Shown: positions 1 through 64,000 of the stretch, piece by piece
How the letters are laid out: every line of letters starts with the position of its first letter
Numbering within the stretch: position 1 is the first letter of the stretch
Virus record (IMG/VR): IMGVR_UViG_3300046665_000193
Coordinates: 1 to 64,000 of that record
Origin: a virus
Strand: one strand, 5' to 3'
Length of the DNA: 64,000 bases
Made by a program: the position numbers and the translations under genes
Notes under the pieces: model-generated
Told to the model about the DNA's origin: nothing
Seen by the model: the letters and a program-made list of their open reading frames with translations, nothing else
Databases searched by the model: none

Positions 1-2
1 TC

Positions 3-2162
3 GGTCGCCTCACAGGCGGCGCAGACTTCAACGATCTCGTCACCTCCTACATCCGTAACACCGACCCGACGTTGGATTGGCATCCGGCTGTACAGCGGCT
101 CGGCGATCACATCGCAAAGATGAACCGCGAGAAGCTGCTCGACGCACAGAACCCGCTACGCCGTGAGGGCATGGTAGGGCGTCCGCTAAAGGGCTGGGAG
201 GAAATCCCAGAGAACCCGAACTACATGATGCGCATCTACGACGGCTTCAAGGTCAACCAGCTCATGGACGTTAGCCTCGGCAACGCCATCGGCCAGAAGG
301 GCTTGGAGACGTGGTTCAAGAACGCAATGCGCAAGGCGCAGACGTGGATGGACGAAGAGCTGCTCGACCGTATTGCGGCGGGCACCGTCAAGCGTCTCCG
401 CAACAAAGCCAACGGCATCGACGAAGCGATGAACATGATGCACTCCGGTTTCGATCTGGAGCACCTCAAGGGCATCCTCGTTGACGAGGGCCTGGACGAG
501 AAGCGCGTCGAGCAAGTGCTCGGCACTGTTCGCATCAACACGGAGACCGGCAAGGACGCTCGCGCCCGGCACCGTATCCTGTTGGATGAGACGCACGTTG
601 AGCGTGGCTATCGCACTGTCGATGGCAACACTCGCGACATCTCTCTCAGTGACTTCACCGTCACCGATGCGAAGCACCTCAGTGACATCTACTTCCGTCA
701 CATGAATGGTCGTATCGCTCTCGCTCGCGTTCGCATCAAGAACCCGACGACGGGTGAGATGCTCGTCAACGGCATCACGTCGGACACTGAGTTCGCAACG
801 CTGCGCACGAAGCTGCGTCAGTCGATGCTCGATAGTGGCATGTCGAAGGGGGAGATGGACAAGGCTACGGCCAACCTCGACTTCCTTTATGACCGCACTC
901 TCGGTCGCCCTGATCCTGCACAAAACGGTGCATGGGCAGACTGGCTGCGTCGCGTCCGCAAGTACAACTTCGTGCGGCAGGCTGGTTCGTTCGGTCTGGC
1001 TCAGCTTCCTGAAATGGCGATGATCCCGGCACAGCTCGGCGTCAAAGCGTTCATGCAGCACATGCCCGCGTTCAAGCGCATCATGACTACCGATGGCCGC
1101 ACTATCCTTAAGGATGGTCTGGCTGCTGAGTGGGAAGCTGCGTTCGGCAACGGCACTGACCGTATGCGCGGCATGCAGTTCTTCAAGAACGAAGAGCTGG
1201 GTGGCCACACGCAGGGCGCGGTCGGCAAGCTCGACAATGCTCTCGACTTCGCGCAGAACGCCGTGGCCGAAGCATCGGGCATGACGACGGTCAACACCAT
1301 GCTGCAGCGTACCACCGCGAAGGTGATCACGCAGAAGTTCGCAGACATGGCCCTCGATCCGTCGAAGATCAACATGAAGCGCATGGCCTCACTCGGCCTC
1401 AGCGATGAGATGCTCAAGCGCATCCTGTCGCAGACTAAGCACTTCACGAAAGAGGACGGTGTCCTGTTCGACGGCAAGGTCACTAAGATGAACCTTGACC
1501 GCTGGACGGATGCGGAAGCCCGCGCGGCTTTCGAGAACTCTGTCTTCCGTTGGTCGCGTCGCATCATCCAAGAGAACGACATCGGCAACATGCACCGCTG
1601 GGCCTCAGCTCCACTGTGGCAGATGCTCTTCCAGTTCCGCACGTTCTCGATCAACTCTTGGAACAAGCAGTTCATGCTGAACATGCACATGCGAGACATG
1701 ACCTCTTTCCACGTCATGACATACTCGCTCCTCGCGGGCGCGGGTGCTTACGCACTCCGTCAGCAGATCAACGCAGTGGGTCGCTCCGATAAGGACGACT
1801 TCCTCGCCAAGCGCCTGTCTCCCGACAAGCTCGCGCTCGGTGCATTCCAGAATACTGGATGGTCGTCGCTCATCCCCATGGGCATCGACACTGCAGGCTA
1901 TCTCACCGGCAACAGCCCGGTGTTCGACGCACGCACCTCAGGCAACGCCTCGGATGTCATCTTCGGTTCGCCCACTGTTGGCTTCATCGACGACATCGCA
2001 AAGGCAGCGAAGGGTGTTGTGCAGCCGATCAAGGATGGCCGCGAACGCTCGCAGTTCGAGTATCGCAACATCGCTGCGGTTGCACCGCTCAAGAACTGGG
2101 CACCATGGCAAGGGCTTCTGTCCTCCATGATCTCCGGTGCCCCTGAACGGCCACCGCGCTAA
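3..2162 (+). CDS. Internal virion protein (gp16-like), C-terminal part
   Basis: The frame is open from the window edge, so the 5' part is missing. The ~719 residues visible align throughout with the C-terminal half of the 1,481-aa protein of prophage B (41113-45558), with only scattered substitutions, and end in the same SGAPERPPR. In T7 the equivalent gp16 is an ejected core protein that reaches into the cell envelope and helps draw DNA in. The enzymatic N-terminal domains seen in B would lie upstream of the window. Confidence 0.85.
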   Translation, partial: GRLTGGADFNDLVTSYIRNTDPTLDWHPAVQRLGDHIAKMNREKLLDAQNPLRREGMVGRPLKGWEEIPENPNYMMRIYDGFKVNQLMDVSLGNAIGQKGLETWFKNAMRKAQTWMDEELLDRIAAGTVKRLRNKANGIDEAMNMMHSGFDLEHLKGILVDEGLDEKRVEQVLGTVRINTETGKDARARHRILLDETHVERGYRTVDGNTRDISLSDFTVTDAKHLSDIYFRHMNGRIALARVRIKNPTTGEMLVNGITSDTEFATLRTKLRQSMLDSGMSKGEMDKATANLDFLYDRTLGRPDPAQNGAWADWLRRVRKYNFVRQAGSFGLAQLPEMAMIPAQLGVKAFMQHMPAFKRIMTTDGRTILKDGLAAEWEAAFGNGTDRMRGMQFFKNEELGGHTQGAVGKLDNALDFAQNAVAEASGMTTVNTMLQRTTAKVITQKFADMALDPSKINMKRMASLGLSDEMLKRILSQTKHFTKEDGVLFDGKVTKMNLDRWTDAEARAAFENSVFRWSRRIIQENDIGNMHRWASAPLWQMLFQFRTFSINSWNKQFMLNMHMRDMTSFHVMTYSLLAGAGAYALRQQINAVGRSDKDDFLAKRLSPDKLALGAFQNTGWSSLIPMGIDTAGYLTGNSPVFDARTSGNASDVIFGSPTVGFIDDIAKAAKGVVQPIKDGRERSQFEYRNIAAVAPLKNWAPWQGLLSSMISGAPERPPR

Positions 2163-2177
2163 CACACATGCGGGGAG

Positions 2178-2196
2178 GTTGGGTTGCACTCCTACC
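2178..2196 (+). promoter_or_regulatory. Probable phage RNA polymerase promoter before the fibre gene
   Basis: GTTGGGTTGCACTCCTACC matches a 19-bp sequence (consensus AATAGGTTGCACTCCTACC) seen seven times at gene-block boundaries. Here it sits inside a GGGAGGT/ACCTCCC inverted repeat, which could also fold in RNA as a processing hairpin. Confidence 0.55.
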
Positions 2197-2220
2197 TCCC
2201 TGCTTACATCAGAAAGAATA

Positions 2221-3564
2221 ATGGCAAGCTACGTCTTCTATCCGGGTGACGGAACCCAGACTGACTGGGCAGTTCCGTTTCCCTACCTCTCGACTGACCA
2301 CGTCAAGGTCTCTGTCGGCGGCGTCGCAAAGACGATCACTTGGCTCAACAGCGCTCTCGTGCGGATCACTCCCGCTGCTGCTGCAGGCACGGCGGTCCTC
2401 GTCCAGCGCGTCACCCAGAAGACGCCGATGACGGTCTTTGAGAATACCAACAACCTCACTGCAGAGAACCTGACGCTCGCCGAGACGCAGGCTCTGTTCA
2501 TTGCGGAAGAGGCCAGCGACCGCGCCTCTCTGTCTATCACCATCGACGACGGCACAGGCCAGTACAGCTTCCAAGGACGACGCGCGATCAACATGGCCGA
2601 CCCGGTCAATGATCAGGACGCCGTCACGAAGCACTGGGCCGAGACCGGCATGTCGTCCCAACTCCAACAGGCCACATCCGAGAAGTCTCAGGCTGTTACA
2701 GCTCGACAGGCCGCTGAGGCTGCGCGTGATGTCGCCATCGCTAAGGCTACGGCTACCAATGCCGATGCCGTCGCCACCGCTGCTGATCGCGTCCAGACTG
2801 GACTGGATCGTGTAGCTACCGCTGCTGATGTCGTCACCGTGGCGCAGGACCGTGCTGTAGTTCGCGCAGATCGCGTTGCTGTTGCTGACGACCGCTCGAC
2901 TGTCGCTTCAGACAAGGCGACCGTTGCTGCCGATAAGGCGACTGTAGCTGCCGATAAGGCAACTGTAGCTGCCGACAAGCAGACCACTCAGGGATACCGC
3001 GACACCGCGAAGACTCATCAGGACAATGCTGCTGCTTCGGCTGCGGCTGCTGCTGCGTCGGCTGGTAGCGTCAACGGCCCGAACCTCCTGACGAAGAGTG
3101 GCAATCTCGACGGCCTCGCCGACAAGGGCGCTTCTCGAACCAACCTCGGCCTCGGCGCTGCTTCGGTCAAGGAGGTGGCAACCAAAGCTGCCCTCGTAAG
3201 TGCATCCGGCAGTGACGTGATCGCGACCGACAAGGCGTGGGACGCGGCGAAGTGGGTACCGCTCGGCAATATCACCGGCGCTGTCACCATCGACGCCAAT
3301 ACGGGTACTCGCTTCTACGGTGTCCTGACGGGCAACGTCACGATCTCCGTAAGCAACCCCAAGGACGGCCAGCCTATCGAAGTCGTGCTGTATCAAGACG
3401 CGACGGGAGGCCGCACTGTCAGTTGGAACTCCCAGTTCGCTTGGCCTAGCGCTGCTGCGCCGGAAGTCTCTACGGCTGCAAACACCGTGGCAGTAGTCGT
3501 TACGGGCGTCTCCGCTTGGAACGCATCAACGATCTTCGCTGCAGGCTGGAAGGTGACAGCGTAA
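2221..3564 (+). CDS. Tail fibre protein (gp17-like)
   Basis: 447 aa starting at the ATG of MASYVFYPGDGTQTDW, conserved in prophage B. The N-terminal ~150 residues (FPYLSTDHV, TPMTVFENTNN, LTLAETQALFIAEEASDRA) are the T7 gp17-type anchor that attaches fibre to tail. Residues ~175-280 are a 7-residue repeat rich in AADRV, ATVAADK and similar units, typical of a trimeric coiled coil. The C-terminal part is conserved in B and ends before the next gene, which overlaps by one base (TAATG). The receptor tip is probably carried by the glycine-rich protein downstream. Confidence 0.85.
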   Translation: MASYVFYPGDGTQTDWAVPFPYLSTDHVKVSVGGVAKTITWLNSALVRITPAAAAGTAVLVQRVTQKTPMTVFENTNNLTAENLTLAETQALFIAEEASDRASLSITIDDGTGQYSFQGRRAINMADPVNDQDAVTKHWAETGMSSQLQQATSEKSQAVTARQAAEAARDVAIAKATATNADAVATAADRVQTGLDRVATAADVVTVAQDRAVVRADRVAVADDRSTVASDKATVAADKATVAADKATVAADKQTTQGYRDTAKTHQDNAAASAAAAAASAGSVNGPNLLTKSGNLDGLADKGASRTNLGLGAASVKEVATKAALVSASGSDVIATDKAWDAAKWVPLGNITGAVTIDANTGTRFYGVLTGNVTISVSNPKDGQPIEVVLYQDATGGRTVSWNSQFAWPSAAAPEVSTAANTVAVVVTGVSAWNASTIFAAGWKVTA

Positions 3565-4445
3565 TGCTGTTGCCTTTCCTCAAGGCACGCATCGGCGGCG
3601 CTGACATCGACATGCTACCCAACCCATTCTCGTTCGCGACAGTGGGTGGTCAGCCGCCCGGCACATGGGTGGCGTCTGCCGTAGTGCAGATCACAGGGAT
3701 CAGCGTCCCGGTGCCAGTCACAGTGAACACCGGCCAATTCCGCATCCTCGACGCCACGCAGACCATCGTCATTCAGGATTGGGCCACGTTGGGCTCAATC
3801 AAGAAGGGGCAGTGCATCCAGCTTCGCCAAATCTCTTCCGGCAGCTACAGCGGCACGGTTGCGATGGGTGTCAATGTCGGGAAGGCGTCCGTTGTCTGGT
3901 ACGTCACGACTGTATCGGTCACTGGCGGCTCCGCGTCTTGGGGCACGCCCGGCGTCTACTACTTCACCATCCCGTACTACAACCAGTTCAACGTCGATGT
4001 GTACGGTGCTGGGGGTGGTGGCGGCGGCATGGGCAACGATCAATACCCGATGGGCGGCGACGGCGGATACAGCTACTTCAACGCGCAAGACGGCAACGTC
4101 GTTGGCTACGGCGGCGGCGGTGGATGGGGTGGTCGGCAGTTCTATCCGTACAACGCTGGCGGACCCGGCGCTAACGGGACCGGCGTCAACGGCGCTGGCA
4201 ATATCACGGGCGGCGGCGCGGCTGGTGGCGCTCCCGGCGGCTATAGCGGCACCTTCTCTGTGTCCGGCTATCCCGGCGGCTATGGAGGCCGTGCTTATAA
4301 GAGTTGGTTTCAGGGCAGTGCCCTCGCGCCGGGATCAACCATCCAGATCGTTGTAGGCCAAGGTGGCCCTCCCGGCTCTATCGAGGGCGGCAACTACGGC
4401 GGCACATGGGGCGGCAATGGTGCCGTCTATGTTTCATGGGGTTAA
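3564..4445 (+). CDS. Glycine-rich receptor-binding (adhesin-like) protein
   Basis: 293 aa. The N-terminal ~130 residues (LPFLKARIGGADIDMLPNPF onward) are conserved in B. The C-terminal half is a run of glycine-rich segments (GAGGGGGGMG, GYGGGGGWGG, NGAGNITGGGAAGG) separated by short aromatic stretches. This resembles the polyglycine sandwich of T-even gp38-type adhesins, where variable loops between glycine helices contact the receptor. It overlaps the fibre gene by one base and is followed by a small conserved gene, a usual fibre-tip arrangement. The adhesin role is inferred from composition and position. Confidence 0.65.
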   Translation: MLLPFLKARIGGADIDMLPNPFSFATVGGQPPGTWVASAVVQITGISVPVPVTVNTGQFRILDATQTIVIQDWATLGSIKKGQCIQLRQISSGSYSGTVAMGVNVGKASVVWYVTTVSVTGGSASWGTPGVYYFTIPYYNQFNVDVYGAGGGGGGMGNDQYPMGGDGGYSYFNAQDGNVVGYGGGGGWGGRQFYPYNAGGPGANGTGVNGAGNITGGGAAGGAPGGYSGTFSVSGYPGGYGGRAYKSWFQGSALAPGSTIQIVVGQGGPPGSIEGGNYGGTWGGNGAVYVSWG

Positions 4446-4447
4446 CA

Positions 4448-4936
4448 ATGCAATATGTAGTTCAAGAAACTACTCCCGGTGCATTCGTCGAAGTTCCGTT
4501 CGGCGCAAGCATCTCTATAGGTGATGTGCTGCATCCGTGGCAGATCACCGAACTGTGGACTGACGCGGAGCTAGAAGCTATCGGCGTCTTCCGCGTTGAA
4601 CCTGCAGTGCCGCCGAATGAAAACGCGGTGGTCCTCGGTTACTCGTTCAGTCGAGTGGAAGGCAAGGTCTCTCAGCTACTCCAGCTTGAGTTCAAGGATG
4701 CACCTGAAGTTCGGGTGTCGCCACGACAGCTTCGGCTGGCAATGAACCAGATGGGATTGCGGGATCAGATTGAAGACTGGGTCGCTGCCCAGCCTCGCGA
4801 CATCCGGGATAGCTGGCAATACTCCACGGAGTTCTATGCCTCGCACCCGTTCGTCCAAGGCGCGAAGGTCGCACTCGGTAAGTCGGACACGGAGTTGGTG
4901 GCACTGTTTGCTGCTGCTTCCATGATCCCGACATGA
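4448..4936 (+). CDS. Conserved fibre-locus protein, possible chaperone
   Basis: 162 aa, beginning MQYVVQETTPGAFVEV two bases after the adhesin stop. It is well conserved in B (47909-48397). There is no signal peptide or membrane segment. Position directly behind an adhesin fits a tail-fibre assembly chaperone, but I do not recognise the family. Confidence 0.6.
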   Translation: MQYVVQETTPGAFVEVPFGASISIGDVLHPWQITELWTDAELEAIGVFRVEPAVPPNENAVVLGYSFSRVEGKVSQLLQLEFKDAPEVRVSPRQLRLAMNQMGLRDQIEDWVAAQPRDIRDSWQYSTEFYASHPFVQGAKVALGKSDTELVALFAAASMIPT

Positions 4937-5112
4937 ACCTTGAGCATGTAACGAACGGGACGGCAGTAGGCGCTATCACTAGCTACTTCTGGCTCCCGTC
5001 GTTCCACTCTATCTCGGCAGCATGCGCCGAAGTCGTGCCGGTCCTCGGTGCCCTGTGGCTCCTGATCCAGATCGGCTTCAAGTTCTATGATCGGTACTAC
5101 GGGCGACCGTGA
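4933..5112 (+). CDS. Small holin-like membrane protein
   Basis: 59 aa; the ATG overlaps the previous stop. It has a hydrophobic stretch (VVPVLGALWLLIQIGF) and a second weakly hydrophobic N-terminal segment (AVGAITSYFWLP), with a basic end FYDRYYGRP. T7 places its holin (gp17.5) at the same spot, between fibre and small terminase. Prophage B has a near-identical copy with a GTG start. Confidence 0.6.
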   Translation: MNLEHVTNGTAVGAITSYFWLPSFHSISAACAEVVPVLGALWLLIQIGFKFYDRYYGRP

Positions 5113-5534
5113 TCCGCATTCGTAAGGTGGACGGTTTCAAACACTCTCGGGTGCTTTGTGACCTCCACGACGAAACCTTCGGTGACAGCGCTCCGCAGCT
5201 CGATACGACCTACGGTCACTACTGGATCGCATACGACGAGGCCACTCCGGTCGGCTTCTGTTGGATGACACAATCCACCCTGGCACCCGACATTGGTTAC
5301 CTGAAACGCGCTGGCGTCCTCCCTGCATATCGCGGGCAGGGGATGCAGCTCCGTCTCCTTAAGGTCCGCGAAGCTGAGGCTAAGCGGCAGGGATGGACGC
5401 GCACGATCAGCGACACCGCATTCCACAACATCTCCTCCTCCAACAATCTGATCCGTGCTGGCTACAAGCTGTTCGAGCCGCCCCATCGCTGGGCGTTCGC
5501 CAGTGGCCTGTACTGGACGAAGGACCTCACATGA
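5109..5534 (+). CDS. GNAT-family acetyltransferase
   Basis: 141 aa from a GTG overlapping the holin stop. RKVDGFKHSRVL is followed by a GNAT core, with VLPAYRGQGMQLRLL (R/Q-x-x-G-x-G/A acetyl-CoA loop) at ~77-91 and NLIRAGYKLFEPP near the end. Not part of the T7 gene set. B carries a clearly diverged homologue, so the locus is kept while the sequence drifts. The substrate is unknown. Confidence 0.75.
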   Translation: MIRIRKVDGFKHSRVLCDLHDETFGDSAPQLDTTYGHYWIAYDEATPVGFCWMTQSTLAPDIGYLKRAGVLPAYRGQGMQLRLLKVREAEAKRQGWTRTISDTAFHNISSSNNLIRAGYKLFEPPHRWAFASGLYWTKDLT

Positions 5535-5764
5535 GCAGCAATTCCGGCAAGGCATCGCTGGAGCTGATGGAGATACTCCACGGCATCCTCGCGACCTCGC
5601 TCGCCGACAAGATCAGGGACGGCACGGCCACTGCGGCTGACCTCTCGGTCGCCCGCCAGTTCCTTAAGGACAACGGCGTGGACGCTATCCCGACGAAGGG
5701 CAACGGCCTCGGCAAGCTGGCCGAACAGCTCCCATTCAAAGACACGGACGACGAAGACGAATGA
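5531..5764 (+). CDS. terS: Small terminase subunit (gp18-like)
   Basis: 77 aa, MSSNSGKASLELMEILHG, ending in the acidic tail DTDDEDE. Size and place, shortly before the large terminase, fit the T7 DNA maturase A subunit that recognises concatemer DNA for packaging. In T7 a spanin gene sits between the two subunits; here that slot holds an SGNH hydrolase. Confidence 0.7.
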   Translation: MSSNSGKASLELMEILHGILATSLADKIRDGTATAADLSVARQFLKDNGVDAIPTKGNGLGKLAEQLPFKDTDDEDE

Positions 5765-7203
5765 CACCCGACCTCATCTCGGTCTCTGTTGCTGACTTCC
5801 TCTGGAAGGCTGGCATCAAGAAGGCCGGGGCACTCTCCGCTGCCACGCGCAGTGATGACGGTAAGACCTTCACCGGGTCTGGCGTCAAGCCCGGCTCCAG
5901 CGTTGTGGTGCTCGTCAACGCAGCCAGCGTTGCCACCGTCACCGCCGACGCCTCGGGCAACTGGACTTACACCTTCACGACTGCTCCCGCTGCTGGCTCT
6001 GTTGTCGGCTGGGATGGCACCACGACTGCACCGACGCTGACCGTGCCGCAGGCTGCTGCGCCTCCGGTATCTAGCCTGCTCGATCTGCACTCGCGCATTG
6101 TCTACTTCGGCGACAGCATCACAGCCAACCGTGGCTTCTCAGGCTTCGCTGACTGGTGTCAGTTCTTCTCGCGCGGTCGCTACTTCGGCAAGGCCATCGG
6201 CTCCAACGGTCTCGGCCCCACGGGCTGGAACCAAGGCGTTGTAGGCGACACCACTGATAAGCTTATCGCTCGCATCCAGAATGTGATCGACGAAGCTCCG
6301 AAGGTCGTCTTCCTGCTCATCGGCACGAACGACATCGGCGCTGGCGGCAAGGACGCAGCTTACATCACCGCGCGGATGCGCATCATCATCGACACCCTGA
6401 AGGCCGCTGGCATCAAGGTGGTGATGGGCACGATCATCGCTCGTATCGCTTCCGGCTGGGGCTCTGCCCAGAACGCCGTGAAGGATGCGGTCAATGCGTG
6501 GATCAAGGCGCAGACGGACATTGTCGTCGCTGATACCGCCGCTGCGATCACCAACGCTGCAACGCAGCTCATGGCAGACGGTACGCACCCGAACGGCCTT
6601 GGCGCTCAGCCGATGGGCCGCGTCGCTGCGGACGCCATCAGCAGCCTGATCTCGACCAACGACATCCTCTACACGCTGCCGACAGCTCCTGCAGAGAACC
6701 TCTTCGCCAACCCGTTCTTCACGGGCGGCACCACGACGGCAACGTCATGGACGTTCTTCCAAGGCTCTAACGGCCTGACGAAGGCGGCGAGCAAGACCAC
6801 GCTCGATGGCTACGATGCACAGAAGATCGTGTGGAGTGGCACCGCGACTGCCGCTGTGGCGGACAACATCAACCAGAACGTCACGCCCGCTGGCGGCATC
6901 GCCGGAGATCTTTATGAGGCGTGGGTTGAGGTTCAGGTCAATCGCTTCACGGGCTTCCGTGGCATGGCGCTTGCGGCTGGCACCAACACCAGTGGCTTCA
7001 CCGCGATGTCGATCTCGGCTGTGGACACCATCGATCAGACGGCTCCGTTCCGGGGCGTGCTTCGCGCACCTCCGTCAGCACTCGCCACCAACGGCGGCAC
7101 TCTCGCCTCGCGCCTGTCATTCGTCCCCGCCAATGGCGCGGTGTGTGACGCCGAGGTGCTGATCCTCCGCTCTGGCTTCCGCCGAGTGCCGAACGGCCAA
7201 TAA
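5761..7203 (+). CDS. SGNH/GDSL-family hydrolase, prophage A cargo
   Basis: 480 aa. A Thr/Ala-rich N-terminal domain of ~105 residues resembles a surface or carbohydrate-binding module. An SGNH esterase domain follows: block I IVYFGDSITANRG (Ser nucleophile), Gly loop GVVGDTT, block III LLIGTNDIG and block V DGTHPN with the Asp-His pair. A further ~170-residue domain follows. Such enzymes deacetylate surface sugars. No signal peptide is seen, so a virion-bound depolymerase-like role is as likely as lysogenic conversion. It is absent from B, where the same slot holds Tad2. Confidence 0.75.
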   Translation: MTPDLISVSVADFLWKAGIKKAGALSAATRSDDGKTFTGSGVKPGSSVVVLVNAASVATVTADASGNWTYTFTTAPAAGSVVGWDGTTTAPTLTVPQAAAPPVSSLLDLHSRIVYFGDSITANRGFSGFADWCQFFSRGRYFGKAIGSNGLGPTGWNQGVVGDTTDKLIARIQNVIDEAPKVVFLLIGTNDIGAGGKDAAYITARMRIIIDTLKAAGIKVVMGTIIARIASGWGSAQNAVKDAVNAWIKAQTDIVVADTAAAITNAATQLMADGTHPNGLGAQPMGRVAADAISSLISTNDILYTLPTAPAENLFANPFFTGGTTTATSWTFFQGSNGLTKAASKTTLDGYDAQKIVWSGTATAAVADNINQNVTPAGGIAGDLYEAWVEVQVNRFTGFRGMALAAGTNTSGFTAMSISAVDTIDQTAPFRGVLRAPPSALATNGGTLASRLSFVPANGAVCDAEVLILRSGFRRVPNGQ

Positions 7204-7214
7204 CGAAAGGATAC

Positions 7215-8966
7215 ATGGTCACAAAGACTAAGGCCCATCTTAAGGGGACAACCAGCCTAACCAACGCTGATCCCCTTAAGGCGGACTTCCGCAACTTCCT
7301 CTGGATGGTCTGGAAGCATCTCAATCTTCCTGAGCCGACACCAGTCCAGTATGACATCGCCAAGTTCTTGCAGCACGGCCCGCGCCGCTGCGTCATCGAA
7401 GCCTTCCGAGGCGTCGGCAAGAGCTGGGTCACTTCGGCCTTCGTATGCTGGTTGCTGTATTGCGACCCGCAGCTCAAGATCATGGTTGTCTCCGCGAGCA
7501 AGACCCGCGCCGACGACTTCTCGACCTTTACCCTGCGGCTCATCAACGACATCGAGCTGCTACACTTCCTTCGCCCGACTGGCGATCAGCGCAACTCCAA
7601 GATCGCCTTCGACGTTGGCCCAGCCCAGCCTGACCATTCGCCATCGGTGAAGTCGGTCGGCATCACCGGCCAGCTCACGGGCTCCCGCGCCAACTACATC
7701 ATCGCCGACGATATCGAGGTGGTGAACAACTCCGCGACGCAGGCCCTCCGCGATAAGCTGAGCGAGCTGGTCAAGGAGTTCGACGCAGTGCTCAAGCCGG
7801 GTGGTCGCGTGATCTACCTCGGCACTCCTCAGTGCGAGCAGTCGCTCTACAACTCACTTCCAGAACGCGGCTACGTCGTCCGCATCTGGCCCGCCCGCTA
7901 CCCGACGCCCGACAAGCGGGAGAAGTACGGGGCCAAGCTGGCACCCTTCATCGCCAACAAGCTGGACCTCGACGAGAGCCTAGCGTGGCAACCCACGGAC
8001 CCTGTGCGGTTCGACGACGAAGACCTCAGTGAGCGAGAGATGTCCTACGGGCGCTCTGGCTTTGCCCTTCAGTTCCAACTCGACACGAGCCTTTCAGATG
8101 CGGATCGATATCCTCTTCGCTTGCGCGATCTTGTTGTTCTCAGCCTTGATCCTCTACGCGCACCTTCGGACCTCGCGTGGGCCTCAGGGCCGGATCAGCT
8201 CTTCAACGAAGTCCCTGCTGTCGGACTTAACGGTGATCATTACTACCGGCCGATTTTCGTAAGTAAGGACTATCTGGAATACGAAGGTTCCGTCATGTTC
8301 GTCGATCCCTCGGGACGCGGCAAGGACGAGACCACCTACGCTGTCGTGAAGATGCTCCATGGGCGTCTGTTCCTCACGGACATCGGGGCGTTCCTCGGTG
8401 GCTATGACGACAAGACCCTCGGCGACATCTGCATGGCCGCGCGTCGGCAGCATGTGAACCTGATCCTCTGCGAGCCCAACTACGGCGGCGGCATGTTCAC
8501 CCAGCTTCTCTCGGCCAAGGCCCAGCAGGTCTACCCGGTCGAGGTGAAGGACGCTGAGTGGGCCAAGGTCCAGAAGGAGATGCGGATCATCGACACGCTG
8601 GAGCCGATCATGAACCAGCACCGGCTCGTGGTCTGCCCGAGTGTCATTCAGAAGGACTACAACTCCACCGAGTCCTACACTGCAGAGAACCAGCAGGCGT
8701 ACCGGCTGTTCTATCAGATGACCCGGATCACTCGTGACAGGGGCGCTCTAAAGCATGACGACAGGCTAGACGCGGTCGCTGGTGCCGTGGCGCACTGGAC
8801 CGAGTACATGAACCGGGACAGCGAGAAGGCGCACCTGACGGCTCGTGAGGCCGCTGTGGACGCGGAGCTGGAGAAGTTCATGTCTCAGGTCATTGGCCGG
8901 GATCGGTTCAACACCGGAACCGAGGATCGCTTCGCCAGCTCCATCATGAGTGGCAGACGCCGCTAA
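7215..8966 (+). CDS. terL: Terminase large subunit (gp19-like)
   Basis: 583 aa, close to the 586 of T7 gp19. The ATPase half has Walker A FRGVGKSW (Lys ~69), a DExx-like IIADDIEVV, and NTPase motifs upstream of residue 300. The nuclease half has VDPSGRGKDETT, CEPNYGGG and KHDDRLDA acidic clusters. It packages concatemeric DNA into proheads. ATG with GAAAGGA spaced 5 bases upstream. Nearly identical to the B copy; a second reading frame is embedded (8098-8262). Confidence 0.95.
   Translation: MVTKTKAHLKGTTSLTNADPLKADFRNFLWMVWKHLNLPEPTPVQYDIAKFLQHGPRRCVIEAFRGVGKSWVTSAFVCWLLYCDPQLKIMVVSASKTRADDFSTFTLRLINDIELLHFLRPTGDQRNSKIAFDVGPAQPDHSPSVKSVGITGQLTGSRANYIIADDIEVVNNSATQALRDKLSELVKEFDAVLKPGGRVIYLGTPQCEQSLYNSLPERGYVVRIWPARYPTPDKREKYGAKLAPFIANKLDLDESLAWQPTDPVRFDDEDLSEREMSYGRSGFALQFQLDTSLSDADRYPLRLRDLVVLSLDPLRAPSDLAWASGPDQLFNEVPAVGLNGDHYYRPIFVSKDYLEYEGSVMFVDPSGRGKDETTYAVVKMLHGRLFLTDIGAFLGGYDDKTLGDICMAARRQHVNLILCEPNYGGGMFTQLLSAKAQQVYPVEVKDAEWAKVQKEMRIIDTLEPIMNQHRLVVCPSVIQKDYNSTESYTAENQQAYRLFYQMTRITRDRGALKHDDRLDAVAGAVAHWTEYMNRDSEKAHLTAREAAVDAELEKFMSQVIGRDRFNTGTEDRFASSIMSGRRR
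8098..8262 (+). CDS. Overlapping small membrane protein inside terL
   Basis: 54 aa in another frame of terL, starting MRIDILFACAILLFSALIL and ending in a Ser/Thr-rich tail. Residues ~4-22 form a clear transmembrane segment followed by a basic turn (RTSRGPQGR). From just before its ATG for ~100 bases the A and B copies are identical at every base, whereas flanking terL sequence carries frequent synonymous changes. T7 has small genes 19.2 and 19.3 within gene 19. No classic ribosome-binding site is evident. A spanin or lysis accessory is possible because no other spanin is seen. Confidence 0.5.
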   Translation: MRIDILFACAILLFSALILYAHLRTSRGPQGRISSSTKSLLSDLTVIITTGRFS

Positions 8967-8984
8967 GGCACAACCCTAGCTTGG

Positions 8985-9003
8985 AATAGGTTGCACTTCT
9001 ACA
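8985..9003 (+). promoter_or_regulatory. Probable phage polymerase promoter at the genome-end region
   Basis: AATAGGTTGCACTTCTACA, two mismatches from the 19-bp consensus, 18 bases after the terL stop. T7 has replication promoters near its ends; this could serve the same role in the linear or concatemeric genome. Confidence 0.55.
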
Positions 9004-9215
9004 CTATGCGCTCCCCTCCGTTACCCTATAGGGACACTGAGGGGGGCTGTAGGTTCAGTGAAGGTTCTGGGAGGTACCTTAGGGGTCCCCAATAAGAATA
9101 GACCCATAAGAGGGTCCCCTTAGTACGGTACCCCTTAGAGGGTGACTGAGGGGGGTCCCATTCGAATAGGCCCACCTAAGGGATGACCGAGGGGGTTCGT
9201 GTCGAAGGGGGATGC
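9004..9215. repeat. Short CCTTAG-type repeats beside terL
   Basis: Non-coding stretch with several copies of CCTTAG or its complement CTAAGG (near 9078, 9117, 9131, 9174) mixed with GAGGGGG and GGGTCCC. T7 has arrays of CCTAAAG flanking its terminal repeat. By analogy this may mark the packaging junction of the linear genome. Prophage B keeps only traces. Confidence 0.4.
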
Positions 9216-9320
9216 GAGACCCGCCCTATAGCCTCGCTGACGCTCGGCTCCAGGGCGGAAGTATGGCAAGGCTCTCTAGGAAGCCCGTACAGTGCCCTTT
9301 CACCGGCACCCATCCTGACC
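9216..9320. other. Conserved structured non-coding element
   Basis: About 100 bases almost unchanged between A and B (51609-51718) although flanking sequence diverges. CCGCCCT and AGGGCGG form a 7-bp stem around GCCTCGCTGACGCTCGGC, followed by a second conserved stretch. It may be a packaging signal, a replication structure or an RNA. No open frame is conserved. Confidence 0.45.
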
Positions 9321-9392
9321 TAGCGGGCCACCTCAAAAGACGCACCACGGGCCACGCCTGTTGATCCTATAGTGTCTATGAAGGGAAGGCGA

Positions 9393-9470
9393 AGGTGGGT
9401 TGCGGATAGTTGGTGCAAATCTCTGAAGTGGGGGCTCGAACCCTAAGGTGGCGCGTTTCCCCCGTGGCCC
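9393..9470. other. Second conserved non-coding block with a T-arm-like motif
   Basis: Conserved at 51790-51866. The minus strand reads CCTTAGGGTTCGAGCCCCC, resembling a tRNA T-arm, but no acceptor or anticodon arm fits. The minus-strand open frame here is probably a by-product of nucleotide conservation. Bases 9471-9680 show nothing else recognisable. Confidence 0.35.
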
Positions 9471-9679
9471 CCTCGATCTCTCGTGCATCGCAGGCGCATT
9501 GTCACCGCACCTTGTCACCACGCCACGCTAAGCCATTGATATCATTGACCATGCACTGGATGATGCATCCGCTTTGCCCATGAAATGCAGGGGGCGGGGC
9601 CTATGCGGGCAGTGCGGCGCGTCGCGTTAGTTGGCCTGTCTCTTCATATCAGTGTTTTTGTGGATGCAGCCCGCGCCCT

Positions 9680-9735
9680 CAGATGCACGTCACATGCACC
9701 TCACATGCACGTCAGATGCACGGGCAGGGCGCACA
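9680..9735. repeat. 11-bp tandem repeats
   Basis: Four units of the type RYATGCACSTC (AGATGCACGTC, ACATGCACCTC, ACATGCACGTC, AGATGCACGGG) lie head to tail, with further copies near 9773-9790. The ~11-bp phase puts them on one DNA face, as for a protein-binding array. B has a degenerate version at ~52075-52260. Confidence 0.5.
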
Positions 9736-9789
9736 AGGTGACAGGGGCAGGCCGCGCGGATTGTCACCTATAGTGCACCTCACATGCAC

Positions 9790-9930
9790 CTAGCGTGTGC
9801 CGTATGCCTTCCATTGGCCTGCAGCGTCATAGCGGCCACCGTTCGCACGGGTTGCACTGTCATTCCACGTTAGCAGGGCCATCACAGCCACTGCGATTGC
9901 ACCCAAGATGACGATTTGTTTGGCCTTCAT
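9790..9930 (-). CDS. 46-aa single-pass membrane protein on the minus strand
   Basis: Short gene starting MKAKQIVILG, with one transmembrane helix (residues ~5-21, IVILGAIAVAVMALLTW) and a polar tail ending GRYDAAGQWKAYGTR. Prophage B has an equal-length homologue at 52263-52403 with substitutions confined to the middle of the tail, which supports coding. It is the only gene on this strand in the prophage bodies and is divergent from the early promoter at 10006. A minus-strand TATAAT lies ~40-50 bases upstream. Opposite orientation to all lytic genes suggests expression in the lysogen; superinfection exclusion is a guess. Confidence 0.7.
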   Translation of the reverse strand: MKAKQIVILGAIAVAVMALLTWNDSATRANGGRYDAAGQWKAYGTR

Positions 9931-10005
9931 AACTACACTTCGACTCCAAAAGAGGTGACAAAACAGTGGATTATAAAATTGTTCTGTCTACCCATATTTT
10001 TCTTG

Positions 10006-10034
10006 TTGACCTTCCAATCGTAGCAAGTCTATAA
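10006..10034 (+). promoter_or_regulatory. Early promoter-like element 1
   Basis: TTGACC, 17-base spacer containing TTCCAATCGTAG, then CTATAA. It is the best match in the window to a sigma-70-type promoter and the leftmost copy of a dispersed 29-bp family. Confidence 0.65.
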
Positions 10035-10116
10035 CCGTAGCCACTGGACACAACGTAAGTGACCTTCGGGTTCGTCCAGCTACGGCGTAGCAGGCCACGC
10101 AAGAGCATAAAAACCT

Positions 10117-10235
10117 GCAGCACGGTTGCTCCGATCCAACCGCTCTATGATGCACCTACGCGATTGCGCAAGGCCATTCAAGGGCGCTGCAGGACGGGCG
10201 CGGTCTACCGGCGATACACTTCCCAAATCAAACAC
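10117..10235. ncRNA. Conserved leader segment, candidate RNA
   Basis: About 110 bases conserved with B (52602-52717). Differences fall mostly at codon positions 1 and 2 of the open frames on both strands, and the N- and C-terminal parts of those frames do not align, so a protein is unlikely. CTGCAG occurs near both ends. It is transcribed if element 1 is active. Function unknown; nothing else is recognised between 10035 and 10325. Confidence 0.3.
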
Positions 10236-10324
10236 GGAACGCCGCGACGATCCGCGCCTAACTGCACTTAGCAAGGCGTGATGCCATTACCTGCAACCTG
10301 AGCCGGTCACTAGCGGCGTTCAAG

Positions 10325-10362
10325 TTTGGCTTGCTGGCCAAAGACTGCATCTGTTTTTTTTT
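10325..10362 (+). terminator. Possible attenuator
   Basis: TTTGGC and GCCAAA form a 6-bp stem with a 6-base loop, followed 12 bases later by eight T residues. The same layout is in B (52810-52846). The long gap before the T-tract makes it weak or regulated. Confidence 0.35.
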
Positions 10363-10368
10363 GTCCTT

Positions 10369-10397
10369 CACACCTACCAATCGTAGAGGGTCTACAA
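10369..10397 (+). promoter_or_regulatory. Early promoter-like element 2
   Basis: CACACC, 17-base spacer with TACCAATCGTAGAGGG, then CTACAA running into the next start codon. AGAGGG doubles as the ribosome-binding site of that gene. Confidence 0.5.
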
Positions 10398-11143
10398 TGT
10401 CTAACGGTTTCATCTTCTATCGTGGTCCGTCCATGCTTGACGGTTCTCCTATCATCGCTGTCGCAACTGGCGTTGAGCGTGGCTCACGCAATGGTAAGAC
10501 GGGCGGCGGATTGATCCAGACTTGGATCATGCGCGACGACATGACACCTACTGACGCTGTCAACACTGGCCGCGTCGCGGCGATCTGCGGCGCATGCCCG
10601 CACCGTGGCACGGTCGAGAACGGCAAGAACGTTGGCCGGTCCTGCTATGTGACCGTGTTCCAAGCGCCCTTGGTTGTCTGGAAGAGCGCCCAGCGCGGCC
10701 TATACGAAACCCTCAGTGCATCGCAGGCTGGCGCGGTTGTTGCTGGTCGCGCTGTCCGTCTGGGCAGCTATGGCGATCCTGCAGCGGTGCCTATGGCAGT
10801 CTGGAATGACTTGCTGGCGGCGGTAAGCGCTAAGGCTGGATACACTCATCAATGGGCACGCTTCCCAGAGCTGGCAGCGTATTGCATGGCAAGCTGTGAC
10901 ACTGCGGCGGATCATGCGGCAGCTAAGGCTGCAGGCTGGCGCACGTTCCGTGTGCGTCGCTCAACTGATCCGGTCATGCCCCGCGAAGTGATTTGCCCTG
11001 CATCTGCAGAGGCTGGCGCTAAGACGTCATGCGATGCCTGCAAGGCGTGCGGCGGACACACTGCCAAGGCAAAGGCCGATATCGTCATCGTTGCCCATGG
11101 GACTACATCTAAGGTGAATGCGTTCGCTCGTTTTGCGGCCTAG
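10397..11143 (+). CDS. Cys-rich early protein, family not assigned
   Basis: 248 aa from the ATG placed 7 bases after AGAGGG; the upstream in-frame extension is untranslated leader. Contains ICGACPHRG (~63-71), a lone SCY, YCMASCD (~164-170) and ICPASAEAG...CDACKACGG near the C-terminus, which suggests metal or Fe-S binding. The last ~20 residues (ADIVIVAHGTTSKVNAF) recall the end of the gp88-like protein at the same locus in B (VIALYAKGNAKRDTLGF). The two may be distant members of one superfamily. Expression directly after infection suggests a host-takeover or anti-defence role, not proven. Confidence 0.6.
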   Translation: MSNGFIFYRGPSMLDGSPIIAVATGVERGSRNGKTGGGLIQTWIMRDDMTPTDAVNTGRVAAICGACPHRGTVENGKNVGRSCYVTVFQAPLVVWKSAQRGLYETLSASQAGAVVAGRAVRLGSYGDPAAVPMAVWNDLLAAVSAKAGYTHQWARFPELAAYCMASCDTAADHAAAKAAGWRTFRVRRSTDPVMPREVICPASAEAGAKTSCDACKACGGHTAKAKADIVIVAHGTTSKVNAFARFAA

Positions 11144-11171
11144 TCACACTACGATTGTAGCATAACTACAC
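11143..11171 (+). promoter_or_regulatory. Early promoter-like element 3
   Basis: GTCACA, 17-base spacer CTACGATTGTAGCATAA (with CTAC/GTAG palindrome), then CTACAC, immediately after the preceding stop codon. Confidence 0.5.
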
Positions 11172-11187
11172 AATACAGGAGAGTAAA

Positions 11188-11445
11188 ATGAGACTGTCAA
11201 ACGTAGCGCAGGTTACCTGCAAGCCAACCGCAACGAACACCTATTGCGGCCACTACACATTCCACAGGAAGGGCGGTGTGCTGCGCTTCCGAGGCCACAA
11301 GTTCTTCGAGGATCGCGACCATTTCGAGCGCTGTCTGGTGGCTTGGAACAAGTCGAATGACTGGCACTACGAGGCACGTCTGATGCCCGTCATGTCCATC
11401 GGTCAAGACGAGATCGACTACGCGCTGCAGTCGGAGGCCGCATGA
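11188..11445 (+). CDS. Conserved 85-aa early protein
   Basis: MRLSNVAQVTCKPTATNTYC onward; SD AGGAGAG upstream. Over 90% identical to the B copy at 54088. Soluble, with an aromatic/charged core (KFFEDRDHFERCLVAWNKSN). Family not recognised. First gene of a tightly coupled trio, its stop overlapping the next start (ATGA). Confidence 0.7.
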   Translation: MRLSNVAQVTCKPTATNTYCGHYTFHRKGGVLRFRGHKFFEDRDHFERCLVAWNKSNDWHYEARLMPVMSIGQDEIDYALQSEAA

Positions 11446-11522
11446 TGACGTGGGACCTCAAGTGCATGTTCGTTCTCGCATTCATCGGCGCGTTCGCCAT
11501 CCCGGTATGGGTGCTGCAGTGA
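11442..11522 (+). CDS. 26-aa membrane peptide
   Basis: MMTWDLKCMFVLAFIGAFAI followed by PVWVLQ: essentially one transmembrane helix. Both overlaps (ATGA with the upstream gene, GTGA with the downstream gene) and conservation in B (two substitutions) support translation. Function unknown. Confidence 0.6.
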   Translation: MMTWDLKCMFVLAFIGAFAIPVWVLQ

Positions 11523-11731
11523 ACGATCCGCAGAGCAAGGTGGAGCGCGTCAAGCACGGCGCACGCGAGACAACTACACATTTGGTGACGGTGGATGACT
11601 TGATTGTCTACCGCACGAAAGAGGGCGGGCTCTGTGTCGAGTTCGTTCGCTGTGATGCCAAGGGCAAGCCCGCTGAGGGCTACCGCGTCACGGTCTGTCC
11701 AGAGGATGCAGAGCGCATCCGCAAAGCCTGA
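11519..11731 (+). CDS. Conserved 70-aa early protein
   Basis: Starts at GTG overlapping the previous stop; B uses ATG at the same place (54419), which fixes the start and rules out the longer upstream frame. Sequence MNDPQSKVERVKHGARETTT, then LVTVDDLIVYRTKEGGLCVEF. Small beta-rich protein, family unknown. Confidence 0.65.
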   Translation: MNDPQSKVERVKHGARETTTHLVTVDDLIVYRTKEGGLCVEFVRCDAKGKPAEGYRVTVCPEDAERIRKA

Positions 11732-11814
11732 ACTGATCCGAGGGGCGGGCGGGGGCCTGCCTCTCCAGTGAGTTCATGTGGACTCTACAACGCGCAACGG
11801 GACGGGGAAATTCT

Positions 11815-12930
11815 ATGCGCCTTCACTACAATCCATTTCGACAGGAATTTGAGCACTCCAAGGACTACGACGCACTCGACAGCTACCAGCGCGTTGTACT
11901 TCACAGCCGCGTTAGGGGCTGGTGCCGCGACTGGAATGGCCAGCGTGTGAATTTCTTCGCCTTGCCTAACCGGCCAGTGGTGAGGGCTCAGGCCGAGCCG
12001 CTGTCGCAGGACGTGAAGATGCACGCCGTCGAGGTGGTGCTCACTGAGCCACCAATTCCGGGGCGTCGCGAGAACGCGGAAGAGAAGGCACGTCGCGAGC
12101 TGGTGGACTTCGTGGCGAAGCAAGGCCGCTTGGCGTGGCCTATGCTGCGTCCCAATGCGTTCCTGCAGATGGCCGCTGGCAATGACCAGCCACCGCGCGA
12201 CTTCATGTTGCCCGCCGCGCAGCAGAAGGCCATGGCGGACATGAAGGCTTACTGTGTGGCCGACGTGAAGATGGCACAGATCGCCCTGGCCCCGCCGCTG
12301 ATCGACAACCCCAAGCCCGTCAAGCCACCGCTTGGCAAGCGCCCGAACCTCTCACGCTGGCAGGACGGCGACCACTTCGTAGAGCGCCTAAAGAAGCGTG
12401 GCTACAAGCTGCTAGGTGCTGGCTGCTTCTCTATGGTGCTGGCTAAGCCCGGCAGTGATCGCGTGATCAAAGTAAACTTCAAATCTGACAACTGGCTGGA
12501 CTATGTGGTCTGGGCAGCGAAGGTGGGGCAGGCGGGTAAGATGGCCCCGAAGGTCTACAGCTACCGCCGCTTCAACGAAGGCCGCCACGGTGAGTTCTAT
12601 GTGGCCATCATGGAGCGGATGGAATGCTGCATGGATGACCTCTACCGCAAGGACCCTCGCAAGTATGCCGCCTACAGCGCACTGCGGGAGTTCATCGACT
12701 TTAGCAGGGACGCTGAGGGCGTCGCCGCTGAGGTTGTGATCCCCGGCGCAATCGCGTTCGGCGTCATGCTCCGCAGCTCGTTCAAGGGTCAGCGTCTCGA
12801 CCTCCACGGCAACAACTGGATGGTCCGTAAGGACGGCACCATCGCTTGCACCGATCCGCTGTGTGACGGCAAGTCATCAGCCCCGTCGAGGATGCGTTCG
12901 CGCGACCTCGCTGCTCTTTCTGTTGCCTGA
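11815..12930 (+). CDS. Kinase-like early protein (T7 gp0.7-like)
   Basis: 371 aa. The C-terminal ~190 residues carry protein-kinase-fold landmarks: a glycine loop LLGAGCFSMVLA (~202-213), an invariant-Lys strand RVIKVNF, an alphaC-like region, a catalytic-loop-like LDLHGNNWMV and an acidic metal-site analogue IACTDPL near 350. T7 gp0.7 is an early kinase that shuts off host transcription and occupies the same zone. The N-terminal ~170 residues are of unknown fold. The ATG at 11815 is chosen because the upstream extensions in A and B are in different frames. Catalytic activity is not proven. Confidence 0.65.
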   Translation: MRLHYNPFRQEFEHSKDYDALDSYQRVVLHSRVRGWCRDWNGQRVNFFALPNRPVVRAQAEPLSQDVKMHAVEVVLTEPPIPGRRENAEEKARRELVDFVAKQGRLAWPMLRPNAFLQMAAGNDQPPRDFMLPAAQQKAMADMKAYCVADVKMAQIALAPPLIDNPKPVKPPLGKRPNLSRWQDGDHFVERLKKRGYKLLGAGCFSMVLAKPGSDRVIKVNFKSDNWLDYVVWAAKVGQAGKMAPKVYSYRRFNEGRHGEFYVAIMERMECCMDDLYRKDPRKYAAYSALREFIDFSRDAEGVAAEVVIPGAIAFGVMLRSSFKGQRLDLHGNNWMVRKDGTIACTDPLCDGKSSAPSRMRSRDLAALSVA

Positions 12931-12958
12931 TCACATACCATTCATAGGAAGTCTACGA
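12930..12958 (+). promoter_or_regulatory. Early promoter-like element 4
   Basis: ATCACA, 17-base spacer with TACCATTCATAGGAAG, then CTACGA, directly after the kinase-like gene stop. AGGAAG may also serve as the next ribosome-binding site. Confidence 0.5.
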
Positions 12959-12959
12959 G

Positions 12960-13148
12960 ATGAAGCGACGCATCTTTACGAGCATCAAGTCGGCACGCCG
13001 CGCAGGGCTGCAGGCTGTGACCGGGCGACACCTCCAGTTCAAGGTCGAGGCCGCTATCGTTTGGAATAGGGATCGTACCGCCGACATCGGTTGGTCGGTC
13101 TCGCTGTGGACCCCAGCGGGCAATATGAAGGGCTGGGTGAGGGGATGA
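12960..13148 (+). CDS. Conserved 62-aa early protein
   Basis: MKRRIFTSIKSARRAGLQAV, basic N-terminal half and a beta-like C-terminal half (DIGWSVSLWTPAGNMKGWV). Conserved in B at 55844 with the same length. Unknown function; stop overlaps the next start. Confidence 0.65.
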   Translation: MKRRIFTSIKSARRAGLQAVTGRHLQFKVEAAIVWNRDRTADIGWSVSLWTPAGNMKGWVRG

Positions 13149-13279
13149 GCTACGAACAAGCCTTCGATCTAGTCGGTGATCCGCCAGCGTGGGTGCTTCA
13201 GGGCATCATTGAGCGTCAGCCGCGCAGCTCCAGATATGCACGGGCTGCAATGCTGCTACTCAGGCGCAAAGCTGAGTGA
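13145..13279 (+). CDS. Conserved 44-aa early protein
   Basis: MSYEQAFDLVGDPPAWVLQG then IIERQPRSSRYARAAMLLLR: two amphipathic helices. Homologue in B at 56029 (45 aa) with conservative changes. ATGA overlap with the preceding gene. Family unknown. Confidence 0.6.
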   Translation: MSYEQAFDLVGDPPAWVLQGIIERQPRSSRYARAAMLLLRRKAE

Positions 13280-13352
13280 AAAGGTGAGGAGTTACAGTCT
13301 GGCGGTTGCGGTTATGAACAGGCAGTCAGAATGGAACGGCACAATTTTGTTG

Positions 13353-13381
13353 CTGACATTCATATCATAAAATATCTACTG
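13353..13381 (+). promoter_or_regulatory. Early promoter-like element 5
   Basis: CTGACA, 17-base spacer with TTCATATCATAAAATAT, then CTACTG. AT-rich surroundings upstream of the next gene. The counterpart in B at 56230 keeps the first box and spacer but not the second box. Confidence 0.4.
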
Positions 13382-13519
13382 CTGTAGTTAGTAACTGGCC
13401 CTAGCGAACTACTTCACTTCATAGCTAAATCACTTAAGGGATATATCCCTAGACAGGGAACGTGCGTTCATGCTACGTTCTCATGATCATTAATGCCCTC
13501 AAAGGACCCTAACGAGATC

Positions 13520-13834
13520 ATGCGCCATCTATTCGGAGTTACGGAGTTGCCAACAGAAGTCGAACCGGACCAACTCGTTTCATCGGACGTTCCCGAAGGT
13601 TACGAGACAGTAGCTGGCTGGTGGGCGACACGCGAGACTGCAGCGCTGGAGATGCTGAGCGATCCTATCGCAACGCTCTTTGACGACGAAGAACACCTGA
13701 TCACCATCGCGGACAAACTCAACATTCCTTGGAAGTGGGTGCCCGCACCTGCAGCCTACCAAGCGATGGGCTTCAAGATATCCAAAGCTTTTCCTTTAGA
13801 CTTATTGCAACAATTTTATCCGTTGCATCCGTAA
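13520..13834 (+). CDS. Conserved 104-aa protein before the regulator
   Basis: MRHLFGVTELPTEVEPDQLV; high identity with B (56395), including ETVAGWWATRETAALEMLSD and the end LDLLQQFYPLHP. The start is placed at the ATG where the two copies begin to align; upstream codons differ. Acidic and soluble. It lies between early genes and the MarR-like gene with its own leader, so it may belong to the lysogeny module. Family unknown. Confidence 0.65.
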   Translation: MRHLFGVTELPTEVEPDQLVSSDVPEGYETVAGWWATRETAALEMLSDPIATLFDDEEHLITIADKLNIPWKWVPAPAAYQAMGFKISKAFPLDLLQQFYPLHP

Positions 13835-13851
13835 ATCAACTATATCTCCGG

Positions 13852-13880
13852 CGCACAATCAATGGAACTGCGCCGGTTGA
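13852..13880 (+). terminator. Hairpin upstream of the regulator promoter
   Basis: Near-perfect 8-bp inverted repeat CCGGCGCA / TGCGCCGG. No T-tract, so termination would be Rho-independent only weakly, or the hairpin insulates the regulator. B has CCCGGCGC / GCGCCGGG at the same place. Confidence 0.4.
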
Positions 13881-13914
13881 CGTGAGCGGAACTCCCTGCC
13901 TATAGTAGAGTTCT
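13879..13914 (+). promoter_or_regulatory. Promoter and candidate operator of the regulator-integrase operon
   Basis: TTGACG and TATAGT, 18 bases apart, form a promoter. GAACTC and GAGTTC, an inverted repeat 13 bases apart, straddle the TATAGT box, as expected for autorepression. The B equivalent is AACTACT / AGTAGTT at ~56770-56790. Confidence 0.5.
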
Positions 13915-13955
13915 TCGCACAGACGAATGACTACAACCGTACAGGAGCGCAGGCG

Positions 13956-14333
13956 ATGCCGACCAGAGGAACTATAAACGTGATGGGCGATAACACGGAG
14001 GAGAACGAGTGGGTTGACCGGCTTGCGCTGGTGATCGACGAGTTCCGGAAGATCAGTCAGGACATCACGGCCAATCAAATGCTGGTCCTGCTTCGCATAG
14101 GCCAGCAGCCCGGCATCACCCAGAACAAGCTAGGCGAACTCACGGGTCTCCGGGACGGCACCATCTCTCGCATCTGCGCACTGATGTCGGAGCGCGGTCA
14201 TCAGTCGCGTGAGGGCCTGAACGTTATCTCCATCAACCCAGTCCCCGGAGACTATCGCGCCAAGGGGCAGAAGCTCGTGGGCGACGGGCGACGCATGTTC
14301 AACAGCGTCAAGAACCTGATGACTTCGGACTAA
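13956..14333 (+). CDS. MarR-like winged-helix regulator
   Basis: 125 aa (shorter ATG at 13983 possible). A helix-turn-helix core, ITANQMLVLLRIGQQPGITQ then NKLGELTGLRDGTISRICAL, sits at ~46-80, followed by a wing-like segment and a C-terminal helix for dimerisation, a MarR-type order. It precedes the integrase by 19 bases and is the only obvious regulator, so it is the best candidate for the lysogeny switch or integrase control. The recognition-helix sequence GLRDGTISRIC is identical in B. Repressor function is inferred. Confidence 0.6.
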   Translation: MPTRGTINVMGDNTEENEWVDRLALVIDEFRKISQDITANQMLVLLRIGQQPGITQNKLGELTGLRDGTISRICALMSERGHQSREGLNVISINPVPGDYRAKGQKLVGDGRRMFNSVKNLMTSD

Positions 14334-14352
14334 CCAGAAGGACAAGCCGCTT

Positions 14353-15468
14353 ATGGCGACCTACCCTAAAGGCAATAAGTTCATTACTAAATTTATGATC
14401 GACGGCGTCCGTCATACTAGGATGCATGATACAGAAGCTGAGGGCGAAGCGTGGGAGCTGCAAAGCCGCGCTAACCTAAAACTCGGTAAGGCTCTTCCAG
14501 TCGCCGAGAAGAAGATTGGCGGCAGCGACGCCGGTAACCTTGGAAACCTCCTCCGCGAGACGGCAACCCTTCACTGGGCCAAGGGCAAGGACAGCTCCAA
14601 GTGCGAGCTGAACGCCTCAACCTTTGTCAACTGGTGCGGCAAGGACATGCCGTCCCGCGATGCCTTTAAGCAGGCCAACATCGACGACTTCGTCGCATAC
14701 CTCATCAATGAGCGTGAGGTGAGTGGCTCGACGGTCAATCGGTACTGCTCGGCCATCCGGGTCATGGCCCAGCGGGTCATCAAGAAGGCTGACGAACTCC
14801 CCTCGTTCCCTAAGTATAAAGAGAGCAGGGGCCGCTTCCGGTTCTTCTCCCATGAGGAGGAGCAGCAGATCACCGCGCTCTGGACGATCTGGGAGCGGCA
14901 CGCTGAGCTGGACTTCCTCGTGTTCCTTATCGACACCGGAGCCCGCACCTACACCGAGGGTCAGGCCCTTAAGTGGGATGCCATCCACGCCGACCGCGCC
15001 ATCTTCTGGGACACCAAGAACGGCGGCTTCCGGGCGGTTCCTCTGTCCGAGAGGGCGAAGGCGGCGCTGGAGCGTCGGCGTAAACTAAAGGGTAACCAAG
15101 CCGGGCCGTTCTCCGATCTGGACAAGAGCCACATGCGTTGGCTCTGGGAGCGCACCCGTGCCCAGCTACCGCACCTTGAGGACGCCGTGCTGTACTGCAC
15201 CCGGCACACCTACGGGTCCCGCATGGTCATGAACGGTGTCCCGCTGTCGGTTCTCAAGAAGCTGATGGGCCACTCGGACATTAAGATGACTGAGCGCTAC
15301 GCCGTGTTCGAGGACAACGCGGCCTTCGCAGCCGCACTGACGGCCCTGAACGGCAACGGCTTTGCGCCCAAGGCCACACCCCTTTCGGTCGTGGTCGATA
15401 ACGGCCTGGCACCGGGTCCGATGGAGGTTCTCGCCAAGAACCTTGAACGGGCAGGGCAAGTGCAGTAG
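14353..15468 (+). CDS. int: Tyrosine-recombinase integrase
   Basis: 371 aa; start marked by AAGGACAAG upstream and conserved MATYPKGNKFITKF. N-terminal ~50 residues are an arm-binding domain, ~85-150 a core-binding domain (NRYCSAIRVMAQR), and the rest the catalytic domain with Arg198 (DTGAR), Lys222 (TKNGG), RHTYGSR (Arg284, His285), His307 (LMGHSD) and nucleophile Tyr316 (TERYA). It should catalyse phage integration and excision at the adjacent att site. Nearly identical to the B integrase, so both probably act on the same sites. Confidence 0.95.
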   Translation: MATYPKGNKFITKFMIDGVRHTRMHDTEAEGEAWELQSRANLKLGKALPVAEKKIGGSDAGNLGNLLRETATLHWAKGKDSSKCELNASTFVNWCGKDMPSRDAFKQANIDDFVAYLINEREVSGSTVNRYCSAIRVMAQRVIKKADELPSFPKYKESRGRFRFFSHEEEQQITALWTIWERHAELDFLVFLIDTGARTYTEGQALKWDAIHADRAIFWDTKNGGFRAVPLSERAKAALERRRKLKGNQAGPFSDLDKSHMRWLWERTRAQLPHLEDAVLYCTRHTYGSRMVMNGVPLSVLKKLMGHSDIKMTERYAVFEDNAAFAAALTALNGNGFAPKATPLSVVVDNGLAPGPMEVLAKNLERAGQVQ

Positions 15469-15501
15469 ACACCCCGGCCAGCGTCATATAGGTGCAAACC
15501 G

Positions 15502-15552
15502 AGTGACAAAACGGGTGACAATGGGGTGCCAAATGGCACCTCACTGGTGACA
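15502..15552 (+). other. Integrase arm sites (P arm)
   Basis: GGTGACA-type repeats at 15502 (AGTGACA), 15514, 15525 (GGTGCCA), inverted at 15534-15540 (TGGCACC), and 15546. They lie between int and the core and are matched on the other side of the core, the usual lambda-type arrangement. Binding is inferred. Confidence 0.6.
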
Positions 15553-15554
15553 AT

Positions 15555-15639
15555 GCGGGCGTGGTGGAATTGGTAGACACAGCGGCTTTAGGTGCCGCCG
15601 CCGAAGGGTTTAGGGGTTCGAGTCCCTTCGCCCGCACCA
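15555..15639 (+). tRNA. tRNA-Leu (UAG), phage-borne
   Basis: 85 nt with acceptor GCGGGCG/CGCCCGC, anticodon stem GCGGC/GCCGC, loop TTTAGGT (anticodon TAG at 15589-15591), long variable arm, T-arm GGGGTTCGAGTCCC, and encoded CCA. It starts three bases after the last arm site. The anticodon loop is identical to the 7-bp att core 15 bases downstream of the gene. Confidence 0.92.
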
Positions 15640-15646
15640 TCGTGAG

Positions 15647-15667
15647 AAGTGGATTTAGGTTCCCGAG
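15647..15667. other. att core between prophages A and B
   Basis: TTTAGGT (15654-15660) flanked by GGA and TCC, an imperfect inverted repeat resembling a tRNA-Leu anticodon stem-loop. Similarity to prophage C begins at this core and goes right, which places the crossover here. The 7-bp length fits a tyrosine-recombinase overlap. Confidence 0.6.
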
Positions 15668-15670
15668 AGA

Positions 15671-15699
15671 CTTACTCTACGATAGGCAACCTTCTACTA
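15671..15699 (+). promoter_or_regulatory. Promoter-like element abutting the terminator
   Basis: CTTACT, 17-base spacer CTCTACGATAGGCAACC-like, then CTACTA. Transcription from here would meet the terminator at 15710 almost at once, so it may be a protein-binding site (for example an integration accessory site) rather than a promoter. Also present in C at 59831. Confidence 0.35.
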
Positions 15700-15709
15700 A
15701 CATATTGAT

Positions 15710-15740
15710 AGCAGTCCAGAAATGGGCTGCTTTTTCTTTT
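15710..15740 (+). terminator. Rho-independent terminator at the prophage junction
   Basis: An 8-bp stem AGCAGTCC/GGGCTGCT, loop AGAAAT, then T-rich TTTTTCTTTT. The C copy changes two base pairs on both strands (A-T to G-C, C-G to G-C), so the stem is maintained. It would isolate the RNA polymerase operon from integrase transcription of the previous prophage. Confidence 0.85.
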
Positions 15741-15745
15741 GCCCA

Positions 15746-15774
15746 GTCATACTACGATATGAAGGTGGATATGG
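15746..15774 (+). promoter_or_regulatory. Early promoter-like element before the RNA polymerase operon
   Basis: GTCATA, 17-base spacer with CTACGATATGAAGG, then ATATGG. Conserved in C at 59906. It sits right after the terminator and is the obvious host-polymerase promoter for the early operon; the second box is weak. Confidence 0.5.
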
Positions 15775-15817
15775 GTGACACCCGCTTTGGTGACAGTGGA
15801 GCGGTGACAAAGTGACA
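15774..15817 (+). other. Integrase arm sites (P' arm)
   Basis: Four GGTGACA-type repeats at 15774, 15789, 15803 and 15811. They overlap the promoter's end and the first gene's start, so integrase binding and early transcription could interfere. The array is identical in C. Confidence 0.6.
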
Positions 15818-16237
15818 AACGAGGAGAACAGACTGGAAACGAATGAAATCTGGGACTGGCAGTGCCGAATGCACCTCTGGTCCTGCTGGCTCTACGAGAT
15901 CGACGCCAAGCCCGCCCTCGACGACAGCGGCTACGACTGGCTCTGCAGGTTGCTCTCCAGCAACTACGGCAAGCTGCCCGACTGGTTCACCCAGCGCGTC
16001 ACCATGAGTGACCTCACCACCGGCACCGGCAGTGCCATCGCCAAGACCCTCACACCCGAAGAGATCGCAGCCGCCCGCTGGTGGCGCGACGAACACATAC
16101 CAGCCATGCAAAAGGAAGCTGATGAACGCCGCATTGAAATTGAGAGAAGAGCATCTGGAACAGCAGGCCCAGCACAAGGGCGCAAAGCGGGTAAGGGATC
16201 AGGTCGCAAAGGCAAAGGAACGCGGGCTCGGGGCTGA
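15812..16237 (+). CDS. Uncharacterised 141-aa protein before RNA polymerase
   Basis: GTG start without a good ribosome-binding site. The first ~100 residues (MHLWSCWLYEIDAKPALDDS, LTPEEIAAARWWRDEHIPAM) look protein-like. The last ~38 (GRKAGKGSGRKGKG) overlap the polymerase start and read as a shadow of it. C has a DNA ligase and a 58-aa gene in this slot instead. Function unknown; the true C-terminus is uncertain. Confidence 0.45.
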   Translation: MTNEENRLETNEIWDWQCRMHLWSCWLYEIDAKPALDDSGYDWLCRLLSSNYGKLPDWFTQRVTMSDLTTGTGSAIAKTLTPEEIAAARWWRDEHIPAMQKEADERRIEIERRASGTAGPAQGRKAGKGSGRKGKGTRARG

Positions 16238-18575
16238 CACTCCGGGTGGCGTCGCGCTCATGAAGCGGGCCATCGAGCCGCTCTCGACTGCCATCAAGAA
16301 CACGATCACCGATGCCCGGTCAGGCAAGGCCGGTCGCCGCCACGTTGCCATCGCCACTCTCGAAAAGATGGAACCCGACGTGATCGCCTACCTCACCACC
16401 CGCGAGGTGTTGAGCGGTGCCATGGATCAGGCCGGGCTCACCGCCACCGCCATCAAGATCGGCTCGGCGCTGGAAGAGGAACTGAGGCTGCAGGCGTTCG
16501 ATGAACAGCAGCCCGACCTCTACCACACCATCATGCGCCGCCTTAAGGAACGCGGAGCTGGGGCCGGGCATGCCCGCAAGGTGTTCGTGTTCGCGGCCAA
16601 CAAGCCCGACGCTCAGGTCGAGCTACCGCGCATCGTCAAGACCGAGAAGATGCACATCGGGGTGCGCCTGATCGAGCTGATGATCGAGGCCACCGGCTTC
16701 GTCGAGACGGTCACCGTGCGCGTCGGCAAGTCCAAGACCCGCTCCGTCATCCGCCCAACCGAGGCGGCAGCGAAATGGATGGAGGACAAGAACCTCCGCG
16801 CGGAACTGATCAGCCCGGCCTATGCGCCCATGGTGGTCCCGCCGCTGGACTGGGAGGGCGTCTCGGGCGGCGGCTACATCAGCCCATCGTTCAAGGCACT
16901 GCCGCTGGTCAAGAAGGCCAACAAGAAGCAGCACCGCGAGCTGCTGGAGCGGGCCGATCTGTCGCTTGTGCTGCGGGCTCTCAACGCCATCCAGCGCACG
17001 CCATGGCAGGTCAACCAGCAGGTTCTCGACGTGATGCAGGAGGTCTGGGACAAGAGCTACGACATCGCCATGCCGGGCCGAGAGGACAAGCTGCTGCCTC
17101 CGATGCCAGCCGGGCACGCCATCGCCGAGACCTCCGAGGAAGCGTGGGCGAACGTCAATCCCGATGCCAAGAAGGCATGGATGCGCGAAGCCCGCATGGT
17201 CTATGAGGGCAACGCCAGCTCCAAGGGCAAGCGGATGGGCATCAGCCAGATCATCCACACCGCGAAGGAACTGGCCGGGGAGCCTGAGATATACTTCCCC
17301 CACCAGCTCGACTTCCGGGGCCGGGCATACGCCGTGCCCATCGGGCTCAACCCGCAGGGCAGCGACCACGCCAAGGCGCTGCTGCACTTCGCACACGGCA
17401 AGGCGATCACCACGCCCCGCGCTGCGGGCTGGCTCGCGATCAACGGTGCCAACCTCTACGGCTTTGACAAGGCCGCGTTCGCCGACCGCATCGCATGGGT
17501 CGAGGAACGAGAGGAGCAGATCAAGTACACCGCAGAGAACCCTCTGGGCGACCTCTGGTGGACTGAGGCGGACAAGCCGTGGTGCTTCCTCGCGTGGTGT
17601 TTCGAGTATGCGAAATTCCTGGGGGAGGGTTACGGCTTTGTCTCGACCTACAACTGCTCGGTCGATGGAAGCTGCAACGGCCTGCAGCATTTCAGTGCCA
17701 TGCTCCGCGATCCTGTTGGTGGCGCTGCCGTCAACCTCGTGCCCGGCGATCTGCCTGCTGACATCTACCAGCGCGTGGCCAACCGCGTCATCGAGAAGCT
17801 TAAGGCCGAGGATGGCGACGACTGGGTGGCGCGGGGCTGGCTGGACTTCGGCATCAACCGCAAGATCACCAAGCGCCCGGTCATGGTGCTGCCCTACGGC
17901 GGCACGTTCAAGAGTTGCATGGAGTACGTTCGCGAGGCCGTAGGGGAACGCATCGCAGATGGTGCGGAGAACCCCTTCGGCGACGAGCTGGGCAAGACCA
18001 CGGCCACGCTCTCGCGCTTCGTATGGGACAGCATCGGCGACGTTGTCGTTGCTGCCCGCACGGCAATGGACTGGCTGCAGAAGTGTGCTCGCGTCGCGTC
18101 TAAGCATGGCGTGCCGCTGACATGGACGACGCCGTCAGGCTTCCCCGTGTTCCAGAGCTACATGGACATCACCCAGCGGCGCGTGAAGACCCGGCTGCAG
18201 GGCAGCTTGACGTACCTCTCCATTGCGGAGGAGGGCGACAAGATCGATGCGGGACGGCAGGCGCTGGCAGTGTCACCAAACTTCGTCCACTCCAAGGACG
18301 CGGCGGCAATGATGCTGACCATCGCACTGGCCCTCGACAATGGCGTCTCCGCGTTCGCCATGATCCATGACAGCTACGGCACCCACGCCGCCGACATGGA
18401 CATGCTCGCGGCCTGCCTGAGGCATGCGTTCGTTGACCTCTACGAGGAGCACAATGTCCTCGCCGAGTTCCTCGCCGCACTCCCTGATGCGGTACGGGCC
18501 GAGTGCCCGCCGCCACCACCGCTCGGATCGCTGGACATCCAAGGGGTGCTCCAGTCCGAGTTCTTTTTTGCCTAG
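16122..18575 (+). CDS. Single-subunit RNA polymerase (T7 gp1-like)
   Basis: 817 aa. The ATG at 16122 has AGGAAG 6 bases upstream; frames further upstream are not conserved in C. Motif A SVDGSCNGLQHFSAMLRD (Asp515), motif B TKRPVMVLPYGGTFKS (Lys584) and motif C MIHDSYGT (Asp750) are intact, and the protein ends EFFFA, like the FAFA end of T7 polymerase. It transcribes the phage middle and late genes from phage promoters, likely the AATAGGTTGCACTCCTACC sites. Confidence 0.97.
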   Translation: MNAALKLREEHLEQQAQHKGAKRVRDQVAKAKERGLGADTPGGVALMKRAIEPLSTAIKNTITDARSGKAGRRHVAIATLEKMEPDVIAYLTTREVLSGAMDQAGLTATAIKIGSALEEELRLQAFDEQQPDLYHTIMRRLKERGAGAGHARKVFVFAANKPDAQVELPRIVKTEKMHIGVRLIELMIEATGFVETVTVRVGKSKTRSVIRPTEAAAKWMEDKNLRAELISPAYAPMVVPPLDWEGVSGGGYISPSFKALPLVKKANKKQHRELLERADLSLVLRALNAIQRTPWQVNQQVLDVMQEVWDKSYDIAMPGREDKLLPPMPAGHAIAETSEEAWANVNPDAKKAWMREARMVYEGNASSKGKRMGISQIIHTAKELAGEPEIYFPHQLDFRGRAYAVPIGLNPQGSDHAKALLHFAHGKAITTPRAAGWLAINGANLYGFDKAAFADRIAWVEEREEQIKYTAENPLGDLWWTEADKPWCFLAWCFEYAKFLGEGYGFVSTYNCSVDGSCNGLQHFSAMLRDPVGGAAVNLVPGDLPADIYQRVANRVIEKLKAEDGDDWVARGWLDFGINRKITKRPVMVLPYGGTFKSCMEYVREAVGERIADGAENPFGDELGKTTATLSRFVWDSIGDVVVAARTAMDWLQKCARVASKHGVPLTWTTPSGFPVFQSYMDITQRRVKTRLQGSLTYLSIAEEGDKIDAGRQALAVSPNFVHSKDAAAMMLTIALALDNGVSAFAMIHDSYGTHAADMDMLAACLRHAFVDLYEEHNVLAEFLAALPDAVRAECPPPPPLGSLDIQGVLQSEFFFA

Positions 18576-18603
18576 TCACCTTCAAAACGTAGAGTAGCTA
18601 TGC
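18575..18603 (+). promoter_or_regulatory. Early promoter-like element after RNA polymerase
   Basis: GTCACC, 17-base spacer TTCAAAACGTAGAGTAG, then CTATGC, overlapping the stop codon of the polymerase gene. Same in C at 63300. Confidence 0.5.
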
Positions 18604-18611
18604 AAGGTAGG

Positions 18612-18630
18612 AATAGGTTGCACTCTCACC
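18612..18630 (+). promoter_or_regulatory. Probable phage polymerase promoter, middle genes
   Basis: AATAGGTTGCACTCTCACC, 9 bases after the preceding element. It is the first phage-type promoter behind the polymerase gene, as in T7. Confidence 0.6.
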
Positions 18631-18653
18631 TAACCGAACGCTGAAAGGTTCAC

Positions 18654-18815
18654 ATGAAGCATTCACTGACCATCCGCATGGGCGCTGCCAACTGGGACGC
18701 TACGCTGTCCAACGGCACCCGCTTTGACTTCCGCTCGATGACCACCGCCGACCGCAAGAAGTGGTACGGGGCGTTCATGTCGTCGGTGCGCAAGATGTAC
18801 CGAGGGGCTCGCTGA
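18654..18815 (+). CDS. Conserved 53-aa protein
   Basis: MKHSLTIRMGAANWDATLSN, then FRSMTTADRKKWYGAFMSSV and a basic end; GAAAGG upstream. Same-length homologue in C (63379). Family unknown. First of six small translationally coupled genes. Confidence 0.65.
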   Translation: MKHSLTIRMGAANWDATLSNGTRFDFRSMTTADRKKWYGAFMSSVRKMYRGAR

Positions 18816-19018
18816 TGCGGGAGACCCTGATCAACCTCGGCCTCTCAGTCGCACTGATGGGCATCACCATCATGGGCCTGCTGCTCCTCGGAGTGGAAGC
18901 CAAGACGATCCTGTCGTGGTTCGTCGTCATCTCCCTCGCGTCCGGCGTGGTCTGCGTCATCACCCTCGTGATGGAGTTCGTGGACACCATGCGGGCATGG
19001 CTCAACATCCTGCGGTGA
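18815..19018 (+). CDS. 67-aa two-helix membrane protein
   Basis: Start overlaps the previous stop (TGATG). Two transmembrane helices, LSVALMGITIMGLLLLG and WFVVISLASGVVCVITLVM, with a short loop. The C copy differs in sequence but keeps both helices, implying selection for topology. It could alter the host membrane early in infection. Confidence 0.65.
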   Translation: MRETLINLGLSVALMGITIMGLLLLGVEAKTILSWFVVISLASGVVCVITLVMEFVDTMRAWLNILR

Positions 19019-19128
19019 CCGAGTTCATCTCGTTTCTCGCAGGCTTCGGGCTGGGGATCGGCGCGACCTCAGCCTTCGTCATCCGCGCAGCACTCAAGGA
19101 CATCAAGGAACTGTCTCAGCTCACATGA
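19015..19128 (+). CDS. 37-aa membrane peptide
   Basis: GTG start overlapping the previous stop. MTEFISFLAGFGLGIGATSA is a Gly-rich hydrophobic segment, followed by a charged tail. 35 of 37 residues match C (63740). Confidence 0.6.
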   Translation: MTEFISFLAGFGLGIGATSAFVIRAALKDIKELSQLT

Positions 19129-19388
19129 TCAACCGTGACCAGATGACTAACGCCGACGCTCAGCTCGTTGCTGACGCTGGCATCGCCATCCTCGACCGGA
19201 TGCAGAACTACAAGCCGCACATCCAGCCACTGGCACTGTGCGCCGCGTTCCTCACTCTCGCCGCTCACATCCGCGTCCCTGCTCAGGACCTCTTCACGCT
19301 CACGACCAACATGCTGTCGGAGGAAGAGAACATCGCGGAGTTCAAGGCGCTGCGTGACTACGTCAAGTACGAGATCAAGCGTGCTTAG
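19125..19388 (+). CDS. Conserved 87-aa protein
   Basis: MINRDQMTNADAQLVADAGI onward; helical, acidic. ATGA overlap. Identical over the part visible in C. Family unknown. Confidence 0.65.
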   Translation: MINRDQMTNADAQLVADAGIAILDRMQNYKPHIQPLALCAAFLTLAAHIRVPAQDLFTLTTNMLSEEENIAEFKALRDYVKYEIKRA

Positions 19389-19446
19389 GCTCTGGCCGGT
19401 CTGGCTGATCCTCGCCGCTGTCGTCATCGGGGCGCTGCCTCGCTGA
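19381..19446 (+). CDS. 21-aa membrane peptide
   Basis: GTG start within the previous gene end; MLRLWPVWLILAAVVIGALP plus Arg is a single hydrophobic helix. Coupling on both sides is the main support. Confidence 0.4.
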   Translation: MLRLWPVWLILAAVVIGALPR

Positions 19447-19574
19447 TGTCCCGCAACCTCTCACTCGCAATCCATATGTGGCGGCAGGGCTATCCAATCC
19501 CTGTTGATCTCCACACCGCACTCACCAACGAGGGGCTCAACGTGGCCCGCCTCGAACAGCGCTATCGCGCGTAA
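19446..19574 (+). CDS. 42-aa protein
   Basis: MSRNLSLAIHMWRQGYPIPV then DLHTALTNEGLNVARLEQRY; resembles a short helix-turn-helix-like unit. ATG overlaps the preceding TGA. Function unknown. Confidence 0.5.
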   Translation: MSRNLSLAIHMWRQGYPIPVDLHTALTNEGLNVARLEQRYRA

Positions 19575-19586
19575 GGAATACACTGA

Positions 19587-20348
19587 ATGGCAAATGCAAA
19601 GCGTCCGCAGGCTCCCAAGGGCACGACCTTCAAGGGCATCTTCAAGTGGCCGAAGCTGACCGAACCTGACTACGGTTCGAAGGAGTTCCCCAAGCCCAAC
19701 GGCGAGTTCAGCACCAAGCTGGTCGGTCGCATGGATGATCCAGACGTGCAGGCGTTCATCGCCAAGTGGCAGCCGCTGCACGACGAAGCCATCGAGCGGG
19801 CCAAGGAAGAGTTCAAGGCCCTCAAGGTCGATGTCCGCAAGAAGCTCAAGGAAGTCACCGTCAACCCGCTCTACACTGAGCTGTACGACGAAGAGACCGA
19901 AGAGCCGACCGGCGAAGTCGAGTTCAAGTTCACGATGCAGTACAGCGGCGAATACAAGTCTGGTCCGAAGCAGGGCAAGAAGTGGTACCGCCGTCCCGGC
20001 ATCTTCGACGCCAAGGGCAACGAGATGAAGCCGACACCGTCCATCTGGGGCGGCACCAAGGGCCGCGTCGCGTTCGAGGTTGGCCTGAACAAAGAGAACA
20101 TGCCCGGCTACTTCATCCCCGGCACCGGCGCTGCGGGCCTGACCCTGCGTCTGCAGGCAGCTCGCATCCTCGAACTGGTCAGCGAAGGCCAGCGTGACGC
20201 CAACAGCTACGGCTTCGGCGAAGAGGAAGAGGGTTACGAATACGACCCGTCCTCGGTCGCATCGAACGACGACGCTGGCACCACCGATCAGACGGATGGT
20301 GAAGCGGGTGGCGAAGGCAACGACGCTGGCTCGAACCCCGACTTCTAA
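19587..20348 (+). CDS. Single-stranded DNA-binding protein (gp2.5-like)
   Basis: 253 aa. The N-terminal part (KGTTFKGIFKWPKLTEPDYG), the aromatic/basic middle and a long acidic tail ending SNPDF match the T7 gp2.5 plan, in which the acidic tail with terminal Phe contacts polymerase and helicase. SD TAAGGA precedes ATG. It opens the replication block. Confidence 0.88.
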   Translation: MANAKRPQAPKGTTFKGIFKWPKLTEPDYGSKEFPKPNGEFSTKLVGRMDDPDVQAFIAKWQPLHDEAIERAKEEFKALKVDVRKKLKEVTVNPLYTELYDEETEEPTGEVEFKFTMQYSGEYKSGPKQGKKWYRRPGIFDAKGNEMKPTPSIWGGTKGRVAFEVGLNKENMPGYFIPGTGAAGLTLRLQAARILELVSEGQRDANSYGFGEEEEGYEYDPSSVASNDDAGTTDQTDGEAGGEGNDAGSNPDF

Positions 20349-20775
20349 GCTTCGGGGAATTGTTGAGGGCTACCGCAGCGGTCTTGAAGAGAAGGTCGCT
20401 GCGCAGCTCGCATCCCTTGAGGTGCCCGCTCACTACGAGCAGTACAAACTGAACTACGAAGTCCCGGCCCGTAAGGCCACCTACACTCCAGACTTCGTGC
20501 TCCCCAACGGGATCATCATCGAGACCAAGGGTCGCTTCGTCACCGCTGATCGCAAGAAGCATCAGCTCGTGAAGGCAAGTCACCCGCAGCTCGACATCCG
20601 GTTCGTGTTCTCGAACCCCAACAACCGCATCGGCAAGAAGAGCGAGACCACATACGGCATGTGGTGCAGCAAGCTCGGCTTCCTCTTCGCCAAAGCATTC
20701 ATCCCACGCGAGTGGGTGAACGAACCCGTGTGCCCGAAGCGGCTCGCGGCGAACGCAGCAGCGTTCAAGAAGTAA
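20296..20775 (+). CDS. Endonuclease I, Holliday-junction resolvase (gp3-like)
   Basis: 159 aa. FRSGLE-type motif (YRSGLEEKV), YTPDFVLPNG, and IIETKGRF supply the Glu, Asp, Glu and Lys of the T7 endonuclease I active site; RKKHQLVKASHPQLDIRFVF follows as in gp3. It resolves branched DNA and degrades host DNA. The start is an ATG that overlaps the SSB gene by 53 bases; no in-frame start lies nearer the conserved region, so the exact N-terminus is uncertain. Confidence 0.9.
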   Translation: MVKRVAKATTLARTPTSKLRGIVEGYRSGLEEKVAAQLASLEVPAHYEQYKLNYEVPARKATYTPDFVLPNGIIIETKGRFVTADRKKHQLVKASHPQLDIRFVFSNPNNRIGKKSETTYGMWCSKLGFLFAKAFIPREWVNEPVCPKRLAANAAAFKK

Positions 20776-20782
20776 CGACCGG

Positions 20783-20808
20783 GGAGGGCACAGGCTCTCC
20801 CCACCATC
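20783..20808 (+). other. Intergenic hairpin
   Basis: GGGGAG and CTCCCC pair across GGCACAGGCT, with no T-tract. Similar hairpins occur at 2172 and 41070. They may be RNase III-type processing sites, as in T7 mRNAs. Confidence 0.35.
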
Positions 20809-20844
20809 TCAGCTCATAAGCATCCACTGGAAAGAGAACTACAC

Positions 20845-21264
20845 ATGACGAACAAGATCAATCAAGGCGACTGCGTTGAAGTGCTCGACACCTCTGACAA
20901 CCGCTCGTCCGCCACGTTCAAGACCAGCATCGGCAAGCGCTACATTGTCGATGAGGTTCGCGGCAACTTCCTCAGCCTGCGCGGCGTGAAGCGTAAGGGC
21001 TGGAGCATGAGCCGCTTCAAGGTCGTCTCACCGAACTATCCGAAGGCGGACGAGGTCGTCGTCGGCCAGTACATCATCATCCTCCGCGATGAGAACGGTG
21101 TGCTGCTCCCGGCAAAGAACCCGAAGGTCTACCTGACCGACACGCAAGCCATGAAGATCGGCGAGGTAATGGCCAAGAAGCACGGTGGCACCTTCCAAGT
21201 GTTCAAGGCCATCGGCGAATACGACATGCCGAAGATCACCACCCCGACCTTCCGCAAGCTCTGA
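20845..21264 (+). CDS. Uncharacterised 139-aa protein
   Basis: MTNKINQGDCVEVLDTSDNR, beta-rich first half (VDEVRGNFLSLRGVKRKGW) suggesting an SH3/KOW-like barrel, helical second half. GAGAACTACAC upstream. No homologue elsewhere in the window. Confidence 0.6.
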   Translation: MTNKINQGDCVEVLDTSDNRSSATFKTSIGKRYIVDEVRGNFLSLRGVKRKGWSMSRFKVVSPNYPKADEVVVGQYIIILRDENGVLLPAKNPKVYLTDTQAMKIGEVMAKKHGGTFQVFKAIGEYDMPKITTPTFRKL

Positions 21265-21312
21265 TCCCACCAACAGCTCACACAACAGCAACCTCTTAAG
21301 GAACCATCACAC

Positions 21313-21549
21313 ATGGCAAAAGACTTCCGCATGGTCGGCAACAAGCCCCAGACCCACATGCTCCTCGATCACTTCTCGGACAAGTCGTCCATCACTGCAG
21401 TCGAGGCGGCGGCGCTGTATCGCATCCGCTCGCTGTCCCGTCGCATCGTCGATCTGTCGAACGATGGCCACCGCTTCTCCAAGCAGCACAGTGTGGACCC
21501 GACCGGGCAGCGTTACGTTCGCTATCACTACCTCGGAGCGTCTGCCTAA
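21313..21549 (+). CDS. Small winged-helix-like DNA-binding protein
   Basis: 78 aa; HMLLDHFSDKSSITAVEAAA then LYRIRSLSRRIVDLSNDGHR reads as a winged helix of the kind common in phage replication blocks, with a C-terminal beta-hairpin (QRYVRYHYL). DNA target unknown. Confidence 0.6.
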   Translation: MAKDFRMVGNKPQTHMLLDHFSDKSSITAVEAAALYRIRSLSRRIVDLSNDGHRFSKQHSVDPTGQRYVRYHYLGASA

Positions 21550-22091
21550 TGTGGAAGCGCTTCACCGCACTGACCATCGCACTCTCCCTCGCTCTCGCCA
21601 CCACGGCGGGAGCACGGGCAGGCACCAGCAGCTTCTCCAGTTCGCGGAGTTCGTTCTCCAGCTCGTCGAGCTACCGGAGCACGCCAAGCTACTCCTCGCC
21701 GAATATGCGCGTCACGCCCAGCTACACCGCTCCGAAGGTGAGTGTGCCAAGCGTGCCCGCACCGAAGCTGAGCGGCACCGGCATCACGCCACCGGCAGCA
21801 GCACCCACCGTGCCGAGCAAGCCTGCCGATACCACGGCCTCGCGCCGCTGGTGGTCATCCTCGACGAGCACGCCAGCCAAGCCGACCTACACGCCATCGG
21901 CACCGGCAGCTCCAGCGCCCGTCGTGGTGCAGCAGAGCGGTAGCTCGTGGACGACGTGGCTCTTCGCATGGTGGCTCTTCTCCGATCACAAGAAGGCCGA
22001 GGCCAAGCCTGCAGAGGCAAAGGGCCAGGTCGAGAAGTGTGATCCCAAAGCGACCATCGCCGAGAAAGTCTGCAAGGAAGGAAGCAAGTAA
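21549..22091 (+). CDS. Predicted secreted Ser/Pro-rich protein
   Basis: 180 aa. A clear signal peptide (MWKRFTALTIALSLALATTA, cleavage near AGARAG) is followed by a Ser-rich then Pro-rich low-complexity region and a Trp-rich segment (SSWTTWLFAWWLF). It ends with a Cys-containing tail (KCDPKATIAEKVCKEGSK). The start overlaps the previous stop. An exported protein inside a replication block is unusual; it may act in the periplasm or change the lysogen surface. Family unknown. Confidence 0.6.
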   Translation: MWKRFTALTIALSLALATTAGARAGTSSFSSSRSSFSSSSSYRSTPSYSSPNMRVTPSYTAPKVSVPSVPAPKLSGTGITPPAAAPTVPSKPADTTASRRWWSSSTSTPAKPTYTPSAPAAPAPVVVQQSGSSWTTWLFAWWLFSDHKKAEAKPAEAKGQVEKCDPKATIAEKVCKEGSK

Positions 22092-22094
22092 CGC

Positions 22095-22367
22095 ATGCGC
22101 TACAAAGAACTGACGGCAGCACTGAAAGCTGCAGGACATCTCGACGCCCTCAAGCTGGTCGAGGGCATGTACGTCAAGCAGAAGCGACGCCCGATGCGCA
22201 TGAGTGGTCGACACCTGACCATGGAGGATGCCGTTGCGATCCACAAACTGTATCGCTTCACGCGGCTGAACCATGGACAGATCGCCAATCAGCTCGGACT
22301 GAACATCGGTCAGGTGACGCACGTCCTGAATGCGGAAGCCTTCCCCGAGGCTGCGCAGCATGCATGA
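22095..22367 (+). CDS. Helix-turn-helix-type protein, 90 aa
   Basis: MRYKELTAALKAAGHLDALK, later LNHGQIANQLGLNIGQVTHV, a classic HTH pattern at ~60-79. Basic middle segment (VKQKRRPMRMSGRH). Possibly a middle-gene regulator. Four-base gap after the secreted protein. Confidence 0.6.
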   Translation: MRYKELTAALKAAGHLDALKLVEGMYVKQKRRPMRMSGRHLTMEDAVAIHKLYRFTRLNHGQIANQLGLNIGQVTHVLNAEAFPEAAQHA

Positions 22368-22551
22368 CACCCACCGCGACCATCCCGCCCGACGCCTTCG
22401 CCCCCAACGGGTGAAGCTCGTCGAGTATCTCCTGCGCAAACGTGGTCGGTTCTACTACGGAGCCGCCGACGAGTTCATCGATCAGGTTGGCAAGTTTCAT
22501 CCTGACGTGCTGCGCGATGCCGACGCGATCCTAGAAGCGATTGGTGTCTGA
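22360..22551 (+). CDS. Uncharacterised 63-aa protein
   Basis: MHDTHRDHPARRLRPQRVKL; overlaps both neighbours by 8 bases. Basic N-terminus and acidic helical end. Unknown. Confidence 0.5.
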   Translation: MHDTHRDHPARRLRPQRVKLVEYLLRKRGRFYYGAADEFIDQVGKFHPDVLRDADAILEAIGV

Positions 22552-24238
22552 CGACGACAGCGTCTTCGTCGCGAAGGAGCCATGCCCTGAGTGCGGCTCC
22601 CGCGACAACCTCGCTCGCTACTCCGATGGCCACGCCTTCTGCTTCGGTTGCTCTCACTGGGAGCCGCCGACAGACGGCAGCGGCGAGCGCCCCCAGCAAA
22701 CCGAAAGGAGACAAGTGTCAGGCTTGATTGATGCAGGCGACTTCATTGCGCTAGGCAAACGACAACTATCCGAAGAAGACTGCCGCAAGGCGGGCTACTC
22801 AGTCTCCACCTTCCGAGGACAGCCTGTCCAGATCGCGGCCATCAAGGACCCGATGACAGGCGAGACCATCGCCCAGAAGGTTAGGCTCCCCAACAAGGAC
22901 TTCCTGTATCTCGGTGAGACTAAGGATGATCCGTTCTATCTGCAGCACCTCTGGAAGGACGGCGGCAAGCGCGTCGTCATCACAGAAGGCGAAGTGGACG
23001 CGGTCACCGTCCTGAAAATTCAACAACACAAGTGGCCCGTCGTCTCCATCACGAAGGGCGTCAAGGGCGCTAAGAAGCAGATACAGCAGCAGCTCAAGTG
23101 GCTCGACAAGTTCGACGAAGTCGTCCTGATGTTCGACAACGACGAAGAGCACACGCGGCCAGATGGTACCAAGTGGTATCCCGGCCAAGACACTGCTATC
23201 GACTGCGCGTCGGTGTTCAAGCCCGGCAAGTGCAAGATCGCACGGCTCCCGCTCAAGGATGCCAGCGACATGCACACTGCAGGCCGCGACGATGAAGTCG
23301 TCACCGCGATCTGGAACGCCAAGACCTATCGCCCTGACGGTGTCGTCACCATCGCTGAGGTGCGTGATGCGGTGCTGCGGGACCCGGAGCAGGGCTTCCC
23401 ATGGTTCTCCGAGGAACTGACCAAGCAAACCTACGGTCGCCGCCTCGGTGAGATCAGCACGTTCGGCGCAGGCACAGGCGTCGGCAAGACCGACTTCCTG
23501 ACTGAGCAGATGCAGTTCGACATGGTGCAGCTCAGCCAGCCCATCGGCGTGTTCTCGCTCGAACAGCAGCCAGCGGAGACCGTCAAGCGGCTCGCCGGCA
23601 AACAGGCAGGCAAGCGTTTCCACATCCCGTCATCGGATGAGAACGCATGGTCGAAGGATGAGCTGATCGCATCGCTCGATGTGATGGAAGCTGGCGGCAA
23701 GCTGTTCATGTACGACAGCTTCGGTGCCACCGACTGGGGCATCATCCAGACCACCATCCGCTTCTTGCACCACAGCGAAGGCGTGAAGCTCTTCTACGTC
23801 GATCACCTCACCGGCCTCGCGGCTGCAGAGAGTGACGAGAAGACGGGCATCGAGCGCATCATGGCCGAGATGGCAGCGCTGGTGAAAGAGCTGAACATCC
23901 ACATCCATCTGGTGTCGCATCTCGCAACGCCAGAGGGCAAGCCACACGAAGAGGGCGGTCGCGTCATGATCCGTCACTTCAAGGGCTCGCGCTCGATTGG
24001 CTTCTGGAGCCACAGCATGTTCGGCATGGAGCGCGACCAGCAAGCCGAGAGTGAAGTGCTGCGGACCATCACCACGTTCCGCATCCTCAAGCACCGCCCC
24101 GATGGTTCGAAAGTCGGGAAGTGCGTCTACTTCGGATACGACAGCGAGATCGGACGATTGTTCGAGACCGAGTTACCCGAAGAGGTCAACGACAATCCAT
24201 TCCAAGGCAAAGCCGAAGGGAGCAATACCGATTTCTGA
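22544..24238 (+). CDS. DNA primase-helicase (gp4-like)
   Basis: 564 aa from GTG (TTG at 22541 also possible). It has a zinc-binding domain (CPECGS ... CFGCSH), a TOPRIM region (VVITEGEVDAVTV, VVLMFDNDEE), and a RecA-like helicase with Walker A GAGTGVGKTD (Lys315) and the FYVDHLTG and HLVSHLATP motifs. It ends SNTDF; like T7 gp4 the C-terminal acidic-Phe end should contact the polymerase. It unwinds DNA and makes primers at the fork. Confidence 0.95.
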   Translation: MSDDDSVFVAKEPCPECGSRDNLARYSDGHAFCFGCSHWEPPTDGSGERPQQTERRQVSGLIDAGDFIALGKRQLSEEDCRKAGYSVSTFRGQPVQIAAIKDPMTGETIAQKVRLPNKDFLYLGETKDDPFYLQHLWKDGGKRVVITEGEVDAVTVLKIQQHKWPVVSITKGVKGAKKQIQQQLKWLDKFDEVVLMFDNDEEHTRPDGTKWYPGQDTAIDCASVFKPGKCKIARLPLKDASDMHTAGRDDEVVTAIWNAKTYRPDGVVTIAEVRDAVLRDPEQGFPWFSEELTKQTYGRRLGEISTFGAGTGVGKTDFLTEQMQFDMVQLSQPIGVFSLEQQPAETVKRLAGKQAGKRFHIPSSDENAWSKDELIASLDVMEAGGKLFMYDSFGATDWGIIQTTIRFLHHSEGVKLFYVDHLTGLAAAESDEKTGIERIMAEMAALVKELNIHIHLVSHLATPEGKPHEEGGRVMIRHFKGSRSIGFWSHSMFGMERDQQAESEVLRTITTFRILKHRPDGSKVGKCVYFGYDSEIGRLFETELPEEVNDNPFQGKAEGSNTDF

Positions 24239-24299
24239 CAAGTGCGAACCGCTTCACAAAGCTGGACCGCTGGACCTGCGCATCACTCGCGCGGGTCCG

Positions 24300-24410
24300 A
24301 TGATCCTGATCACCACCCTAGACGGCGACGAGGTTGTCGCTGAACAAGTCATCGCTCGCGATGGCGTCCCGTCATTCATCAAAGCATTGCGCGAGGTGGC
24401 CGGTGTCTAA
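24300..24410 (+). CDS. Small protein of ~36 aa
   Basis: MILITTLDGDEVVAEQVIAR then DGVPSFIKALREVAGV. The frame is open upstream to 24231 behind GGGAG, where only ATT or ATA could start, so a longer form of ~59 aa is possible. It overlaps the next gene by 8 bases. Confidence 0.4.
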   Translation: MILITTLDGDEVVAEQVIARDGVPSFIKALREVAGV

Positions 24411-24612
24411 GGTCCCCAACGTATTCGCGCTAAGCGCCCATGAGAACGTGCGCGTGGCTATCGACAACAACGATATCATCATCGGCGTCCCAGATCAGAA
24501 GGCCGTCGTGATCCCAGTCGTCCTGTTCGCGCACATCGTGCAGAGCATCGACGAACTCTGCATCGCAAACAACATCCTCATTGAAGAAGCGGCTCTGGTA
24601 ACTAAGCATTGA
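24403..24612 (+). CDS. Uncharacterised 69-aa protein
   Basis: GTG start; MSKVPNVFALSAHENVRVAI, mixed alpha/beta, acidic. Ends at the polymerase start (TTGA overlap). Unknown. Confidence 0.5.
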   Translation: MSKVPNVFALSAHENVRVAIDNNDIIIGVPDQKAVVIPVVLFAHIVQSIDELCIANNILIEEAALVTKH

Positions 24613-26576
24613 GATATGACTTCGACTGCGAGACGGACGGCCTTCTTGAAGAGCTGACCGTTACCCACTCTCTGGTGCTCGGAGACATCGATAAGGGCAC
24701 CACACATTCCTTCTGCGACCAACCGAACTATCCCAAGGTTGACGAAGGTTTACGCGAGCTGATGGACGCGGACTTCATCTGCGGCCACAACGTCATCAAG
24801 TTCGACATCCCGGCACTGCAGAAAGTCTACCCGTGGTTCAAGCCGCGCGGTGAAGTGCAGGACACGCTGGTCCTGTCACGCCTCATCAAGGCGGACATCA
24901 AGGATGACGACTTCGCCTTCGCCAAGAAGATGGAGCGACGCGGCACTCCGCACTTGTTCCCCAAGCACATGATCGGCAAGCACTCGCTCGAAAGCTGGGG
25001 CTACCGCCTCGGTGAATGGAAGGGTGACTACTCCGATGCCCGCAAGAAGCTCGCGAAAGAGCAGGGCATCAAGGACAAGGCCGAGATCATGCGCTTCGTC
25101 TGGGGCTCATGGAATAAGGAGATGCAGGACTACTGCGAGCAGGACGTTGCCGTCACTCGCAAGCTGCGTGAGTTCTTCTGGGCCAAGCTGCAAGATGGAT
25201 GGGGCGAGCACTGCGTTGAGCTGGAGCACGAGGTTGCGTGGCTGATCGCACGGCAAGAACGCTACGGCGTCGGCTTCGACGAACCGGCTGCTGCCAAGTT
25301 CTACGCTACGCTCGTCGGCCACCAGCAGAAACTGGACAACGAGCTACAGCGCTCGTTCCCGCCGAAGACCGTCGAGACTGTGTTCATCCCCAAGGTGAAC
25401 AACAAGAAGATTGGCTATGTGAAGGGCCAGCCGTTCATCAAGCGGCAGGTCGTCCCGTTCAACCCCGGCTCCCGTCAGCAGCTCGCTGAGCGACTGGAGG
25501 CGCTGGGCTGGAAGCCACAGACCTACGGCAAGGACGGCATCCCGACCATCGACGACGAAGTGTTGAAGAGCCTGCCATATCCCGAAGTGGCTCCGCTCAA
25601 GGACTACTACGTTATCGAGAAGCGCCTCGGTGCACTCGCCAACGGCAAGCAGGCGTGGCTCAAGAATTGTCGCGGCGGTCGCATCTATCCTGAGGTGATC
25701 ACCAACGGCGCGGTCACCGGACGCATGACGCATCGCGTCGTGGTCAACGTCCCCGGCGCCATCGACAAGAAGACAGGCGAGAAGCAGCTCTACGGTCTCG
25801 AATGCCGTGCGCTGTTCATTCCAAAGAAGGGCAACATCCAAGTCGGCTGCGACGCTGACAGCTTGGAAGGCCGCGTCATGGGCCACTACATGGGCTTCTA
25901 TGACGGCGGCGCTTACGCCACCTCGCTGCTCTATGGCAACAAGGCCGAAGGCACCGACAACCACTCGCGCACTGCTGCGGCGCTGGCGAAGTGGAAGTGT
26001 CACCGCGAGACGGCGAAGACCTACTTCTATGCTCTGGTCTACGGTGCGTTCGACGCCAAGCTGGGTGAAATCCTCGGCGCGACCGGAAGCAAGAAGGCCA
26101 AGGAAGCTGTCGGCAAAGAAAGCCGTGAAGCTGTGATGAAGGGCATCCCCGGTCTCGACAGGCTGGTGAATGCGCTCACGTCGAAGGCCAAGGCCAACGG
26201 CTTCATCATGGGCCTCGACGGTCGCAAGCTCCGCGTCCGTTCGGCTCACGCCATCCTGAATACGCTGTTCCAGTCCGCTGGTGCCATCGTCATGAAGGAA
26301 GCTGCCATCATCCTCGACACCGAACTGTGCGGCGTGAAGCCAAGCGTGATCGGCAAGATGGGTGCGGAAGCGGCGACCAAGCTTCGCCCTGGCACCGACT
26401 ATGAGTTCATGTTGAACTACCATGACGAATGGCAGCTCGACGTTCCCCCTCACAACAAGGACACGGTAGCAACGGCGGCAACTGATGCCATCCGTAAAGC
26501 TGGCGAGTTCTACAAGTTCCGTTGCCCGCTCAAAGGCAACGCGGATATCGGCGATAGCTGGGCCGCAACGCACTGA
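24609..26576 (+). CDS. Family A DNA polymerase (gp5-like)
   Basis: 655 aa. The N-terminal 3'-5' exonuclease has YDFDCETDGL (Asp5, Glu7) and ICGHNVIKFDIPAL. The polymerase half has motif A VGCDADSLEGRVM (Asp415), motif B KTYFYALVYGAFD (Lys470) and motif C NYHDEWQLD (Asp606). A TTG start overlaps the preceding stop; no ATG lies in this frame before the exonuclease motif. Slightly shorter than T7 gp5 (704), mainly in the thumb/thioredoxin-binding region. Confidence 0.95.
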   Translation: MRYDFDCETDGLLEELTVTHSLVLGDIDKGTTHSFCDQPNYPKVDEGLRELMDADFICGHNVIKFDIPALQKVYPWFKPRGEVQDTLVLSRLIKADIKDDDFAFAKKMERRGTPHLFPKHMIGKHSLESWGYRLGEWKGDYSDARKKLAKEQGIKDKAEIMRFVWGSWNKEMQDYCEQDVAVTRKLREFFWAKLQDGWGEHCVELEHEVAWLIARQERYGVGFDEPAAAKFYATLVGHQQKLDNELQRSFPPKTVETVFIPKVNNKKIGYVKGQPFIKRQVVPFNPGSRQQLAERLEALGWKPQTYGKDGIPTIDDEVLKSLPYPEVAPLKDYYVIEKRLGALANGKQAWLKNCRGGRIYPEVITNGAVTGRMTHRVVVNVPGAIDKKTGEKQLYGLECRALFIPKKGNIQVGCDADSLEGRVMGHYMGFYDGGAYATSLLYGNKAEGTDNHSRTAAALAKWKCHRETAKTYFYALVYGAFDAKLGEILGATGSKKAKEAVGKESREAVMKGIPGLDRLVNALTSKAKANGFIMGLDGRKLRVRSAHAILNTLFQSAGAIVMKEAAIILDTELCGVKPSVIGKMGAEAATKLRPGTDYEFMLNYHDEWQLDVPPHNKDTVATAATDAIRKAGEFYKFRCPLKGNADIGDSWAATH

Positions 26577-26589
26577 CCCGGAAGGGTTC

Positions 26590-26985
26590 GTGTACATCAT
26601 CACCAACCCGGCATGGCCATCCCACTGCAAGATCGGCAAGGCACTCGTCATGAAAGACCGCGTGAAGGTCTATCAGACGGGCTCGCCTTACCGTGACTAC
26701 AGGGTAGTCGCACATGCGTTCTTCGATGATCGCAAGGCGGCTGAGGCTGAACTGCACGAGCAACTAAGGGGCCACCGCGTCGGCAAGACAGAGTGGTTCT
26801 TCATCCATCCCGATGACGCCAGCGCGATGCTGCGTCGCATCTCCCGAAGGAAGAAACGACATGAGCGAACACGATCAACGCGAATGGTCAAACGACCTCC
26901 GAAACAAGTACGGCATCGCGGAACCAATCGAACCCGAAACACTCGCGGACCTGATCCAAGACGCACGAGACGAGGCAAAGCGTGA
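26590..26985 (+). CDS. GIY-YIG-like (T5orf172/MUG113-type) protein
   Basis: About 131 aa. FVYIITNPAWPSHCKIGKA, followed by YQTGSPYRDYRVVAHAFFDD and EAELHEQL, is the T5orf172-type nuclease-like fold. GTG start 4 bases after GGAAGGG. The Arg/Lys-rich C-terminal ~42 residues overlap the next gene and may be its shadow. Sits right behind polymerase, a usual place for free-standing homing-type nucleases. Confidence 0.6.
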   Translation: MYIITNPAWPSHCKIGKALVMKDRVKVYQTGSPYRDYRVVAHAFFDDRKAAEAELHEQLRGHRVGKTEWFFIHPDDASAMLRRISRRKKRHERTRSTRMVKRPPKQVRHRGTNRTRNTRGPDPRRTRRGKA

Positions 26986-26995
26986 GAGCATCTGA
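26861..26995 (+). CDS. 44-aa acidic protein
   Basis: MSEHDQREWSNDLRNKYGIA then EPIEPETLADLIQDARDEAK; good SD (AGGAAG) 14 bases upstream. Overlaps the previous frame by 125 bases. Unknown. Confidence 0.5.
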   Translation: MSEHDQREWSNDLRNKYGIAEPIEPETLADLIQDARDEAKRESI

Positions 26996-27173
26996 ACTAC
27001 ACAACAAGATCACCGCGAAGATCGTCTTCCACAACAAGGCGAAGGTTGACGCGGCGAAGCTGGCACGGCGCTACATGAACTGCCACGACTTCAATGAAGC
27101 TGCCCGCTGGGCTGATGCCGCGAAGGCGCATCGGTTCGCTGCAGACAGCCTGCGGGAATTGCTCGGTCAGTGA
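26982..27173 (+). CDS. 63-aa helical protein
   Basis: GTG start; MRASELHNKITAKIVFHNKA, then ARRYMNCHDFNEAARWADAA. All-helical and basic. Its stop overlaps the exonuclease start. Unknown. Confidence 0.5.
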   Translation: MRASELHNKITAKIVFHNKAKVDAAKLARRYMNCHDFNEAARWADAAKAHRFAADSLRELLGQ

Positions 27174-27919
27174 AGGCGAAGCTCACCGTCCTGATCGACG
27201 GAGACATCATCGCCTACAAGGCCGCATGCGTGAACCAACAGGACATCGATCTCGGCGACGGGATCATCTCCTCCAAGACCAACCTCAACGGTGCACTGGA
27301 AGATGCTGAACGCATCATCGACGGCATCGCCAACAAGCTGAACGCTGACAGCATCATCGTCGGGCTCACCGGCCCGCTGATGGAGATCAGCAACCGCAAC
27401 TTCCGCAAGGAGCTGCTGCCCACCTACAAGGGCAACCGCTCGGGGCCGAAGCCGATCCTGCTGGCCAGTGTCAAAGAACACATCCGGTCGGCATACGACA
27501 CCAAGATCAAGGATGGCTTAGAGGCGGACGATACGCTGGGCATCTTGCTCACGCATCCGACGCTGATCCCCGGCAAGCGTGTTCTCGTCTCCACCGACAA
27601 GGACCTCCTGCAGATACCGGGGCGACACTACAATCCCGACAAGGAAGCCAAGCGCATGGTCACCGAAGCGCAGGGTGACTACTTCCATCTACTGCAGACC
27701 ATCACAGGCGATCCCACGGACAACTACTCAGGCTGTCCCGGCATCGGCCCTAAGCGTGCACCCGCCATCGTCGATCAGGGCTGGCCGGGCATCGTGGCTG
27801 CTTACGAGAAGAAGGGCCTCACCGAGGACGACGCGCTCGTCCAAGCCCGCTGCGCTCGCATCCTCCGACACACCGACTACGACTTCAAACTCAAGGAACC
27901 CATTCTCTGGACCCCATGA
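27170..27919 (+). CDS. 5'-3' exonuclease (gp6-like)
   Basis: 249 aa, GTG start overlapping TGA. The metal-binding Asp residues lie in VLIDGDIIAYK, GLEADDTLGIL and VSTDKDLLQ, and the helix-hairpin-helix reads GCPGIGPKRA. It removes RNA primers and degrades host DNA for nucleotide supply. Downstream overlap with the kinase gene suggests co-translation. Confidence 0.92.
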   Translation: MKAKLTVLIDGDIIAYKAACVNQQDIDLGDGIISSKTNLNGALEDAERIIDGIANKLNADSIIVGLTGPLMEISNRNFRKELLPTYKGNRSGPKPILLASVKEHIRSAYDTKIKDGLEADDTLGILLTHPTLIPGKRVLVSTDKDLLQIPGRHYNPDKEAKRMVTEAQGDYFHLLQTITGDPTDNYSGCPGIGPKRAPAIVDQGWPGIVAAYEKKGLTEDDALVQARCARILRHTDYDFKLKEPILWTP

Positions 27920-28494
27920 CAGCTCCTCTCATCGGCCTCTATTCCCCCCGCGCACAGTCGGGCAAGTCCACCTCCGCACGTCACATCGCCCATCGCGCCA
28001 AGGGCGTTACCATGTCCTTCGCAGACCCGATGCGTGCAGCCATCGTGCCCATCGCCGCGCCCTTTATGGAAGGCGGGGAGGCTGAGGTCTGGCAGTGGTT
28101 CGGCGACGAGCGCAAGGACAAGGCAAAGGTTCCGCAGCTCGACGTGACGCTGCGCTTCCTGTTGCAGACCCTCGGCACCGCATGGGGCCGGGAGACGATC
28201 CACCCGGATGTCTGGGAGATGATCGCCAAAGAGACCTCTCGCAAGCACCGCAAGCGCTGCGTCACCATCATCGACGACGTTCGGTTCGAGAACGAGTACG
28301 CCATGATCAAACGGGAAGGCGGACTGCTGTTCAAGATCGAGCGACCCGACGCGCCGGTCTCGGGCAACTTCTGGCACAAGTCAGAGGCCCGGCTGGAGAA
28401 CCTGCCGTTCGACGAGACGATCATGAACGTGGGCACCGAGGCTGCACTCGTGGCGCAGATCGACGACCTCGTATTCGACTACTTCGGAGTGTGA
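27916..28494 (+). CDS. Deoxynucleoside monophosphate kinase
   Basis: 192 aa. P-loop variant LYSPRAQSGKSTSARHI at ~8-24, MSFADPMR, and RCVTIIDDVRFENEYAMI are hallmarks of the phage dNMP kinase family (T4 gp1 type). It phosphorylates dNMPs released from host DNA, linking exonuclease action to replication. Not in T7 itself but frequent in related phages. Confidence 0.85.
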   Translation: MTAPLIGLYSPRAQSGKSTSARHIAHRAKGVTMSFADPMRAAIVPIAAPFMEGGEAEVWQWFGDERKDKAKVPQLDVTLRFLLQTLGTAWGRETIHPDVWEMIAKETSRKHRKRCVTIIDDVRFENEYAMIKREGGLLFKIERPDAPVSGNFWHKSEARLENLPFDETIMNVGTEAALVAQIDDLVFDYFGV

Positions 28495-28501
28495 CTACAA
28501 A

Positions 28502-28816
28502 GTGGCAAGACTGAACCGTAATCAAGGCGAGGAGGGCGGCGACAATAGGTTGCCCTCCTACCCAACCAATTCGCCTTCCGTTGCACCTGAGGTGACGACG
28601 GAGATCATCAACTATCTGAACGCCAAATTCCCCGACACGCTCCCTCCTGCGGGCTCTGCCTACACTGAGGTGGAGCGAGCATGGGGAAGGCGCGAGGTGA
28701 TCGAGCATTTGATCTGGCGTCAGAAACAGAACGAAGAAGAGAACAATGTGCTTCGGCGGCGGATCGACTCCCCCTCCAGCGCAGGCCCCGGCACCACCGC
28801 CGCCGCCTCCGGCTGA
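28502..28816 (+). CDS. Uncharacterised protein carrying an internal late promoter
   Basis: Up to 104 aa from GTG at 28502 (a second GTG at 28592 gives 74 aa and lies behind the promoter). The segment EIINYLNAKFPDTLPPAGSA, followed by REVIEHLIWRQKQNEE, looks like a small helical head-completion-type protein. The last ~25 residues overlap the next gene. Function unknown. Confidence 0.5.
   Translation: MARLNRNQGEEGGDNRLPSYPTNSPSVAPEVTTEIINYLNAKFPDTLPPAGSAYTEVERAWGRREVIEHLIWRQKQNEEENNVLRRRIDSPSSAGPGTTAAASG
28544..28562 (+). promoter_or_regulatory. Probable phage polymerase promoter, morphogenesis block
   Basis: AATAGGTTGCCCTCCTACC, one mismatch from the consensus, inside the 5' part of the preceding frame and upstream of the gp7.3-like, portal and capsid genes. 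Confidence 0.55.
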
Positions 28817-28982
28817 TACCCCTAGCGCCCCGGTCTACAACGAGAGCAACACCGATGCGAAGAACGCGAGTTCATCCATCGAGAACTCCCGGCGTGGACG
28901 CAGCTCGCTACTCATCAAGCGTAACACCTCAGGCACCTCGACCAGCAGCGCTGACACGAGCGGCTTGAACATCCCGACATAA
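28746..28982 (+). CDS. gp7.3-like protein, copy 1
   Basis: 78 aa: MCFGGGSTPPPAQAPAPP, Ser-rich middle, then RGRSSLLIKRNTSG and SGLNIPT. The pattern basic-RSSL...SGGINI also ends T7 gp7.3, a tail-associated ejected protein placed just before the portal. First of three consecutive genes of this kind. Confidence 0.6.
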   Translation: MCFGGGSTPPPAQAPAPPPPPPADTPSAPVYNESNTDAKNASSSIENSRRGRSSLLIKRNTSGTSTSSADTSGLNIPT

Positions 28983-28984
28983 CC

Positions 28985-29311
28985 GTGTGCACTCTCTCGA
29001 TGCCGCGCGGCTCCTTCTCCCAGAGCCAGACCGCAATTGGTCAGGTGATCAATAGGGTGCAGGAGACGCAGTACGGCGCACGCGATGCCGCCAATGCTGC
29101 ACCATCCAGTCCTGCCGCTGCCCCTTCGCAGCCCGCTGCTGCTGCACCTCAGTCCGCTGCTCAGCTCGCTATGGCGAACGGCGGCGGGGTTGCTCCCGGC
29201 ATGCAGTCGGGTGGTGCGCCAAGTTCATTCAATATCCCGCGCAAGCGCTCCCGAGGTTCCGGCACTGCGTCCGTAGCTGGTGGCGGCGTTGGGCTCGGTA
29301 TTCCAACCTAA
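28985..29311 (+). CDS. gp7.3-like protein, copy 2
   Basis: 108 aa, GTG start. MCTLSMPRGSFSQSQTAIGQ, Ala/Pro-rich middle, then FNIPRKRSRGSG and VGLGIPT. It keeps the MC start and the GxxIPT end but has a longer linker and a distinct N-terminal third. Confidence 0.55.
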   Translation: MCTLSMPRGSFSQSQTAIGQVINRVQETQYGARDAANAAPSSPAAAPSQPAAAAPQSAAQLAMANGGGVAPGMQSGGAPSSFNIPRKRSRGSGTASVAGGGVGLGIPT

Positions 29312-29323
29312 GGACCCACCATC

Positions 29324-29569
29324 ATGTGTATGGGTGGGGGCGGATCATCCGCTCCGGTAACCACACCGATGCCAACGCAGGACGCAGGCAACTCCGCTAA
29401 TGGAGCTGCCGCTGTTGCTGCTGCACCGGCACCGACCAACTCGACTACCGACACGACCACTACGCCGACCGAGACCACCGACCGTGGCGTCTCCTCACTG
29501 CGCATCAAGCGTGGCCGAGGCGCAACTAGCGCTGGCTCTAGCGGCACCGGATTGAACATCCCGACGTGA
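29324..29569 (+). CDS. gp7.3-like protein, copy 3
   Basis: 81 aa: MCMGGGGSSAPVTTPMPT, Thr-rich middle, then VSSLRIKRGRGATS and TGLNIPT. Closest to copy 1. The stop overlaps the portal start. Confidence 0.6.
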   Translation: MCMGGGGSSAPVTTPMPTQDAGNSANGAAAVAAAPAPTNSTTDTTTTPTETTDRGVSSLRIKRGRGATSAGSSGTGLNIPT

Positions 29570-31161
29570 CGGACGAACCCGATAAGGGAACGGCACAGTC
29601 GCGCTACTCACAGCTTGAGCCCCTTCGGCTCCCGTTCCTTACTCGGGCTCGTGACTGCGCTACGCTGACCGTCCCATACCTGATGCCCCCCGAGGGCATG
29701 ACCAGCACCACTACGCTGCCCACGCCGTACCAGAGCCTTGGCGCTCGCGGCATCAGGACCCTCTCGGCAAAACTATTGCTGAGCCTATTCCCGCCTAACA
29801 CGACCTTCTTCAAGTACAGCCTCGACGACTTCTTCCTGCAGAAACTGACAGGCAAGGATGACATGCGAGGTGAGGTCGAGAAGGCACTGTCGTCTCGTGA
29901 ACGCGCCACTCTCGATGAGATGGAAGGCGCACAGATGCGTCTCGGCGCTTCAATGGCGCTGCAGCACCTTCTGGTCGCTGGCAACTTCCTCATCCACGTT
30001 CCACCTCAGGGTCGCACTCGTGGCTTCCGTCTCGACCAATTCGTGGTCAAGCGCGATGCCTCAGGTAATGTCCTTGAGATCGTCGTCAAAGAGATCGTCA
30101 GCCCGACCGTGCTGCCCGATGCTGTTGCTGCTGCCGTCAAGGCGGATGCAGTCAAGAAGCATGGCGGCTCCGAAGACAAGTCGGCTGAACTCTACACGCA
30201 TATCATTCGGCATCAAGAACACTGGGAAGTGTATCAGGAAGCGGGCGGTCTTAAGATTGCCGATACAGATGGGACATACCCACTGGATCGTTGCCCGTGG
30301 CTTCCTCTGCGTCTCGCCACTCAACCCGGCGAAGACTATGGCCGGTCGTATTGTGAAGAGTTTCTCGGTGATCTGGACAGCCTTGAAGGTTTGTCCGAAA
30401 CGCTAGTCGAAGGTTCGGCTGCAGCAGCTCGTATCGTGTTCCTCGTAAAGCCGAACGGCGTCACTCAGGTGAAGGTCGTATCGAAAGCGAAGAACGGCGA
30501 CGTGGCTGTCGGTAACGCCGAAGACGTGACAGTGATCCAAGCGCAGAAGCAGGCCGACCTCGGTGTCGCGCAGAAGCAGGCGCAGGAGATCGCACAGCGT
30601 CTGTCTTACGCATTCATGCTCAACACTGCCATCCAGCGCAGCGCAGAGCGTGTCACTGCGGAAGAGATCAAGTACATGGCGCAGGAACTCGATGATGCCC
30701 TCGGCGGCATGTACGCGCTCCTCTCGGCTGAGTTTCAGCTCCCCGTCGTGCTCCTCTTTGAGGACCGCATGGAGAAGCTGCGTCAGGTCCCGCCGATGCC
30801 CAAGGGCGTCGTCAAGCCTACGATCACCACCGGCATGGCCGCGATTGGTCGGGGCATCGATCTGCGCAACCTCCGCGCATTCACAGCCGACATCGTTCAA
30901 ACCCTCGGTCCTGAGATCGCCTTCCGCTATCTCCAGCCGACCGAATACATCAAGCGTGCTGCCGCTGCCTATGGCATCGACACTGGTGGTCTCGTCAAGC
31001 CCGACGATCAGATCGCACAGGAAGAGCAGCTCGCTAAACTTGAAGCCCTCGCACAGAACCTTGGACCTCAGGCCCTCCAGCAAATGGGTGGCATGGGCAA
31101 GGAAGTCGTGAAGGGCGCAGTCCAACAGCAAGTAGGTAACAATGGCCAAAGCCCCAGCTAA
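29566..31161 (+). CDS. Portal (head-tail connector, gp8-like)
   Basis: 531 aa, against 536 in T7. GTG start overlapping the previous stop. RYSQLEPLRLPFLTRARDCA, LTLPYLMPPEG-like opening, RTLSAKLLLSLFPPNTTFFK and AEEIKYMAQELDDALGGMYA are typical of podovirus connectors. It forms the dodecameric gate for DNA packaging. Confidence 0.92.
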   Translation: MTDEPDKGTAQSRYSQLEPLRLPFLTRARDCATLTVPYLMPPEGMTSTTTLPTPYQSLGARGIRTLSAKLLLSLFPPNTTFFKYSLDDFFLQKLTGKDDMRGEVEKALSSRERATLDEMEGAQMRLGASMALQHLLVAGNFLIHVPPQGRTRGFRLDQFVVKRDASGNVLEIVVKEIVSPTVLPDAVAAAVKADAVKKHGGSEDKSAELYTHIIRHQEHWEVYQEAGGLKIADTDGTYPLDRCPWLPLRLATQPGEDYGRSYCEEFLGDLDSLEGLSETLVEGSAAAARIVFLVKPNGVTQVKVVSKAKNGDVAVGNAEDVTVIQAQKQADLGVAQKQAQEIAQRLSYAFMLNTAIQRSAERVTAEEIKYMAQELDDALGGMYALLSAEFQLPVVLLFEDRMEKLRQVPPMPKGVVKPTITTGMAAIGRGIDLRNLRAFTADIVQTLGPEIAFRYLQPTEYIKRAAAAYGIDTGGLVKPDDQIAQEEQLAKLEALAQNLGPQALQQMGGMGKEVVKGAVQQQVGNNGQSPS

Positions 31162-31288
31162 CGCCGGTTCGGAAGCCTCCTCGGTAAAGATCGAGGAAGG
31201 CACTGAAACCCCGGCAACCCCGAACACCATCGCGAAGCCGAAGACCGTCTCGACGGACAACTTCGGTAATCAGATCGAAGAGGCTTAA
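31142..31288 (+). CDS. 48-aa linker-type protein
   Basis: MAKAPANAGSEASSVKIEEG, Pro/Thr/Glu-rich and probably disordered, ending NFGNQIEEA. It overlaps portal by 20 bases and abuts scaffold (TAATG). Role unknown. Confidence 0.5.
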   Translation: MAKAPANAGSEASSVKIEEGTETPATPNTIAKPKTVSTDNFGNQIEEA

Positions 31289-32127
31289 TGAGCACCGCCT
31301 CGGTCTCATTCCAGACGGCACCGACCGGCGCAGAAGCCCCGGCAGCGGACCCGACGAAGGACATCAATGCGCAAGCAACGAACCCCGCCGCGCCTGCTGA
31401 AGGGTCCAATCCCGACCGGCCTGAGTGGCTCCCGCAAAACTTCGCGACCGTCGAAGACTACGTCAAGTCCAACAACGAAGCGCGAGGAGAACTCACCCGT
31501 GCGCAGCAGGAACTCGCTAAGCTCCGAAAGAGTGACAGCGAGCAGCCCGGCGCGGGGGCAGAACAGTCTTCGCAGACCCCGGCTGAGAGAGCGGCCAACG
31601 AAGCCGTAACCAACGCTGGCCTCGACGTTTCGACGTGGCAGGCTGAGTTCAACGAGACCCGTGATGTGTCCGAAGAGGGCCGTGCGGCAATCGCTAAGGG
31701 TCTCGAAAAGCAGTTCGGCAAGGACGCTCGCGCCCTCGTGGACGACTTCATCGAAGGCCAGAAGATGCGCCTCTCCAACGTGGAGAATCAGGTGCATCAG
31801 CAGGCTGGTGGCAAGGATCAGTACGCTGCAATGATGCAGTGGGCTTCGACGAATATGTCGGCTCAGGAGATCGCTGCCTACAACACTGCCATGGGCACTG
31901 GTGACTTCAACTCGATGTCGCTCGCTGTCGATGGCTTGAAGTCTCGCTTCACCAAGGCTGTCGGCTCCGCACCGAAGCTGCTCAGCGGTGACAACTCCAT
32001 CGCCAACAACAGTGGTGGCTTCGGCTCCACGTTCGAGATGACGCAGGCCATGAAGGACCCGCGCTATCGCACCGACCCGGTCTACCGTAAGGGCGTCGAA
32101 CAGCGGGCGATGAAGTCCAACTTCTAA
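31288..32127 (+). CDS. Scaffolding protein (gp9-like)
   Basis: 279 aa; acidic N-terminus, a helical middle (RGELTRAQQELAKLRKSDSE), and the C-terminal AMKDPRYRTDPVYRKGVEQR that resembles scaffold capsid-binding ends. Located between portal and capsid, as in T7. It guides prohead assembly and leaves before maturation. Confidence 0.8.
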   Translation: MSTASVSFQTAPTGAEAPAADPTKDINAQATNPAAPAEGSNPDRPEWLPQNFATVEDYVKSNNEARGELTRAQQELAKLRKSDSEQPGAGAEQSSQTPAERAANEAVTNAGLDVSTWQAEFNETRDVSEEGRAAIAKGLEKQFGKDARALVDDFIEGQKMRLSNVENQVHQQAGGKDQYAAMMQWASTNMSAQEIAAYNTAMGTGDFNSMSLAVDGLKSRFTKAVGSAPKLLSGDNSIANNSGGFGSTFEMTQAMKDPRYRTDPVYRKGVEQRAMKSNF

Positions 32128-32924
32128 TGCTCCAGGGCGATTATTCTCAGCTATCGCCCAAGGCACTCGACACTTCCTTCTACGCTGTCAATCCGCACAC
32201 CTTCGGTAACTATCGCGCAGGCTACATGACCTTGTGGTCGCGCATGTCGGTTACCAAGGTGAGCGAGGCGTCGAAGCAAGTCCGCCTCGTGGTCGCTCAT
32301 CAGGATGTCTATAAGGGCATCGAAGCGGCCACGGGGGTGCCGTGGGCAGCAATCGCAATGCTGCATCTCCGCGAAGCCGGTCCTCAGGACGTAGGCCGCT
32401 GGGAATGCACACTGCACAACGGCGAACGCATCATCGGCAAGGGCACCAAGACCAAGCTCGTTCCGAAGGGCGTCGGCCCGTTCAAGTCATTCAAGGAAGC
32501 CGCCATCCATGCCATCCGGCAGGAAGGGCTCGATAAGATCGATTGGGCTAAGGACGGCATCGCGTATCTCGCGTTCGCCTCCGAGACCTTCAACGGCTTC
32601 GGCTATCGCAACAAGGGCATCCCGTCCCCGTACCTTTGGGGCGGCTCGTCCGTCCAGCAGAAGGGCAAGTACGTCAAGGATGGCGTGTTCGACCGTAACA
32701 CCATGGACCCGCAGATCGGCACCATGCCGCTCCTCAAGGTCCTCATGGACACCACCGGATACACCTTTGGCAAAACTCCTGCTGCTGCTGTGGCTGCACC
32801 TCAGCCAACCCCAGTCCCGTCCAGTCCCTCGACCCCCAGCGGCATTGATCCGCAGCGTGGGGTAGGGGCGATCCTGAACGTGGTCTATACCGCCATCCAA
32901 GCGGTTCTCAAACGAAAGAGCTAA
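32127..32924 (+). CDS. Lysozyme-family endolysin
   Basis: 265 aa (start overlaps the scaffold stop; inner ATG at 32228 possible). VPWAAIAMLHLREAG with its Glu, LHNGERIIGKGT, FNGFGYRNKGIPSPYLWGGS and KGKYVKDGVFD form the signature of the COG5526-type lysozyme family of alphaproteobacterial phages. A Pro-rich linker leads to a hydrophobic C-terminal ~25 residues. It cuts peptidoglycan for lysis or during assembly. T7 has no such gene here. Confidence 0.75.
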   Translation: MLQGDYSQLSPKALDTSFYAVNPHTFGNYRAGYMTLWSRMSVTKVSEASKQVRLVVAHQDVYKGIEAATGVPWAAIAMLHLREAGPQDVGRWECTLHNGERIIGKGTKTKLVPKGVGPFKSFKEAAIHAIRQEGLDKIDWAKDGIAYLAFASETFNGFGYRNKGIPSPYLWGGSSVQQKGKYVKDGVFDRNTMDPQIGTMPLLKVLMDTTGYTFGKTPAAAVAAPQPTPVPSSPSTPSGIDPQRGVGAILNVVYTAIQAVLKRKS

Positions 32925-32926
32925 CC

Positions 32927-33172
32927 ATGTATCGTCGCATCCTGCGGCGGTGCGGGCGGCTTCCCCTGTTCCGCCTCGGTGCGGCACTGGTCATCTTGAG
33001 CCAGATCATTGAGGCCCTCGACGCACTGGTCGGTCTCGACCTCGCGTCCATCCTCCCGGCGCACTACAACGTCGCCGCTATTGTCACGGCCATCGGCCTG
33101 CTCAAGATCGTCCTTAGGGGCCTCTTCGTTGTCGCTTCAATGTTCCAAACCAAACCGGAGGAGGGCAGCTAA
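32927..33172 (+). CDS. 81-aa membrane protein
   Basis: MYRRILRRCGRLPLFRLGAA: basic N-terminus then two hydrophobic stretches (GAALVILSQIIEALDALVG; VAAIVTAIGLLKIVLRGLFV). It sits between endolysin and a holin-like gene, so it may be part of the lysis set. Confidence 0.55.
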   Translation: MYRRILRRCGRLPLFRLGAALVILSQIIEALDALVGLDLASILPAHYNVAAIVTAIGLLKIVLRGLFVVASMFQTKPEEGS

Positions 33173-33573
33173 TGTGGCTGCTCACCTTCGCACTCAATCT
33201 CTTCTCCAGTCCCATACTCGGCAAAGTCGCCGACTACCTCACGAAGCGCTCCAACGACCAAGCCGTCATGCACGGCCAAGACATGACCGCAGCCACGTCC
33301 ATCGTGGTCGCGCAAATCCAAGCGGAGATCGCAGCCCGTCAAGCCCAGCTCGCGTTCTCCTCGCGTCACGACAAACTCGTGGCATGGATCGTCGCGCCGT
33401 TCATCCTTCATGTGTGGATGCTCGTGCTCGACAGATGCTTCCATCTCAACTGGAACATCGAGATGCTACCCGACCCACTCAACGACTGGGAAGGTCGCAT
33501 CCTTCTATCGTTCTTCATCCTCTCGCCCGCAGCTAACCTTGCAAAGGCGGCTCTCGGGCTGGTGAAGAAGTAG
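33172..33573 (+). CDS. Three-helix holin-like protein
   Basis: 133 aa; start overlaps the previous stop. N-terminal hydrophobic segment, amphipathic middle (AATSIVVAQIQAEIAARQAQ), then two C-terminal helices around KLVAWIVAPFILHVWMLVL and ILLSFFILSPAANLAKAALG. This arrangement matches the three-TM holins of gene-transfer agents and alphaproteobacterial phages. Likely releases or times the endolysin. Confidence 0.6.
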   Translation: MWLLTFALNLFSSPILGKVADYLTKRSNDQAVMHGQDMTAATSIVVAQIQAEIAARQAQLAFSSRHDKLVAWIVAPFILHVWMLVLDRCFHLNWNIEMLPDPLNDWEGRILLSFFILSPAANLAKAALGLVKK

Positions 33574-33804
33574 CAACATGGCCGGTGCCTCTACAGCCTC
33601 ATCAACTGTACGCGCCGGTCCTCGCTCCATAGCGGAAAGCAACGTGCCCCTTTTAAGGGGGCGTTCAGGTCCAAGACCACCGACTAGACGAAGCCTCTTG
33701 GCTCACTCTTGATGCATCTGCGGATGCACTGAGCGTGAATAACCTTTTGCGTCTTCCGATGGCGGGTTCGAGGCCACTTCCTCAATCCACTATGGAGACT
33801 ACCA
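33574..33804. other. Leader of the capsid gene
   Basis: 231 bases without a gene. CCCCTTTTAAGGGGG at ~33646-33660 can form a short hairpin. GGCCGGTGCCTCTACAGCC at ~33580 is only a weak match to the late promoter. Capsid genes usually have a strong promoter, but I cannot assign one with confidence. Confidence 0.35.
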
Positions 33805-34743
33805 ATGACCGACACCGTCGTGTCCCGCACCGGCCAAGTTAACCACACTGGCGATGCACTCGCACTATTCCTCAAGGTGTTCTCGGGTGAAGTTCTCACC
33901 GAGTTCGAGCGCACCACGCTGTTCACCGACAAGCACTTCATCCGACAGATCACGTCGGGCAAGTCGGCGCAGTTCCCGCTGATCGGTAAGGCGTCCAGCC
34001 GTTACCATGTTCCCGGTCAGTGGATCGATGGCACCGTCATCGACCACGCCGAGAAGGTGATCACCATCGACGATCTGCTGATCGCTGATACGTTCATCGC
34101 CAACATCGACGAAGCCATGAACCACTACGACGTTCGCGGTCCCTACTCGCAGGAGCTGGGTCGTGAGTTGGCTCAGGCATTCGACACCAACGTCGCCCGC
34201 GTCATGGTTCTGGCGGCTCGCGCCTCCAACCCTCTGGCTGGTCGCGCTGGCGGCACCCGCATCTCCAACGCCAACATGGACACCGACAAGGACGCTCTGC
34301 GTACCTCGCTGTTCTCGGCTGCTCAGAAGCTCGATGAGAAGAACGTCCCCGCCGAAGATCGCACCGCGTTCTTCCGCCCGGCTCAGTTCTACATCATGGC
34401 TCAGGACACCACGCTCATCAACAAGTTCTACGGTGAGACGGGTGGCGATCTGGGCAAGGGCTCGCTGGAGACCGTCGCTGGCTTCCCGATTGTGAAGTCG
34501 AACAACGTGCCGTCCGCCGATGACACGCTGAACACGAACGTCCACGCCAAGTATCGCTCGGACTTCAGCAAGACCGTGGGCGTCATCTCGAACAAGATGG
34601 CCGCTGGCACCGTCAAGCTGATGGACCTCGCGATGGACGCTCAGTACGAGCCCCGCCGTCAGGGCACCTTCATGGTCGCCAAGTACGCGGTCGGCCACGA
34701 CTGGCTGCGCCCTGAGTGCGCGGTCGAACTCTACAAGGCGTAA
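33805..34743 (+). CDS. Major capsid protein (gp10-like)
   Basis: 312 aa. MTDTVVSRTGQVNHTGDALA, LFLKVFSGEVLTEFERTTLF and SGKSAQFPLIGKAS are typical of the T7 gp10A HK97-fold N-terminus and E-loop. No slippery-site 10B extension is evident. Followed by a strong terminator. Confidence 0.95.
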   Translation: MTDTVVSRTGQVNHTGDALALFLKVFSGEVLTEFERTTLFTDKHFIRQITSGKSAQFPLIGKASSRYHVPGQWIDGTVIDHAEKVITIDDLLIADTFIANIDEAMNHYDVRGPYSQELGRELAQAFDTNVARVMVLAARASNPLAGRAGGTRISNANMDTDKDALRTSLFSAAQKLDEKNVPAEDRTAFFRPAQFYIMAQDTTLINKFYGETGGDLGKGSLETVAGFPIVKSNNVPSADDTLNTNVHAKYRSDFSKTVGVISNKMAAGTVKLMDLAMDAQYEPRRQGTFMVAKYAVGHDWLRPECAVELYKA

Positions 34744-34756
34744 GCCTTCAACCCAG

Positions 34757-34785
34757 CCGGGGACCTTCGGGTCTCCGGTTTTTTC
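34757..34785 (+). terminator. Late terminator after the capsid gene (T-phi equivalent)
   Basis: A 9-bp stem CCGGGGACC/GGTCTCCGG (one G-U pair) capped by the stable loop TTCG, followed by TTTTTTC. T7 has its only phage-polymerase terminator at the same place. Confidence 0.92.
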
Positions 34786-34799
34786 ATTCAAGGATCACA

Positions 34800-35396
34800 A
34801 TGGATACCACTGCGCTCGCTCCCATGACGGAGCTTGAGGCCATCAACGATATGCTCTCGCTCATCTCTGAGAGCCCGGTGGCCTCCCTTGACGAGGCATC
34901 ACGGGTCGCTGATGCACAGACTGCGGTGCAGATACTGCGCCGACAACTACGCGACACACAGGCCCGTAACTGGGACTGGAACACCGAGAGCGGTATGTGG
35001 CTCGCGCCGGATATGGACGGCAACATCGTCCTCCCGCGCAACTGCATCAAGGTCGATCCGACCGACCCGCGTCTCGACTATGTGCGCCGGGGCGACAAGC
35101 TCTGGGATCGCACCAACCACACATTCAACATCGGCAAGAAGGTCCAGCTCGACCTCGTCATGCTGCTCCCATTTGAGGACATCCCTGAGACCGCGCGTCG
35201 CTACATCAGCATCGCAGCCGGTCGCAAGTTCGAGAACCGAATGATCGGTGACGGACAGTCTCACACGATCAACGAAGCTGACGTGATGCAGGCATGGGCC
35301 ATCCTGTTGCAGGAGGAGTGTGAGAACGCCGAACTCAACGTAGTGAAGGACAGCTCCACGGTGCGCAACATTTCGCATGGTCGCTATCGGCGGTAA
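34800..35396 (+). CDS. Tail tubular protein A (gp11-like)
   Basis: 198 aa, against 196 in T7. LEAINDMLSLISESPVASLD, the DTQARNWDWNTE tract and PRNCIKVDPTDPRLDYVRRG are characteristic. It forms the adaptor ring between portal and nozzle and binds fibres. AAGGATCAC upstream of ATG. Confidence 0.92.
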   Translation: MDTTALAPMTELEAINDMLSLISESPVASLDEASRVADAQTAVQILRRQLRDTQARNWDWNTESGMWLAPDMDGNIVLPRNCIKVDPTDPRLDYVRRGDKLWDRTNHTFNIGKKVQLDLVMLLPFEDIPETARRYISIAAGRKFENRMIGDGQSHTINEADVMQAWAILLQEECENAELNVVKDSSTVRNISHGRYRR

Positions 35397-37780
35397 TGAC
35401 TAAGCCTGCCTCTGGCACAATTCCAAACCTCGTCAACGGCGTATCACAACAGGCCCCCGCACTCCGTCTCCCCACGCAGGGTGAGCTACAGGACAACTAC
35501 TACTCGACAATCGTCGAGGGCTTGAAAGATCGACCGCCGACCGAACATATCGCCAAAATCCTCGACTCTCTTCCCGGCAACGTCTTCACTCACATCATCA
35601 ACCGCGACATCAACGAGAAGTATCTCGTGGTGTTCGACCCGGAAGATGGCATCGTGCGCGTCTTCGACTTCAACGGCGAAGAGCGGGAGGTCTTCTATCC
35701 GCGCGGCTTTGGCTACATCGAACATGCCGACAGCACCATGCTGCGGGCGGTCACCGTGGCCGACTACACTTTCATCACGAACACGACCGTGGCAACCGCC
35801 ATGGACACTGAGGTGCAGCCTACGCGCAAGCCCGAGGCACTGATCAACGTCCTCGCAGGCAACTACGGCAAGACCTACGCCATCCGTATCAACGGCGTGC
35901 TCGCGGCCCAGTACATCACTCCCGATGGCGACGTGGCCTCTGAAGCGTCATTCATCGACACGGTCTACATCGCTTCGCAGCTCGATGCGTCGCTCACGGC
36001 CAACGGCTTCAATGCTGGCGGCTGGCACTCCAACCGCTACGGCAACGCCATCCACATCTTCCACGAGCTGGGCACCCAGTTCAGCGTCGAGGTGCAGGAC
36101 GGCTACAACGGCAACGCCATGAAGGCGGCGAAGGGCAGCGTCCAACGCTTCTCCGATCTGCCGTCGTTCGGCCCTGATGGCTTCACCATCGAGATCGCAG
36201 GCGACAGCGGTAACACCGGCGACAACTACTACGTCCAGTTCCAGAAGGGCGTGGACGGTCCCGGCGTTTGGAAGGAGAGTGTGAAGCCCGGCACCAAGCT
36301 GTATCTCAAAGCAGCGACGATGCCGCATGCACTGATCTCTGAAGCGGACGGCACGTTCACCTTTGACGAGATCGAGTGGGACCCACGCAAGTGCGGCGAC
36401 AGCGACAGCTCGCCTGACCCGTCGTTCGTAGGCGACTATATCGAGGATGTGTTCTTCCACCGCAACAGGCTGGGCCTGCTGTCTGGTGAGAACTCCATCA
36501 TGAGCCGCAACGGGTCGTTCTTCGACTTCTTCCGCACCACTGCCACGGCTGTGCTCGACGATGATCCCATCGACGTTGGCGCGTCGCACGTCAAGGTGTC
36601 CCTGCTCAAGCATGCGGTGCCGTATCAGGACCAGCTCGTGCTCTTCTCGGAGCAGACGCAGTTCACTGTGAGCGGCAACGATCTGCTGACGCCGAAGACC
36701 GTGTCAATCCGGCCCCAGACTGAATACGTCTGCGATGGCAACGTGCGCCCGGTCGGCCTCGGTCAGTCCATCTTCTTCGCCGCACGGCGAGGGGACTACA
36801 GCTCGATCTGGGAATACACTATCGACAAGGTCTCGCAGACCGCCTCGGCCAGTGAGGTAACCGCGCATGTCCCGGCCTATGTGCCGAAGGGCGTGTTCAA
36901 GATGGCCGGAACGTCCAACGAGAGCGTCCTCGCGATGCTCGCGTCCAGCGACCCCACGCGCATCTACATCTACCGCTTCTACACATCCTCGGATGGGCAG
37001 AGGCTGCAGGCAGCGTGGCAGAAGTGGTCATTGCCGGGCGACCCGAAGATACTGAACGTGGAGTTCATCGAGAGTGACATGTTCGTCGTCGCACAGCGCG
37101 AGGACGGCGTCTATCTTGAGAAGATCAGGATGCAGCCAAACGCCTTCGACGAGGGCCTCGGCTTCCTTGTGCGGCTCGACCGTCGCATCCACTCGACCGA
37201 TCTTCCGGCCCCGGCCTACAGCGCTGCATTTGGTTACACTGTCTACACCCTCCCTTACATGCCGTCCGAGAACATCGTGGCGGTTACGTCTCCGGGCGGG
37301 AACACACTGCCAGCCATCGAGCTGCCAATCGAGGTCATCAGCGGCACCGGCCTACAGGTCGCCCTCCGTGGCGATACCCGTGGTGCGAAGGTCTGGTTCG
37401 GTGAACCTTACGAGCGCCGCTATCGGTTCTCCAAGTTCTTCCTGAGGCAACAGTCGGCGAACGGCGGCAGCACGGCGGTCCAGACTGGGCGGCTCCAGCT
37501 CCGTCAGATGACGCTGGCCTACAACAACTCGTCCTACTTCCGGGTCGAGGTCACCCCCGAGGGTCGTCAAACCTACGTCTATGAAATGACCGGGCGCACC
37601 TTGGGCAACGCTCAGAACATCCTCGGCCACATCCCGCTTCGGTCTGGCAAAATGTCGATCCCGATCATGTCGCGCAACGACCGGGTCACCATCGACCTCA
37701 GCTCCGATAGTTGGATGCCATCGGCATTCATCAACGCGGAATGGCAGGGGACACACAACGAGAAGGCAAGAGAGCTTTAA
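35396..37780 (+). CDS. Tail tubular protein B (gp12-like)
   Basis: 794 aa, the same size as T7 gp12. GTIPNLVNGVSQQAPALRLP at the N-terminus and FHRNRLGLLSGENSIMSRNG in the middle are hallmark segments. It builds the tail nozzle. Start overlaps the previous stop (TAATG). Confidence 0.95.
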   Translation: MTKPASGTIPNLVNGVSQQAPALRLPTQGELQDNYYSTIVEGLKDRPPTEHIAKILDSLPGNVFTHIINRDINEKYLVVFDPEDGIVRVFDFNGEEREVFYPRGFGYIEHADSTMLRAVTVADYTFITNTTVATAMDTEVQPTRKPEALINVLAGNYGKTYAIRINGVLAAQYITPDGDVASEASFIDTVYIASQLDASLTANGFNAGGWHSNRYGNAIHIFHELGTQFSVEVQDGYNGNAMKAAKGSVQRFSDLPSFGPDGFTIEIAGDSGNTGDNYYVQFQKGVDGPGVWKESVKPGTKLYLKAATMPHALISEADGTFTFDEIEWDPRKCGDSDSSPDPSFVGDYIEDVFFHRNRLGLLSGENSIMSRNGSFFDFFRTTATAVLDDDPIDVGASHVKVSLLKHAVPYQDQLVLFSEQTQFTVSGNDLLTPKTVSIRPQTEYVCDGNVRPVGLGQSIFFAARRGDYSSIWEYTIDKVSQTASASEVTAHVPAYVPKGVFKMAGTSNESVLAMLASSDPTRIYIYRFYTSSDGQRLQAAWQKWSLPGDPKILNVEFIESDMFVVAQREDGVYLEKIRMQPNAFDEGLGFLVRLDRRIHSTDLPAPAYSAAFGYTVYTLPYMPSENIVAVTSPGGNTLPAIELPIEVISGTGLQVALRGDTRGAKVWFGEPYERRYRFSKFFLRQQSANGGSTAVQTGRLQLRQMTLAYNNSSYFRVEVTPEGRQTYVYEMTGRTLGNAQNILGHIPLRSGKMSIPIMSRNDRVTIDLSSDSWMPSAFINAEWQGTHNEKAREL

Positions 37781-38250
37781 TGGGTTACGTCCAGCGGGCA
37801 ACCGTTGAAGACGTTACGTTCATCTCCAGGAATTTGAGGCAGGCCGACCGCGACGAGTGCGATGCTACACTAGCAACGCGCCCTGAGCTGATCCTGCCTC
37901 AATGCGTGACTCCCGGTCGGGATGTGTGGACCTTCCACCTGAACGACGGGACGCCCGTTGGAGTGTTCGGCGTCGATAGAACACCAGACCCGGATGTCGG
38001 CATCGTGTGGATGCTTTCGACTGACGAGATCAAACTACACAAACGAGAGTTTCTCGTAGAGAGCAAGCCGTATGTGCTCGCGCTCAATGACGACTTCCCA
38101 ATCATCACCAACATGGTGGATGCGCGGAACACCCTTCATCACCGCTGGCTCAAGTGGCTCGGCTTCTCCTTCCTTCGCAGGATCGAACGATGGGGTGCAC
38201 GCAGCGTCCCCTTCTATGAGTTCGCAAGGATGAAACAGACATGTGCATAA
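37780..38250 (+). CDS. gp13-like virion assembly protein (GNAT fold)
   Basis: 156 aa; RATVEDVTFISRNLRQADRD and NTLHHRWLKWLGFSFLRRIE resemble the GNAT-like fold of T7 gp13, which occupies the same place behind gp12. T7 gp13 is needed for internal-core assembly. Enzymatic activity is unlikely because the acetyl-CoA loop is not evident. Confidence 0.7.
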   Translation: MGYVQRATVEDVTFISRNLRQADRDECDATLATRPELILPQCVTPGRDVWTFHLNDGTPVGVFGVDRTPDPDVGIVWMLSTDEIKLHKREFLVESKPYVLALNDDFPIITNMVDARNTLHHRWLKWLGFSFLRRIERWGARSVPFYEFARMKQTCA

Positions 38251-38798
38251 TGGCACTGGGCGCACTCGCGCCTATCCTCGGCATGATCAGCAGCATCGGC
38301 TCCGCTGTCGTCGGCTATGCCGCGCAGAAGCAGCAGGCTGATCAGCAGAACGCTTACTACGCCCAGAACGCTCGGGCGGCTCAGATGGCTGCTGTCAACC
38401 AGTATGCCAACCAGCAGAACCAGATCATCCAGAAGCGCAACGCTGCGGGGCAACAGGTCGAAGAGACCCACATCGCAGCGCTTAAGGCGCGAGGTACGGC
38501 GCACGTTGCGTCGGGTGAAGCTGGCGTTACCGGCCTGTCGGTCGATGCCCTCATTGACGACTTCTACGGTCGCGAGGGGCGGCGCGTCGATAGCATCGAT
38601 CAGAACTACGAGATGGACCGCGACTACATGCGGGCCAACATGGAAAGCACTGAGGCTCAGGCCCAGCAGCGCATCAACAGTGTCCGTCAAGCAGCCGAAC
38701 CGTCGTTCGCCGACGCCGCCATCCGCATTCTCGGAGGTGTCGCAGGGGGCCTCGGGGGCATGGCTAAGGGCGGCATGACACAGGAGTTCGCGAGCTAA
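38241..38798 (+). CDS. Internal virion protein (gp14-like)
   Basis: 185 aa; MCIMALGALAPILGMISSIG hydrophobic start, Gln/Ala-rich helices (AAQKQQADQQNAYYAQNARA) and a Gly-rich end. In T7 gp14 forms the outer-membrane channel during ejection. Overlaps both neighbours slightly. Confidence 0.82.
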   Translation: MCIMALGALAPILGMISSIGSAVVGYAAQKQQADQQNAYYAQNARAAQMAAVNQYANQQNQIIQKRNAAGQQVEETHIAALKARGTAHVASGEAGVTGLSVDALIDDFYGREGRRVDSIDQNYEMDRDYMRANMESTEAQAQQRINSVRQAAEPSFADAAIRILGGVAGGLGGMAKGGMTQEFAS

Positions 38799-41056
38799 TG
38801 GCGCGACAAGGACGAGTACAGGTTGAGGAGCTGGCAGGGCCGGTTCCTCTTCAAGCGGCACCACTGCCGGGCGACACCTTCACGGGTGCCGCTCAGGCCC
38901 CAATCGACAACAGCCTCACGCGCATTGCGGATGCACTGAGCAGCTTCAACACCTCGCTGTCCAGCTTCGGCACCGCCGCCAAGCAGGCTCAGCTCAAGCA
39001 GCTCGACGAGGCCGAGGGCGCACGCGCCAACAAGATGATCGCAGGCTGGACGCCGGATCAGGCTATCGAGGCTGTACAGAATGGCACGCTGGCCAACTTC
39101 CAGCACCCGCATTGGAAGGCCGCAGTCGAGAAGAACAGCGGTCAGGCTTACGGCGAGCGGATCATGGGCGGCGTCCAGAACATGATCAAGACGGGTCAGA
39201 TCGACCTTAGCTCCGAAACGGACAACATCTCCGACATCGTCACGAAGGCGACTAACGACGAGCTGCAGAATGTGCCGCCGTGGTTTCAGGCTTCCAAGGC
39301 TGGCATGGCCGGTCTCATGCAGCGCATTGAAGCGGGTCGCGACCAGCTCATCCGTGCCCAGACCGAGCAGCGTGCTGCCGCCTTCACGCGCAAGCAGGAA
39401 GGTGTGGTCTACGATCAGTTCAGCAAGATGTTCGATGTCACCCAAGGCGACAACGCGGAGATCACGCAGAGCAAGATCAGGGGCGTCTATGCCGACCTCG
39501 GCAACAGCAAGTTCCTACGCAACGATCAGGTCGATAAGGTTCTGATTGACGTGCTCCGCAACAAGGCCGCTGACCCGAACTCAGTCGAGGCTGTGGTGCA
39601 TGCGCTGAGCATTGATCGCGTCGGCAAGGATGGCGAGAAGGTCCCGGCGCTGGGCGCGAACCCGCGCTATGTGCAGGACATCACCCAGATCAGGGATACA
39701 GCCCGCGCCACGCTGACCAAGAAGTACGACGAGACCGCCGAAGCTACCGCGAAGAAGAACGTGCGGGACGCCATCGATCGACAGGACGGCTCTGTCTGGA
39801 CGATGAACTCGACCAGTTATGAGAACCCGTATGCGAAGGGCGACAAGACCCGCACCATCGACATGTCCAAGACCAAGGACGCGGCGGCTGTGGACTACCT
39901 GACGTGGAGCAAGCAGCTCGCAGGCTCGCGACGTGAAAGCCCAGAGAACCAGTATCAGCGCGAATGGAACACCATGACCGCGAACAACATGCCGAACCCG
40001 GCGTGGACTGAGATGCTGTCGAGCCCGTCCAAGGCGTTCGCCAATCCGCAGTCGCTTACCAACCCGGTACAGCGGCAGCAGGCTATCGCGTCTGGCGAGC
40101 TGTTCATGCGGATGTCGGAAGCGAACTATCCGTATGTGAAGAACACGCTCAAGCTCGACAAGAACGCGCTCGACTTCAATCAGGTCTATCAGGTTGCACG
40201 TCAACTGGGTAAGAACGAGGACCAGTCTCTCGACATGGCGGCGGCTGCAATCCGCACTCCCGACAACGAGAACGACATGGCGGTTCGCTCCCAGCGGGCG
40301 AAGGATGTCGAGGCCAAGGTCAAGTCTATGGACTTCGGCACTGGTTGGCAGAGCTACATCCCGTTCAACAACAGCAACGCCAAGAACAGCGGCGCGGTGC
40401 AGAAGCGCATCCTCGACGTGGCTACCGTCCTCGTTCGCGTCCCCGGCATGTCGCTGGACGATGCGGTGAAGGGCGCTGCCGAGATGGTGCAGAAGCGCTC
40501 GGTCTATGTGAATGGTCACGTCGTGGCCGACAACGGCTACATGCCGCCGAAGCAGCTCACCGGCAACATCGAGAAGGCGCTCGCCGACTACCATGCCCAG
40601 TACGGCAAGAAGGAAGCCGTTGGCTCTGCCAGCGATCTCTCCATCGAGCCCATGGGCGGTGGCACGTTCCGCATCATCGACGCCTCGCAGGAGGGCGGTA
40701 AGCCGCTCTACGCGCAGGACGCCAAGGGCCGTGTGATCCCCGCTACGATCACGATGGCGCAGCTCACACGCATGCAGAAGAACACCGAGGCTGACACTGA
40801 GGTGACCCGAGAAGCTGCACAGGTTGAGAACCGGAGGGCCGCAGAGGCCGCTGATGCTGCCCGCATCCGCAACACCCCGGATCGTCTCCTGTCACCAGCC
40901 CAGCGCGAGACAAAGCGTGCTCTCGGTCCCGATCCGGCGCTCGACGCCTTCACGAACCTCAACGGCGGCGGGGAGATGATCCCGCCACAGCAGTTCGAGG
41001 ACACCTTCAAGAAGCTCTTCCAGCGGCCCCACGGGCGTCTGGGCAAGCAGAACTAA
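38798..41056 (+). CDS. Internal virion protein (gp15-like)
   Basis: 752 aa, near the 747 of T7 gp15. Largely helical with low-complexity Ala/Gln stretches; PLPGDTFTGAAQAPIDNSLT and WKAAVEKNSGQAYGERIMGG are typical of the N-terminus. Forms the periplasmic tunnel with gp16. Confidence 0.85.
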   Translation: MARQGRVQVEELAGPVPLQAAPLPGDTFTGAAQAPIDNSLTRIADALSSFNTSLSSFGTAAKQAQLKQLDEAEGARANKMIAGWTPDQAIEAVQNGTLANFQHPHWKAAVEKNSGQAYGERIMGGVQNMIKTGQIDLSSETDNISDIVTKATNDELQNVPPWFQASKAGMAGLMQRIEAGRDQLIRAQTEQRAAAFTRKQEGVVYDQFSKMFDVTQGDNAEITQSKIRGVYADLGNSKFLRNDQVDKVLIDVLRNKAADPNSVEAVVHALSIDRVGKDGEKVPALGANPRYVQDITQIRDTARATLTKKYDETAEATAKKNVRDAIDRQDGSVWTMNSTSYENPYAKGDKTRTIDMSKTKDAAAVDYLTWSKQLAGSRRESPENQYQREWNTMTANNMPNPAWTEMLSSPSKAFANPQSLTNPVQRQQAIASGELFMRMSEANYPYVKNTLKLDKNALDFNQVYQVARQLGKNEDQSLDMAAAAIRTPDNENDMAVRSQRAKDVEAKVKSMDFGTGWQSYIPFNNSNAKNSGAVQKRILDVATVLVRVPGMSLDDAVKGAAEMVQKRSVYVNGHVVADNGYMPPKQLTGNIEKALADYHAQYGKKEAVGSASDLSIEPMGGGTFRIIDASQEGGKPLYAQDAKGRVIPATITMAQLTRMQKNTEADTEVTREAAQVENRRAAEAADAARIRNTPDRLLSPAQRETKRALGPDPALDAFTNLNGGGEMIPPQQFEDTFKKLFQRPHGRLGKQN

Positions 41057-41064
41057 CCCATCAA

Positions 41065-41096
41065 CCGGCGAGGGGAGAGCTGAGGCTCTCTCCCGC
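41065..41096 (+). other. Hairpin before the gp16-like gene
   Basis: GGGGAGAG and CTCTCTCCC pair across CTGAGG, without a T-tract, between gp15-like and gp16-like genes. Probably an mRNA processing or stabilising structure. Confidence 0.4.
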
Positions 41097-41112
41097 TCAT
41101 TAGGATATTTCA

Positions 41113-44100
41113 ATGGATGAACTCCAGCAGCAGCCTATCGTCCCTGAGGGTGACGTTGTCGTTGCACCCGAAGTCAAGGAAGAGGTTGCCAAGCCAGCCG
41201 TCGAGGCCGCTCCGTCACCGGACGCCGCGCAGCCGGTAGCCAACAGCCAGGTCGAAGCGCAGCCCATTGCGCCCGTACCTGACGATGCACTTCTCAAGGG
41301 TCTCGAGACTGCAGCGCCGTTGCCCGTGCAGGAGAAGCGGTCACCCGTCGTCTCCACCGCCGTGCAGCAGCTCACGCCTTATCTGGGCGCGGGCAAGGAC
41401 ACCTCGCATCTCTCAGGGATGCAGGACGTTCTCGCTGACCGTCTCTCCCGCCTCGTGAACGAAGCCCCGCCGTCTGTGCGTGAGGGCTTCAAGATCAACT
41501 CGGGCTATCGTTCGAACGAGCGTCAGGCTCAAATCTTCAAAGAGGCCGTGGCCAAGTATGGCTCCGAGGAAGCCGCCCGCAAGTGGGCTGCACCTCCCGG
41601 CAAGTCGAACCACAATCACGGCAACGCCGCCGACATCGGCTTCCAGACCGAAGAGGCCCGCGCATACTTCCACGCCAACGCCGCTCGCTATGACCTCGCG
41701 TTCCCCATGGCGCACGAGCCGTGGCACATCGAGACTCGTGAAGCTCGCATGAAGCGTCCTGTCGTGGACGTGCCGGGCCATATCCGGGGCTATATCGACG
41801 AAGCAGTCGAGCGTTCGGGCACGCCGCTCAACGTGATGCTCGCTATCGGTAAGCAGGAGAGCGACTTCGGTCGGAACCTCAAGAACACCTCCAGCTCCGC
41901 TAAGGGCATCTACCAGTTCATCGACGGCACATGGACGCAGATGGTGTCCAGCAGCGCTGCGATCTACGGCCTGCCGACTACGGTCAAGGTCGATGACGAA
42001 CGCGCCAACGTGCTGATGGCTGGCGAGTATATGCGCCAGAACAAGATCGCATTCGAGAAGGCACTTCAGCGCCCCCAGAAGGACGGTGAGATGTACATCT
42101 CGCACTTCATGGGCACACAGGGCGGCATCGACTTCGTGAAGGCATGGGAACAGAACCCCGGCCAGAACGCGGCGGCTGCATTCCCGAAGGCTGCGAACGC
42201 CAACAAGACGATCTTCTACAACGACAACGGCACGCCGCGCTCGATGGCTCAGGTCTACAGCAAGCTGTCTGCGTATGTTGACGGCAATACCGACTACAAG
42301 ACCTCAACCGGCCCGGCCAACTTCGCGGCTCCTGTAGCTCCGGCCAATATGCTCCCGGCTCGTCCTGCTTCAACGCAGAAGGAGACGATGGACATGAACG
42401 AGGCCATGGCGAAGCGCGAAGCTGAGATGCCGTGGTATCAGGGCGTGGCCGATGCGGTGAGCCAGAACTCGATCACCGCCCGCATCCTGCAGCAGAACCC
42501 GCACTTCACTCCCGACAGCTCCTTTGTGCTCACGCCGCAGACGCAGCAGCAGCTCCAGAAGGACTACCAGCTCACACCGGACATGATGCCGAGGCTGGAG
42601 AAGGCGGTGTCCGCGAACCACGCTGAATACATCGCCGCACAGGCGCAGCGTGATCAGCAGGCGCAGGAGCATCTCAGCAACATGGGCTGGAGCGGCGCGG
42701 GCCTCTCGCTCGCAACGGCACTGCTCGATCCGGTCGCACTCGGCGTTGGCATCGGCTCTGGTGGCCTCGCGGATGTCGCGGCGGTCGCTATGGGTGCCGG
42801 TCGCGTTGGCCGTATGGCGATGCAGGCAGGCGCTGGTGCCGGGGCTAACGTCGGCCTTGAGATGGCTGAACGTGCCACGGGCGGTCCTGAGGGCCACAGC
42901 CTTCTGATGACTGCAGCCATGGGTGCAATGTTCGGCGGTGCCTACGGCCTGCTGTCTCGCAACCCGGCCACGCTGGAGGAAGCCCGTAAGCTGGCGAACC
43001 TCGGCAAGTCCATGAAGGACGATCTACAGAACGGCACCTCGCTGTCGTCTGGCAACCTTGGCGCTGCGGGTAACCCCAACGCGACCGAAGCCTTCCTGAA
43101 CGACAAGGCATTCATTGCCACGCAGGACAAGGATGTTGCCTACACGGTCAACTCCATCATGGGCGTCAAGACCGGGCGCTTCGATAGCGTCGGCCAGTTG
43201 AAGTCCGTGAAGGACCCCAACACCCGTCTCGTCGGGGGCGCACTCGGTGAGGACGCAGTCGGCAACGCAGACCACTCGCTCAACTCGTTCTCCGCAACGG
43301 AGGACATGGAGCGGATGCACCGCGCCGATCTGGCGCAGCTCAATCAGATGTGGGCTCCCGCTGCGTCGGAGTGGGCGAAGGACAATGGCTTCCGCCTCGG
43401 TCGACTTACGGGCGGCGCGGAGTTCAACGACCTCGTCACGAGCTACATCCGCAACACCGACAAGACACTGGAGTGGCACCCCGCTGTGAAGCGCTTGGGT
43501 GACCACATCGCTGCGATGAACCGCGAGAAGCTTCTCGATGCCCAGAACCCGCTACGCCGTGAAGGCATGGTAGGTCGCCCGCTCAAGGGCTGGGAAGAGA
43601 TACCAGAGAACCCGAACTACATGATGCGCATCTATGACGGCTTCAAGGTCAACCAGTTGATCGACGACAGCCTCGAAAATGCAATCGGTCAGCGAGGGCT
43701 GGAGACTTGGTTCAAGAACGCGATGCGCAAGGCGCAGACGTGGATGGACGAAGAGCTGCTCGACAAGATCGCAGTCGGCACCGTGAAGCGCCTTCGCAAT
43801 AAGGCCAACGGCATCGACGAAGCGATGAACATGATGCACTCCGGGTTCGACCTCGATCACTTGAAGTCGATCCTCGTGGAGGAGGGGATGGACGAGAAGC
43901 GCCTTGAACAGGTGCTCGGCACTGTTCGCCTCAACACGGAGCGGGGCGTAGACGCTCGCGCTCGCCATCGTATCTTGCTTGATGAGACGCACGTCGAACG
44001 TGGCTACCGTACTATCAACGGGCAGACCCGCGACATCGCACTCAGTGACTTCACCGTCACCGATGCGAAGCAGCTCAGCGACATCTACTTCCGTCACATG

Positions 44101-45558
44101 AACGGTCGTATCGCACTGGCTCGCGTCCGCATCCAGAACCCGACCACGGGTGAGATGCTGGTGAACGGCATCACGTCGGACACCGAGTGGGCAACGCTGC
44201 GCACCAAGCTGCGGCAGTCCATGCTCGATAGCGGCATGTCGCGAGGGGAGCTTGACAAGGCTACGGCCAACCTCGACTTCCTCTATGACCGCACTCTCGG
44301 TCGCCCTGATCCCGGCCAGAACGGGCAGTGGGCCGATTGGCTCCGTCGCGTTCGCAAGTACAACTTCGTGCGACAGGCGGGCGGCTTCGGTCTCGCGCAG
44401 CTCCCTGAAATGGCGATGATCCCGGCACAGCTCGGCGTCAAAGCGTTCATGCAGCACATGCCCGCGTTCAAGCGCATCGTCACCACCGATGGTCGGACAA
44501 TCCTCAAGGATGGTCTGGCTGCTGAGTGGGAAGCGGCGTTCGGCAACGGCACTGACCGTATGCGCGGCATGCAGTTCTTCAAGAACGAAGAGCTGGGCTA
44601 TCACTCGCAAGGCGCGATGGGCAAGCTCGACAACGCGCTCGACTTCGCACAGAACGCCGTCGCAGAAGCATCGGGCATGACGACGATCAACACCATGCTG
44701 CAGCGTACCACCGCGAAGGTGATCACGCAGAAGTTCGCAGACATGGCACTCGATGCCTCCCAAATCAACATGAAGCGCATGGCCTCCCTCGGCCTCAGCG
44801 ACGCGATGCTCAAGCGCATCCTCGCCCAGACTAAGCACTTCACGAAGGAGGACGGCATCCTGTTCGACGGCAAGGTCACCAAGATGAACCTTGATAAGTG
44901 GGACGACATGGGTGCCCGTGCGGCATTCGAGAACTCCGTCTTCCGCTGGTCGCGTCGGATCATTCAAGAGAACGACATCGGCAACATGCATCGCTGGGCG
45001 AGCGGCCCTCTGTGGCAGATGCTCTTCCAGTTCCGCACCTTCTCGATCAACTCTTGGAACAAGCAGTTCATGCTGAACATGCACATGAAGGACATGACCT
45101 CGTTCCACGTCATGACGTTCTCGCTCCTCGCTGGTGCGGGCGCGTATGCAATGCGGACACAGATCAACGCTGTTGGTCGCTCCGACCGTGAGGACTTCCT
45201 CGCGAAACGGCTGTCACCTGAGAAGCTCGCAGCCGGGGCATTCCAGAACACTGGCTGGTCCTCGCTCATCCCCATGGGCATCGACACGGCAGGCTACCTC
45301 ACGGGCAACAGCCCCGTGTTCGACGCACGAACGTCAGGCAACGCTTCGGACATCATCTTTGGATCACCCACCGTGGGCTTCATCGACGACATCTCCAAGG
45401 CTGCGAAGGGCGTTGTGCAGCCGATGAAGGATGGCCGCGAACGATCTCAGTTTGAGTATCGCAACATCGCAGCGGTCGCGCCTCTCAAGAACTGGGCACC
45501 ATGGCAAGGGCTTCTGTCCTCCATGATCTCCGGTGCCCCTGAAAGGCCCCCGCGCTAA
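41113..45558 (+). CDS. Internal virion protein with M15 peptidase and transglycosylase domains (gp16-like)
   Basis: 1,481 aa; T7 gp16 has 1,318. After a Pro/Ala-rich ~75 residues comes an M15/VanY-type peptidase (INSGYRSNERQAQI; zinc ligands in SNHNHGNAADIG and EPWHIE). A soluble lytic transglycosylase follows (LAIGKQESDFGRN with catalytic Glu; SAKGIYQFIDGTW). The remaining ~1,100 residues match the gp16 scaffold, including IRNTDKTLEWHPAVKRLGDH. T7 has only the transglycosylase, so this phage carries two wall-cutting activities for DNA entry. Confidence 0.9.
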   Translation: MDELQQQPIVPEGDVVVAPEVKEEVAKPAVEAAPSPDAAQPVANSQVEAQPIAPVPDDALLKGLETAAPLPVQEKRSPVVSTAVQQLTPYLGAGKDTSHLSGMQDVLADRLSRLVNEAPPSVREGFKINSGYRSNERQAQIFKEAVAKYGSEEAARKWAAPPGKSNHNHGNAADIGFQTEEARAYFHANAARYDLAFPMAHEPWHIETREARMKRPVVDVPGHIRGYIDEAVERSGTPLNVMLAIGKQESDFGRNLKNTSSSAKGIYQFIDGTWTQMVSSSAAIYGLPTTVKVDDERANVLMAGEYMRQNKIAFEKALQRPQKDGEMYISHFMGTQGGIDFVKAWEQNPGQNAAAAFPKAANANKTIFYNDNGTPRSMAQVYSKLSAYVDGNTDYKTSTGPANFAAPVAPANMLPARPASTQKETMDMNEAMAKREAEMPWYQGVADAVSQNSITARILQQNPHFTPDSSFVLTPQTQQQLQKDYQLTPDMMPRLEKAVSANHAEYIAAQAQRDQQAQEHLSNMGWSGAGLSLATALLDPVALGVGIGSGGLADVAAVAMGAGRVGRMAMQAGAGAGANVGLEMAERATGGPEGHSLLMTAAMGAMFGGAYGLLSRNPATLEEARKLANLGKSMKDDLQNGTSLSSGNLGAAGNPNATEAFLNDKAFIATQDKDVAYTVNSIMGVKTGRFDSVGQLKSVKDPNTRLVGGALGEDAVGNADHSLNSFSATEDMERMHRADLAQLNQMWAPAASEWAKDNGFRLGRLTGGAEFNDLVTSYIRNTDKTLEWHPAVKRLGDHIAAMNREKLLDAQNPLRREGMVGRPLKGWEEIPENPNYMMRIYDGFKVNQLIDDSLENAIGQRGLETWFKNAMRKAQTWMDEELLDKIAVGTVKRLRNKANGIDEAMNMMHSGFDLDHLKSILVEEGMDEKRLEQVLGTVRLNTERGVDARARHRILLDETHVERGYRTINGQTRDIALSDFTVTDAKQLSDIYFRHMNGRIALARVRIQNPTTGEMLVNGITSDTEWATLRTKLRQSMLDSGMSRGELDKATANLDFLYDRTLGRPDPGQNGQWADWLRRVRKYNFVRQAGGFGLAQLPEMAMIPAQLGVKAFMQHMPAFKRIVTTDGRTILKDGLAAEWEAAFGNGTDRMRGMQFFKNEELGYHSQGAMGKLDNALDFAQNAVAEASGMTTINTMLQRTTAKVITQKFADMALDASQINMKRMASLGLSDAMLKRILAQTKHFTKEDGILFDGKVTKMNLDKWDDMGARAAFENSVFRWSRRIIQENDIGNMHRWASGPLWQMLFQFRTFSINSWNKQFMLNMHMKDMTSFHVMTFSLLAGAGAYAMRTQINAVGRSDREDFLAKRLSPEKLAAGAFQNTGWSSLIPMGIDTAGYLTGNSPVFDARTSGNASDIIFGSPTVGFIDDISKAAKGVVQPMKDGRERSQFEYRNIAAVAPLKNWAPWQGLLSSMISGAPERPPR

Positions 45559-45572
45559 CACACATGTGGGGA

Positions 45573-45591
45573 GGGTTAGGTTGTACGCCTA
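45573..45591 (+). promoter_or_regulatory. Probable phage polymerase promoter before the fibre gene (B)
   Basis: GTTAGGTTGTACGCCTACC within a GGGGAGGGT/ACCCTCCC inverted repeat, in the same position as 2178 in A. Confidence 0.55.
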
Positions 45592-45618
45592 CCCTCCCTG
45601 CTCAACATTGAAAGAGAT

Positions 45619-46959
45619 ATGGCAAGCTACGTCTTCTATCCGGGGGATGGAACTCAGACCGACTGGTCCGTTCCGTTTCCCTACCTCTCGACCGACCACG
45701 TCTATGTCTCAGTAGCGGGCGTCGAGCAAACGATCACTTGGTTGAACTCCGCACTCATCCGCATCACCCCGGCAGCTCCCGCTGGCACGGCTCTGCTCTT
45801 GCAGCGTGTGACCCAGAAGACGCCGATGACTGTGTTCGAGAACACCAACAACCTTACCGCTGAGAACCTGACCCTCGCCGAGACGCAGGCGCTGTTCATC
45901 GCGGAGGAGGCCAGCGACCGCGCTGCGCTCTCTATCGCCATCGACAATGCGACCGGGCAGTACAACTTCCAAGGTCGTCGAGCCATCAATGTCGCCGACC
46001 CTGTCGATGCACAGGATGCGGTGACGAAGAACTGGGCCGAGACCGGCATGTCGTCGCAGCTCACGCAGGCGACCTCTCAGAAGGATCAGGCTGTAACTGC
46101 CCGCATAGCGGCTGAGGCTGCTCGCGATCTGGCGATCTCCAAGGCTGCTGCCACGGCGGCGGACTCACTGACGACTGCTGCTGATCGTGTCCAGACCGGA
46201 CTGGATCGTGTGGCTACCGCTGCTGATCGCGTACAGACCGGCGCAGATCGCGTTGCGACCGGACAGGACCGTTCGACCGTTGCAGCCGACAAGGCCACTG
46301 TAGCTGCCGATAAGGCGACTGTAGCTGCCGATAAGGGCACCGTGGCTTCAGACCGGATCACCGTGGCGACGGACAAGGCGACCACGCAGAACTATCGCGA
46401 CACCGCGAAGACGCATCAGGACAACGCTGCGGCCTCCGCTGCTGCGGCTGCTGCCTCCGCTGCGTCAGTTGATGGTCCGAACCTCCTTACGAAGTCTGGC
46501 AACCTTACGGGCCTTGCTGACAAGGCGGCGTCTCGGACCAACCTCGGCCTCGGCGGTTCTGCCGTCAAGGATGTGGCAACGGCTGCGGAGCTGCGCTCGA
46601 ACACCAACACTGGCGTCGTCTCTGTCGATAAGGCGTGGGATGCTGCTGCGTGGGTGCCGCTTGGCAATATCACGGGTGCTGTGACCATCGACGCCAGCAC
46701 TGGCGCTCGCTTTCGCGCCACGCTTGTAGGCAACGTCACCATTGACGTGAGCAATCTGAAGGATGGTGCGCCATTCGAGCTGGCCTTCCTGCAGGATGCC
46801 ACAGGTGGCCGCACGGTTAGTTGGAATGCGAAGTTCAAGTGGCCCAGCGCTGCCGCTCCTGAGGTGGCAACTACCGCCAGTGGCTACGCTGTCATCGTGA
46901 CGAGTGTAGGCGCTTGGAACGGAGACATCATCGCGGCGGGTTGGAAGGTGACAGCGTAA
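45619..46959 (+). CDS. Tail fibre protein (gp17-like, B)
   Basis: 446 aa, same architecture as the A fibre: anchor (MASYVFYPGDGTQTDW), heptad region with repeats such as AADRVQTGLDRVATAADRVQ, and conserved C-terminal domain (VDGPNLLTKSGNLTGLADKA). The repeat register differs from A by several unit substitutions. Confidence 0.85.
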   Translation: MASYVFYPGDGTQTDWSVPFPYLSTDHVYVSVAGVEQTITWLNSALIRITPAAPAGTALLLQRVTQKTPMTVFENTNNLTAENLTLAETQALFIAEEASDRAALSIAIDNATGQYNFQGRRAINVADPVDAQDAVTKNWAETGMSSQLTQATSQKDQAVTARIAAEAARDLAISKAAATAADSLTTAADRVQTGLDRVATAADRVQTGADRVATGQDRSTVAADKATVAADKATVAADKGTVASDRITVATDKATTQNYRDTAKTHQDNAAASAAAAAASAASVDGPNLLTKSGNLTGLADKAASRTNLGLGGSAVKDVATAAELRSNTNTGVVSVDKAWDAAAWVPLGNITGAVTIDASTGARFRATLVGNVTIDVSNLKDGAPFELAFLQDATGGRTVSWNAKFKWPSAAAPEVATTASGYAVIVTSVGAWNGDIIAAGWKVTA

Positions 46960-47906
46960 TGCTGTTCCCATTCCTGAAGTCGCGCATCGGCGGCGCTGAC
47001 ATCGACATGATGCCGAACCCGTTCTCGTTCCCGACCGTAGCAGGTCAGGCACCGAACGTGCTGGTCGCATCTTCCGTCGTGCAGATCACGGGGATCAGCG
47101 TGCCTGTTCCCGTCAGTGTTAGTGCGGGCCAATTCCGCATCCTCGACGCCACGCAGACGATAGTCATTCAAGACTGGGCCACGTTCGGCATCATCAAGAA
47201 GGGGCAGTGCGTCCACCTTCGCATCACCTCGTCGAATGCCTTCAGCGGCACGGTCAGCATGACTGCCTACGTCGGTAAAGGTAGTGCGACTTGGTCCGTC
47301 ACGACGGTCGCCGTTTCTGGTGGCTCCGCTGGCTGGGGCACTCCTGGGCAGTATGCCGTCGTGATCCCGTACCACAACTCGTTCAACTTCGATGTCTACG
47401 GAGCCGGTGCAGGAGCGGGAGGCTTCATCGGGTTGTCCGATGGCCCGAGCTATAACGCCGGCGCCGCCGGAAATGGCGGCGGCTACTCGCAGATTTATGA
47501 CGAGGAAACCGGCGGCGGGAAGGTGAACGTCATCGGCTGGACGGGCGGGGGCGGTCCCGGTCAATACTTCAATGGCGGGGGCTTTGTCGTCGATGGCAAC
47601 GGAGCGGCTGGTGGAGCGCAGGGCGGCGACGGAAACGTGCCGGGCGGTGGTGCCGGTGGCGGCGGGGCGGGCTACTCCTACTGGAGCTACAATCCGGGAC
47701 AGCCTTTCTGGGGCAGTGCTGGTGGCCCCGGCGGTCGCGCTTATCGGAGCATCGGGCGCGGCCTTCTTACGCCCGGCACCCGCCTGATCATCAACGTTGG
47801 AGCCGCAGGCGGTCGTGGCGGCAATGGTTACAACCCGTATGGCGATCCTTTGTACGCCTACGGCGGCGAAGCCGGTAACGGCGCCTGTTACATTTCATGG
47901 GGTTAA
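46959..47906 (+). CDS. Glycine-rich receptor-binding protein (B)
   Basis: 315 aa. Residues 1-130 track the A protein, while the glycine-rich part is largely different (AGAGAGGFIGLSDGPSYNAG, GGGPGQYFNGGGFV) and 22 residues longer. Conserved ends around a divergent core suggest receptor-driven diversification. Confidence 0.65.
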   Translation: MLFPFLKSRIGGADIDMMPNPFSFPTVAGQAPNVLVASSVVQITGISVPVPVSVSAGQFRILDATQTIVIQDWATFGIIKKGQCVHLRITSSNAFSGTVSMTAYVGKGSATWSVTTVAVSGGSAGWGTPGQYAVVIPYHNSFNFDVYGAGAGAGGFIGLSDGPSYNAGAAGNGGGYSQIYDEETGGGKVNVIGWTGGGGPGQYFNGGGFVVDGNGAAGGAQGGDGNVPGGGAGGGGAGYSYWSYNPGQPFWGSAGGPGGRAYRSIGRGLLTPGTRLIINVGAAGGRGGNGYNPYGDPLYAYGGEAGNGACYISWG

Positions 47907-47908
47907 CA

Positions 47909-48397
47909 ATGCAATATGTAGTTCAAGAAACTACTCCCGGTGCATTCGTCGAAGTACAGTTCGGCGAAAGCATCTCTATTGGCGAAGTGCTACATCCGTG
48001 GCAGATCACCGAACTATGGGCTGACGCGGAGCTGGAGGCCATTGGCGTCTTCCGCGTTGACCCTGCTGTACCACCGAATGAGAACGCAGTGGTCATCGAC
48101 TACTCGTTCAGTCGTGTGGAAGGGAAGGTCGTTCAGCTTCTCAATCTCGAATTTCGAGACCCACCGCCGCTCAAGGTTTCACCTCGGCAGCTTCGCCTCG
48201 CAATGAACGAGCTAGGGCTCCGCGACGAGATCGAAGAGTATGTGGCCTCACAGTCTCGCGACGTGAAGGATAGCTGGCAATACTCCACGGAGTTCTACGC
48301 CACGCATCCCTTCGTTCAGGGCGCGAAGGAGCAGCTCAACAAATCGGACGAGGAGCTGGCGTTTCTGTTCGCCACCGCTTCCATGATCCCGACGTGA
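47909..48397 (+). CDS. Conserved fibre-locus protein (B)
   Basis: 162 aa, same length as the A copy; first ~50 residues almost unchanged, middle (LEFRDPPPLKVSPRQLRLAM) moderately diverged. The drift next to a changing adhesin is what a cognate chaperone would show, but this is inference. Confidence 0.6.
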   Translation: MQYVVQETTPGAFVEVQFGESISIGEVLHPWQITELWADAELEAIGVFRVDPAVPPNENAVVIDYSFSRVEGKVVQLLNLEFRDPPPLKVSPRQLRLAMNELGLRDEIEEYVASQSRDVKDSWQYSTEFYATHPFVQGAKEQLNKSDEELAFLFATASMIPT

Positions 48398-48573
48398 ACC
48401 TTGAGAACGTAACGAACGGGACGGCAGTAGGCGCTGTCACCAGCTACTTCTGGCTCCCGACGTTTCACTCACTCTCGGCGGCGTGCGCTGAGATCGTGCC
48501 GGTCCTCGGTGCCCTTTGGCTCCTGATCCAGATCGGCTTCAAGTTCTATGATCGGTACAGCGGCAAGCCGTGA
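48394..48573 (+). CDS. Small holin-like membrane protein (B)
   Basis: 59 aa, GTG start where A has ATG. Seven or so conservative differences from A; the hydrophobic core IVPVLGALWLLIQIGFKFYD is unchanged. Confidence 0.6.
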   Translation: MNLENVTNGTAVGAVTSYFWLPTFHSLSAACAEIVPVLGALWLLIQIGFKFYDRYSGKP

Positions 48574-48995
48574 TCCGTATTCGTAAGGTGGACGGTCGCA
48601 AGCACTCTCGTGTTCTTTGCGATCTCCACGATGCGACATTCGAGGGCACCGCACCCGCCGTTGATACATCCGAGGGCTACTGGTGGCTCGCGTATGACGA
48701 GGGCGTTCCGGTCGGCTTCTCAGGCGTCATCCAGTCCACGCTGGCTGATGGCGTACTATACTTCAAGCGCGTTGGTGTTCTCGCATCACATCGCGGGCAG
48801 GGGCTCCAAGCGAAGCTCCTCCGTGCGTGTGAACTCTGGGCCAAGCGTGAAGGCTGGGACAGGATCATCAGCGACACGACGTTCGACAACATCGCATCCG
48901 CAAACTCATTCATCCGTGCAGGCTACCGGCTATTCGAGCCGCCCAATCGCTGGGCGTTCAAGACCGGGCTGTACTGGAGCAAGGACATCACATGA
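48570..48995 (+). CDS. GNAT-family acetyltransferase (B)
   Basis: 141 aa. Keeps VLASHRGQGLQAKLLRA (acetyl-CoA loop) and FIRAGYRLFEPPNRWAF but differs from A through the substrate side (DATFEGTAPAVDTSEGYWWL), consistent with changed or relaxed specificity. Confidence 0.75.
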   Translation: MIRIRKVDGRKHSRVLCDLHDATFEGTAPAVDTSEGYWWLAYDEGVPVGFSGVIQSTLADGVLYFKRVGVLASHRGQGLQAKLLRACELWAKREGWDRIISDTTFDNIASANSFIRAGYRLFEPPNRWAFKTGLYWSKDIT

Positions 48996-49222
48996 GCAAT
49001 CAGGGCAAGGCATCGCAGGAGGTCATGGAAATTCTCCACGGCATCCTCGCCACGTCGCTCGCCGACAAGATCAAGGACGGTACGGCCACTGCGGCTGACC
49101 TCTCGGTCGCTCGCCAGTTCCTCAAGGACAACGGCATCGACAGCATCCCAACCAAGGGCAACGGCATCGGCAAACTTGCCGAGCAGCTCCCATTCCAAGA
49201 CACGGAAGACGAAGACGAATGA
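48992..49222 (+). CDS. terS: Small terminase subunit (gp18-like, B)
   Basis: 76 aa, MSNQGKASQEVMEILHGILA, acidic tail DTEDEDE; high identity to A. Overlaps the acetyltransferase stop and the Tad2 start. Confidence 0.7.
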   Translation: MSNQGKASQEVMEILHGILATSLADKIKDGTATAADLSVARQFLKDNGIDSIPTKGNGIGKLAEQLPFQDTEDEDE

Positions 49223-49485
49223 TGACATTCAGTCAGGCACTACACTTCATCAAGCTGGGCCATCGCGTTGCCCGCTCGGGTTGGAACGGGAAGGGCATGT
49301 TCCTCTTCCTCGTCAACGGCTCGACCTTCACGGTCAACCGCCCGCCGCTCCTCGGCATCTACCCCGAGGGCACTGAGGTGAAGTATCACGCCCACATCGA
49401 CATGAAGACTGCGCAGGGCGACGTGGTGCCTTGGGTGGCGTCCCAATCAGATCTTCTGAGCAACGACTGGGCGCTCGTTGACTAA
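49219..49485 (+). CDS. tad2: Tad2-like Thoeris anti-defence protein (DUF2829)
   Basis: 88 aa. MTFSQALHFIKLGHRVARSG, WNGKGMFLFLV, HIDMKTAQGDVVPWVASQSD and LLSNDWALVD match the compact DUF2829 pattern (TFgeALealKqGkkVaRkgWNGK ... mktadg..vPW.aSQtDlLaeDW). Established knowledge: Tad2 sequesters the cyclic ADPR-type signal made by Thoeris ThsB and so blocks ThsA activation. Placed between terS and terL, overlapping both, where prophage A has an esterase. Assignment rests on pattern recall; sequestration by this copy is untested. Confidence 0.8.
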   Translation: MMTFSQALHFIKLGHRVARSGWNGKGMFLFLVNGSTFTVNRPPLLGIYPEGTEVKYHAHIDMKTAQGDVVPWVASQSDLLSNDWALVD

Positions 49486-51229
49486 GTCGACTAAGGCCCA
49501 CCTTAAGGGGACGACCAGCCTCACTAACGCTGATCCCCTTAAGGCGGACTTCCGCAACTTCCTTTGGATGGTCTGGAAGCATCTCAATCTTCCTGAGCCC
49601 ACACCAGTCCAGTATGACATCGCCAAGTTCCTGCAGCACGGCCCGCGCCGCTGCGTCATCGAAGCCTTCCGGGGCGTCGGCAAGAGCTGGGTGACCTCGG
49701 CATTCGTATGTTGGTTGCTGTATTGCGACCCGCAGCTCAAGATCATGGTCGTCTCCGCGAGCAAGACCCGCGCTGATGACTTCTCCACATTCACTCTGCG
49801 GCTGATCAACGATATCGAGCTGCTGCACTTCCTGCGCCCGCAGGCTGACCAGCGCAACTCCAAGATCGCGTTCGACGTTGGCCCGGCCCAGCCAGACCAC
49901 TCGCCCTCGGTGAAGTCGGTCGGCATCACCGGCCAGCTCACGGGCTCCCGCGCCAACTACATCATCGCCGACGATATCGAGGTGGTGAACAACTCAGCGA
50001 CACAGGCCCTCCGCGATAAGCTGAGCGAGCTGGTCAAAGAGTTCGACGCTGTGCTCAAGCCGGGCGGTCGCGTGATCTACCTCGGCACTCCTCAGTGCGA
50101 GCAGTCGCTCTACAACTCGCTTCCCGAACGCGGCTACGTCGTCCGCATCTGGCCCGCTCGTTATCCGACGCCCGATAAGCGGGACAAGTACGGTGCCAAG
50201 CTCGCGCCCTTCATCAGCAACAAGCTGGACATGGACGAGACGCTGGCGTGGCAACCCACGGACCCGATCCGGTTCGACGACGAAGACCTCACCGAGCGAG
50301 AGTTGTCCTACGGGCGCTCTGGCTTTGCCCTCCAGTTCCAACTCGACACGAGCCTCTCAGATGCGGATCGATATCCTCTTCGCTTGCGCGATCTTGTTGT
50401 TCTCAGCCTTGATCCTCTACGCGCACCTTCGGACCTCGCGTGGGCCTCAGGGCCGGACCAGCTCTTCAGTGAAGTCCCTGCTGTCGGACTTAACGGCGAT
50501 CATTATTACCGTCCGATCTTCGTAAGTAAGGACTATCTGGAATACGAAGGCTCCGTCATGTTCGTCGATCCCTCGGGACGCGGCAAGGACGAGACCACCT
50601 ACGCTGTCGTGAAGATGCTCCATGGGCGTCTGTTCCTCACGGACATCGGGGCGTTCCTCGGCGGCTACGACGACAAGACCCTCGGCGACATCTGCATGGC
50701 CGCGCGTCGGCAGCACGTCAATCTGATCCTGTGCGAGCCCAACTACGGCGGCGGCATGTTCACCCAGCTCCTCTCGGCCAAGGCCCAACAGGTCTACCCG
50801 GTCGAGGTGAAGGACGCTGAATGGGCCAAGGTCCAGAAGGAAGCCCGGATCATCGACACGCTGGAGCCGATCATGAACCAGCACCGGCTCATCGTCTGCC
50901 CGAGTGTCATCCAGAAGGACTACAACTCCACCGAGTCTTACACGGCAGATAGCCAGCAGGCATATCGGCTGTTCTATCAGATGACCCGGATCACCCGTGA
51001 CAGGGGCGCTCTGAAGCACGACGACAGGCTGGACGCGGTCGCTGGTGCGGTGGCGCACTGGACCGAGTACATGAACCGCGACAGCGAGAAGGCGCACCTG
51101 ACGGCTCGTGAGGCCGCTGTGGACGCCGAGCTGCAGAAGTTCATGGATCAGGTCATCGGGCGGGACCGCTTCAACACCGGCACCGAGGACCGCTTCGCCA
51201 GCTCAATCATGAGTGGAAGGCGACGCTGA
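49478..51229 (+). CDS. terL: Terminase large subunit (gp19-like, B)
   Basis: 583 aa, TTG start overlapping the tad2 end. About 97% identical to the A protein with the same Walker A and nuclease residues. Changes cluster in the linker (PFISNKLDMDETLAWQ). The start differs from A because the upstream cargo differs. Confidence 0.95.
   Translation: MTKSTKAHLKGTTSLTNADPLKADFRNFLWMVWKHLNLPEPTPVQYDIAKFLQHGPRRCVIEAFRGVGKSWVTSAFVCWLLYCDPQLKIMVVSASKTRADDFSTFTLRLINDIELLHFLRPQADQRNSKIAFDVGPAQPDHSPSVKSVGITGQLTGSRANYIIADDIEVVNNSATQALRDKLSELVKEFDAVLKPGGRVIYLGTPQCEQSLYNSLPERGYVVRIWPARYPTPDKRDKYGAKLAPFISNKLDMDETLAWQPTDPIRFDDEDLTERELSYGRSGFALQFQLDTSLSDADRYPLRLRDLVVLSLDPLRAPSDLAWASGPDQLFSEVPAVGLNGDHYYRPIFVSKDYLEYEGSVMFVDPSGRGKDETTYAVVKMLHGRLFLTDIGAFLGGYDDKTLGDICMAARRQHVNLILCEPNYGGGMFTQLLSAKAQQVYPVEVKDAEWAKVQKEARIIDTLEPIMNQHRLIVCPSVIQKDYNSTESYTADSQQAYRLFYQMTRITRDRGALKHDDRLDAVAGAVAHWTEYMNRDSEKAHLTAREAAVDAELQKFMDQVIGRDRFNTGTEDRFASSIMSGRRR
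50361..50525 (+). CDS. Overlapping small membrane protein inside terL (B)
   Basis: 54 aa; the first 32 residues are identical to the A copy (MRIDILFACAILLFSALIL...), the tail differs at a few places but keeps length and stop. No base differs from A over the transmembrane-coding part. Confidence 0.5.
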   Translation: MRIDILFACAILLFSALILYAHLRTSRGPQGRTSSSVKSLLSDLTAIIITVRSS

Positions 51230-51245
51230 CGTTGCAACTTCCCCG

Positions 51246-51264
51246 ATAAGGTTGCACGTCTACT
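51246..51264 (+). promoter_or_regulatory. Probable phage polymerase promoter at the genome-end region (B)
   Basis: ATAAGGTTGCACGTCTACT, 16 bases after terL, same position as 8985 in A. Confidence 0.5.
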
Positions 51265-51402
51265 ATTATGCTCCCCTCCGTTTACCTAATAGGTCCACTG
51301 AGGGGAGCCTGAGGTGAGGTTAAGGTTCACTGACCATCCTTGGGGTCCCCAGTAAGGATGAGACCCTAAGCAAGACCATGTGATGGTGAGACCGAGGTTG
51401 CC

Positions 51403-51609
51403 ATGCCGTTGCCTACTCCGAAGCCTTACACCCATGTCCGCCTTATGGATGAACCGGGGACTATGGATCGATACGAGATCAGGGTGTCCACCTTCATCGA
51501 GTACGACGACAATCCGGGGAGGAGGGCTATCAACGGGAAGCCCACCAAGGAGCAGGCTCTGCAGATGGCCAAGGAGATCGCCCGGCAGAAGCGGATCGAG
51601 TATCCGTGA
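51403..51609 (+). CDS. Small 68-aa protein after terL (gp19.5 position)
   Basis: MPLPTPKPYTHVRLMDEPGT, then YEIRVSTFIEYDDNPGRRAI and a helical basic end. Present in B only; the same interval in A has no frame. T7 has gp19.5 here, but I see no clear sequence match. Unknown function. Confidence 0.55.
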   Translation: MPLPTPKPYTHVRLMDEPGTMDRYEIRVSTFIEYDDNPGRRAINGKPTKEQALQMAKEIARQKRIEYP

Positions 51610-52262
51610 CCGAGACCCGCCCCATAGCCTCGCTGACGCTCGGCTCCAGGGCGGAAGTAGGGCAAGGCTCTCTAGGAGGCCCGTACAGTGCCCTTTCACC
51701 GGCACCCTCACTGACCCTGCTGTGCACCTCAAAGAGCGCACCCTGAGCCACGCCTGCTGACCGTAGAGTGTCTCCGAAGTGCATGTGAGGTGGGTTGCGG
51801 ATAGTTGGTGAAAATCTCTGAAGTGGGGGCTCGAACCCTAAGGTGGCGCGTTTCCCCCGTGGCCCCTCGCGATCCACACGCATTGCAGGGCGATTGGCAC
51901 CGCACCTTGTCACCGCACCATGCTAAGCCATTGATATGACTCAGGTCGCACGGGATGATGCATCCACATTGCCCATGAAATGCAGGGGCGGGGCGCTATC
52001 GGGGCAGTGCAAGGCGTTGCGGTTCGTCCGCCTTCATCTTCATATCAGTGTATTTGCGATTGCAGCCCGCACCTTCAATGCACCTCAACAGCACGTCAGA
52101 GGCACGTTAGCGCCACGCCAGCGCAACGGCAGTGCCACCATGGGCCGCGTCTATAGTGCACGTCAGGTGCGCATGAGGTGACAGGGGCAGGGCGCTTGCA
52201 TTGTCACCACACGCCGCACCCACGTTGTCACCTCAGTGCACCTCAGATGCACGGGCAGGGCG
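51610..52262. other. Genome-end non-coding region of prophage B
   Basis: Contains the conserved stem element (51609-51718), the T-arm-like block (51790-51866), and degenerate ATGCACCTCA-type repeats (~52075-52260). No open frame is shared with A. Probably holds packaging or terminal-repeat signals of the linear phage genome. Confidence 0.45.
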
Positions 52263-52403
52263 CTATCGTGTGCCGTATGGCTTCCATTGTCCTGCAGCGT
52301 CATAGCGCCCGCCGTCACTGCGCACCTTGCCGTCATTCCACGTTAGCAGGGCCATTACAGCCACTGCGATTGCACCCAAGATAACGATTTGCTTGGCCTT
52401 CAT
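52263..52403 (-). CDS. 46-aa single-pass membrane protein on the minus strand (B)
   Basis: Same length as the A copy (9790-9930). The first 24 residues are identical, residues 25-31 differ (GKVRSDG versus SATRANG), and the end is GRYDAAGQWKPYGTR. The conservation boundaries coincide with start and stop codons. Confidence 0.7.
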   Translation of the reverse strand: MKAKQIVILGAIAVAVMALLTWNDGKVRSDGGRYDAAGQWKPYGTR

Positions 52404-52477
52404 AACTACACTTCGACTCCGAAAGCGGTGACAAAACAGTGGATTATAAAATTGTTCTGTCTACCTGCATTTTATTG

Positions 52478-52506
52478 TTGACCTTCCAAACGTAGCAAGT
52501 CTATAA
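52478..52506 (+). promoter_or_regulatory. Early promoter-like element 1 (B)
   Basis: TTGACC, 17-base spacer TTCCAAACGTAGCAAGT, CTATAA. Divergent from the 46-aa gene. Matches the A copy except for one spacer base. Confidence 0.65.
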
Positions 52507-52601
52507 CTGGCCACAGTCGAGGCAAGGCATGCGATGCCTGCCACCGCTAAGGTGGTCTCGATCTACGGCAAGGCGGGCTCTGCAAGAGCATACGAAACCC
52601 G

Positions 52602-52717
52602 CAGCACGGTTGCTCCGATCCAACCGCCCTATGATGCACCTACGCGAAAGCGCAAGGCCACTCAAGGGCGCTGCAGGGCGGGCGCGGTCTACCGGCAATA
52701 CACTCTCCCAATTCAAA
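52602..52717. ncRNA. Conserved leader segment, candidate RNA (B)
   Basis: Counterpart of 10117-10235. Here the frame continues into the gp88-like gene, but the A frame stops, so the 115-residue N-terminal extension that could be drawn is not credible. Structure unproven. Confidence 0.3.
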
Positions 52718-52850
52718 CACAGAGCGCTGCACTGCATCCGCGACAACCCGCAACATGCAAGGCCGCTGGCCACTACCGCGAACCGATCCGGTTTGCTGCA
52801 GCGCTCAAGTTTGGCTTGCTGGCCAATGTCCCCATCTGTTTTTTTGTCAA

Positions 52851-52879
52851 CTCACCTACCAATCATAGAGGGTCTACCA
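52851..52879 (+). promoter_or_regulatory. Early promoter-like element 2 (B)
   Basis: CTCACC, 17-base spacer with TACCAATCATAGAGGG, CTACCA ending at the ATG of the next gene. Confidence 0.5.
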
Positions 52880-53652
52880 TGTCTAACTATCCGGTTTCGA
52901 ACGGCTATCGCTTGCTGTCCCCATCCAATCCCAAGATCAATAAGGGTCGCGCCGTAGGGTATCAGACATTCATCCTGCATCTCGCTCCAGCCAAGCTTGC
53001 TGGCTTCAATACCTGCCCGATGGCGACCGCTGGCTGTAAGGCCGCTTGCCTCAACACTGCAGGGCGGGGCGGGATCATGGCCGGTCACGGTATCCTCACT
53101 GAACGCGATGTGGCCGCTGGCATTCACAATCAAATTCAGGCCGCTCGCATCCGCAAGACCAAGGCATTCTTCACTGACCGCGAAGGGTTCATGAAGGTGC
53201 TGCACAAGGACATTGCGAAGGCCATCCGCGTCGCTCGCTCCAATGGCTTCATTCCCGTGTTTCGCCTCAACGGCACGTCTGATATTCGCTGGGAAAGCAT
53301 CCCGGTTGAAGGTCACGCCAGCATCTTCGCAGCGTTCCCTGACGTGCAATTCTACGACTACACGAAGATTGCCAACCGCAAGAACCTGCCAGCTAACTAC
53401 GCTGTGACGTTCTCGCTCGCCGATGGCAACGATAAGCAGGCCGCTGCAGCGCTCGCTAATGGCCTGAACGTGGCCGCTGTGTTTCGGACGAAGGAAGCCG
53501 TGGCGCGGGTTGAGGCTGCAGGCTTCATGGGCCATCCCGTGTTCAATGGCGATGAAAGCGATCTGCGCTTCCTCGACCCTGCGCACCACGTCATTGCGCT
53601 CTACGCCAAGGGCAACGCCAAGCGCGACACACTTGGGTTTGTGCGTGACTGA
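52879..53652 (+). CDS. gp88-family-like protein
   Basis: 257 aa from ATG after AGAGGG. NTCPMATAGCKAACLNTAGRGG at ~50-70 (written here only as key residues: Cys-Pro, Gly-Cys, Ala-Cys-Leu-Asn, Ala-Gly-Arg) is the Cys cluster of the mycobacteriophage gp88-type family. FRLNGTSDIRWE, YDYTK and AVTFSLADGN follow in the usual order. The biochemical role of the family is not established to my knowledge. Replaces the unrelated-looking Cys-rich gene of prophage A. Confidence 0.65.
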   Translation: MSNYPVSNGYRLLSPSNPKINKGRAVGYQTFILHLAPAKLAGFNTCPMATAGCKAACLNTAGRGGIMAGHGILTERDVAAGIHNQIQAARIRKTKAFFTDREGFMKVLHKDIAKAIRVARSNGFIPVFRLNGTSDIRWESIPVEGHASIFAAFPDVQFYDYTKIANRKNLPANYAVTFSLADGNDKQAAAALANGLNVAAVFRTKEAVARVEAAGFMGHPVFNGDESDLRFLDPAHHVIALYAKGNAKRDTLGFVRD

Positions 53653-53680
53653 TCACCTTCCAGTCATAGCCTAACTACAC
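53652..53680 (+). promoter_or_regulatory. Early promoter-like element 3 (B)
   Basis: ATCACC, 17-base spacer TTCCAGTCATAGCCTAA, CTACAC, after the gp88-like stop. Confidence 0.5.
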
Positions 53681-53755
53681 AAGGCAAGCTTATCGACACA
53701 GGGCATCGCAAGTGCCCTGCACGATGCGCTCATGCATCTTTGTGGAGGTTCTACC

Positions 53756-54091
53756 GTGACACGCCGCAACTACAATGCCGCTGCAGTGGATGCAGCCATT
53801 GCTCAGAGCAACCGCTCAGGCTGCAAGATCAATGGCCGCGAAGCGAAGGCAATCCACGCGCTGCTGCAGGGCAGGGCACCGCGCCCTTACTACACATTGG
53901 CCGTTCGCTATGACGGAAGATGGAGCTGCGAATTTGGCGACTATGCCCGCGACGTTGTCGAGCAAGAGCTGCAGGACGTTCGCGACAACTCAGGCATCCG
54001 CAAAGCGGACTTGAAAATCATCACCACGGGTTCGTCACAGGCCGCAATTGATGCGGCGATCACTGCACTCAACGAGGTATCGGGCAAATGA
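53756..54091 (+). CDS. 111-aa protein, prophage B only
   Basis: GTG start with GGAGG 8 bases upstream. MTRRNYNAAAVDAAIAQSNR, GREAKAIHALLQGRAP and a C-terminal helix. Absent from A, so it is an accessory insertion in the early block. Family unknown. Confidence 0.6.
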   Translation: MTRRNYNAAAVDAAIAQSNRSGCKINGREAKAIHALLQGRAPRPYYTLAVRYDGRWSCEFGDYARDVVEQELQDVRDNSGIRKADLKIITTGSSQAAIDAAITALNEVSGK

Positions 54092-54345
54092 GACTTCCAA
54101 ACGTAGCGCAGGTCACCTGCAAGCCAACCGCAACGACCACCTATTGCGGCCACTACACATTCAACCGGAAGGGCGGCGTGCTGCGCTTCCATGGTCATAA
54201 GTTCTTCGAGGATCGTGACCATTTCGAGCGCTGTCTGGTGGCGTGGAACAAGTCGAATGACTGGCACTACGAGGCACGTCTGATGCCCGTTATGTCCATC
54301 GGTCAGGATGAGATCGACTACGCGCTGCAGTCGGAGGCCGCATGA
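54088..54345 (+). CDS. Conserved 85-aa early protein (B)
   Basis: Four substitutions from the A copy. Here it overlaps the 111-aa gene (ATGA) instead of having its own leader. Confidence 0.7.
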   Translation: MRLPNVAQVTCKPTATTTYCGHYTFNRKGGVLRFHGHKFFEDRDHFERCLVAWNKSNDWHYEARLMPVMSIGQDEIDYALQSEAA

Positions 54346-54422
54346 TGACGTGGGACCTCAAGTGCATGTTCGCCCTCGCGTTCATCGGCTCGTTCGCCAT
54401 CCCGGTCTGGGTGCTGCAATGA
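54342..54422 (+). CDS. 26-aa membrane peptide (B)
   Basis: MMTWDLKCMFALAFIGSFAI plus PVWVLQ; two conservative differences from A and the same overlaps. Confidence 0.6.
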   Translation: MMTWDLKCMFALAFIGSFAIPVWVLQ

Positions 54423-54631
54423 ACGATCCGCAGAGCATGGTGGAGCGCGTCAAGCACGGCACACGCGAGACAACTACACATCTGGTGACGGTGGATGACC
54501 TGATCATCTACCGCACGAAAGAGGGCGGGCTCTGTGTCGAGTTCGTTCGCTGCGATGCCAAGGGCAAGCCCGCTGAGGGCTACCGCATCACAGTCTGCCC
54601 AGAGGATGCAGGGCGCATCCGCAAAGCTTGA
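54419..54631 (+). CDS. Conserved 70-aa early protein (B)
   Basis: ATG start; MNDPQSMVERVKHGTRETTT. Fixes the start of the A homologue, which uses GTG. Confidence 0.65.
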   Translation: MNDPQSMVERVKHGTRETTTHLVTVDDLIIYRTKEGGLCVEFVRCDAKGKPAEGYRITVCPEDAGRIRKA

Positions 54632-54709
54632 ACTAATCCGAGGGGCTTCACGGCCCCTCCAGTGAGTTCAATCGGGCTCTTCAACGCGCAACCGGGACGG
54701 GGATATTTC

Positions 54710-55813
54710 ATGCGCCTTCGATACGATCCTTTCAGGCAACAGTTTGAACATTCGCGCGAATACGATTGCCTCAACAGTTACGAGCGCAAGGTGCTGCTCG
54801 ACCACGTTAAGCGCTGGTGCCGGGACTGGGATGGCCAGCGGACGCGAGAGATCGCGTTGCCACTTAAGCCGCGCGTGATGGTCCGCCCGCCGTCCATGCC
54901 ACACCGCATGGTGAAGATGAGGCGCGTCGAGGTGATCCTGACTGAGCCGGTCATTCCCGGTCGGCGCGAGAATGCCGAAGAGAAGGCACGCCGCGAGCTG
55001 ATGCAGTTCATGGCACACGCCAACCTTATGAACCCAGCGCAGTTCCTTCGCCCGAATAAGTTCGCTGCCATGGTAGGCAACGACAGGCCACCGCGCGACT
55101 TCATCCTGCCCGCCGCGCAGCAGAAGGCCATGGCGGACATGAAGGCTTACTGTGTGGCCGACGTGAAGATGGCACAGATCGCCCTGGCCCCTCCGGTGAT
55201 CGATAAGCCGGTACAGTCCGCAATCGGCCCGCTCAGCCGCTGGGATCATGGTGAGGACTTCATCGTGGCGCTGCGCAAGAGGGGCTACGAAGAACTGGGC
55301 CGGGGCTGCTTCTCCGCAGTGCTCGCCAAGAAGAACAGCAGGCGCGTGATCAAGGTCAACTTCCGCGCCGACCCGTGGCTGGACTATGTGGTCTGGGCTG
55401 CGAAGGCGGGGCAGGCGGGGAAGTTCGCTCCGAAGGTGTTTAGCTATCGACGCTTCAACATCGGGCGCGGCAGTGAGTTTTATGTCGCTGTCATGGAGCG
55501 GTTGAACGGCAACGCCTACGAGCTGGCCCATACCAACCGGCCACGACACCGGGCGTACCTAGCGCTCACTCAGTTCATGCGCAACCGCGACGATGCGAAG
55601 GGTGTCACTGCAGAGCGCGAGCTGCCGGGCGCCATCACCTTCGCGGTCTTGTTCAGGACGGCCTTCCAAGGCAAGCGCTTCGACCTTCACGAGGGCAACT
55701 TCATGCAGCGCGAGGATGGAACCTTGGTCTGCACTGATCCGCTTTCGGACGGGACCACCACCGCACCGTCGAGGATGCGTCACCGCGACCTCGCCGCCCT
55801 TCACGCTGCCTAA
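54710..55813 (+). CDS. Kinase-like early protein (gp0.7-like, B)
   Basis: 367 aa. LGRGCFSAVLAKKN, RVIKVNFRADPW, FDLHEGNFMQ and LVCTDPLSDG are the kinase landmarks. The catalytic-loop Asn-Asn of A is Glu-Gly-Asn-Phe here. The N-terminal third is more diverged than the kinase part. The first upstream frame (GTG at 54662) is rejected because A is frameshifted there. Confidence 0.65.
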   Translation: MRLRYDPFRQQFEHSREYDCLNSYERKVLLDHVKRWCRDWDGQRTREIALPLKPRVMVRPPSMPHRMVKMRRVEVILTEPVIPGRRENAEEKARRELMQFMAHANLMNPAQFLRPNKFAAMVGNDRPPRDFILPAAQQKAMADMKAYCVADVKMAQIALAPPVIDKPVQSAIGPLSRWDHGEDFIVALRKRGYEELGRGCFSAVLAKKNSRRVIKVNFRADPWLDYVVWAAKAGQAGKFAPKVFSYRRFNIGRGSEFYVAVMERLNGNAYELAHTNRPRHRAYLALTQFMRNRDDAKGVTAERELPGAITFAVLFRTAFQGKRFDLHEGNFMQREDGTLVCTDPLSDGTTTAPSRMRHRDLAALHAA

Positions 55814-55841
55814 TAACCTTCCATGCATAGGTAGACTACAC
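55813..55841 (+). promoter_or_regulatory. Early promoter-like element 4 (B)
   Basis: ATAACC, 17-base spacer TTCCATGCATAGGTAGA, CTACAC. Confidence 0.45.
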
Positions 55842-55843
55842 AA

Positions 55844-56032
55844 ATGAAGCGACGCATTTTCACTAGCATCAAGTCAGCACGCCACGCAGGGCTGCAGGCT
55901 GTCACGGGCAGGGCGCTCCAGTTCAAGATCGAGGCCACTGTCATCTGGAACAAGGATCGCTCTGCCGACATCGGTTGGCAGGTTTCGCTCTGGAGCCCTG
56001 TGGGTAACTTGAAGGGCTGGGTGCGCGGATGA
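55844..56032 (+). CDS. Conserved 62-aa early protein (B)
   Basis: MKRRIFTSIKSARHAGLQAV; same length as A with about ten substitutions. Confidence 0.65.
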   Translation: MKRRIFTSIKSARHAGLQAVTGRALQFKIEATVIWNKDRSADIGWQVSLWSPVGNLKGWVRG

Positions 56033-56166
56033 GTTATGAACAGGCAATCGATCTCGTCGGCGATGCACCGGCTTGGGTGCTGGAGGGGATCATCGAGCGA
56101 CAGCCGAAAAGGTCGCGTTATGCACAGGCCGCTTGGGTGCTTTTGAAGAAGAAAGTGGGAGCCTGA
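56029..56166 (+). CDS. Conserved 45-aa early protein (B)
   Basis: MSYEQAIDLVGDAPAWVLEG, Lys-rich end KKKVGA in place of the Arg-rich end of A. ATGA overlap upstream. Confidence 0.6.
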   Translation: MSYEQAIDLVGDAPAWVLEGIIERQPKRSRYAQAAWVLLKKKVGA

Positions 56167-56229
56167 AAACAGTAATCATTCCCGCAACGTTTCGTGCACC
56201 AAGTCATGTTCCCGCCTCAATAATTTGTT

Positions 56230-56258
56230 GCTGACCTTCCAATCATAAAATATCCCGT
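56230..56258 (+). promoter_or_regulatory. Degenerate early element 5 (B)
   Basis: CTGACC and spacer TTCCAATCATAAAATAT are intact, but the second box is CCCGTG. If the spacer is an operator, it is kept although the promoter is probably weak. Confidence 0.35.
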
Positions 56259-56394
56259 GACGTAGTTGGTGAGCGATTGGAAGATTAGCTTGCAGACAAA
56301 GCTATTGAACGGAAGGACATTATCCCTAGACAAGGGGCTCTGTTCTCGCTACGTTCTAATAATCAGAAACGCACTAAAGGACTTCACTTACATC

Positions 56395-56709
56395 ATGCGC
56401 CACCTGTTTGGAGTTATCGAACTACCGACGGAAGTCGAGCCTGACCAACTCGTTTCTCCCGACTTGCCCAACGGATATGAGACCGTAGCCGGTTGGTGGG
56501 CGACGCGAGAAACCGCTGCGCTGGAGATGCTTAGCGACCCTATAGCAACGCTTTTCGAAGACGAGGAGCATCTAATAACCATCGCGGACAAGCTTGAGGT
56601 TTTGTGGAAGTGGGTAACCGCTCCCCCGGCGTTTCAGGCAATGGGATTTAAAGTTTCGAAAGCTTTTCCCTTAGATTTGCTTCAACAATTCTATCCCCTT
56701 CACCCTTAA
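56395..56709 (+). CDS. Conserved 104-aa protein before the regulator (B)
   Basis: MRHLFGVIELPTEVEPDQLV; same length as A. Changes concentrate around KLEVLWKWVTAPPAF. Confidence 0.65.
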   Translation: MRHLFGVIELPTEVEPDQLVSPDLPNGYETVAGWWATRETAALEMLSDPIATLFEDEEHLITIADKLEVLWKWVTAPPAFQAMGFKVSKAFPLDLLQQFYPLHP

Positions 56710-56722
56710 TCAGCTAAATATC

Positions 56723-56790
56723 CCGGCGCGGGGACGATCAATGCGCCGGGTTGCAGGGACGGGAACCAAAACTACTTGCCAAGAGTAGTT
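56723..56790 (+). promoter_or_regulatory. Hairpin and candidate operator of the regulator operon (B)
   Basis: CCCGGCGC/GCGCCGGG hairpin, then the perfect inverted repeat AACTACTTGCCAAGAGTAGT plus T upstream of the regulator. The centre TGCC and flank AGTAG are shared with A, the outer bases differ. Confidence 0.45.
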
Positions 56791-56834
56791 AATCTCGTTA
56801 TGGCGAATAACCAGCAACCGTAGGAGCGTACAAA

Positions 56835-57215
56835 ATGCCGACCAGAGGGACTACAACCACAATGAGTAACGTGACGAACATTGAGGACAGCGAGTGGGTT
56901 GAGAAGCTCGCTCTGGTCATAGATGAGTTTCGCAAGATCAGTCAGGACATCACAGCAAACCAAATGCTGGTCCTCCTTCGCATCGGCGAGCACCCCGGCA
57001 TCACGCAGAACAAGCTCGCGGAGAGCACGGGCCTTCGTGACGGCACCATCTCGCGCATCTGCGCCATGATGTCGGAGCGTGGGCATCAGGGCCGAGAAGG
57101 GCTCAGCGTCATATCGATCAACCCCGTCCCAAATGACTATCGCGCGAAGGGCCAGGAACTGATCGGCAACGGCAAGCGCATGTACACCAGCATCAAGAAG
57201 CTGATGAGCAAGTAA
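56835..57215 (+). CDS. MarR-like winged-helix regulator (B)
   Basis: 126 aa; the variable part is N-terminal (MPTRGTTTTMSNVTNIEDSE) and in the wing. The recognition helix is the same as in A, suggesting the two regulators bind similar DNA. Followed by int after 12 bases. Confidence 0.6.
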   Translation: MPTRGTTTTMSNVTNIEDSEWVEKLALVIDEFRKISQDITANQMLVLLRIGEHPGITQNKLAESTGLRDGTISRICAMMSERGHQGREGLSVISINPVPNDYRAKGQELIGNGKRMYTSIKKLMSK

Positions 57216-57227
57216 GAGGAGCCGCAG

Positions 57228-58343
57228 TTGGCGACCTATCCTAAGGGAAACAAATTCATCACCAAGTTCATGATCGACGGGGTTCGACATACCCGGATGC
57301 ATGACACAGAAGCCGAAGGCGAAGCGTGGGAGCTGCAAAGCCGCGCGAACCTCAAACTAGGCAAAGCTATTCCAGTCGCCGAAAAGAAGATCGGTGGCAG
57401 CGACGCTGGAGCGCTCGGCAACCTTCTCCGCGAAACCGCAACCCTCCACTGGGCCAAGGGCAAGGACAGCTCAAAGTGTGAGCTGAATGCCACCACCTTC
57501 GTCAATTGGTGCGGCAAGGACATGCCCTCCCGCGACGCCTTCAAGCAGGACAACATCGACGACTTCGTCGCCTACCTCATCAACGAGCGTGAGGTATCCG
57601 GCTCGACGGTCAATCGTTACTGTTCCGCCATCCGGGTCATGGCTCAGCGGATCATCAAAAAGTCCGAAGACCTCCCCACGTTCCCAAAGTATAAAGAGAG
57701 CAGGGGCCGGTTCCGGTTCTTCTCCCATGAGGAGGAGCGGCAGATCACCGCGCTCTGGACCCTCTGGGAGCGGTACGCTGAGCTGGACTTCCTCATCTTC
57801 CTGATCGACACCGGAGCCCGCACCTACACCGAGGGACAGGCACTTAAGTGGGTCGATATCCACGCCGACCGGGCCATCTTCTGGGAGACCAAGAACGGCG
57901 GGTTCCGTGCGGTTCCGCTAAGCGAGCGGGCCAAGGCTGCTCTGGAGCGCCGCCGTAAACTAAAGGGTAACCAAGCCGGGCCGTTCAGCGACCTCGACAA
58001 GAGCCACATGCGCTGGCTCTGGGAGAAGACCCGTGGCCAGTTACCGCACCTTGAGGATGCCGTCCTGTATTGCACCCGGCACACCTACGGTTCCCGAATG
58101 GTCATGAACGGGGTGCCCCTGTCGGTCCTCAAGAAGCTGATGGGCCACTCGGACATTAAGATGACTGAGCGCTACGCCGTGTTCGAGGACAACGCCGCCT
58201 TCGCCGCAGCGCTCACCGCCCTCAACAGCAACGGCTTTGCCCCCAAGGCCGCGCCCTTGTCGGTCGTGGTCGATAACGAACCGGCACCGGGTCCCATGGA
58301 GGTTCTGGCCAAGAACCTTGAACGGGCAGGGCAAGTGCAGTAG
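57228..58343 (+). CDS. int: Tyrosine-recombinase integrase (B)
   Basis: 371 aa, TTG start (A uses ATG) after AAGAGGAG. About 95% identical to the A integrase with all catalytic residues in place (GAR, RHTYGSR, GHSD, TERYA). The TTG may keep synthesis low. Confidence 0.95.
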   Translation: MATYPKGNKFITKFMIDGVRHTRMHDTEAEGEAWELQSRANLKLGKAIPVAEKKIGGSDAGALGNLLRETATLHWAKGKDSSKCELNATTFVNWCGKDMPSRDAFKQDNIDDFVAYLINEREVSGSTVNRYCSAIRVMAQRIIKKSEDLPTFPKYKESRGRFRFFSHEEERQITALWTLWERYAELDFLIFLIDTGARTYTEGQALKWVDIHADRAIFWETKNGGFRAVPLSERAKAALERRRKLKGNQAGPFSDLDKSHMRWLWEKTRGQLPHLEDAVLYCTRHTYGSRMVMNGVPLSVLKKLMGHSDIKMTERYAVFEDNAAFAAALTALNSNGFAPKAAPLSVVVDNEPAPGPMEVLAKNLERAGQVQ

Positions 58344-58376
58344 ACACCCCGGCCATGTCGTTCGGTCGCGAGACCG

Positions 58377-58427
58377 GGTGACAATGCGGGTGACAAAGGG
58401 GTGCGAAATGGCACCTCTTTGGTGACA
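58377..58427 (+). other. Integrase arm sites (P arm, B)
   Basis: GGTGACA at 58377, 58389 and 58421, GGTGCGA at 58400, inverted TGGCACC at 58409. Same order as upstream of the first tRNA. Confidence 0.6.
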
Positions 58428-58429
58428 AT

Positions 58430-58514
58430 GCGGGCGTGGCGGAATTGGTAGACGCAGCGGCTTTAGGTGCCGCCGCCGTAAGGTTTAGGGGTTCGAGTCC
58501 CTTCGCCCGCACCA
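58430..58514 (+). tRNA. tRNA-Leu (UAG), phage-borne (B)
   Basis: 85 nt; differs from the A copy at two D-arm positions and in the variable arm (CCGTAAGG versus CCGAAGGG). Acceptor, anticodon loop TTTAGGT, T-arm and CCA are intact. Confidence 0.92.
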
Positions 58515-58519
58515 TCGAA

Positions 58520-58535
58520 GCCACGGGATTTAGGT
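58520..58535. other. att core at the right end of prophage B
   Basis: GCCACGGGATTTAGGT. A direct repeat of it, GCCACGAGATTTAGGT, lies at 59805-59820; the two bracket the 1.28-kb segment. Confidence 0.55.
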
Positions 58536-58664
58536 GTTGGTGCCAAATCCTCTAGCTTTCGCAGGTGATACGCCCCGTTTCGCCGACTTCCCAAGTTGCT
58601 TCAATCACATCAGTAGATCAGTAATCTACTGCGCTTGGCAGGTTATTTTCCTGACAGGTCAAAA

Positions 58665-58686
58665 GGTGACAATAAGAGGTGACAAA
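58665..58686 (+). other. P'-like arm sites of the small segment
   Basis: GGTGACAAT and GGTGACAAA, 13 bases apart, preceded by a perfect CAGTAGAT/ATCTACTG inverted repeat at ~58611-58630. Confidence 0.45.
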
Positions 58687-58687
58687 T

Positions 58688-59514
58688 TCACCTATCGACG
58701 AGCGCTTCTGGCTGATTTGTGGATTTGGCCAGTCGCTTCAACTCATTGATCGTTTCGATTACTCGATCCATCGGCTCGACGACTGTGTATCCTGAGTTGT
58801 GTCGTCGTTGACTTACCTCTTGACGATCAACTGAGCTATACAGCTTCTCGACAAATCCGATATTTCTGATTGCGACTCCGACGGAGTGTCGATCCTCGGC
58901 CCTCAGCACCAAGCCACCACTGTTACCGGGATAGGTTGGACAATCGATGATGATCTTGTTGCTCGGCGGCTTGCCAGCTACGATACCCGAGCGCAGCAGC
59001 GGGTATCCTCGGTCAAGCGCATCTTCCTTTTCAGCGAGTGAGGTTGGGTAGCCCATCATGAAGATCGGCTCCCCCGGTATCACCGACGCATACAAGGCGG
59101 TCATGCTAAGAGGCGTACCTTGCAGGTATGTCGCCGGGTCGTAACCAATTTGAGTGACGCCTTCGACGAGGTCCATTCGATACCGATTAACCCCCGCATC
59201 AGGCTGAGGTCTCATCGTTCCAATTCGACAGACGGCCACATCGGTGAGACCATCGGGATGCCTGCAAAAATTACCGTCTGCAAAAAGCCTCGGACTGTCG
59301 AGCGAATGCTTGACTGTCTTAGTGAGCGTTACACTATCGAGTGCGGTGATTATCACCGGATCAGTGAAGAGTTCTAATTTGTTTTTTAACAGAACATGCG
59401 CTGCCGAAACGAGATAGACGTTCTCGTTGTCGTAGAGATGGACCCGCTTCCTGTTGTGCCTTTTATCTCGATGAGGGCTGGGTAAGATAAGTAGTTGAGG
59501 TCCCTATTCGGCAC
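58688..59514 (-). pseudogene. Trypsin-like serine protease, frameshifted
   Basis: Minus-strand gene with GTG start 17 bases after the tRNA and GGGGG 8 bases upstream of it. The first frame reads YPALIEIKGTTGSGSI. After a one-base shift near 59431-59450 it continues YDNENVYLVSAAHVLL (catalytic His) to LTDVAVCRIG (Asp) and IDCPTYPGNSGGLVLR (catalytic Ser). The triad is complete across the two frames. Either a disabled gene or a sequencing error. Without the shift the downstream frame has no start before GTG/ATG near 59356, which would lose the His. No signal peptide is visible. Confidence 0.65.
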
Positions 59515-59530
59515 GAGTACGCCCCCAAAA

Positions 59531-59615
59531 TGGTGCCCGGCGAGGGACTCGAACCCCCACACCTTTCAGCGACGGTACCTAAAACCGTTGCGTCTACCAA
59601 TTCCGCCAGCCGGGC
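59531..59615 (-). tRNA. tRNA-Leu (UAG) of the small segment
   Basis: 85 nt with acceptor GCCCGGC/GCCGGGC, anticodon stem ACGGT/ACCGT, loop TTTAGGT, T-arm GGGGGTTCGAGTCCC and CCA. The sequence differs from the two phage tRNAs in all stems, so it has another origin, but it has the same anticodon and loop. Confidence 0.92.
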
Positions 59616-59813
59616 ACGGGGCATTCCGATACACAATTGAGCGGTGGATGTCTCGACATAATCCACTGTTCGTCGTATTGGCGTCACCGGGTGACAAATC
59701 AGGTGTGAAATGGGTGACATTTTGCACCTGATGATGACAGTGCAGGTATCGCCGATCTAAATAAGCTCAGCGATTACGGGAGCTTAGGCGTCTCACGGTT
59801 TTGCGCCACGAGA
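59616..59813. other. P-like arm region of the small segment
   Basis: GGTGACAAA at 59690, GGTGTGAAAT at 59702, GGTGACATT at 59713 and inverted TTGCACCT at 59722-59729 reproduce the order of sites in the phage P arms (GGTGACA, GGTGCCAAAT, inverted GGCACC, GGTGACA). No coding frame. Confidence 0.5.
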
Positions 59814-59825
59814 TTTAGGTTCCCG
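59805..59825. other. att core at the left end of prophage C
   Basis: GCCACGAGATTTAGGTTCCC plus G. Similarity with the left end of prophage B starts here. Confidence 0.6.
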
Positions 59826-59830
59826 CGTCA

Positions 59831-59859
59831 CTTATACTACGATTAGCAACTACATACTA
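59831..59859 (+). promoter_or_regulatory. Promoter-like element abutting the terminator (C)
   Basis: CTTATA, 17-base spacer CTACGATTAGCAACTAC, ATACTA. Conserved with 15671. Confidence 0.35.
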
Positions 59860-59869
59860 ACATATTGAG

Positions 59870-59900
59870 GGCAGTGCAGAAATGCGCTGCCTTTTCTTTT
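59870..59900 (+). terminator. Rho-independent terminator (C)
   Basis: Stem GGCAGTGC/GCGCTGCC, loop AGAAAT, CTTTTCTTTT. Paired changes relative to 15710 preserve the stem. Confidence 0.85.
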
Positions 59901-59905
59901 GCGTG

Positions 59906-59934
59906 CTCATACTACGATAAGAAGGTGGATATGG
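59906..59934 (+). promoter_or_regulatory. Early promoter-like element before the ligase-polymerase operon (C)
   Basis: CTCATA, 17-base spacer CTACGATAAGAAGGTGG, ATATGG; followed by the four P' arm sites at 59934-59977. Confidence 0.5.
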
Positions 59935-59977
59935 GTGACACCCGCTTTGGTGACAGTGGAGCGGTGACAAAGTGACA
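59934..59977 (+). other. Integrase arm sites (P' arm, C)
   Basis: Same four GGTGACA-type repeats and spacing as 15774-15817; sequence is identical across the block. Confidence 0.6.
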
Positions 59978-59990
59978 ATCAGGAGAACAC

Positions 59991-60677
59991 ATGCAGAACT
60001 ACACAAAGGCCCGCGAGTGGAACGGCAAGGCGCTTAAGGGCGCGTGGGAATGCACCATCAAGATCGATGGCTGGCGTCTGCTTTGGAACGGTAACGAATG
60101 GGTGAGCAGGGCCAACAAGCCCATTCCGAACATCCCGCCGTGGCTCCCCGGCATGGCCACCGACTTCGAAGTGTTCCTCGGATCGCTCGCGCTGACCTCT
60201 CGCGCCTGCAAGACGAAGCACCTCAAGCCCGACACGCCGCGCGTCAAATACGACCACCTCTACAGTCTGGTTCCGCTGGACCCTCGGCTGGTCATGCCCG
60301 GCCTGATCGACCCGACCGCTGAGCAAATCGCCGAGCTGCTGGCTGACGTGAACCGGCGCGGGTTCGAGGGGCTGGTGCTCCGACAAGGCGACCGCTGGAT
60401 CAAAGTGAAGCCAGCCCAGACCCACGATGTGCTGATCACCGGCTACGGCGCTGGCGAGGGTAAGCATGAGGGTCGGCTCGGCTACCTGACCTCCGCGTTC
60501 GGCGACGTGGGCACCGGCTTCACCGACGAAGAGCGCGAAGAGCTGTGGGCCGAGGCGCTGGCCGGGACGCTGGTTGGCCAGACCATGGAGGTCGGCTGCA
60601 TGCACCTGACCGAGGACGGCCAGTTCCGACACCCGCGCTTTGAGCGCATCCGCCATGACAAAATCGCAGAGCGATGA
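59991..60677 (+). CDS. ATP-dependent DNA ligase
   Basis: 228 aa. Nucleotidyl-transferase motif TIKIDGWRL (Lys20-ish attacks ATP), TDFEVFLGSL, FEGLVLRQGDRWIKVKP (motifs IV and V), and an OB-fold part (HEGRLGYLTSAFGDVGTGFT). AGGAG 6 bases before ATG. Much smaller than T7 ligase (359 aa) because the N-terminal region is minimal. Located before RNA polymerase, where B has an unrelated gene. Seals nicks during phage replication. Confidence 0.88.
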   Translation: MQNYTKAREWNGKALKGAWECTIKIDGWRLLWNGNEWVSRANKPIPNIPPWLPGMATDFEVFLGSLALTSRACKTKHLKPDTPRVKYDHLYSLVPLDPRLVMPGLIDPTAEQIAELLADVNRRGFEGLVLRQGDRWIKVKPAQTHDVLITGYGAGEGKHEGRLGYLTSAFGDVGTGFTDEEREELWAEALAGTLVGQTMEVGCMHLTEDGQFRHPRFERIRHDKIAER

Positions 60678-60850
60678 CGCGCTGGCAGGACGAGGCGAAC
60701 GCGCACTGGGACCGGATACGGGAGCGCATCAGGGCCAACCCAACGATCATCAAACCACAGCGGCTTGCTCACGAGGAAGCCGAAGACCTTCGCCGCCAAC
60801 TGCAGGCGGCACACGCCGAGATCAACAGACTACGCAAGGGGACCGCATGA
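60674..60850 (+). CDS. 58-aa helical protein
   Basis: MTRWQDEANAHWDRIRERIR, then a coiled-coil-like EEAEDLRRQLQAAHAEINRL. ATGA overlaps on both sides. Unknown. Confidence 0.55.
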   Translation: MTRWQDEANAHWDRIRERIRANPTIIKPQRLAHEEAEDLRRQLQAAHAEINRLRKGTA

Positions 60851-63300
60851 CGGCAGCAGCAGTGCAACTGAGGGAAGAAGACCTCGAACATCAGGCCCAG
60901 TTCAAGGGCGCAAAGCGGGTAAGGGATCAGGTCGCAAAGGCAAAGCAGCGCGGGCTGGGGGCTGACACTCCGGGCGGCGTGGCGCTTATGAAGCGGGCAG
61001 TCCAGCCGCTCGCCAAGCTGATCGAGCAGACCATCCTCGACGCCCGGTCAGGCAAGGCGGGTCGCCGCCACATCGCCATCGCCACCATGGAGAAGCTGCC
61101 CGCCGAGGTGCTGGCCTATCTGACGGTGCGCGAGTGCATCAGCGCGGCCATCCAGATCGCGCCGCTGACGAACACCGGGCTCAAGCTGGGCAGTTCCATT
61201 GAGGAGGAGCTGCGGCTGCAGGCGTTCGATGAGCAGGCACCGGACCTCTACCACACCATCATGCGCCGCCTTAAGGAACGTGGCGCTGGCGCTGGGCATG
61301 CCCGCAAGGTGTTCGTGTTCGCGGCCAACAAGCCCGACACCAACGTCGAGCTGCCGACCATCGCCAAGACGGACAAGCTGCACATCGGCATCCGCTTGAT
61401 CGAGCTGCTGATCGAGGCCACCGGGTTCATCGAGCCGGTCACCGTCCGCATGGGCAAGACCAAGACCCGCACCATCATCCGCCCGACCGAGACCGTGGCG
61501 AAATGGATGGAGGACCGGAACCTCACCGCCGAGCTGCTGAGCCCTCACTATGCGCCCATGGTGGTGCCTCCGAAGGACTGGGAAGGCGTGAAGGGTGGCG
61601 GCTACATCAGCCCCGACTTCAAGCAACTCTCGCTGGTCAAGCGGTGCACCAAGAAGCAGCACAAGGAGGTGATGGCGCGGGCTGACCTGTCACAGGTGCT
61701 GCGTGCCCTCAACGCCGTCCAGCGCACCGCGTGGGCGATCAACACCGACGTGCTCGATGTCATGAACGAGGTCTGGGACAAGAGCTACGAGGTGGCGATG
61801 CCCAGCCGGGACGATCTGCTGGTGCCACCGTATCCTGCCGGTCACGTCGTCGCCGAGACGCCGGAAGAGGCATGGGCCAACGTCCACCCCGACGCCAAGA
61901 AGGCTTGGATGCGCGGCGCTCGCAAGGTCTACGAAGGCAATGCGTCGAGCCGTGGCAAGCGCATGGGCATCTCGCAGATCATCCACACCGCCAAGACGCT
62001 GGCCGGTGAGCCTGAGGTGTTCTTCCCGCACCAGCTCGACTTCCGGGGCCGGGCCTACGCAGTGCCCATCGGGCTCAACCCACAGGGCAGTGACCACGCC
62101 AAGGCGCTGCTGCACTTTGCGCACGGCAAAGCGATCACCACGCCCCGCGCTGCGGGCTGGCTCGCGATCAACGGTGCCAACCTCTACGGTTACGACAAGG
62201 CCGCGTTCGCCGACCGCATCGCATGGGTCGAGGAGCGAGAGGAGCAGATCAAGTACACTGCACGGTGCCCGCTGGCTGACCTCTGGTGGACTGATGCGGA
62301 CAAGCCGTGGTGCTTCCTCGCTTGGATTTTCGAGTATGCGAAATTCCTGGGGGAAGGTTATGGGTTCGTCTCGCGGTTCGTCTGCAGTGTGGACGGCTCG
62401 TGCAACGGGCTGCAGCACTTCTCGGCCATGCTGCGTGATCCCATCGGCGGCGCTGCCGTCAACCTCGTGCCCGGTGAGCTGCCTGCTGACATCTACCAGC
62501 GCGTGGCTGATCGCGTCATCGAGAAGCTGAAAGAGGAGGGCGATGAGTGGGTGCCCCGTGGCTGGCTGGACTTCGGCATCAACCGCAAGACCACCAAGCG
62601 CCCGGTCATGGTGCTGCCCTACGGGGGCACGTTCAAGAGCTGCATGGAGTACGTCCGCGAGGCCGTAGGTGAGCAGATCAATGACGGCAAGGAGAACCCG
62701 TTCGGTGATGAGCTGGGCAAGGCAACCGCCACGCTGGCTCGCAACGTATGGGACAGCATCGGCGACGTTGTCGTGGCCGCTCGCACGGCGATGGACTGGT
62801 TCCAAAAGTGTGCCCGCGTCGCGGCTAAGGCTGGGGTGCCGCTGATCTGGACGACACCGTCAGGCTTCCCCGTGTTCCAGAGCTACATGGACACGACCAG
62901 CCGCCGCGTGAAGACTCGGCTGCAGGGCTCGCTCGTCTTCCTGTCGCTGTCCGAGGACACTGACAAGATCGACGCCGGGCGGCAGGCGCTGGCTGTATCG
63001 CCCAACGCGGTGCACTCGCTCGATGCCTCGGCCATGGTGCTGACCATCAACCTCTGCCTCGACAACGCCGTCGAGCAGTTCGCTATGGTGCACGACAGCT
63101 ATGGCACCGTCGCCGCCGACATGGACATGCTCGCCGCCTGCCTCAGGCATGCGTTCGTTGACATGTACGTGGAACATGACGTGCTCGCCGAGTTCCTCGC
63201 CGGGCTCCCCGAAGAGGTGAGGGCGCAGTGCCCGCCACCACCGCCCAAGGGTTCGCTGGACATCCGCAAGGTGATCGACAGCGAGTTCTTCTTTGCCTAG
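60847..63300 (+). CDS. Single-subunit RNA polymerase (T7 gp1-like, C)
   Basis: 817 aa. Catalytic motifs equal those of B (VDGSCNGLQHFSAMLRD, TKRPVMVLPYGGTFKS, MVHDSYGT). About 85-90% identical overall; differences are spread through the N-terminal domain. The start overlaps the 58-aa gene, and upstream frames are spurious. Confidence 0.97.
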   Translation: MTAAAVQLREEDLEHQAQFKGAKRVRDQVAKAKQRGLGADTPGGVALMKRAVQPLAKLIEQTILDARSGKAGRRHIAIATMEKLPAEVLAYLTVRECISAAIQIAPLTNTGLKLGSSIEEELRLQAFDEQAPDLYHTIMRRLKERGAGAGHARKVFVFAANKPDTNVELPTIAKTDKLHIGIRLIELLIEATGFIEPVTVRMGKTKTRTIIRPTETVAKWMEDRNLTAELLSPHYAPMVVPPKDWEGVKGGGYISPDFKQLSLVKRCTKKQHKEVMARADLSQVLRALNAVQRTAWAINTDVLDVMNEVWDKSYEVAMPSRDDLLVPPYPAGHVVAETPEEAWANVHPDAKKAWMRGARKVYEGNASSRGKRMGISQIIHTAKTLAGEPEVFFPHQLDFRGRAYAVPIGLNPQGSDHAKALLHFAHGKAITTPRAAGWLAINGANLYGYDKAAFADRIAWVEEREEQIKYTARCPLADLWWTDADKPWCFLAWIFEYAKFLGEGYGFVSRFVCSVDGSCNGLQHFSAMLRDPIGGAAVNLVPGELPADIYQRVADRVIEKLKEEGDEWVPRGWLDFGINRKTTKRPVMVLPYGGTFKSCMEYVREAVGEQINDGKENPFGDELGKATATLARNVWDSIGDVVVAARTAMDWFQKCARVAAKAGVPLIWTTPSGFPVFQSYMDTTSRRVKTRLQGSLVFLSLSEDTDKIDAGRQALAVSPNAVHSLDASAMVLTINLCLDNAVEQFAMVHDSYGTVAADMDMLAACLRHAFVDMYVEHDVLAEFLAGLPEEVRAQCPPPPPKGSLDIRKVIDSEFFFA

Positions 63301-63328
63301 TCACCTTCTAAACGTAGAGTAGCTATGC
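63300..63328 (+). promoter_or_regulatory. Early promoter-like element after RNA polymerase (C)
   Basis: GTCACC, 17-base spacer TTCTAAACGTAGAGTAG, CTATGC. Confidence 0.5.
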
Positions 63329-63336
63329 ACGGTAGG

Positions 63337-63355
63337 AATAGGTAGCACACCTACT
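63337..63355 (+). promoter_or_regulatory. Probable phage polymerase promoter, middle genes (C)
   Basis: AATAGGTAGCACACCTACT; same place as 18612 with four differences. Confidence 0.55.
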
Positions 63356-63378
63356 CCACCAAACGCTGAAAGGTTCAC

Positions 63379-63540
63379 ATGAAGCATTCACTGACCATCC
63401 GCATGGGCGCTGCCAACTGGGACGCTACCGTCACCAACGGCCCGCGCTTCGACTTCCGAACCATGACGACCCCGCAGCGCAAGCAGTGGTACGGCGCGTT
63501 CATGTCGTCGGTTCGCAAGATGTATCGGGGCGCTCGCTAA
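63379..63540 (+). CDS. Conserved 53-aa protein (C)
   Basis: MKHSLTIRMGAANWDATVTN; homologue of 18654, same length. Confidence 0.65.
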   Translation: MKHSLTIRMGAANWDATVTNGPRFDFRTMTTPQRKQWYGAFMSSVRKMYRGAR

Positions 63541-63743
63541 TGCGGAACACCCTGACCAACCTGAGCCTCGCGCTCGCCACCCTGATCGTCGCCGCACTGC
63601 TGATGCTGCTCTTCGGAGTACAGGCCGCAACCGTGCTGGCAATCTTCCTGCTGCTCGCCATCGTCTCGGGGACCGCCAACATCCTCTGCTTCCTGATGGA
63701 GATCATCGACAGCATCCGAGGCTGGATGGGCTGGCTTCGGTGA
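63540..63743 (+). CDS. 67-aa two-helix membrane protein (C)
   Basis: MRNTLTNLSLALATLIVAAL. Both helices are kept although sequence identity with B is only moderate. Confidence 0.65.
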   Translation: MRNTLTNLSLALATLIVAALLMLLFGVQAATVLAIFLLLAIVSGTANILCFLMEIIDSIRGWMGWLR

Positions 63744-63853
63744 CCGAGTTCGTCTGCTTCCTCGCAGGCTTCGGGCTGGGGGTCGGCGCAACCTCAGCCT
63801 TCGTCATTCGCGCAGCACTTAAGGACATCAAGGAACTGTCTCAGCTCACATGA
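63740..63853 (+). CDS. 37-aa membrane peptide (C)
   Basis: MTEFVCFLAGFGLGVGATSA; GTG start, overlaps both neighbours. Confidence 0.6.
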   Translation: MTEFVCFLAGFGLGVGATSAFVIRAALKDIKELSQLT

Positions 63854-64000
63854 TCAATCGTGACCAGATGACCAACGCCGACGCTCAGCTCGTTGCTGAC
63901 GCTGGCATCGCCATCCTCGACAGGATGCAGAACTACAAACCGCACATCCAGCCACTGGCACTGTGCGCCGCGTTCCTCACTCTCGCCGCTCACATCCGCG
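63850..64000 (+). CDS. Conserved 87-aa protein (C), cut by window end
   Basis: First 50 residues visible, identical to the B copy (19125). Confidence 0.65.
   Translation, partial: MINRDQMTNADAQLVADAGIAILDRMQNYKPHIQPLALCAAFLTLAAHIR

Follow-up and report, generated by a model that had tools for sequence, protein, structure and literature searches.

Tycheposons integrate at tRNA genes, carry tRNA sequence together with cargo, encode a tyrosine recombinase and measure several kb or more. Small elements that exploit a helper phage include PICI, P4, PLE and PICMI, with a size of 6,110 bp for PICMI115 (PMC10803314). Among mycobacteriophages, tRNA-dependent lysogeny has been described (Guerrero-Bustamante and Hatfull 2024, PMC10865867). 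A CIME is by definition an element whose genes for integration and transfer have been lost (PMC5704250), and the ssrA islands of Dehalococcoides occupy a single RNA-gene site, 15 of them without an integration module and some in tandem (PMC3146451). Each of these is, separately, already known: att-bounded islands lacking an integrase, tRNA-dependent lysogeny, and small satellites that encode an integrase. Their combination in one integrase-less, att-bounded element of 0.77-1.3 kb with a replacement tRNA was not found in the open-licence literature searched, where some queries were swamped by unrelated papers.

Here we describe such a segment, located at positions 58,536-59,820 of the window, by which we mean the whole analysed stretch of 64,000 nucleotides, taken from the start of an IMG/VR virus record of 78,980 bp. 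A second copy was found in Tardiphaga sp. P9-11. With tRNA-dependent lysogeny as described for mycobacteriophages, the element shares a short core, TTTAGGT, and a host tRNA that is not rebuilt at attL or attR, the Tardiphaga halves being separated by the element. However, whole temperate phages with their own integrase are involved there, whereas the element measures 0.77-1.3 kb and has none. Like a CIME, as characterized in the corresponding account (PMC5704250), it is bounded by att sites, lacks integration and transfer genes and adjoins an element with a matching integrase. It differs from CIMEs in its dedicated replacement tRNA and in the cargo swapped between conserved ends, and neither copy holds a conjugation gene. 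Furthermore, only the window copy adjoins phage DNA, while the Tardiphaga copy stands alone in a genome in which no related integrase was found. The ssrA islands depend on a serine-recombinase system, and the portion of their description available to us makes no mention of a replacement RNA gene or phage arm sites (PMC3146451). In contrast to PICMI satellites, which have their own integrase, the element has no integrase gene, and PICMI115 is about 5-8 times its size. From an integron gene cassette, with its attC hairpin site and integron integrase, it would differ in having a phage-like att structure with arm sites. The nearest architectures are phages or islands in which an inverted tRNA-Leu precedes the integrase.

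The segment forms a discrete unit of 1,285 bp that sits at a phage attP (Table 1). Judged by comparison with a related phage, it is an inserted unit: the phage contig G001 (locus L005; IMGVR_UViG_3300046691_000054) has the same junction with the segment absent, matching window positions 58,300-58,535 at 236 of 236 bp and continuing directly with window positions 59,805-60,000 (99.5% of 196 bp). The heptamer TTTAGGT corresponds to the anticodon loop of the host tRNA-Leu(UAG), the gene that is split by the Tardiphaga copy. The original prediction had placed the segment between the copies of a 16-bp direct repeat ending in TTTAGGT. Its coordinates are correct and the 16-mers GCCACGGGATTTAGGT (58,520) and GCCACGAGATTTAGGT (59,805) are identical at 15 of 16 positions, but the crossover core is shorter, about 7-9 bp ((GA)TTTAGGT), because host tRNA sequence lies ahead of the left core in the Tardiphaga copy.

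Table 1. Features of the segment and of the adjoining phage DNA (window positions).
Feature	Position	Strand	Remarks
Tyrosine integrase of adjacent phage	57,228-58,343	+	PF00589 E=8.7e-13; presumed trans-acting recombinase
Phage P arm sites	58,377-58,427	+	sites 58,377; 58,389; 58,421
Phage-borne replacement tRNA-Leu(UAG)	58,430-58,514	+	
Left core TTTAGGT	58,529-58,535	+	crossover site; joins phage B P side to element P' end
Element P' end	58,536-58,690	+	two GGTGACA arm sites at 58,665 and 58,678
Trypsin-like serine protease gene, cargo	58,688-59,451	-	frame broken near 59,440-59,452; His/Asp/Ser motifs recognisable
tRNA-Leu(UAG), inverted	59,531-59,615	-	85/85 identical to the tRNA of the Tardiphaga element
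Element P end	59,616-59,813	+	arm sites 59,690, 59,713; degenerate sites 59,702, 59,733; inverted repeat 59,698-59,732
Right core TTTAGGT	59,814-59,820	+	
Phage C P' arm sites	59,934-59,969	+	sites 59,934; 59,949; 59,963

The window contains DNA of T7-like phages (single-subunit RNA polymerase, tyrosine integrase), designated A, B and C along its length. Behind both integrase genes of the window come P arm sites (GGTGACA), then a complete tRNA-Leu(UAG) and the core TTTAGGT; at the A|B junction, P' arm sites stand after the core as well. The segment is flanked by the P side of phage B on the left and by the P' side of phage C on the right. Outside the segment, nearly the whole 78,980-bp record matches two phage contigs in stretches of at least 300 bp, so that no host DNA was recognised in it. 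Window positions 1-33,623 are closest to contig G002 (about 99%) and positions 33,626-58,535 to G001; phage C, from 59,805 to the end of the record, is closest to G001 throughout (about 99.3%). Where the end of C overlaps the start of the G001-like part of B, the two agree over about 365 bp at only 95.6% and are therefore not the same strain. The switch near 33.6 kb points either to a recombinant phage or to a switch in the assembly. At the switch point, C, G001 and G002 each contain a variable stretch of roughly 100 bp, tRNA-like in the case of C, which B lacks.

A chromosomal array of three prophages was not established, given the turn of 'prophage B' from G002-like to G001-like sequence and the lack of recognised host DNA. 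The record may represent a tandem array, a phage genome with the element in it, or an assembly in which strains are mixed. G001 and G002 each have identical ends of 127 bp, as in circular assemblies. Phage B and the element together measure 44,160 bp. For comparison, the circular phage contigs have lengths of 43.6 and 44.1 kb, and among eight related phage contigs the six longer ones range from 42.0 to 45.4 kb, some including host DNA. The boundaries of the element do not depend on the setting of the record, since the Tardiphaga copy has the same boundaries.

This second member was found by its core and P' arms. It lies in Tardiphaga sp. P9-11 (NZ_NPKQ01000002.1, locus L028), measures 768 bp from core to core and splits the host tRNA-Leu(UAG) gene exactly at TTTAGGT: the 5' half of the tRNA is followed by the core, the element, the second core and the 3' half. 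The neighbouring genes are presumably those for trigger factor and ClpP. Between both copies, the right-hand 291 bp, comprising the inverted tRNA-Leu(UAG), the P arms and the core, are 98.97% identical, and the left P' end is 69.6% identical over 161 bp. The middles are unrelated, with the protease in the window and an 89-aa protein in Tardiphaga (phrog_6053, unknown function, E=4.3e-13); on the cargo side, the right-hand homology ends at the 3' end of the tRNA. A search of 18 genomes of the genus gave a match in 17, including P9-11 itself, and the locus was intact in all 12 of the other genomes inspected. The Tardiphaga copy thus looks acquired. P-end DNA of the element was detected in one of 391 genomes of the family and one of 397 of the order, both times the same Tardiphaga genome, and a weak relative of the protease in one of 381 family genomes. 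In these genomes, protease and tRNA did not appear as ordinary syntenic host genes, which agrees with the original prediction.

We compared the integrase arm sites with those of the five phages, out of eight loci, that have a readable attP. On the P' side, the GGTGACA sites of the element lie at +136 and +149 from the core, and those of the five phages at +134/135 and +147-149. Three of the five also have a site at +119/120; the +120 site is absent from the P' half of the element as well as from phages L009 and L010. On the P side, the element has GGTGACA at 59,690 and 59,713 (-124 and -101); in each of the five phages one site is found at -106/-108, together with one or two others in the range from -136 to -152. 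Every site of the element has the orientation seen in the phages. The predicted phage-like order (P' left, P right) is thus borne out, and the P' spacing is that of the phages, but the P spacing is shifted. Two degenerate sites accompany the P sites: GGTGTGA at 59,702, 12 bp from the first site as in phage B, and GATGACA at 59,733, the Tardiphaga counterpart of which is GGTGACA. If both are counted, the 12-bp and 43/44-bp spacings of the P block match those of the phage. The P block itself aligns to the phage P block with 73% identity over 49 nt, and to that of L006 with 80% over 44 bp. In 20,000 dinucleotide shuffles of the segment, GGTGACA occurred 0.083 times on average and four sites were never reached (0/20,000). 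On the evidence of these motifs, the element has both halves of an attP.

GGTGACA also forms clusters, in both orientations, at window positions 9,500-9,960 and 51,908-52,433, distant from att in both phages, which are possibly sites of another regulator. In four genomes (L125, L126, L128 and L129), related integrases are closely followed by three GGTGACA arm sites, next to tRNA-Leu(UAA) or tRNA-Cys; here the arm motif is kept while the target of the integrase seems to change.

How the phages use tRNA-Leu is illustrated by two prophage contigs, L015 and L020, in which the 5' half of the host tRNA-Leu leads into TTTAGGT and then into phage P' sequence. Their integrases are 45% (L015) and 78% (L020) identical to the phage integrase, and both prophages occupy this same host tRNA, at a syntenic locus. 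Their host flanks match the tRNA-Leu locus of the genus Tardiphaga at 67-72% over most stretches of about 850 bp, rising to 78-90% over about 116 bp beside the tRNA at most loci compared. Based on these junctions and flanks, attB is the anticodon loop and the host gene is split. A tRNA-Leu(UAG) is present in both elements and in five of the eight phage loci, and each phage with a readable attP brings a whole copy; none was found in L008, L011 and L012, loci that end less than 1 kb past the integrase match. In some genomes of the genus (L108, L110 and L114), the tRNA-Leu(UAG) at the locus has an anticodon stem of the phage type (GCGGC TTTAGGT GCCGC) and not of the CTGGA/TCCAG type, perhaps the trace of an earlier replacement by a phage-borne tRNA.

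In the draft genome of Tardiphaga P9-11 we found two tRNA-Leu(UAG) signatures, the split host gene and the tRNA of the element, and the latter is therefore the only complete tRNA-Leu(UAG) found there. The same signature detected tRNA-Leu(UAG) genes in 16 of 18 genomes of the genus: a single gene in 13, two genes in G198, G239 and P9-11, and none in two, with one off-target signature match each in G178 and G198. The role of the element's tRNA, missed in the original prediction, would be to replace the tRNA gene destroyed by insertion. We infer that it is expressed and serves as this replacement, and its standing as the sole complete signature in the genome suggests that it is required for survival of the lysogen.

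Besides the protease, there is no integrase-sized frame in the 1,285 bp of the segment, and the longest internal frame in the 768 bp of the Tardiphaga copy has 89 aa. The phage integrase had no match in Tardiphaga P9-11 at E<=1e-3, a search in which four candidates were scored and an empty result alone shows little. An integrase alignment at 1e-30 gave no match in this genome either, and matched 8 of 381 genomes of the family. P9-11 has nine PF00589 matches, two of them on the contig of the element, about 70 and about 169 kb off.

The segment had been described as carrying only a tRNA-Leu and a trypsin-like protease. Both are present, but the frame of the protease is broken. The listed frame, 58,688-59,356 (-), scores 26.3 bits against PF13365 (Trypsin_2), for which the cutoff is 27.6. 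In frame with the listed GTG, and upstream of it, is VYLVSAAHV, the segment of the catalytic His; no ATG, GTG or TTG precedes this segment, and the likely N-terminus is readable in another frame. With its start region split between frames, the window copy is probably inactive, or the contig contains an error in this region. With a 271-aa protein encoded in genome G151, the protease shares 28% identity over 266 aa, and it weakly matches the candidate defence family PDC-S45 (PADLOC, E=1.5e-7), a similarity suggesting that the cargo could affect phage infection. No relatives were found in viral contigs (seven pattern matches, none confirmed), phages, plasmids or solved structures, and the N-terminal peptide had no match in phages.

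Only two members of the element were found, despite the use of one genome for each of 84,980 species and of IMG/VR. The pattern of core and P' arms yielded 31 loci in the genome collection, of which only L028 matched the segment ends (blastn) beyond a 20-bp stretch; flanks were read for 7 of the 31. Among viral sequences the same pattern gave eight loci, five of them in contigs of this phage family and three judged from their flanks to be chance. P-end patterns gave 0 loci in one case and 21 in another, of which none matched the segment ends (blastn, E<=1). The P'-end pattern gave three loci whose flanks point to chance, and the tRNA anticodon-arm pattern gave one, an integrase-bearing prophage. 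An interrupted-tRNA pattern (next base not T) was detected in one of 391 family genomes, again Tardiphaga. With tRNA plus P end as query, 102 plasmid records matched, none over 80% of the query, and the best 10 of the 102 covered the tRNA part only; in phages there was no match. The integrase alignment identified nine viral loci, eight on contigs already known and one weak (27%, L086).

Taken together, we consider it probable that the segment is an integrase-less mobile mini-element that uses the integrase of tRNA-Leu-targeting T7-like phages in trans and carries a replacement tRNA. The original idea, a minimal satellite served in trans by a phage integrase, is the best fit, as another element sharing these ends but differing in cargo sits in a host tRNA-Leu; both trans action and mobility are inferred. 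The element consists of the left core, the P' arms (about 155 bp), a single cargo gene, the inverted tRNA-Leu(UAG), the P arms and the right core, and would serve as a full attP substrate. Its arm sites would be bound in trans by the tyrosine integrase of the tRNA-Leu-targeting T7-like phages, or by a close relative of this enzyme, and its TTTAGGT recombined either with the anticodon loop of the tRNA-Leu(UAG) of the host or with the attP of the phage itself. On entering the host, the element would split an essential tRNA gene, a split that is seen in Tardiphaga, and its tRNA would supply the replacement. Insertion beside or into phage DNA would let the element travel as part of the phage genome, and its small size and lack of packaging genes would then be explained. 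It could conceivably also be a 'satellite' in the sense of being packaged by the phage.

The element is probably mobile, but several observations speak against this reading. The window copy shows two losses: its protease frame is broken, and its third P site reads GATGACA. Only two members are known, the P sites lie closer to the core than in the phages, the P' half is without the +120 site (as are two of the phages), and the Tardiphaga genome is a draft. The surrounding phage sequences form a strain mosaic, which leaves the exact genomic setting of the element uncertain.

The same two losses fit a deletion relic, which we regard as unlikely, if still the most serious rival. An integrase-bearing phage or island would have lost nearly everything, and the remaining att-bounded scrap would be immobile or leave with a neighbouring phage in a CIME-like manner; CIMEs are a described outcome of such decay (PMC5704250). 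A comparable arrangement is seen in prophage L133 (11,668-12,785) of an isolate, where an inverted tRNA-Leu(UAG), 92-93% identical to that of the element, stands directly before a tyrosine integrase (27% identity); this order is a likely source architecture of the element's right end. In L132 (3,639-4,952, oriented), an inverted complete tRNA-Leu(UAG) also precedes an integrase, with TTTAGGT and the 3' half of the host tRNA behind, perhaps another tRNA replacement with a different integrase. Since both show this order, the element may plausibly have arisen by losing an integrase that once stood between its tRNA and its P arms. However, both copies share the integrase-less stretch from tRNA to core at 99%, so any such loss predates the ancestor common to them, and movement and the exchange of cargo would have followed it. 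Moreover, the copies occupy different settings and hold different cargo between precise modular borders common to both, P and P' arms are kept in each, and the Tardiphaga copy looks acquired at a site that is empty in the 12 other genomes inspected. A decayed origin of the element is likely enough; as to its present state, we favour the mobile mini-element.

An assembly artefact joining unrelated pieces seems very improbable: the contig is metagenomic and phage B changes its closest relative near 33.6 kb, but the two exact ends and the right-hand 291 bp recur in an independent isolate genome. Ordinary host chromosome between two phages at neighbouring attB sites would account for a tRNA-Leu and a bacterial-type protease with phage DNA on both sides, but can practically be dismissed, as no host tRNA half adjoins the phage cores here, unlike at the attL of L015, L020 and L028, arm sites stand at both ends, the single occurrence of P-end DNA among 391 family genomes is itself an insertion, and none of the searches showed the 1.28 kb as continuous host sequence.

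Single-gene cassettes that have a complete phage attP, are mobilised wholly by a phage integrase, carry a replacement tRNA, swap their cargo and ride in the genome of a helper phage may represent a new class, a proposal we make tentatively and with slightly more doubt than confidence. Prophage and island finders probably overlook elements of such a length. Further members could be sought as a split tRNA gene with a full-length copy a few hundred bases off and no integrase between. If mobile, the element would be near the smallest possible site-specific mobile element, consisting of two att arms, one cargo gene and a tRNA that pays for the insertion. Phage attP would then be parasitised as transposon ends are by miniature elements, and replacement tRNAs would be a general entry price for essential tRNA genes.
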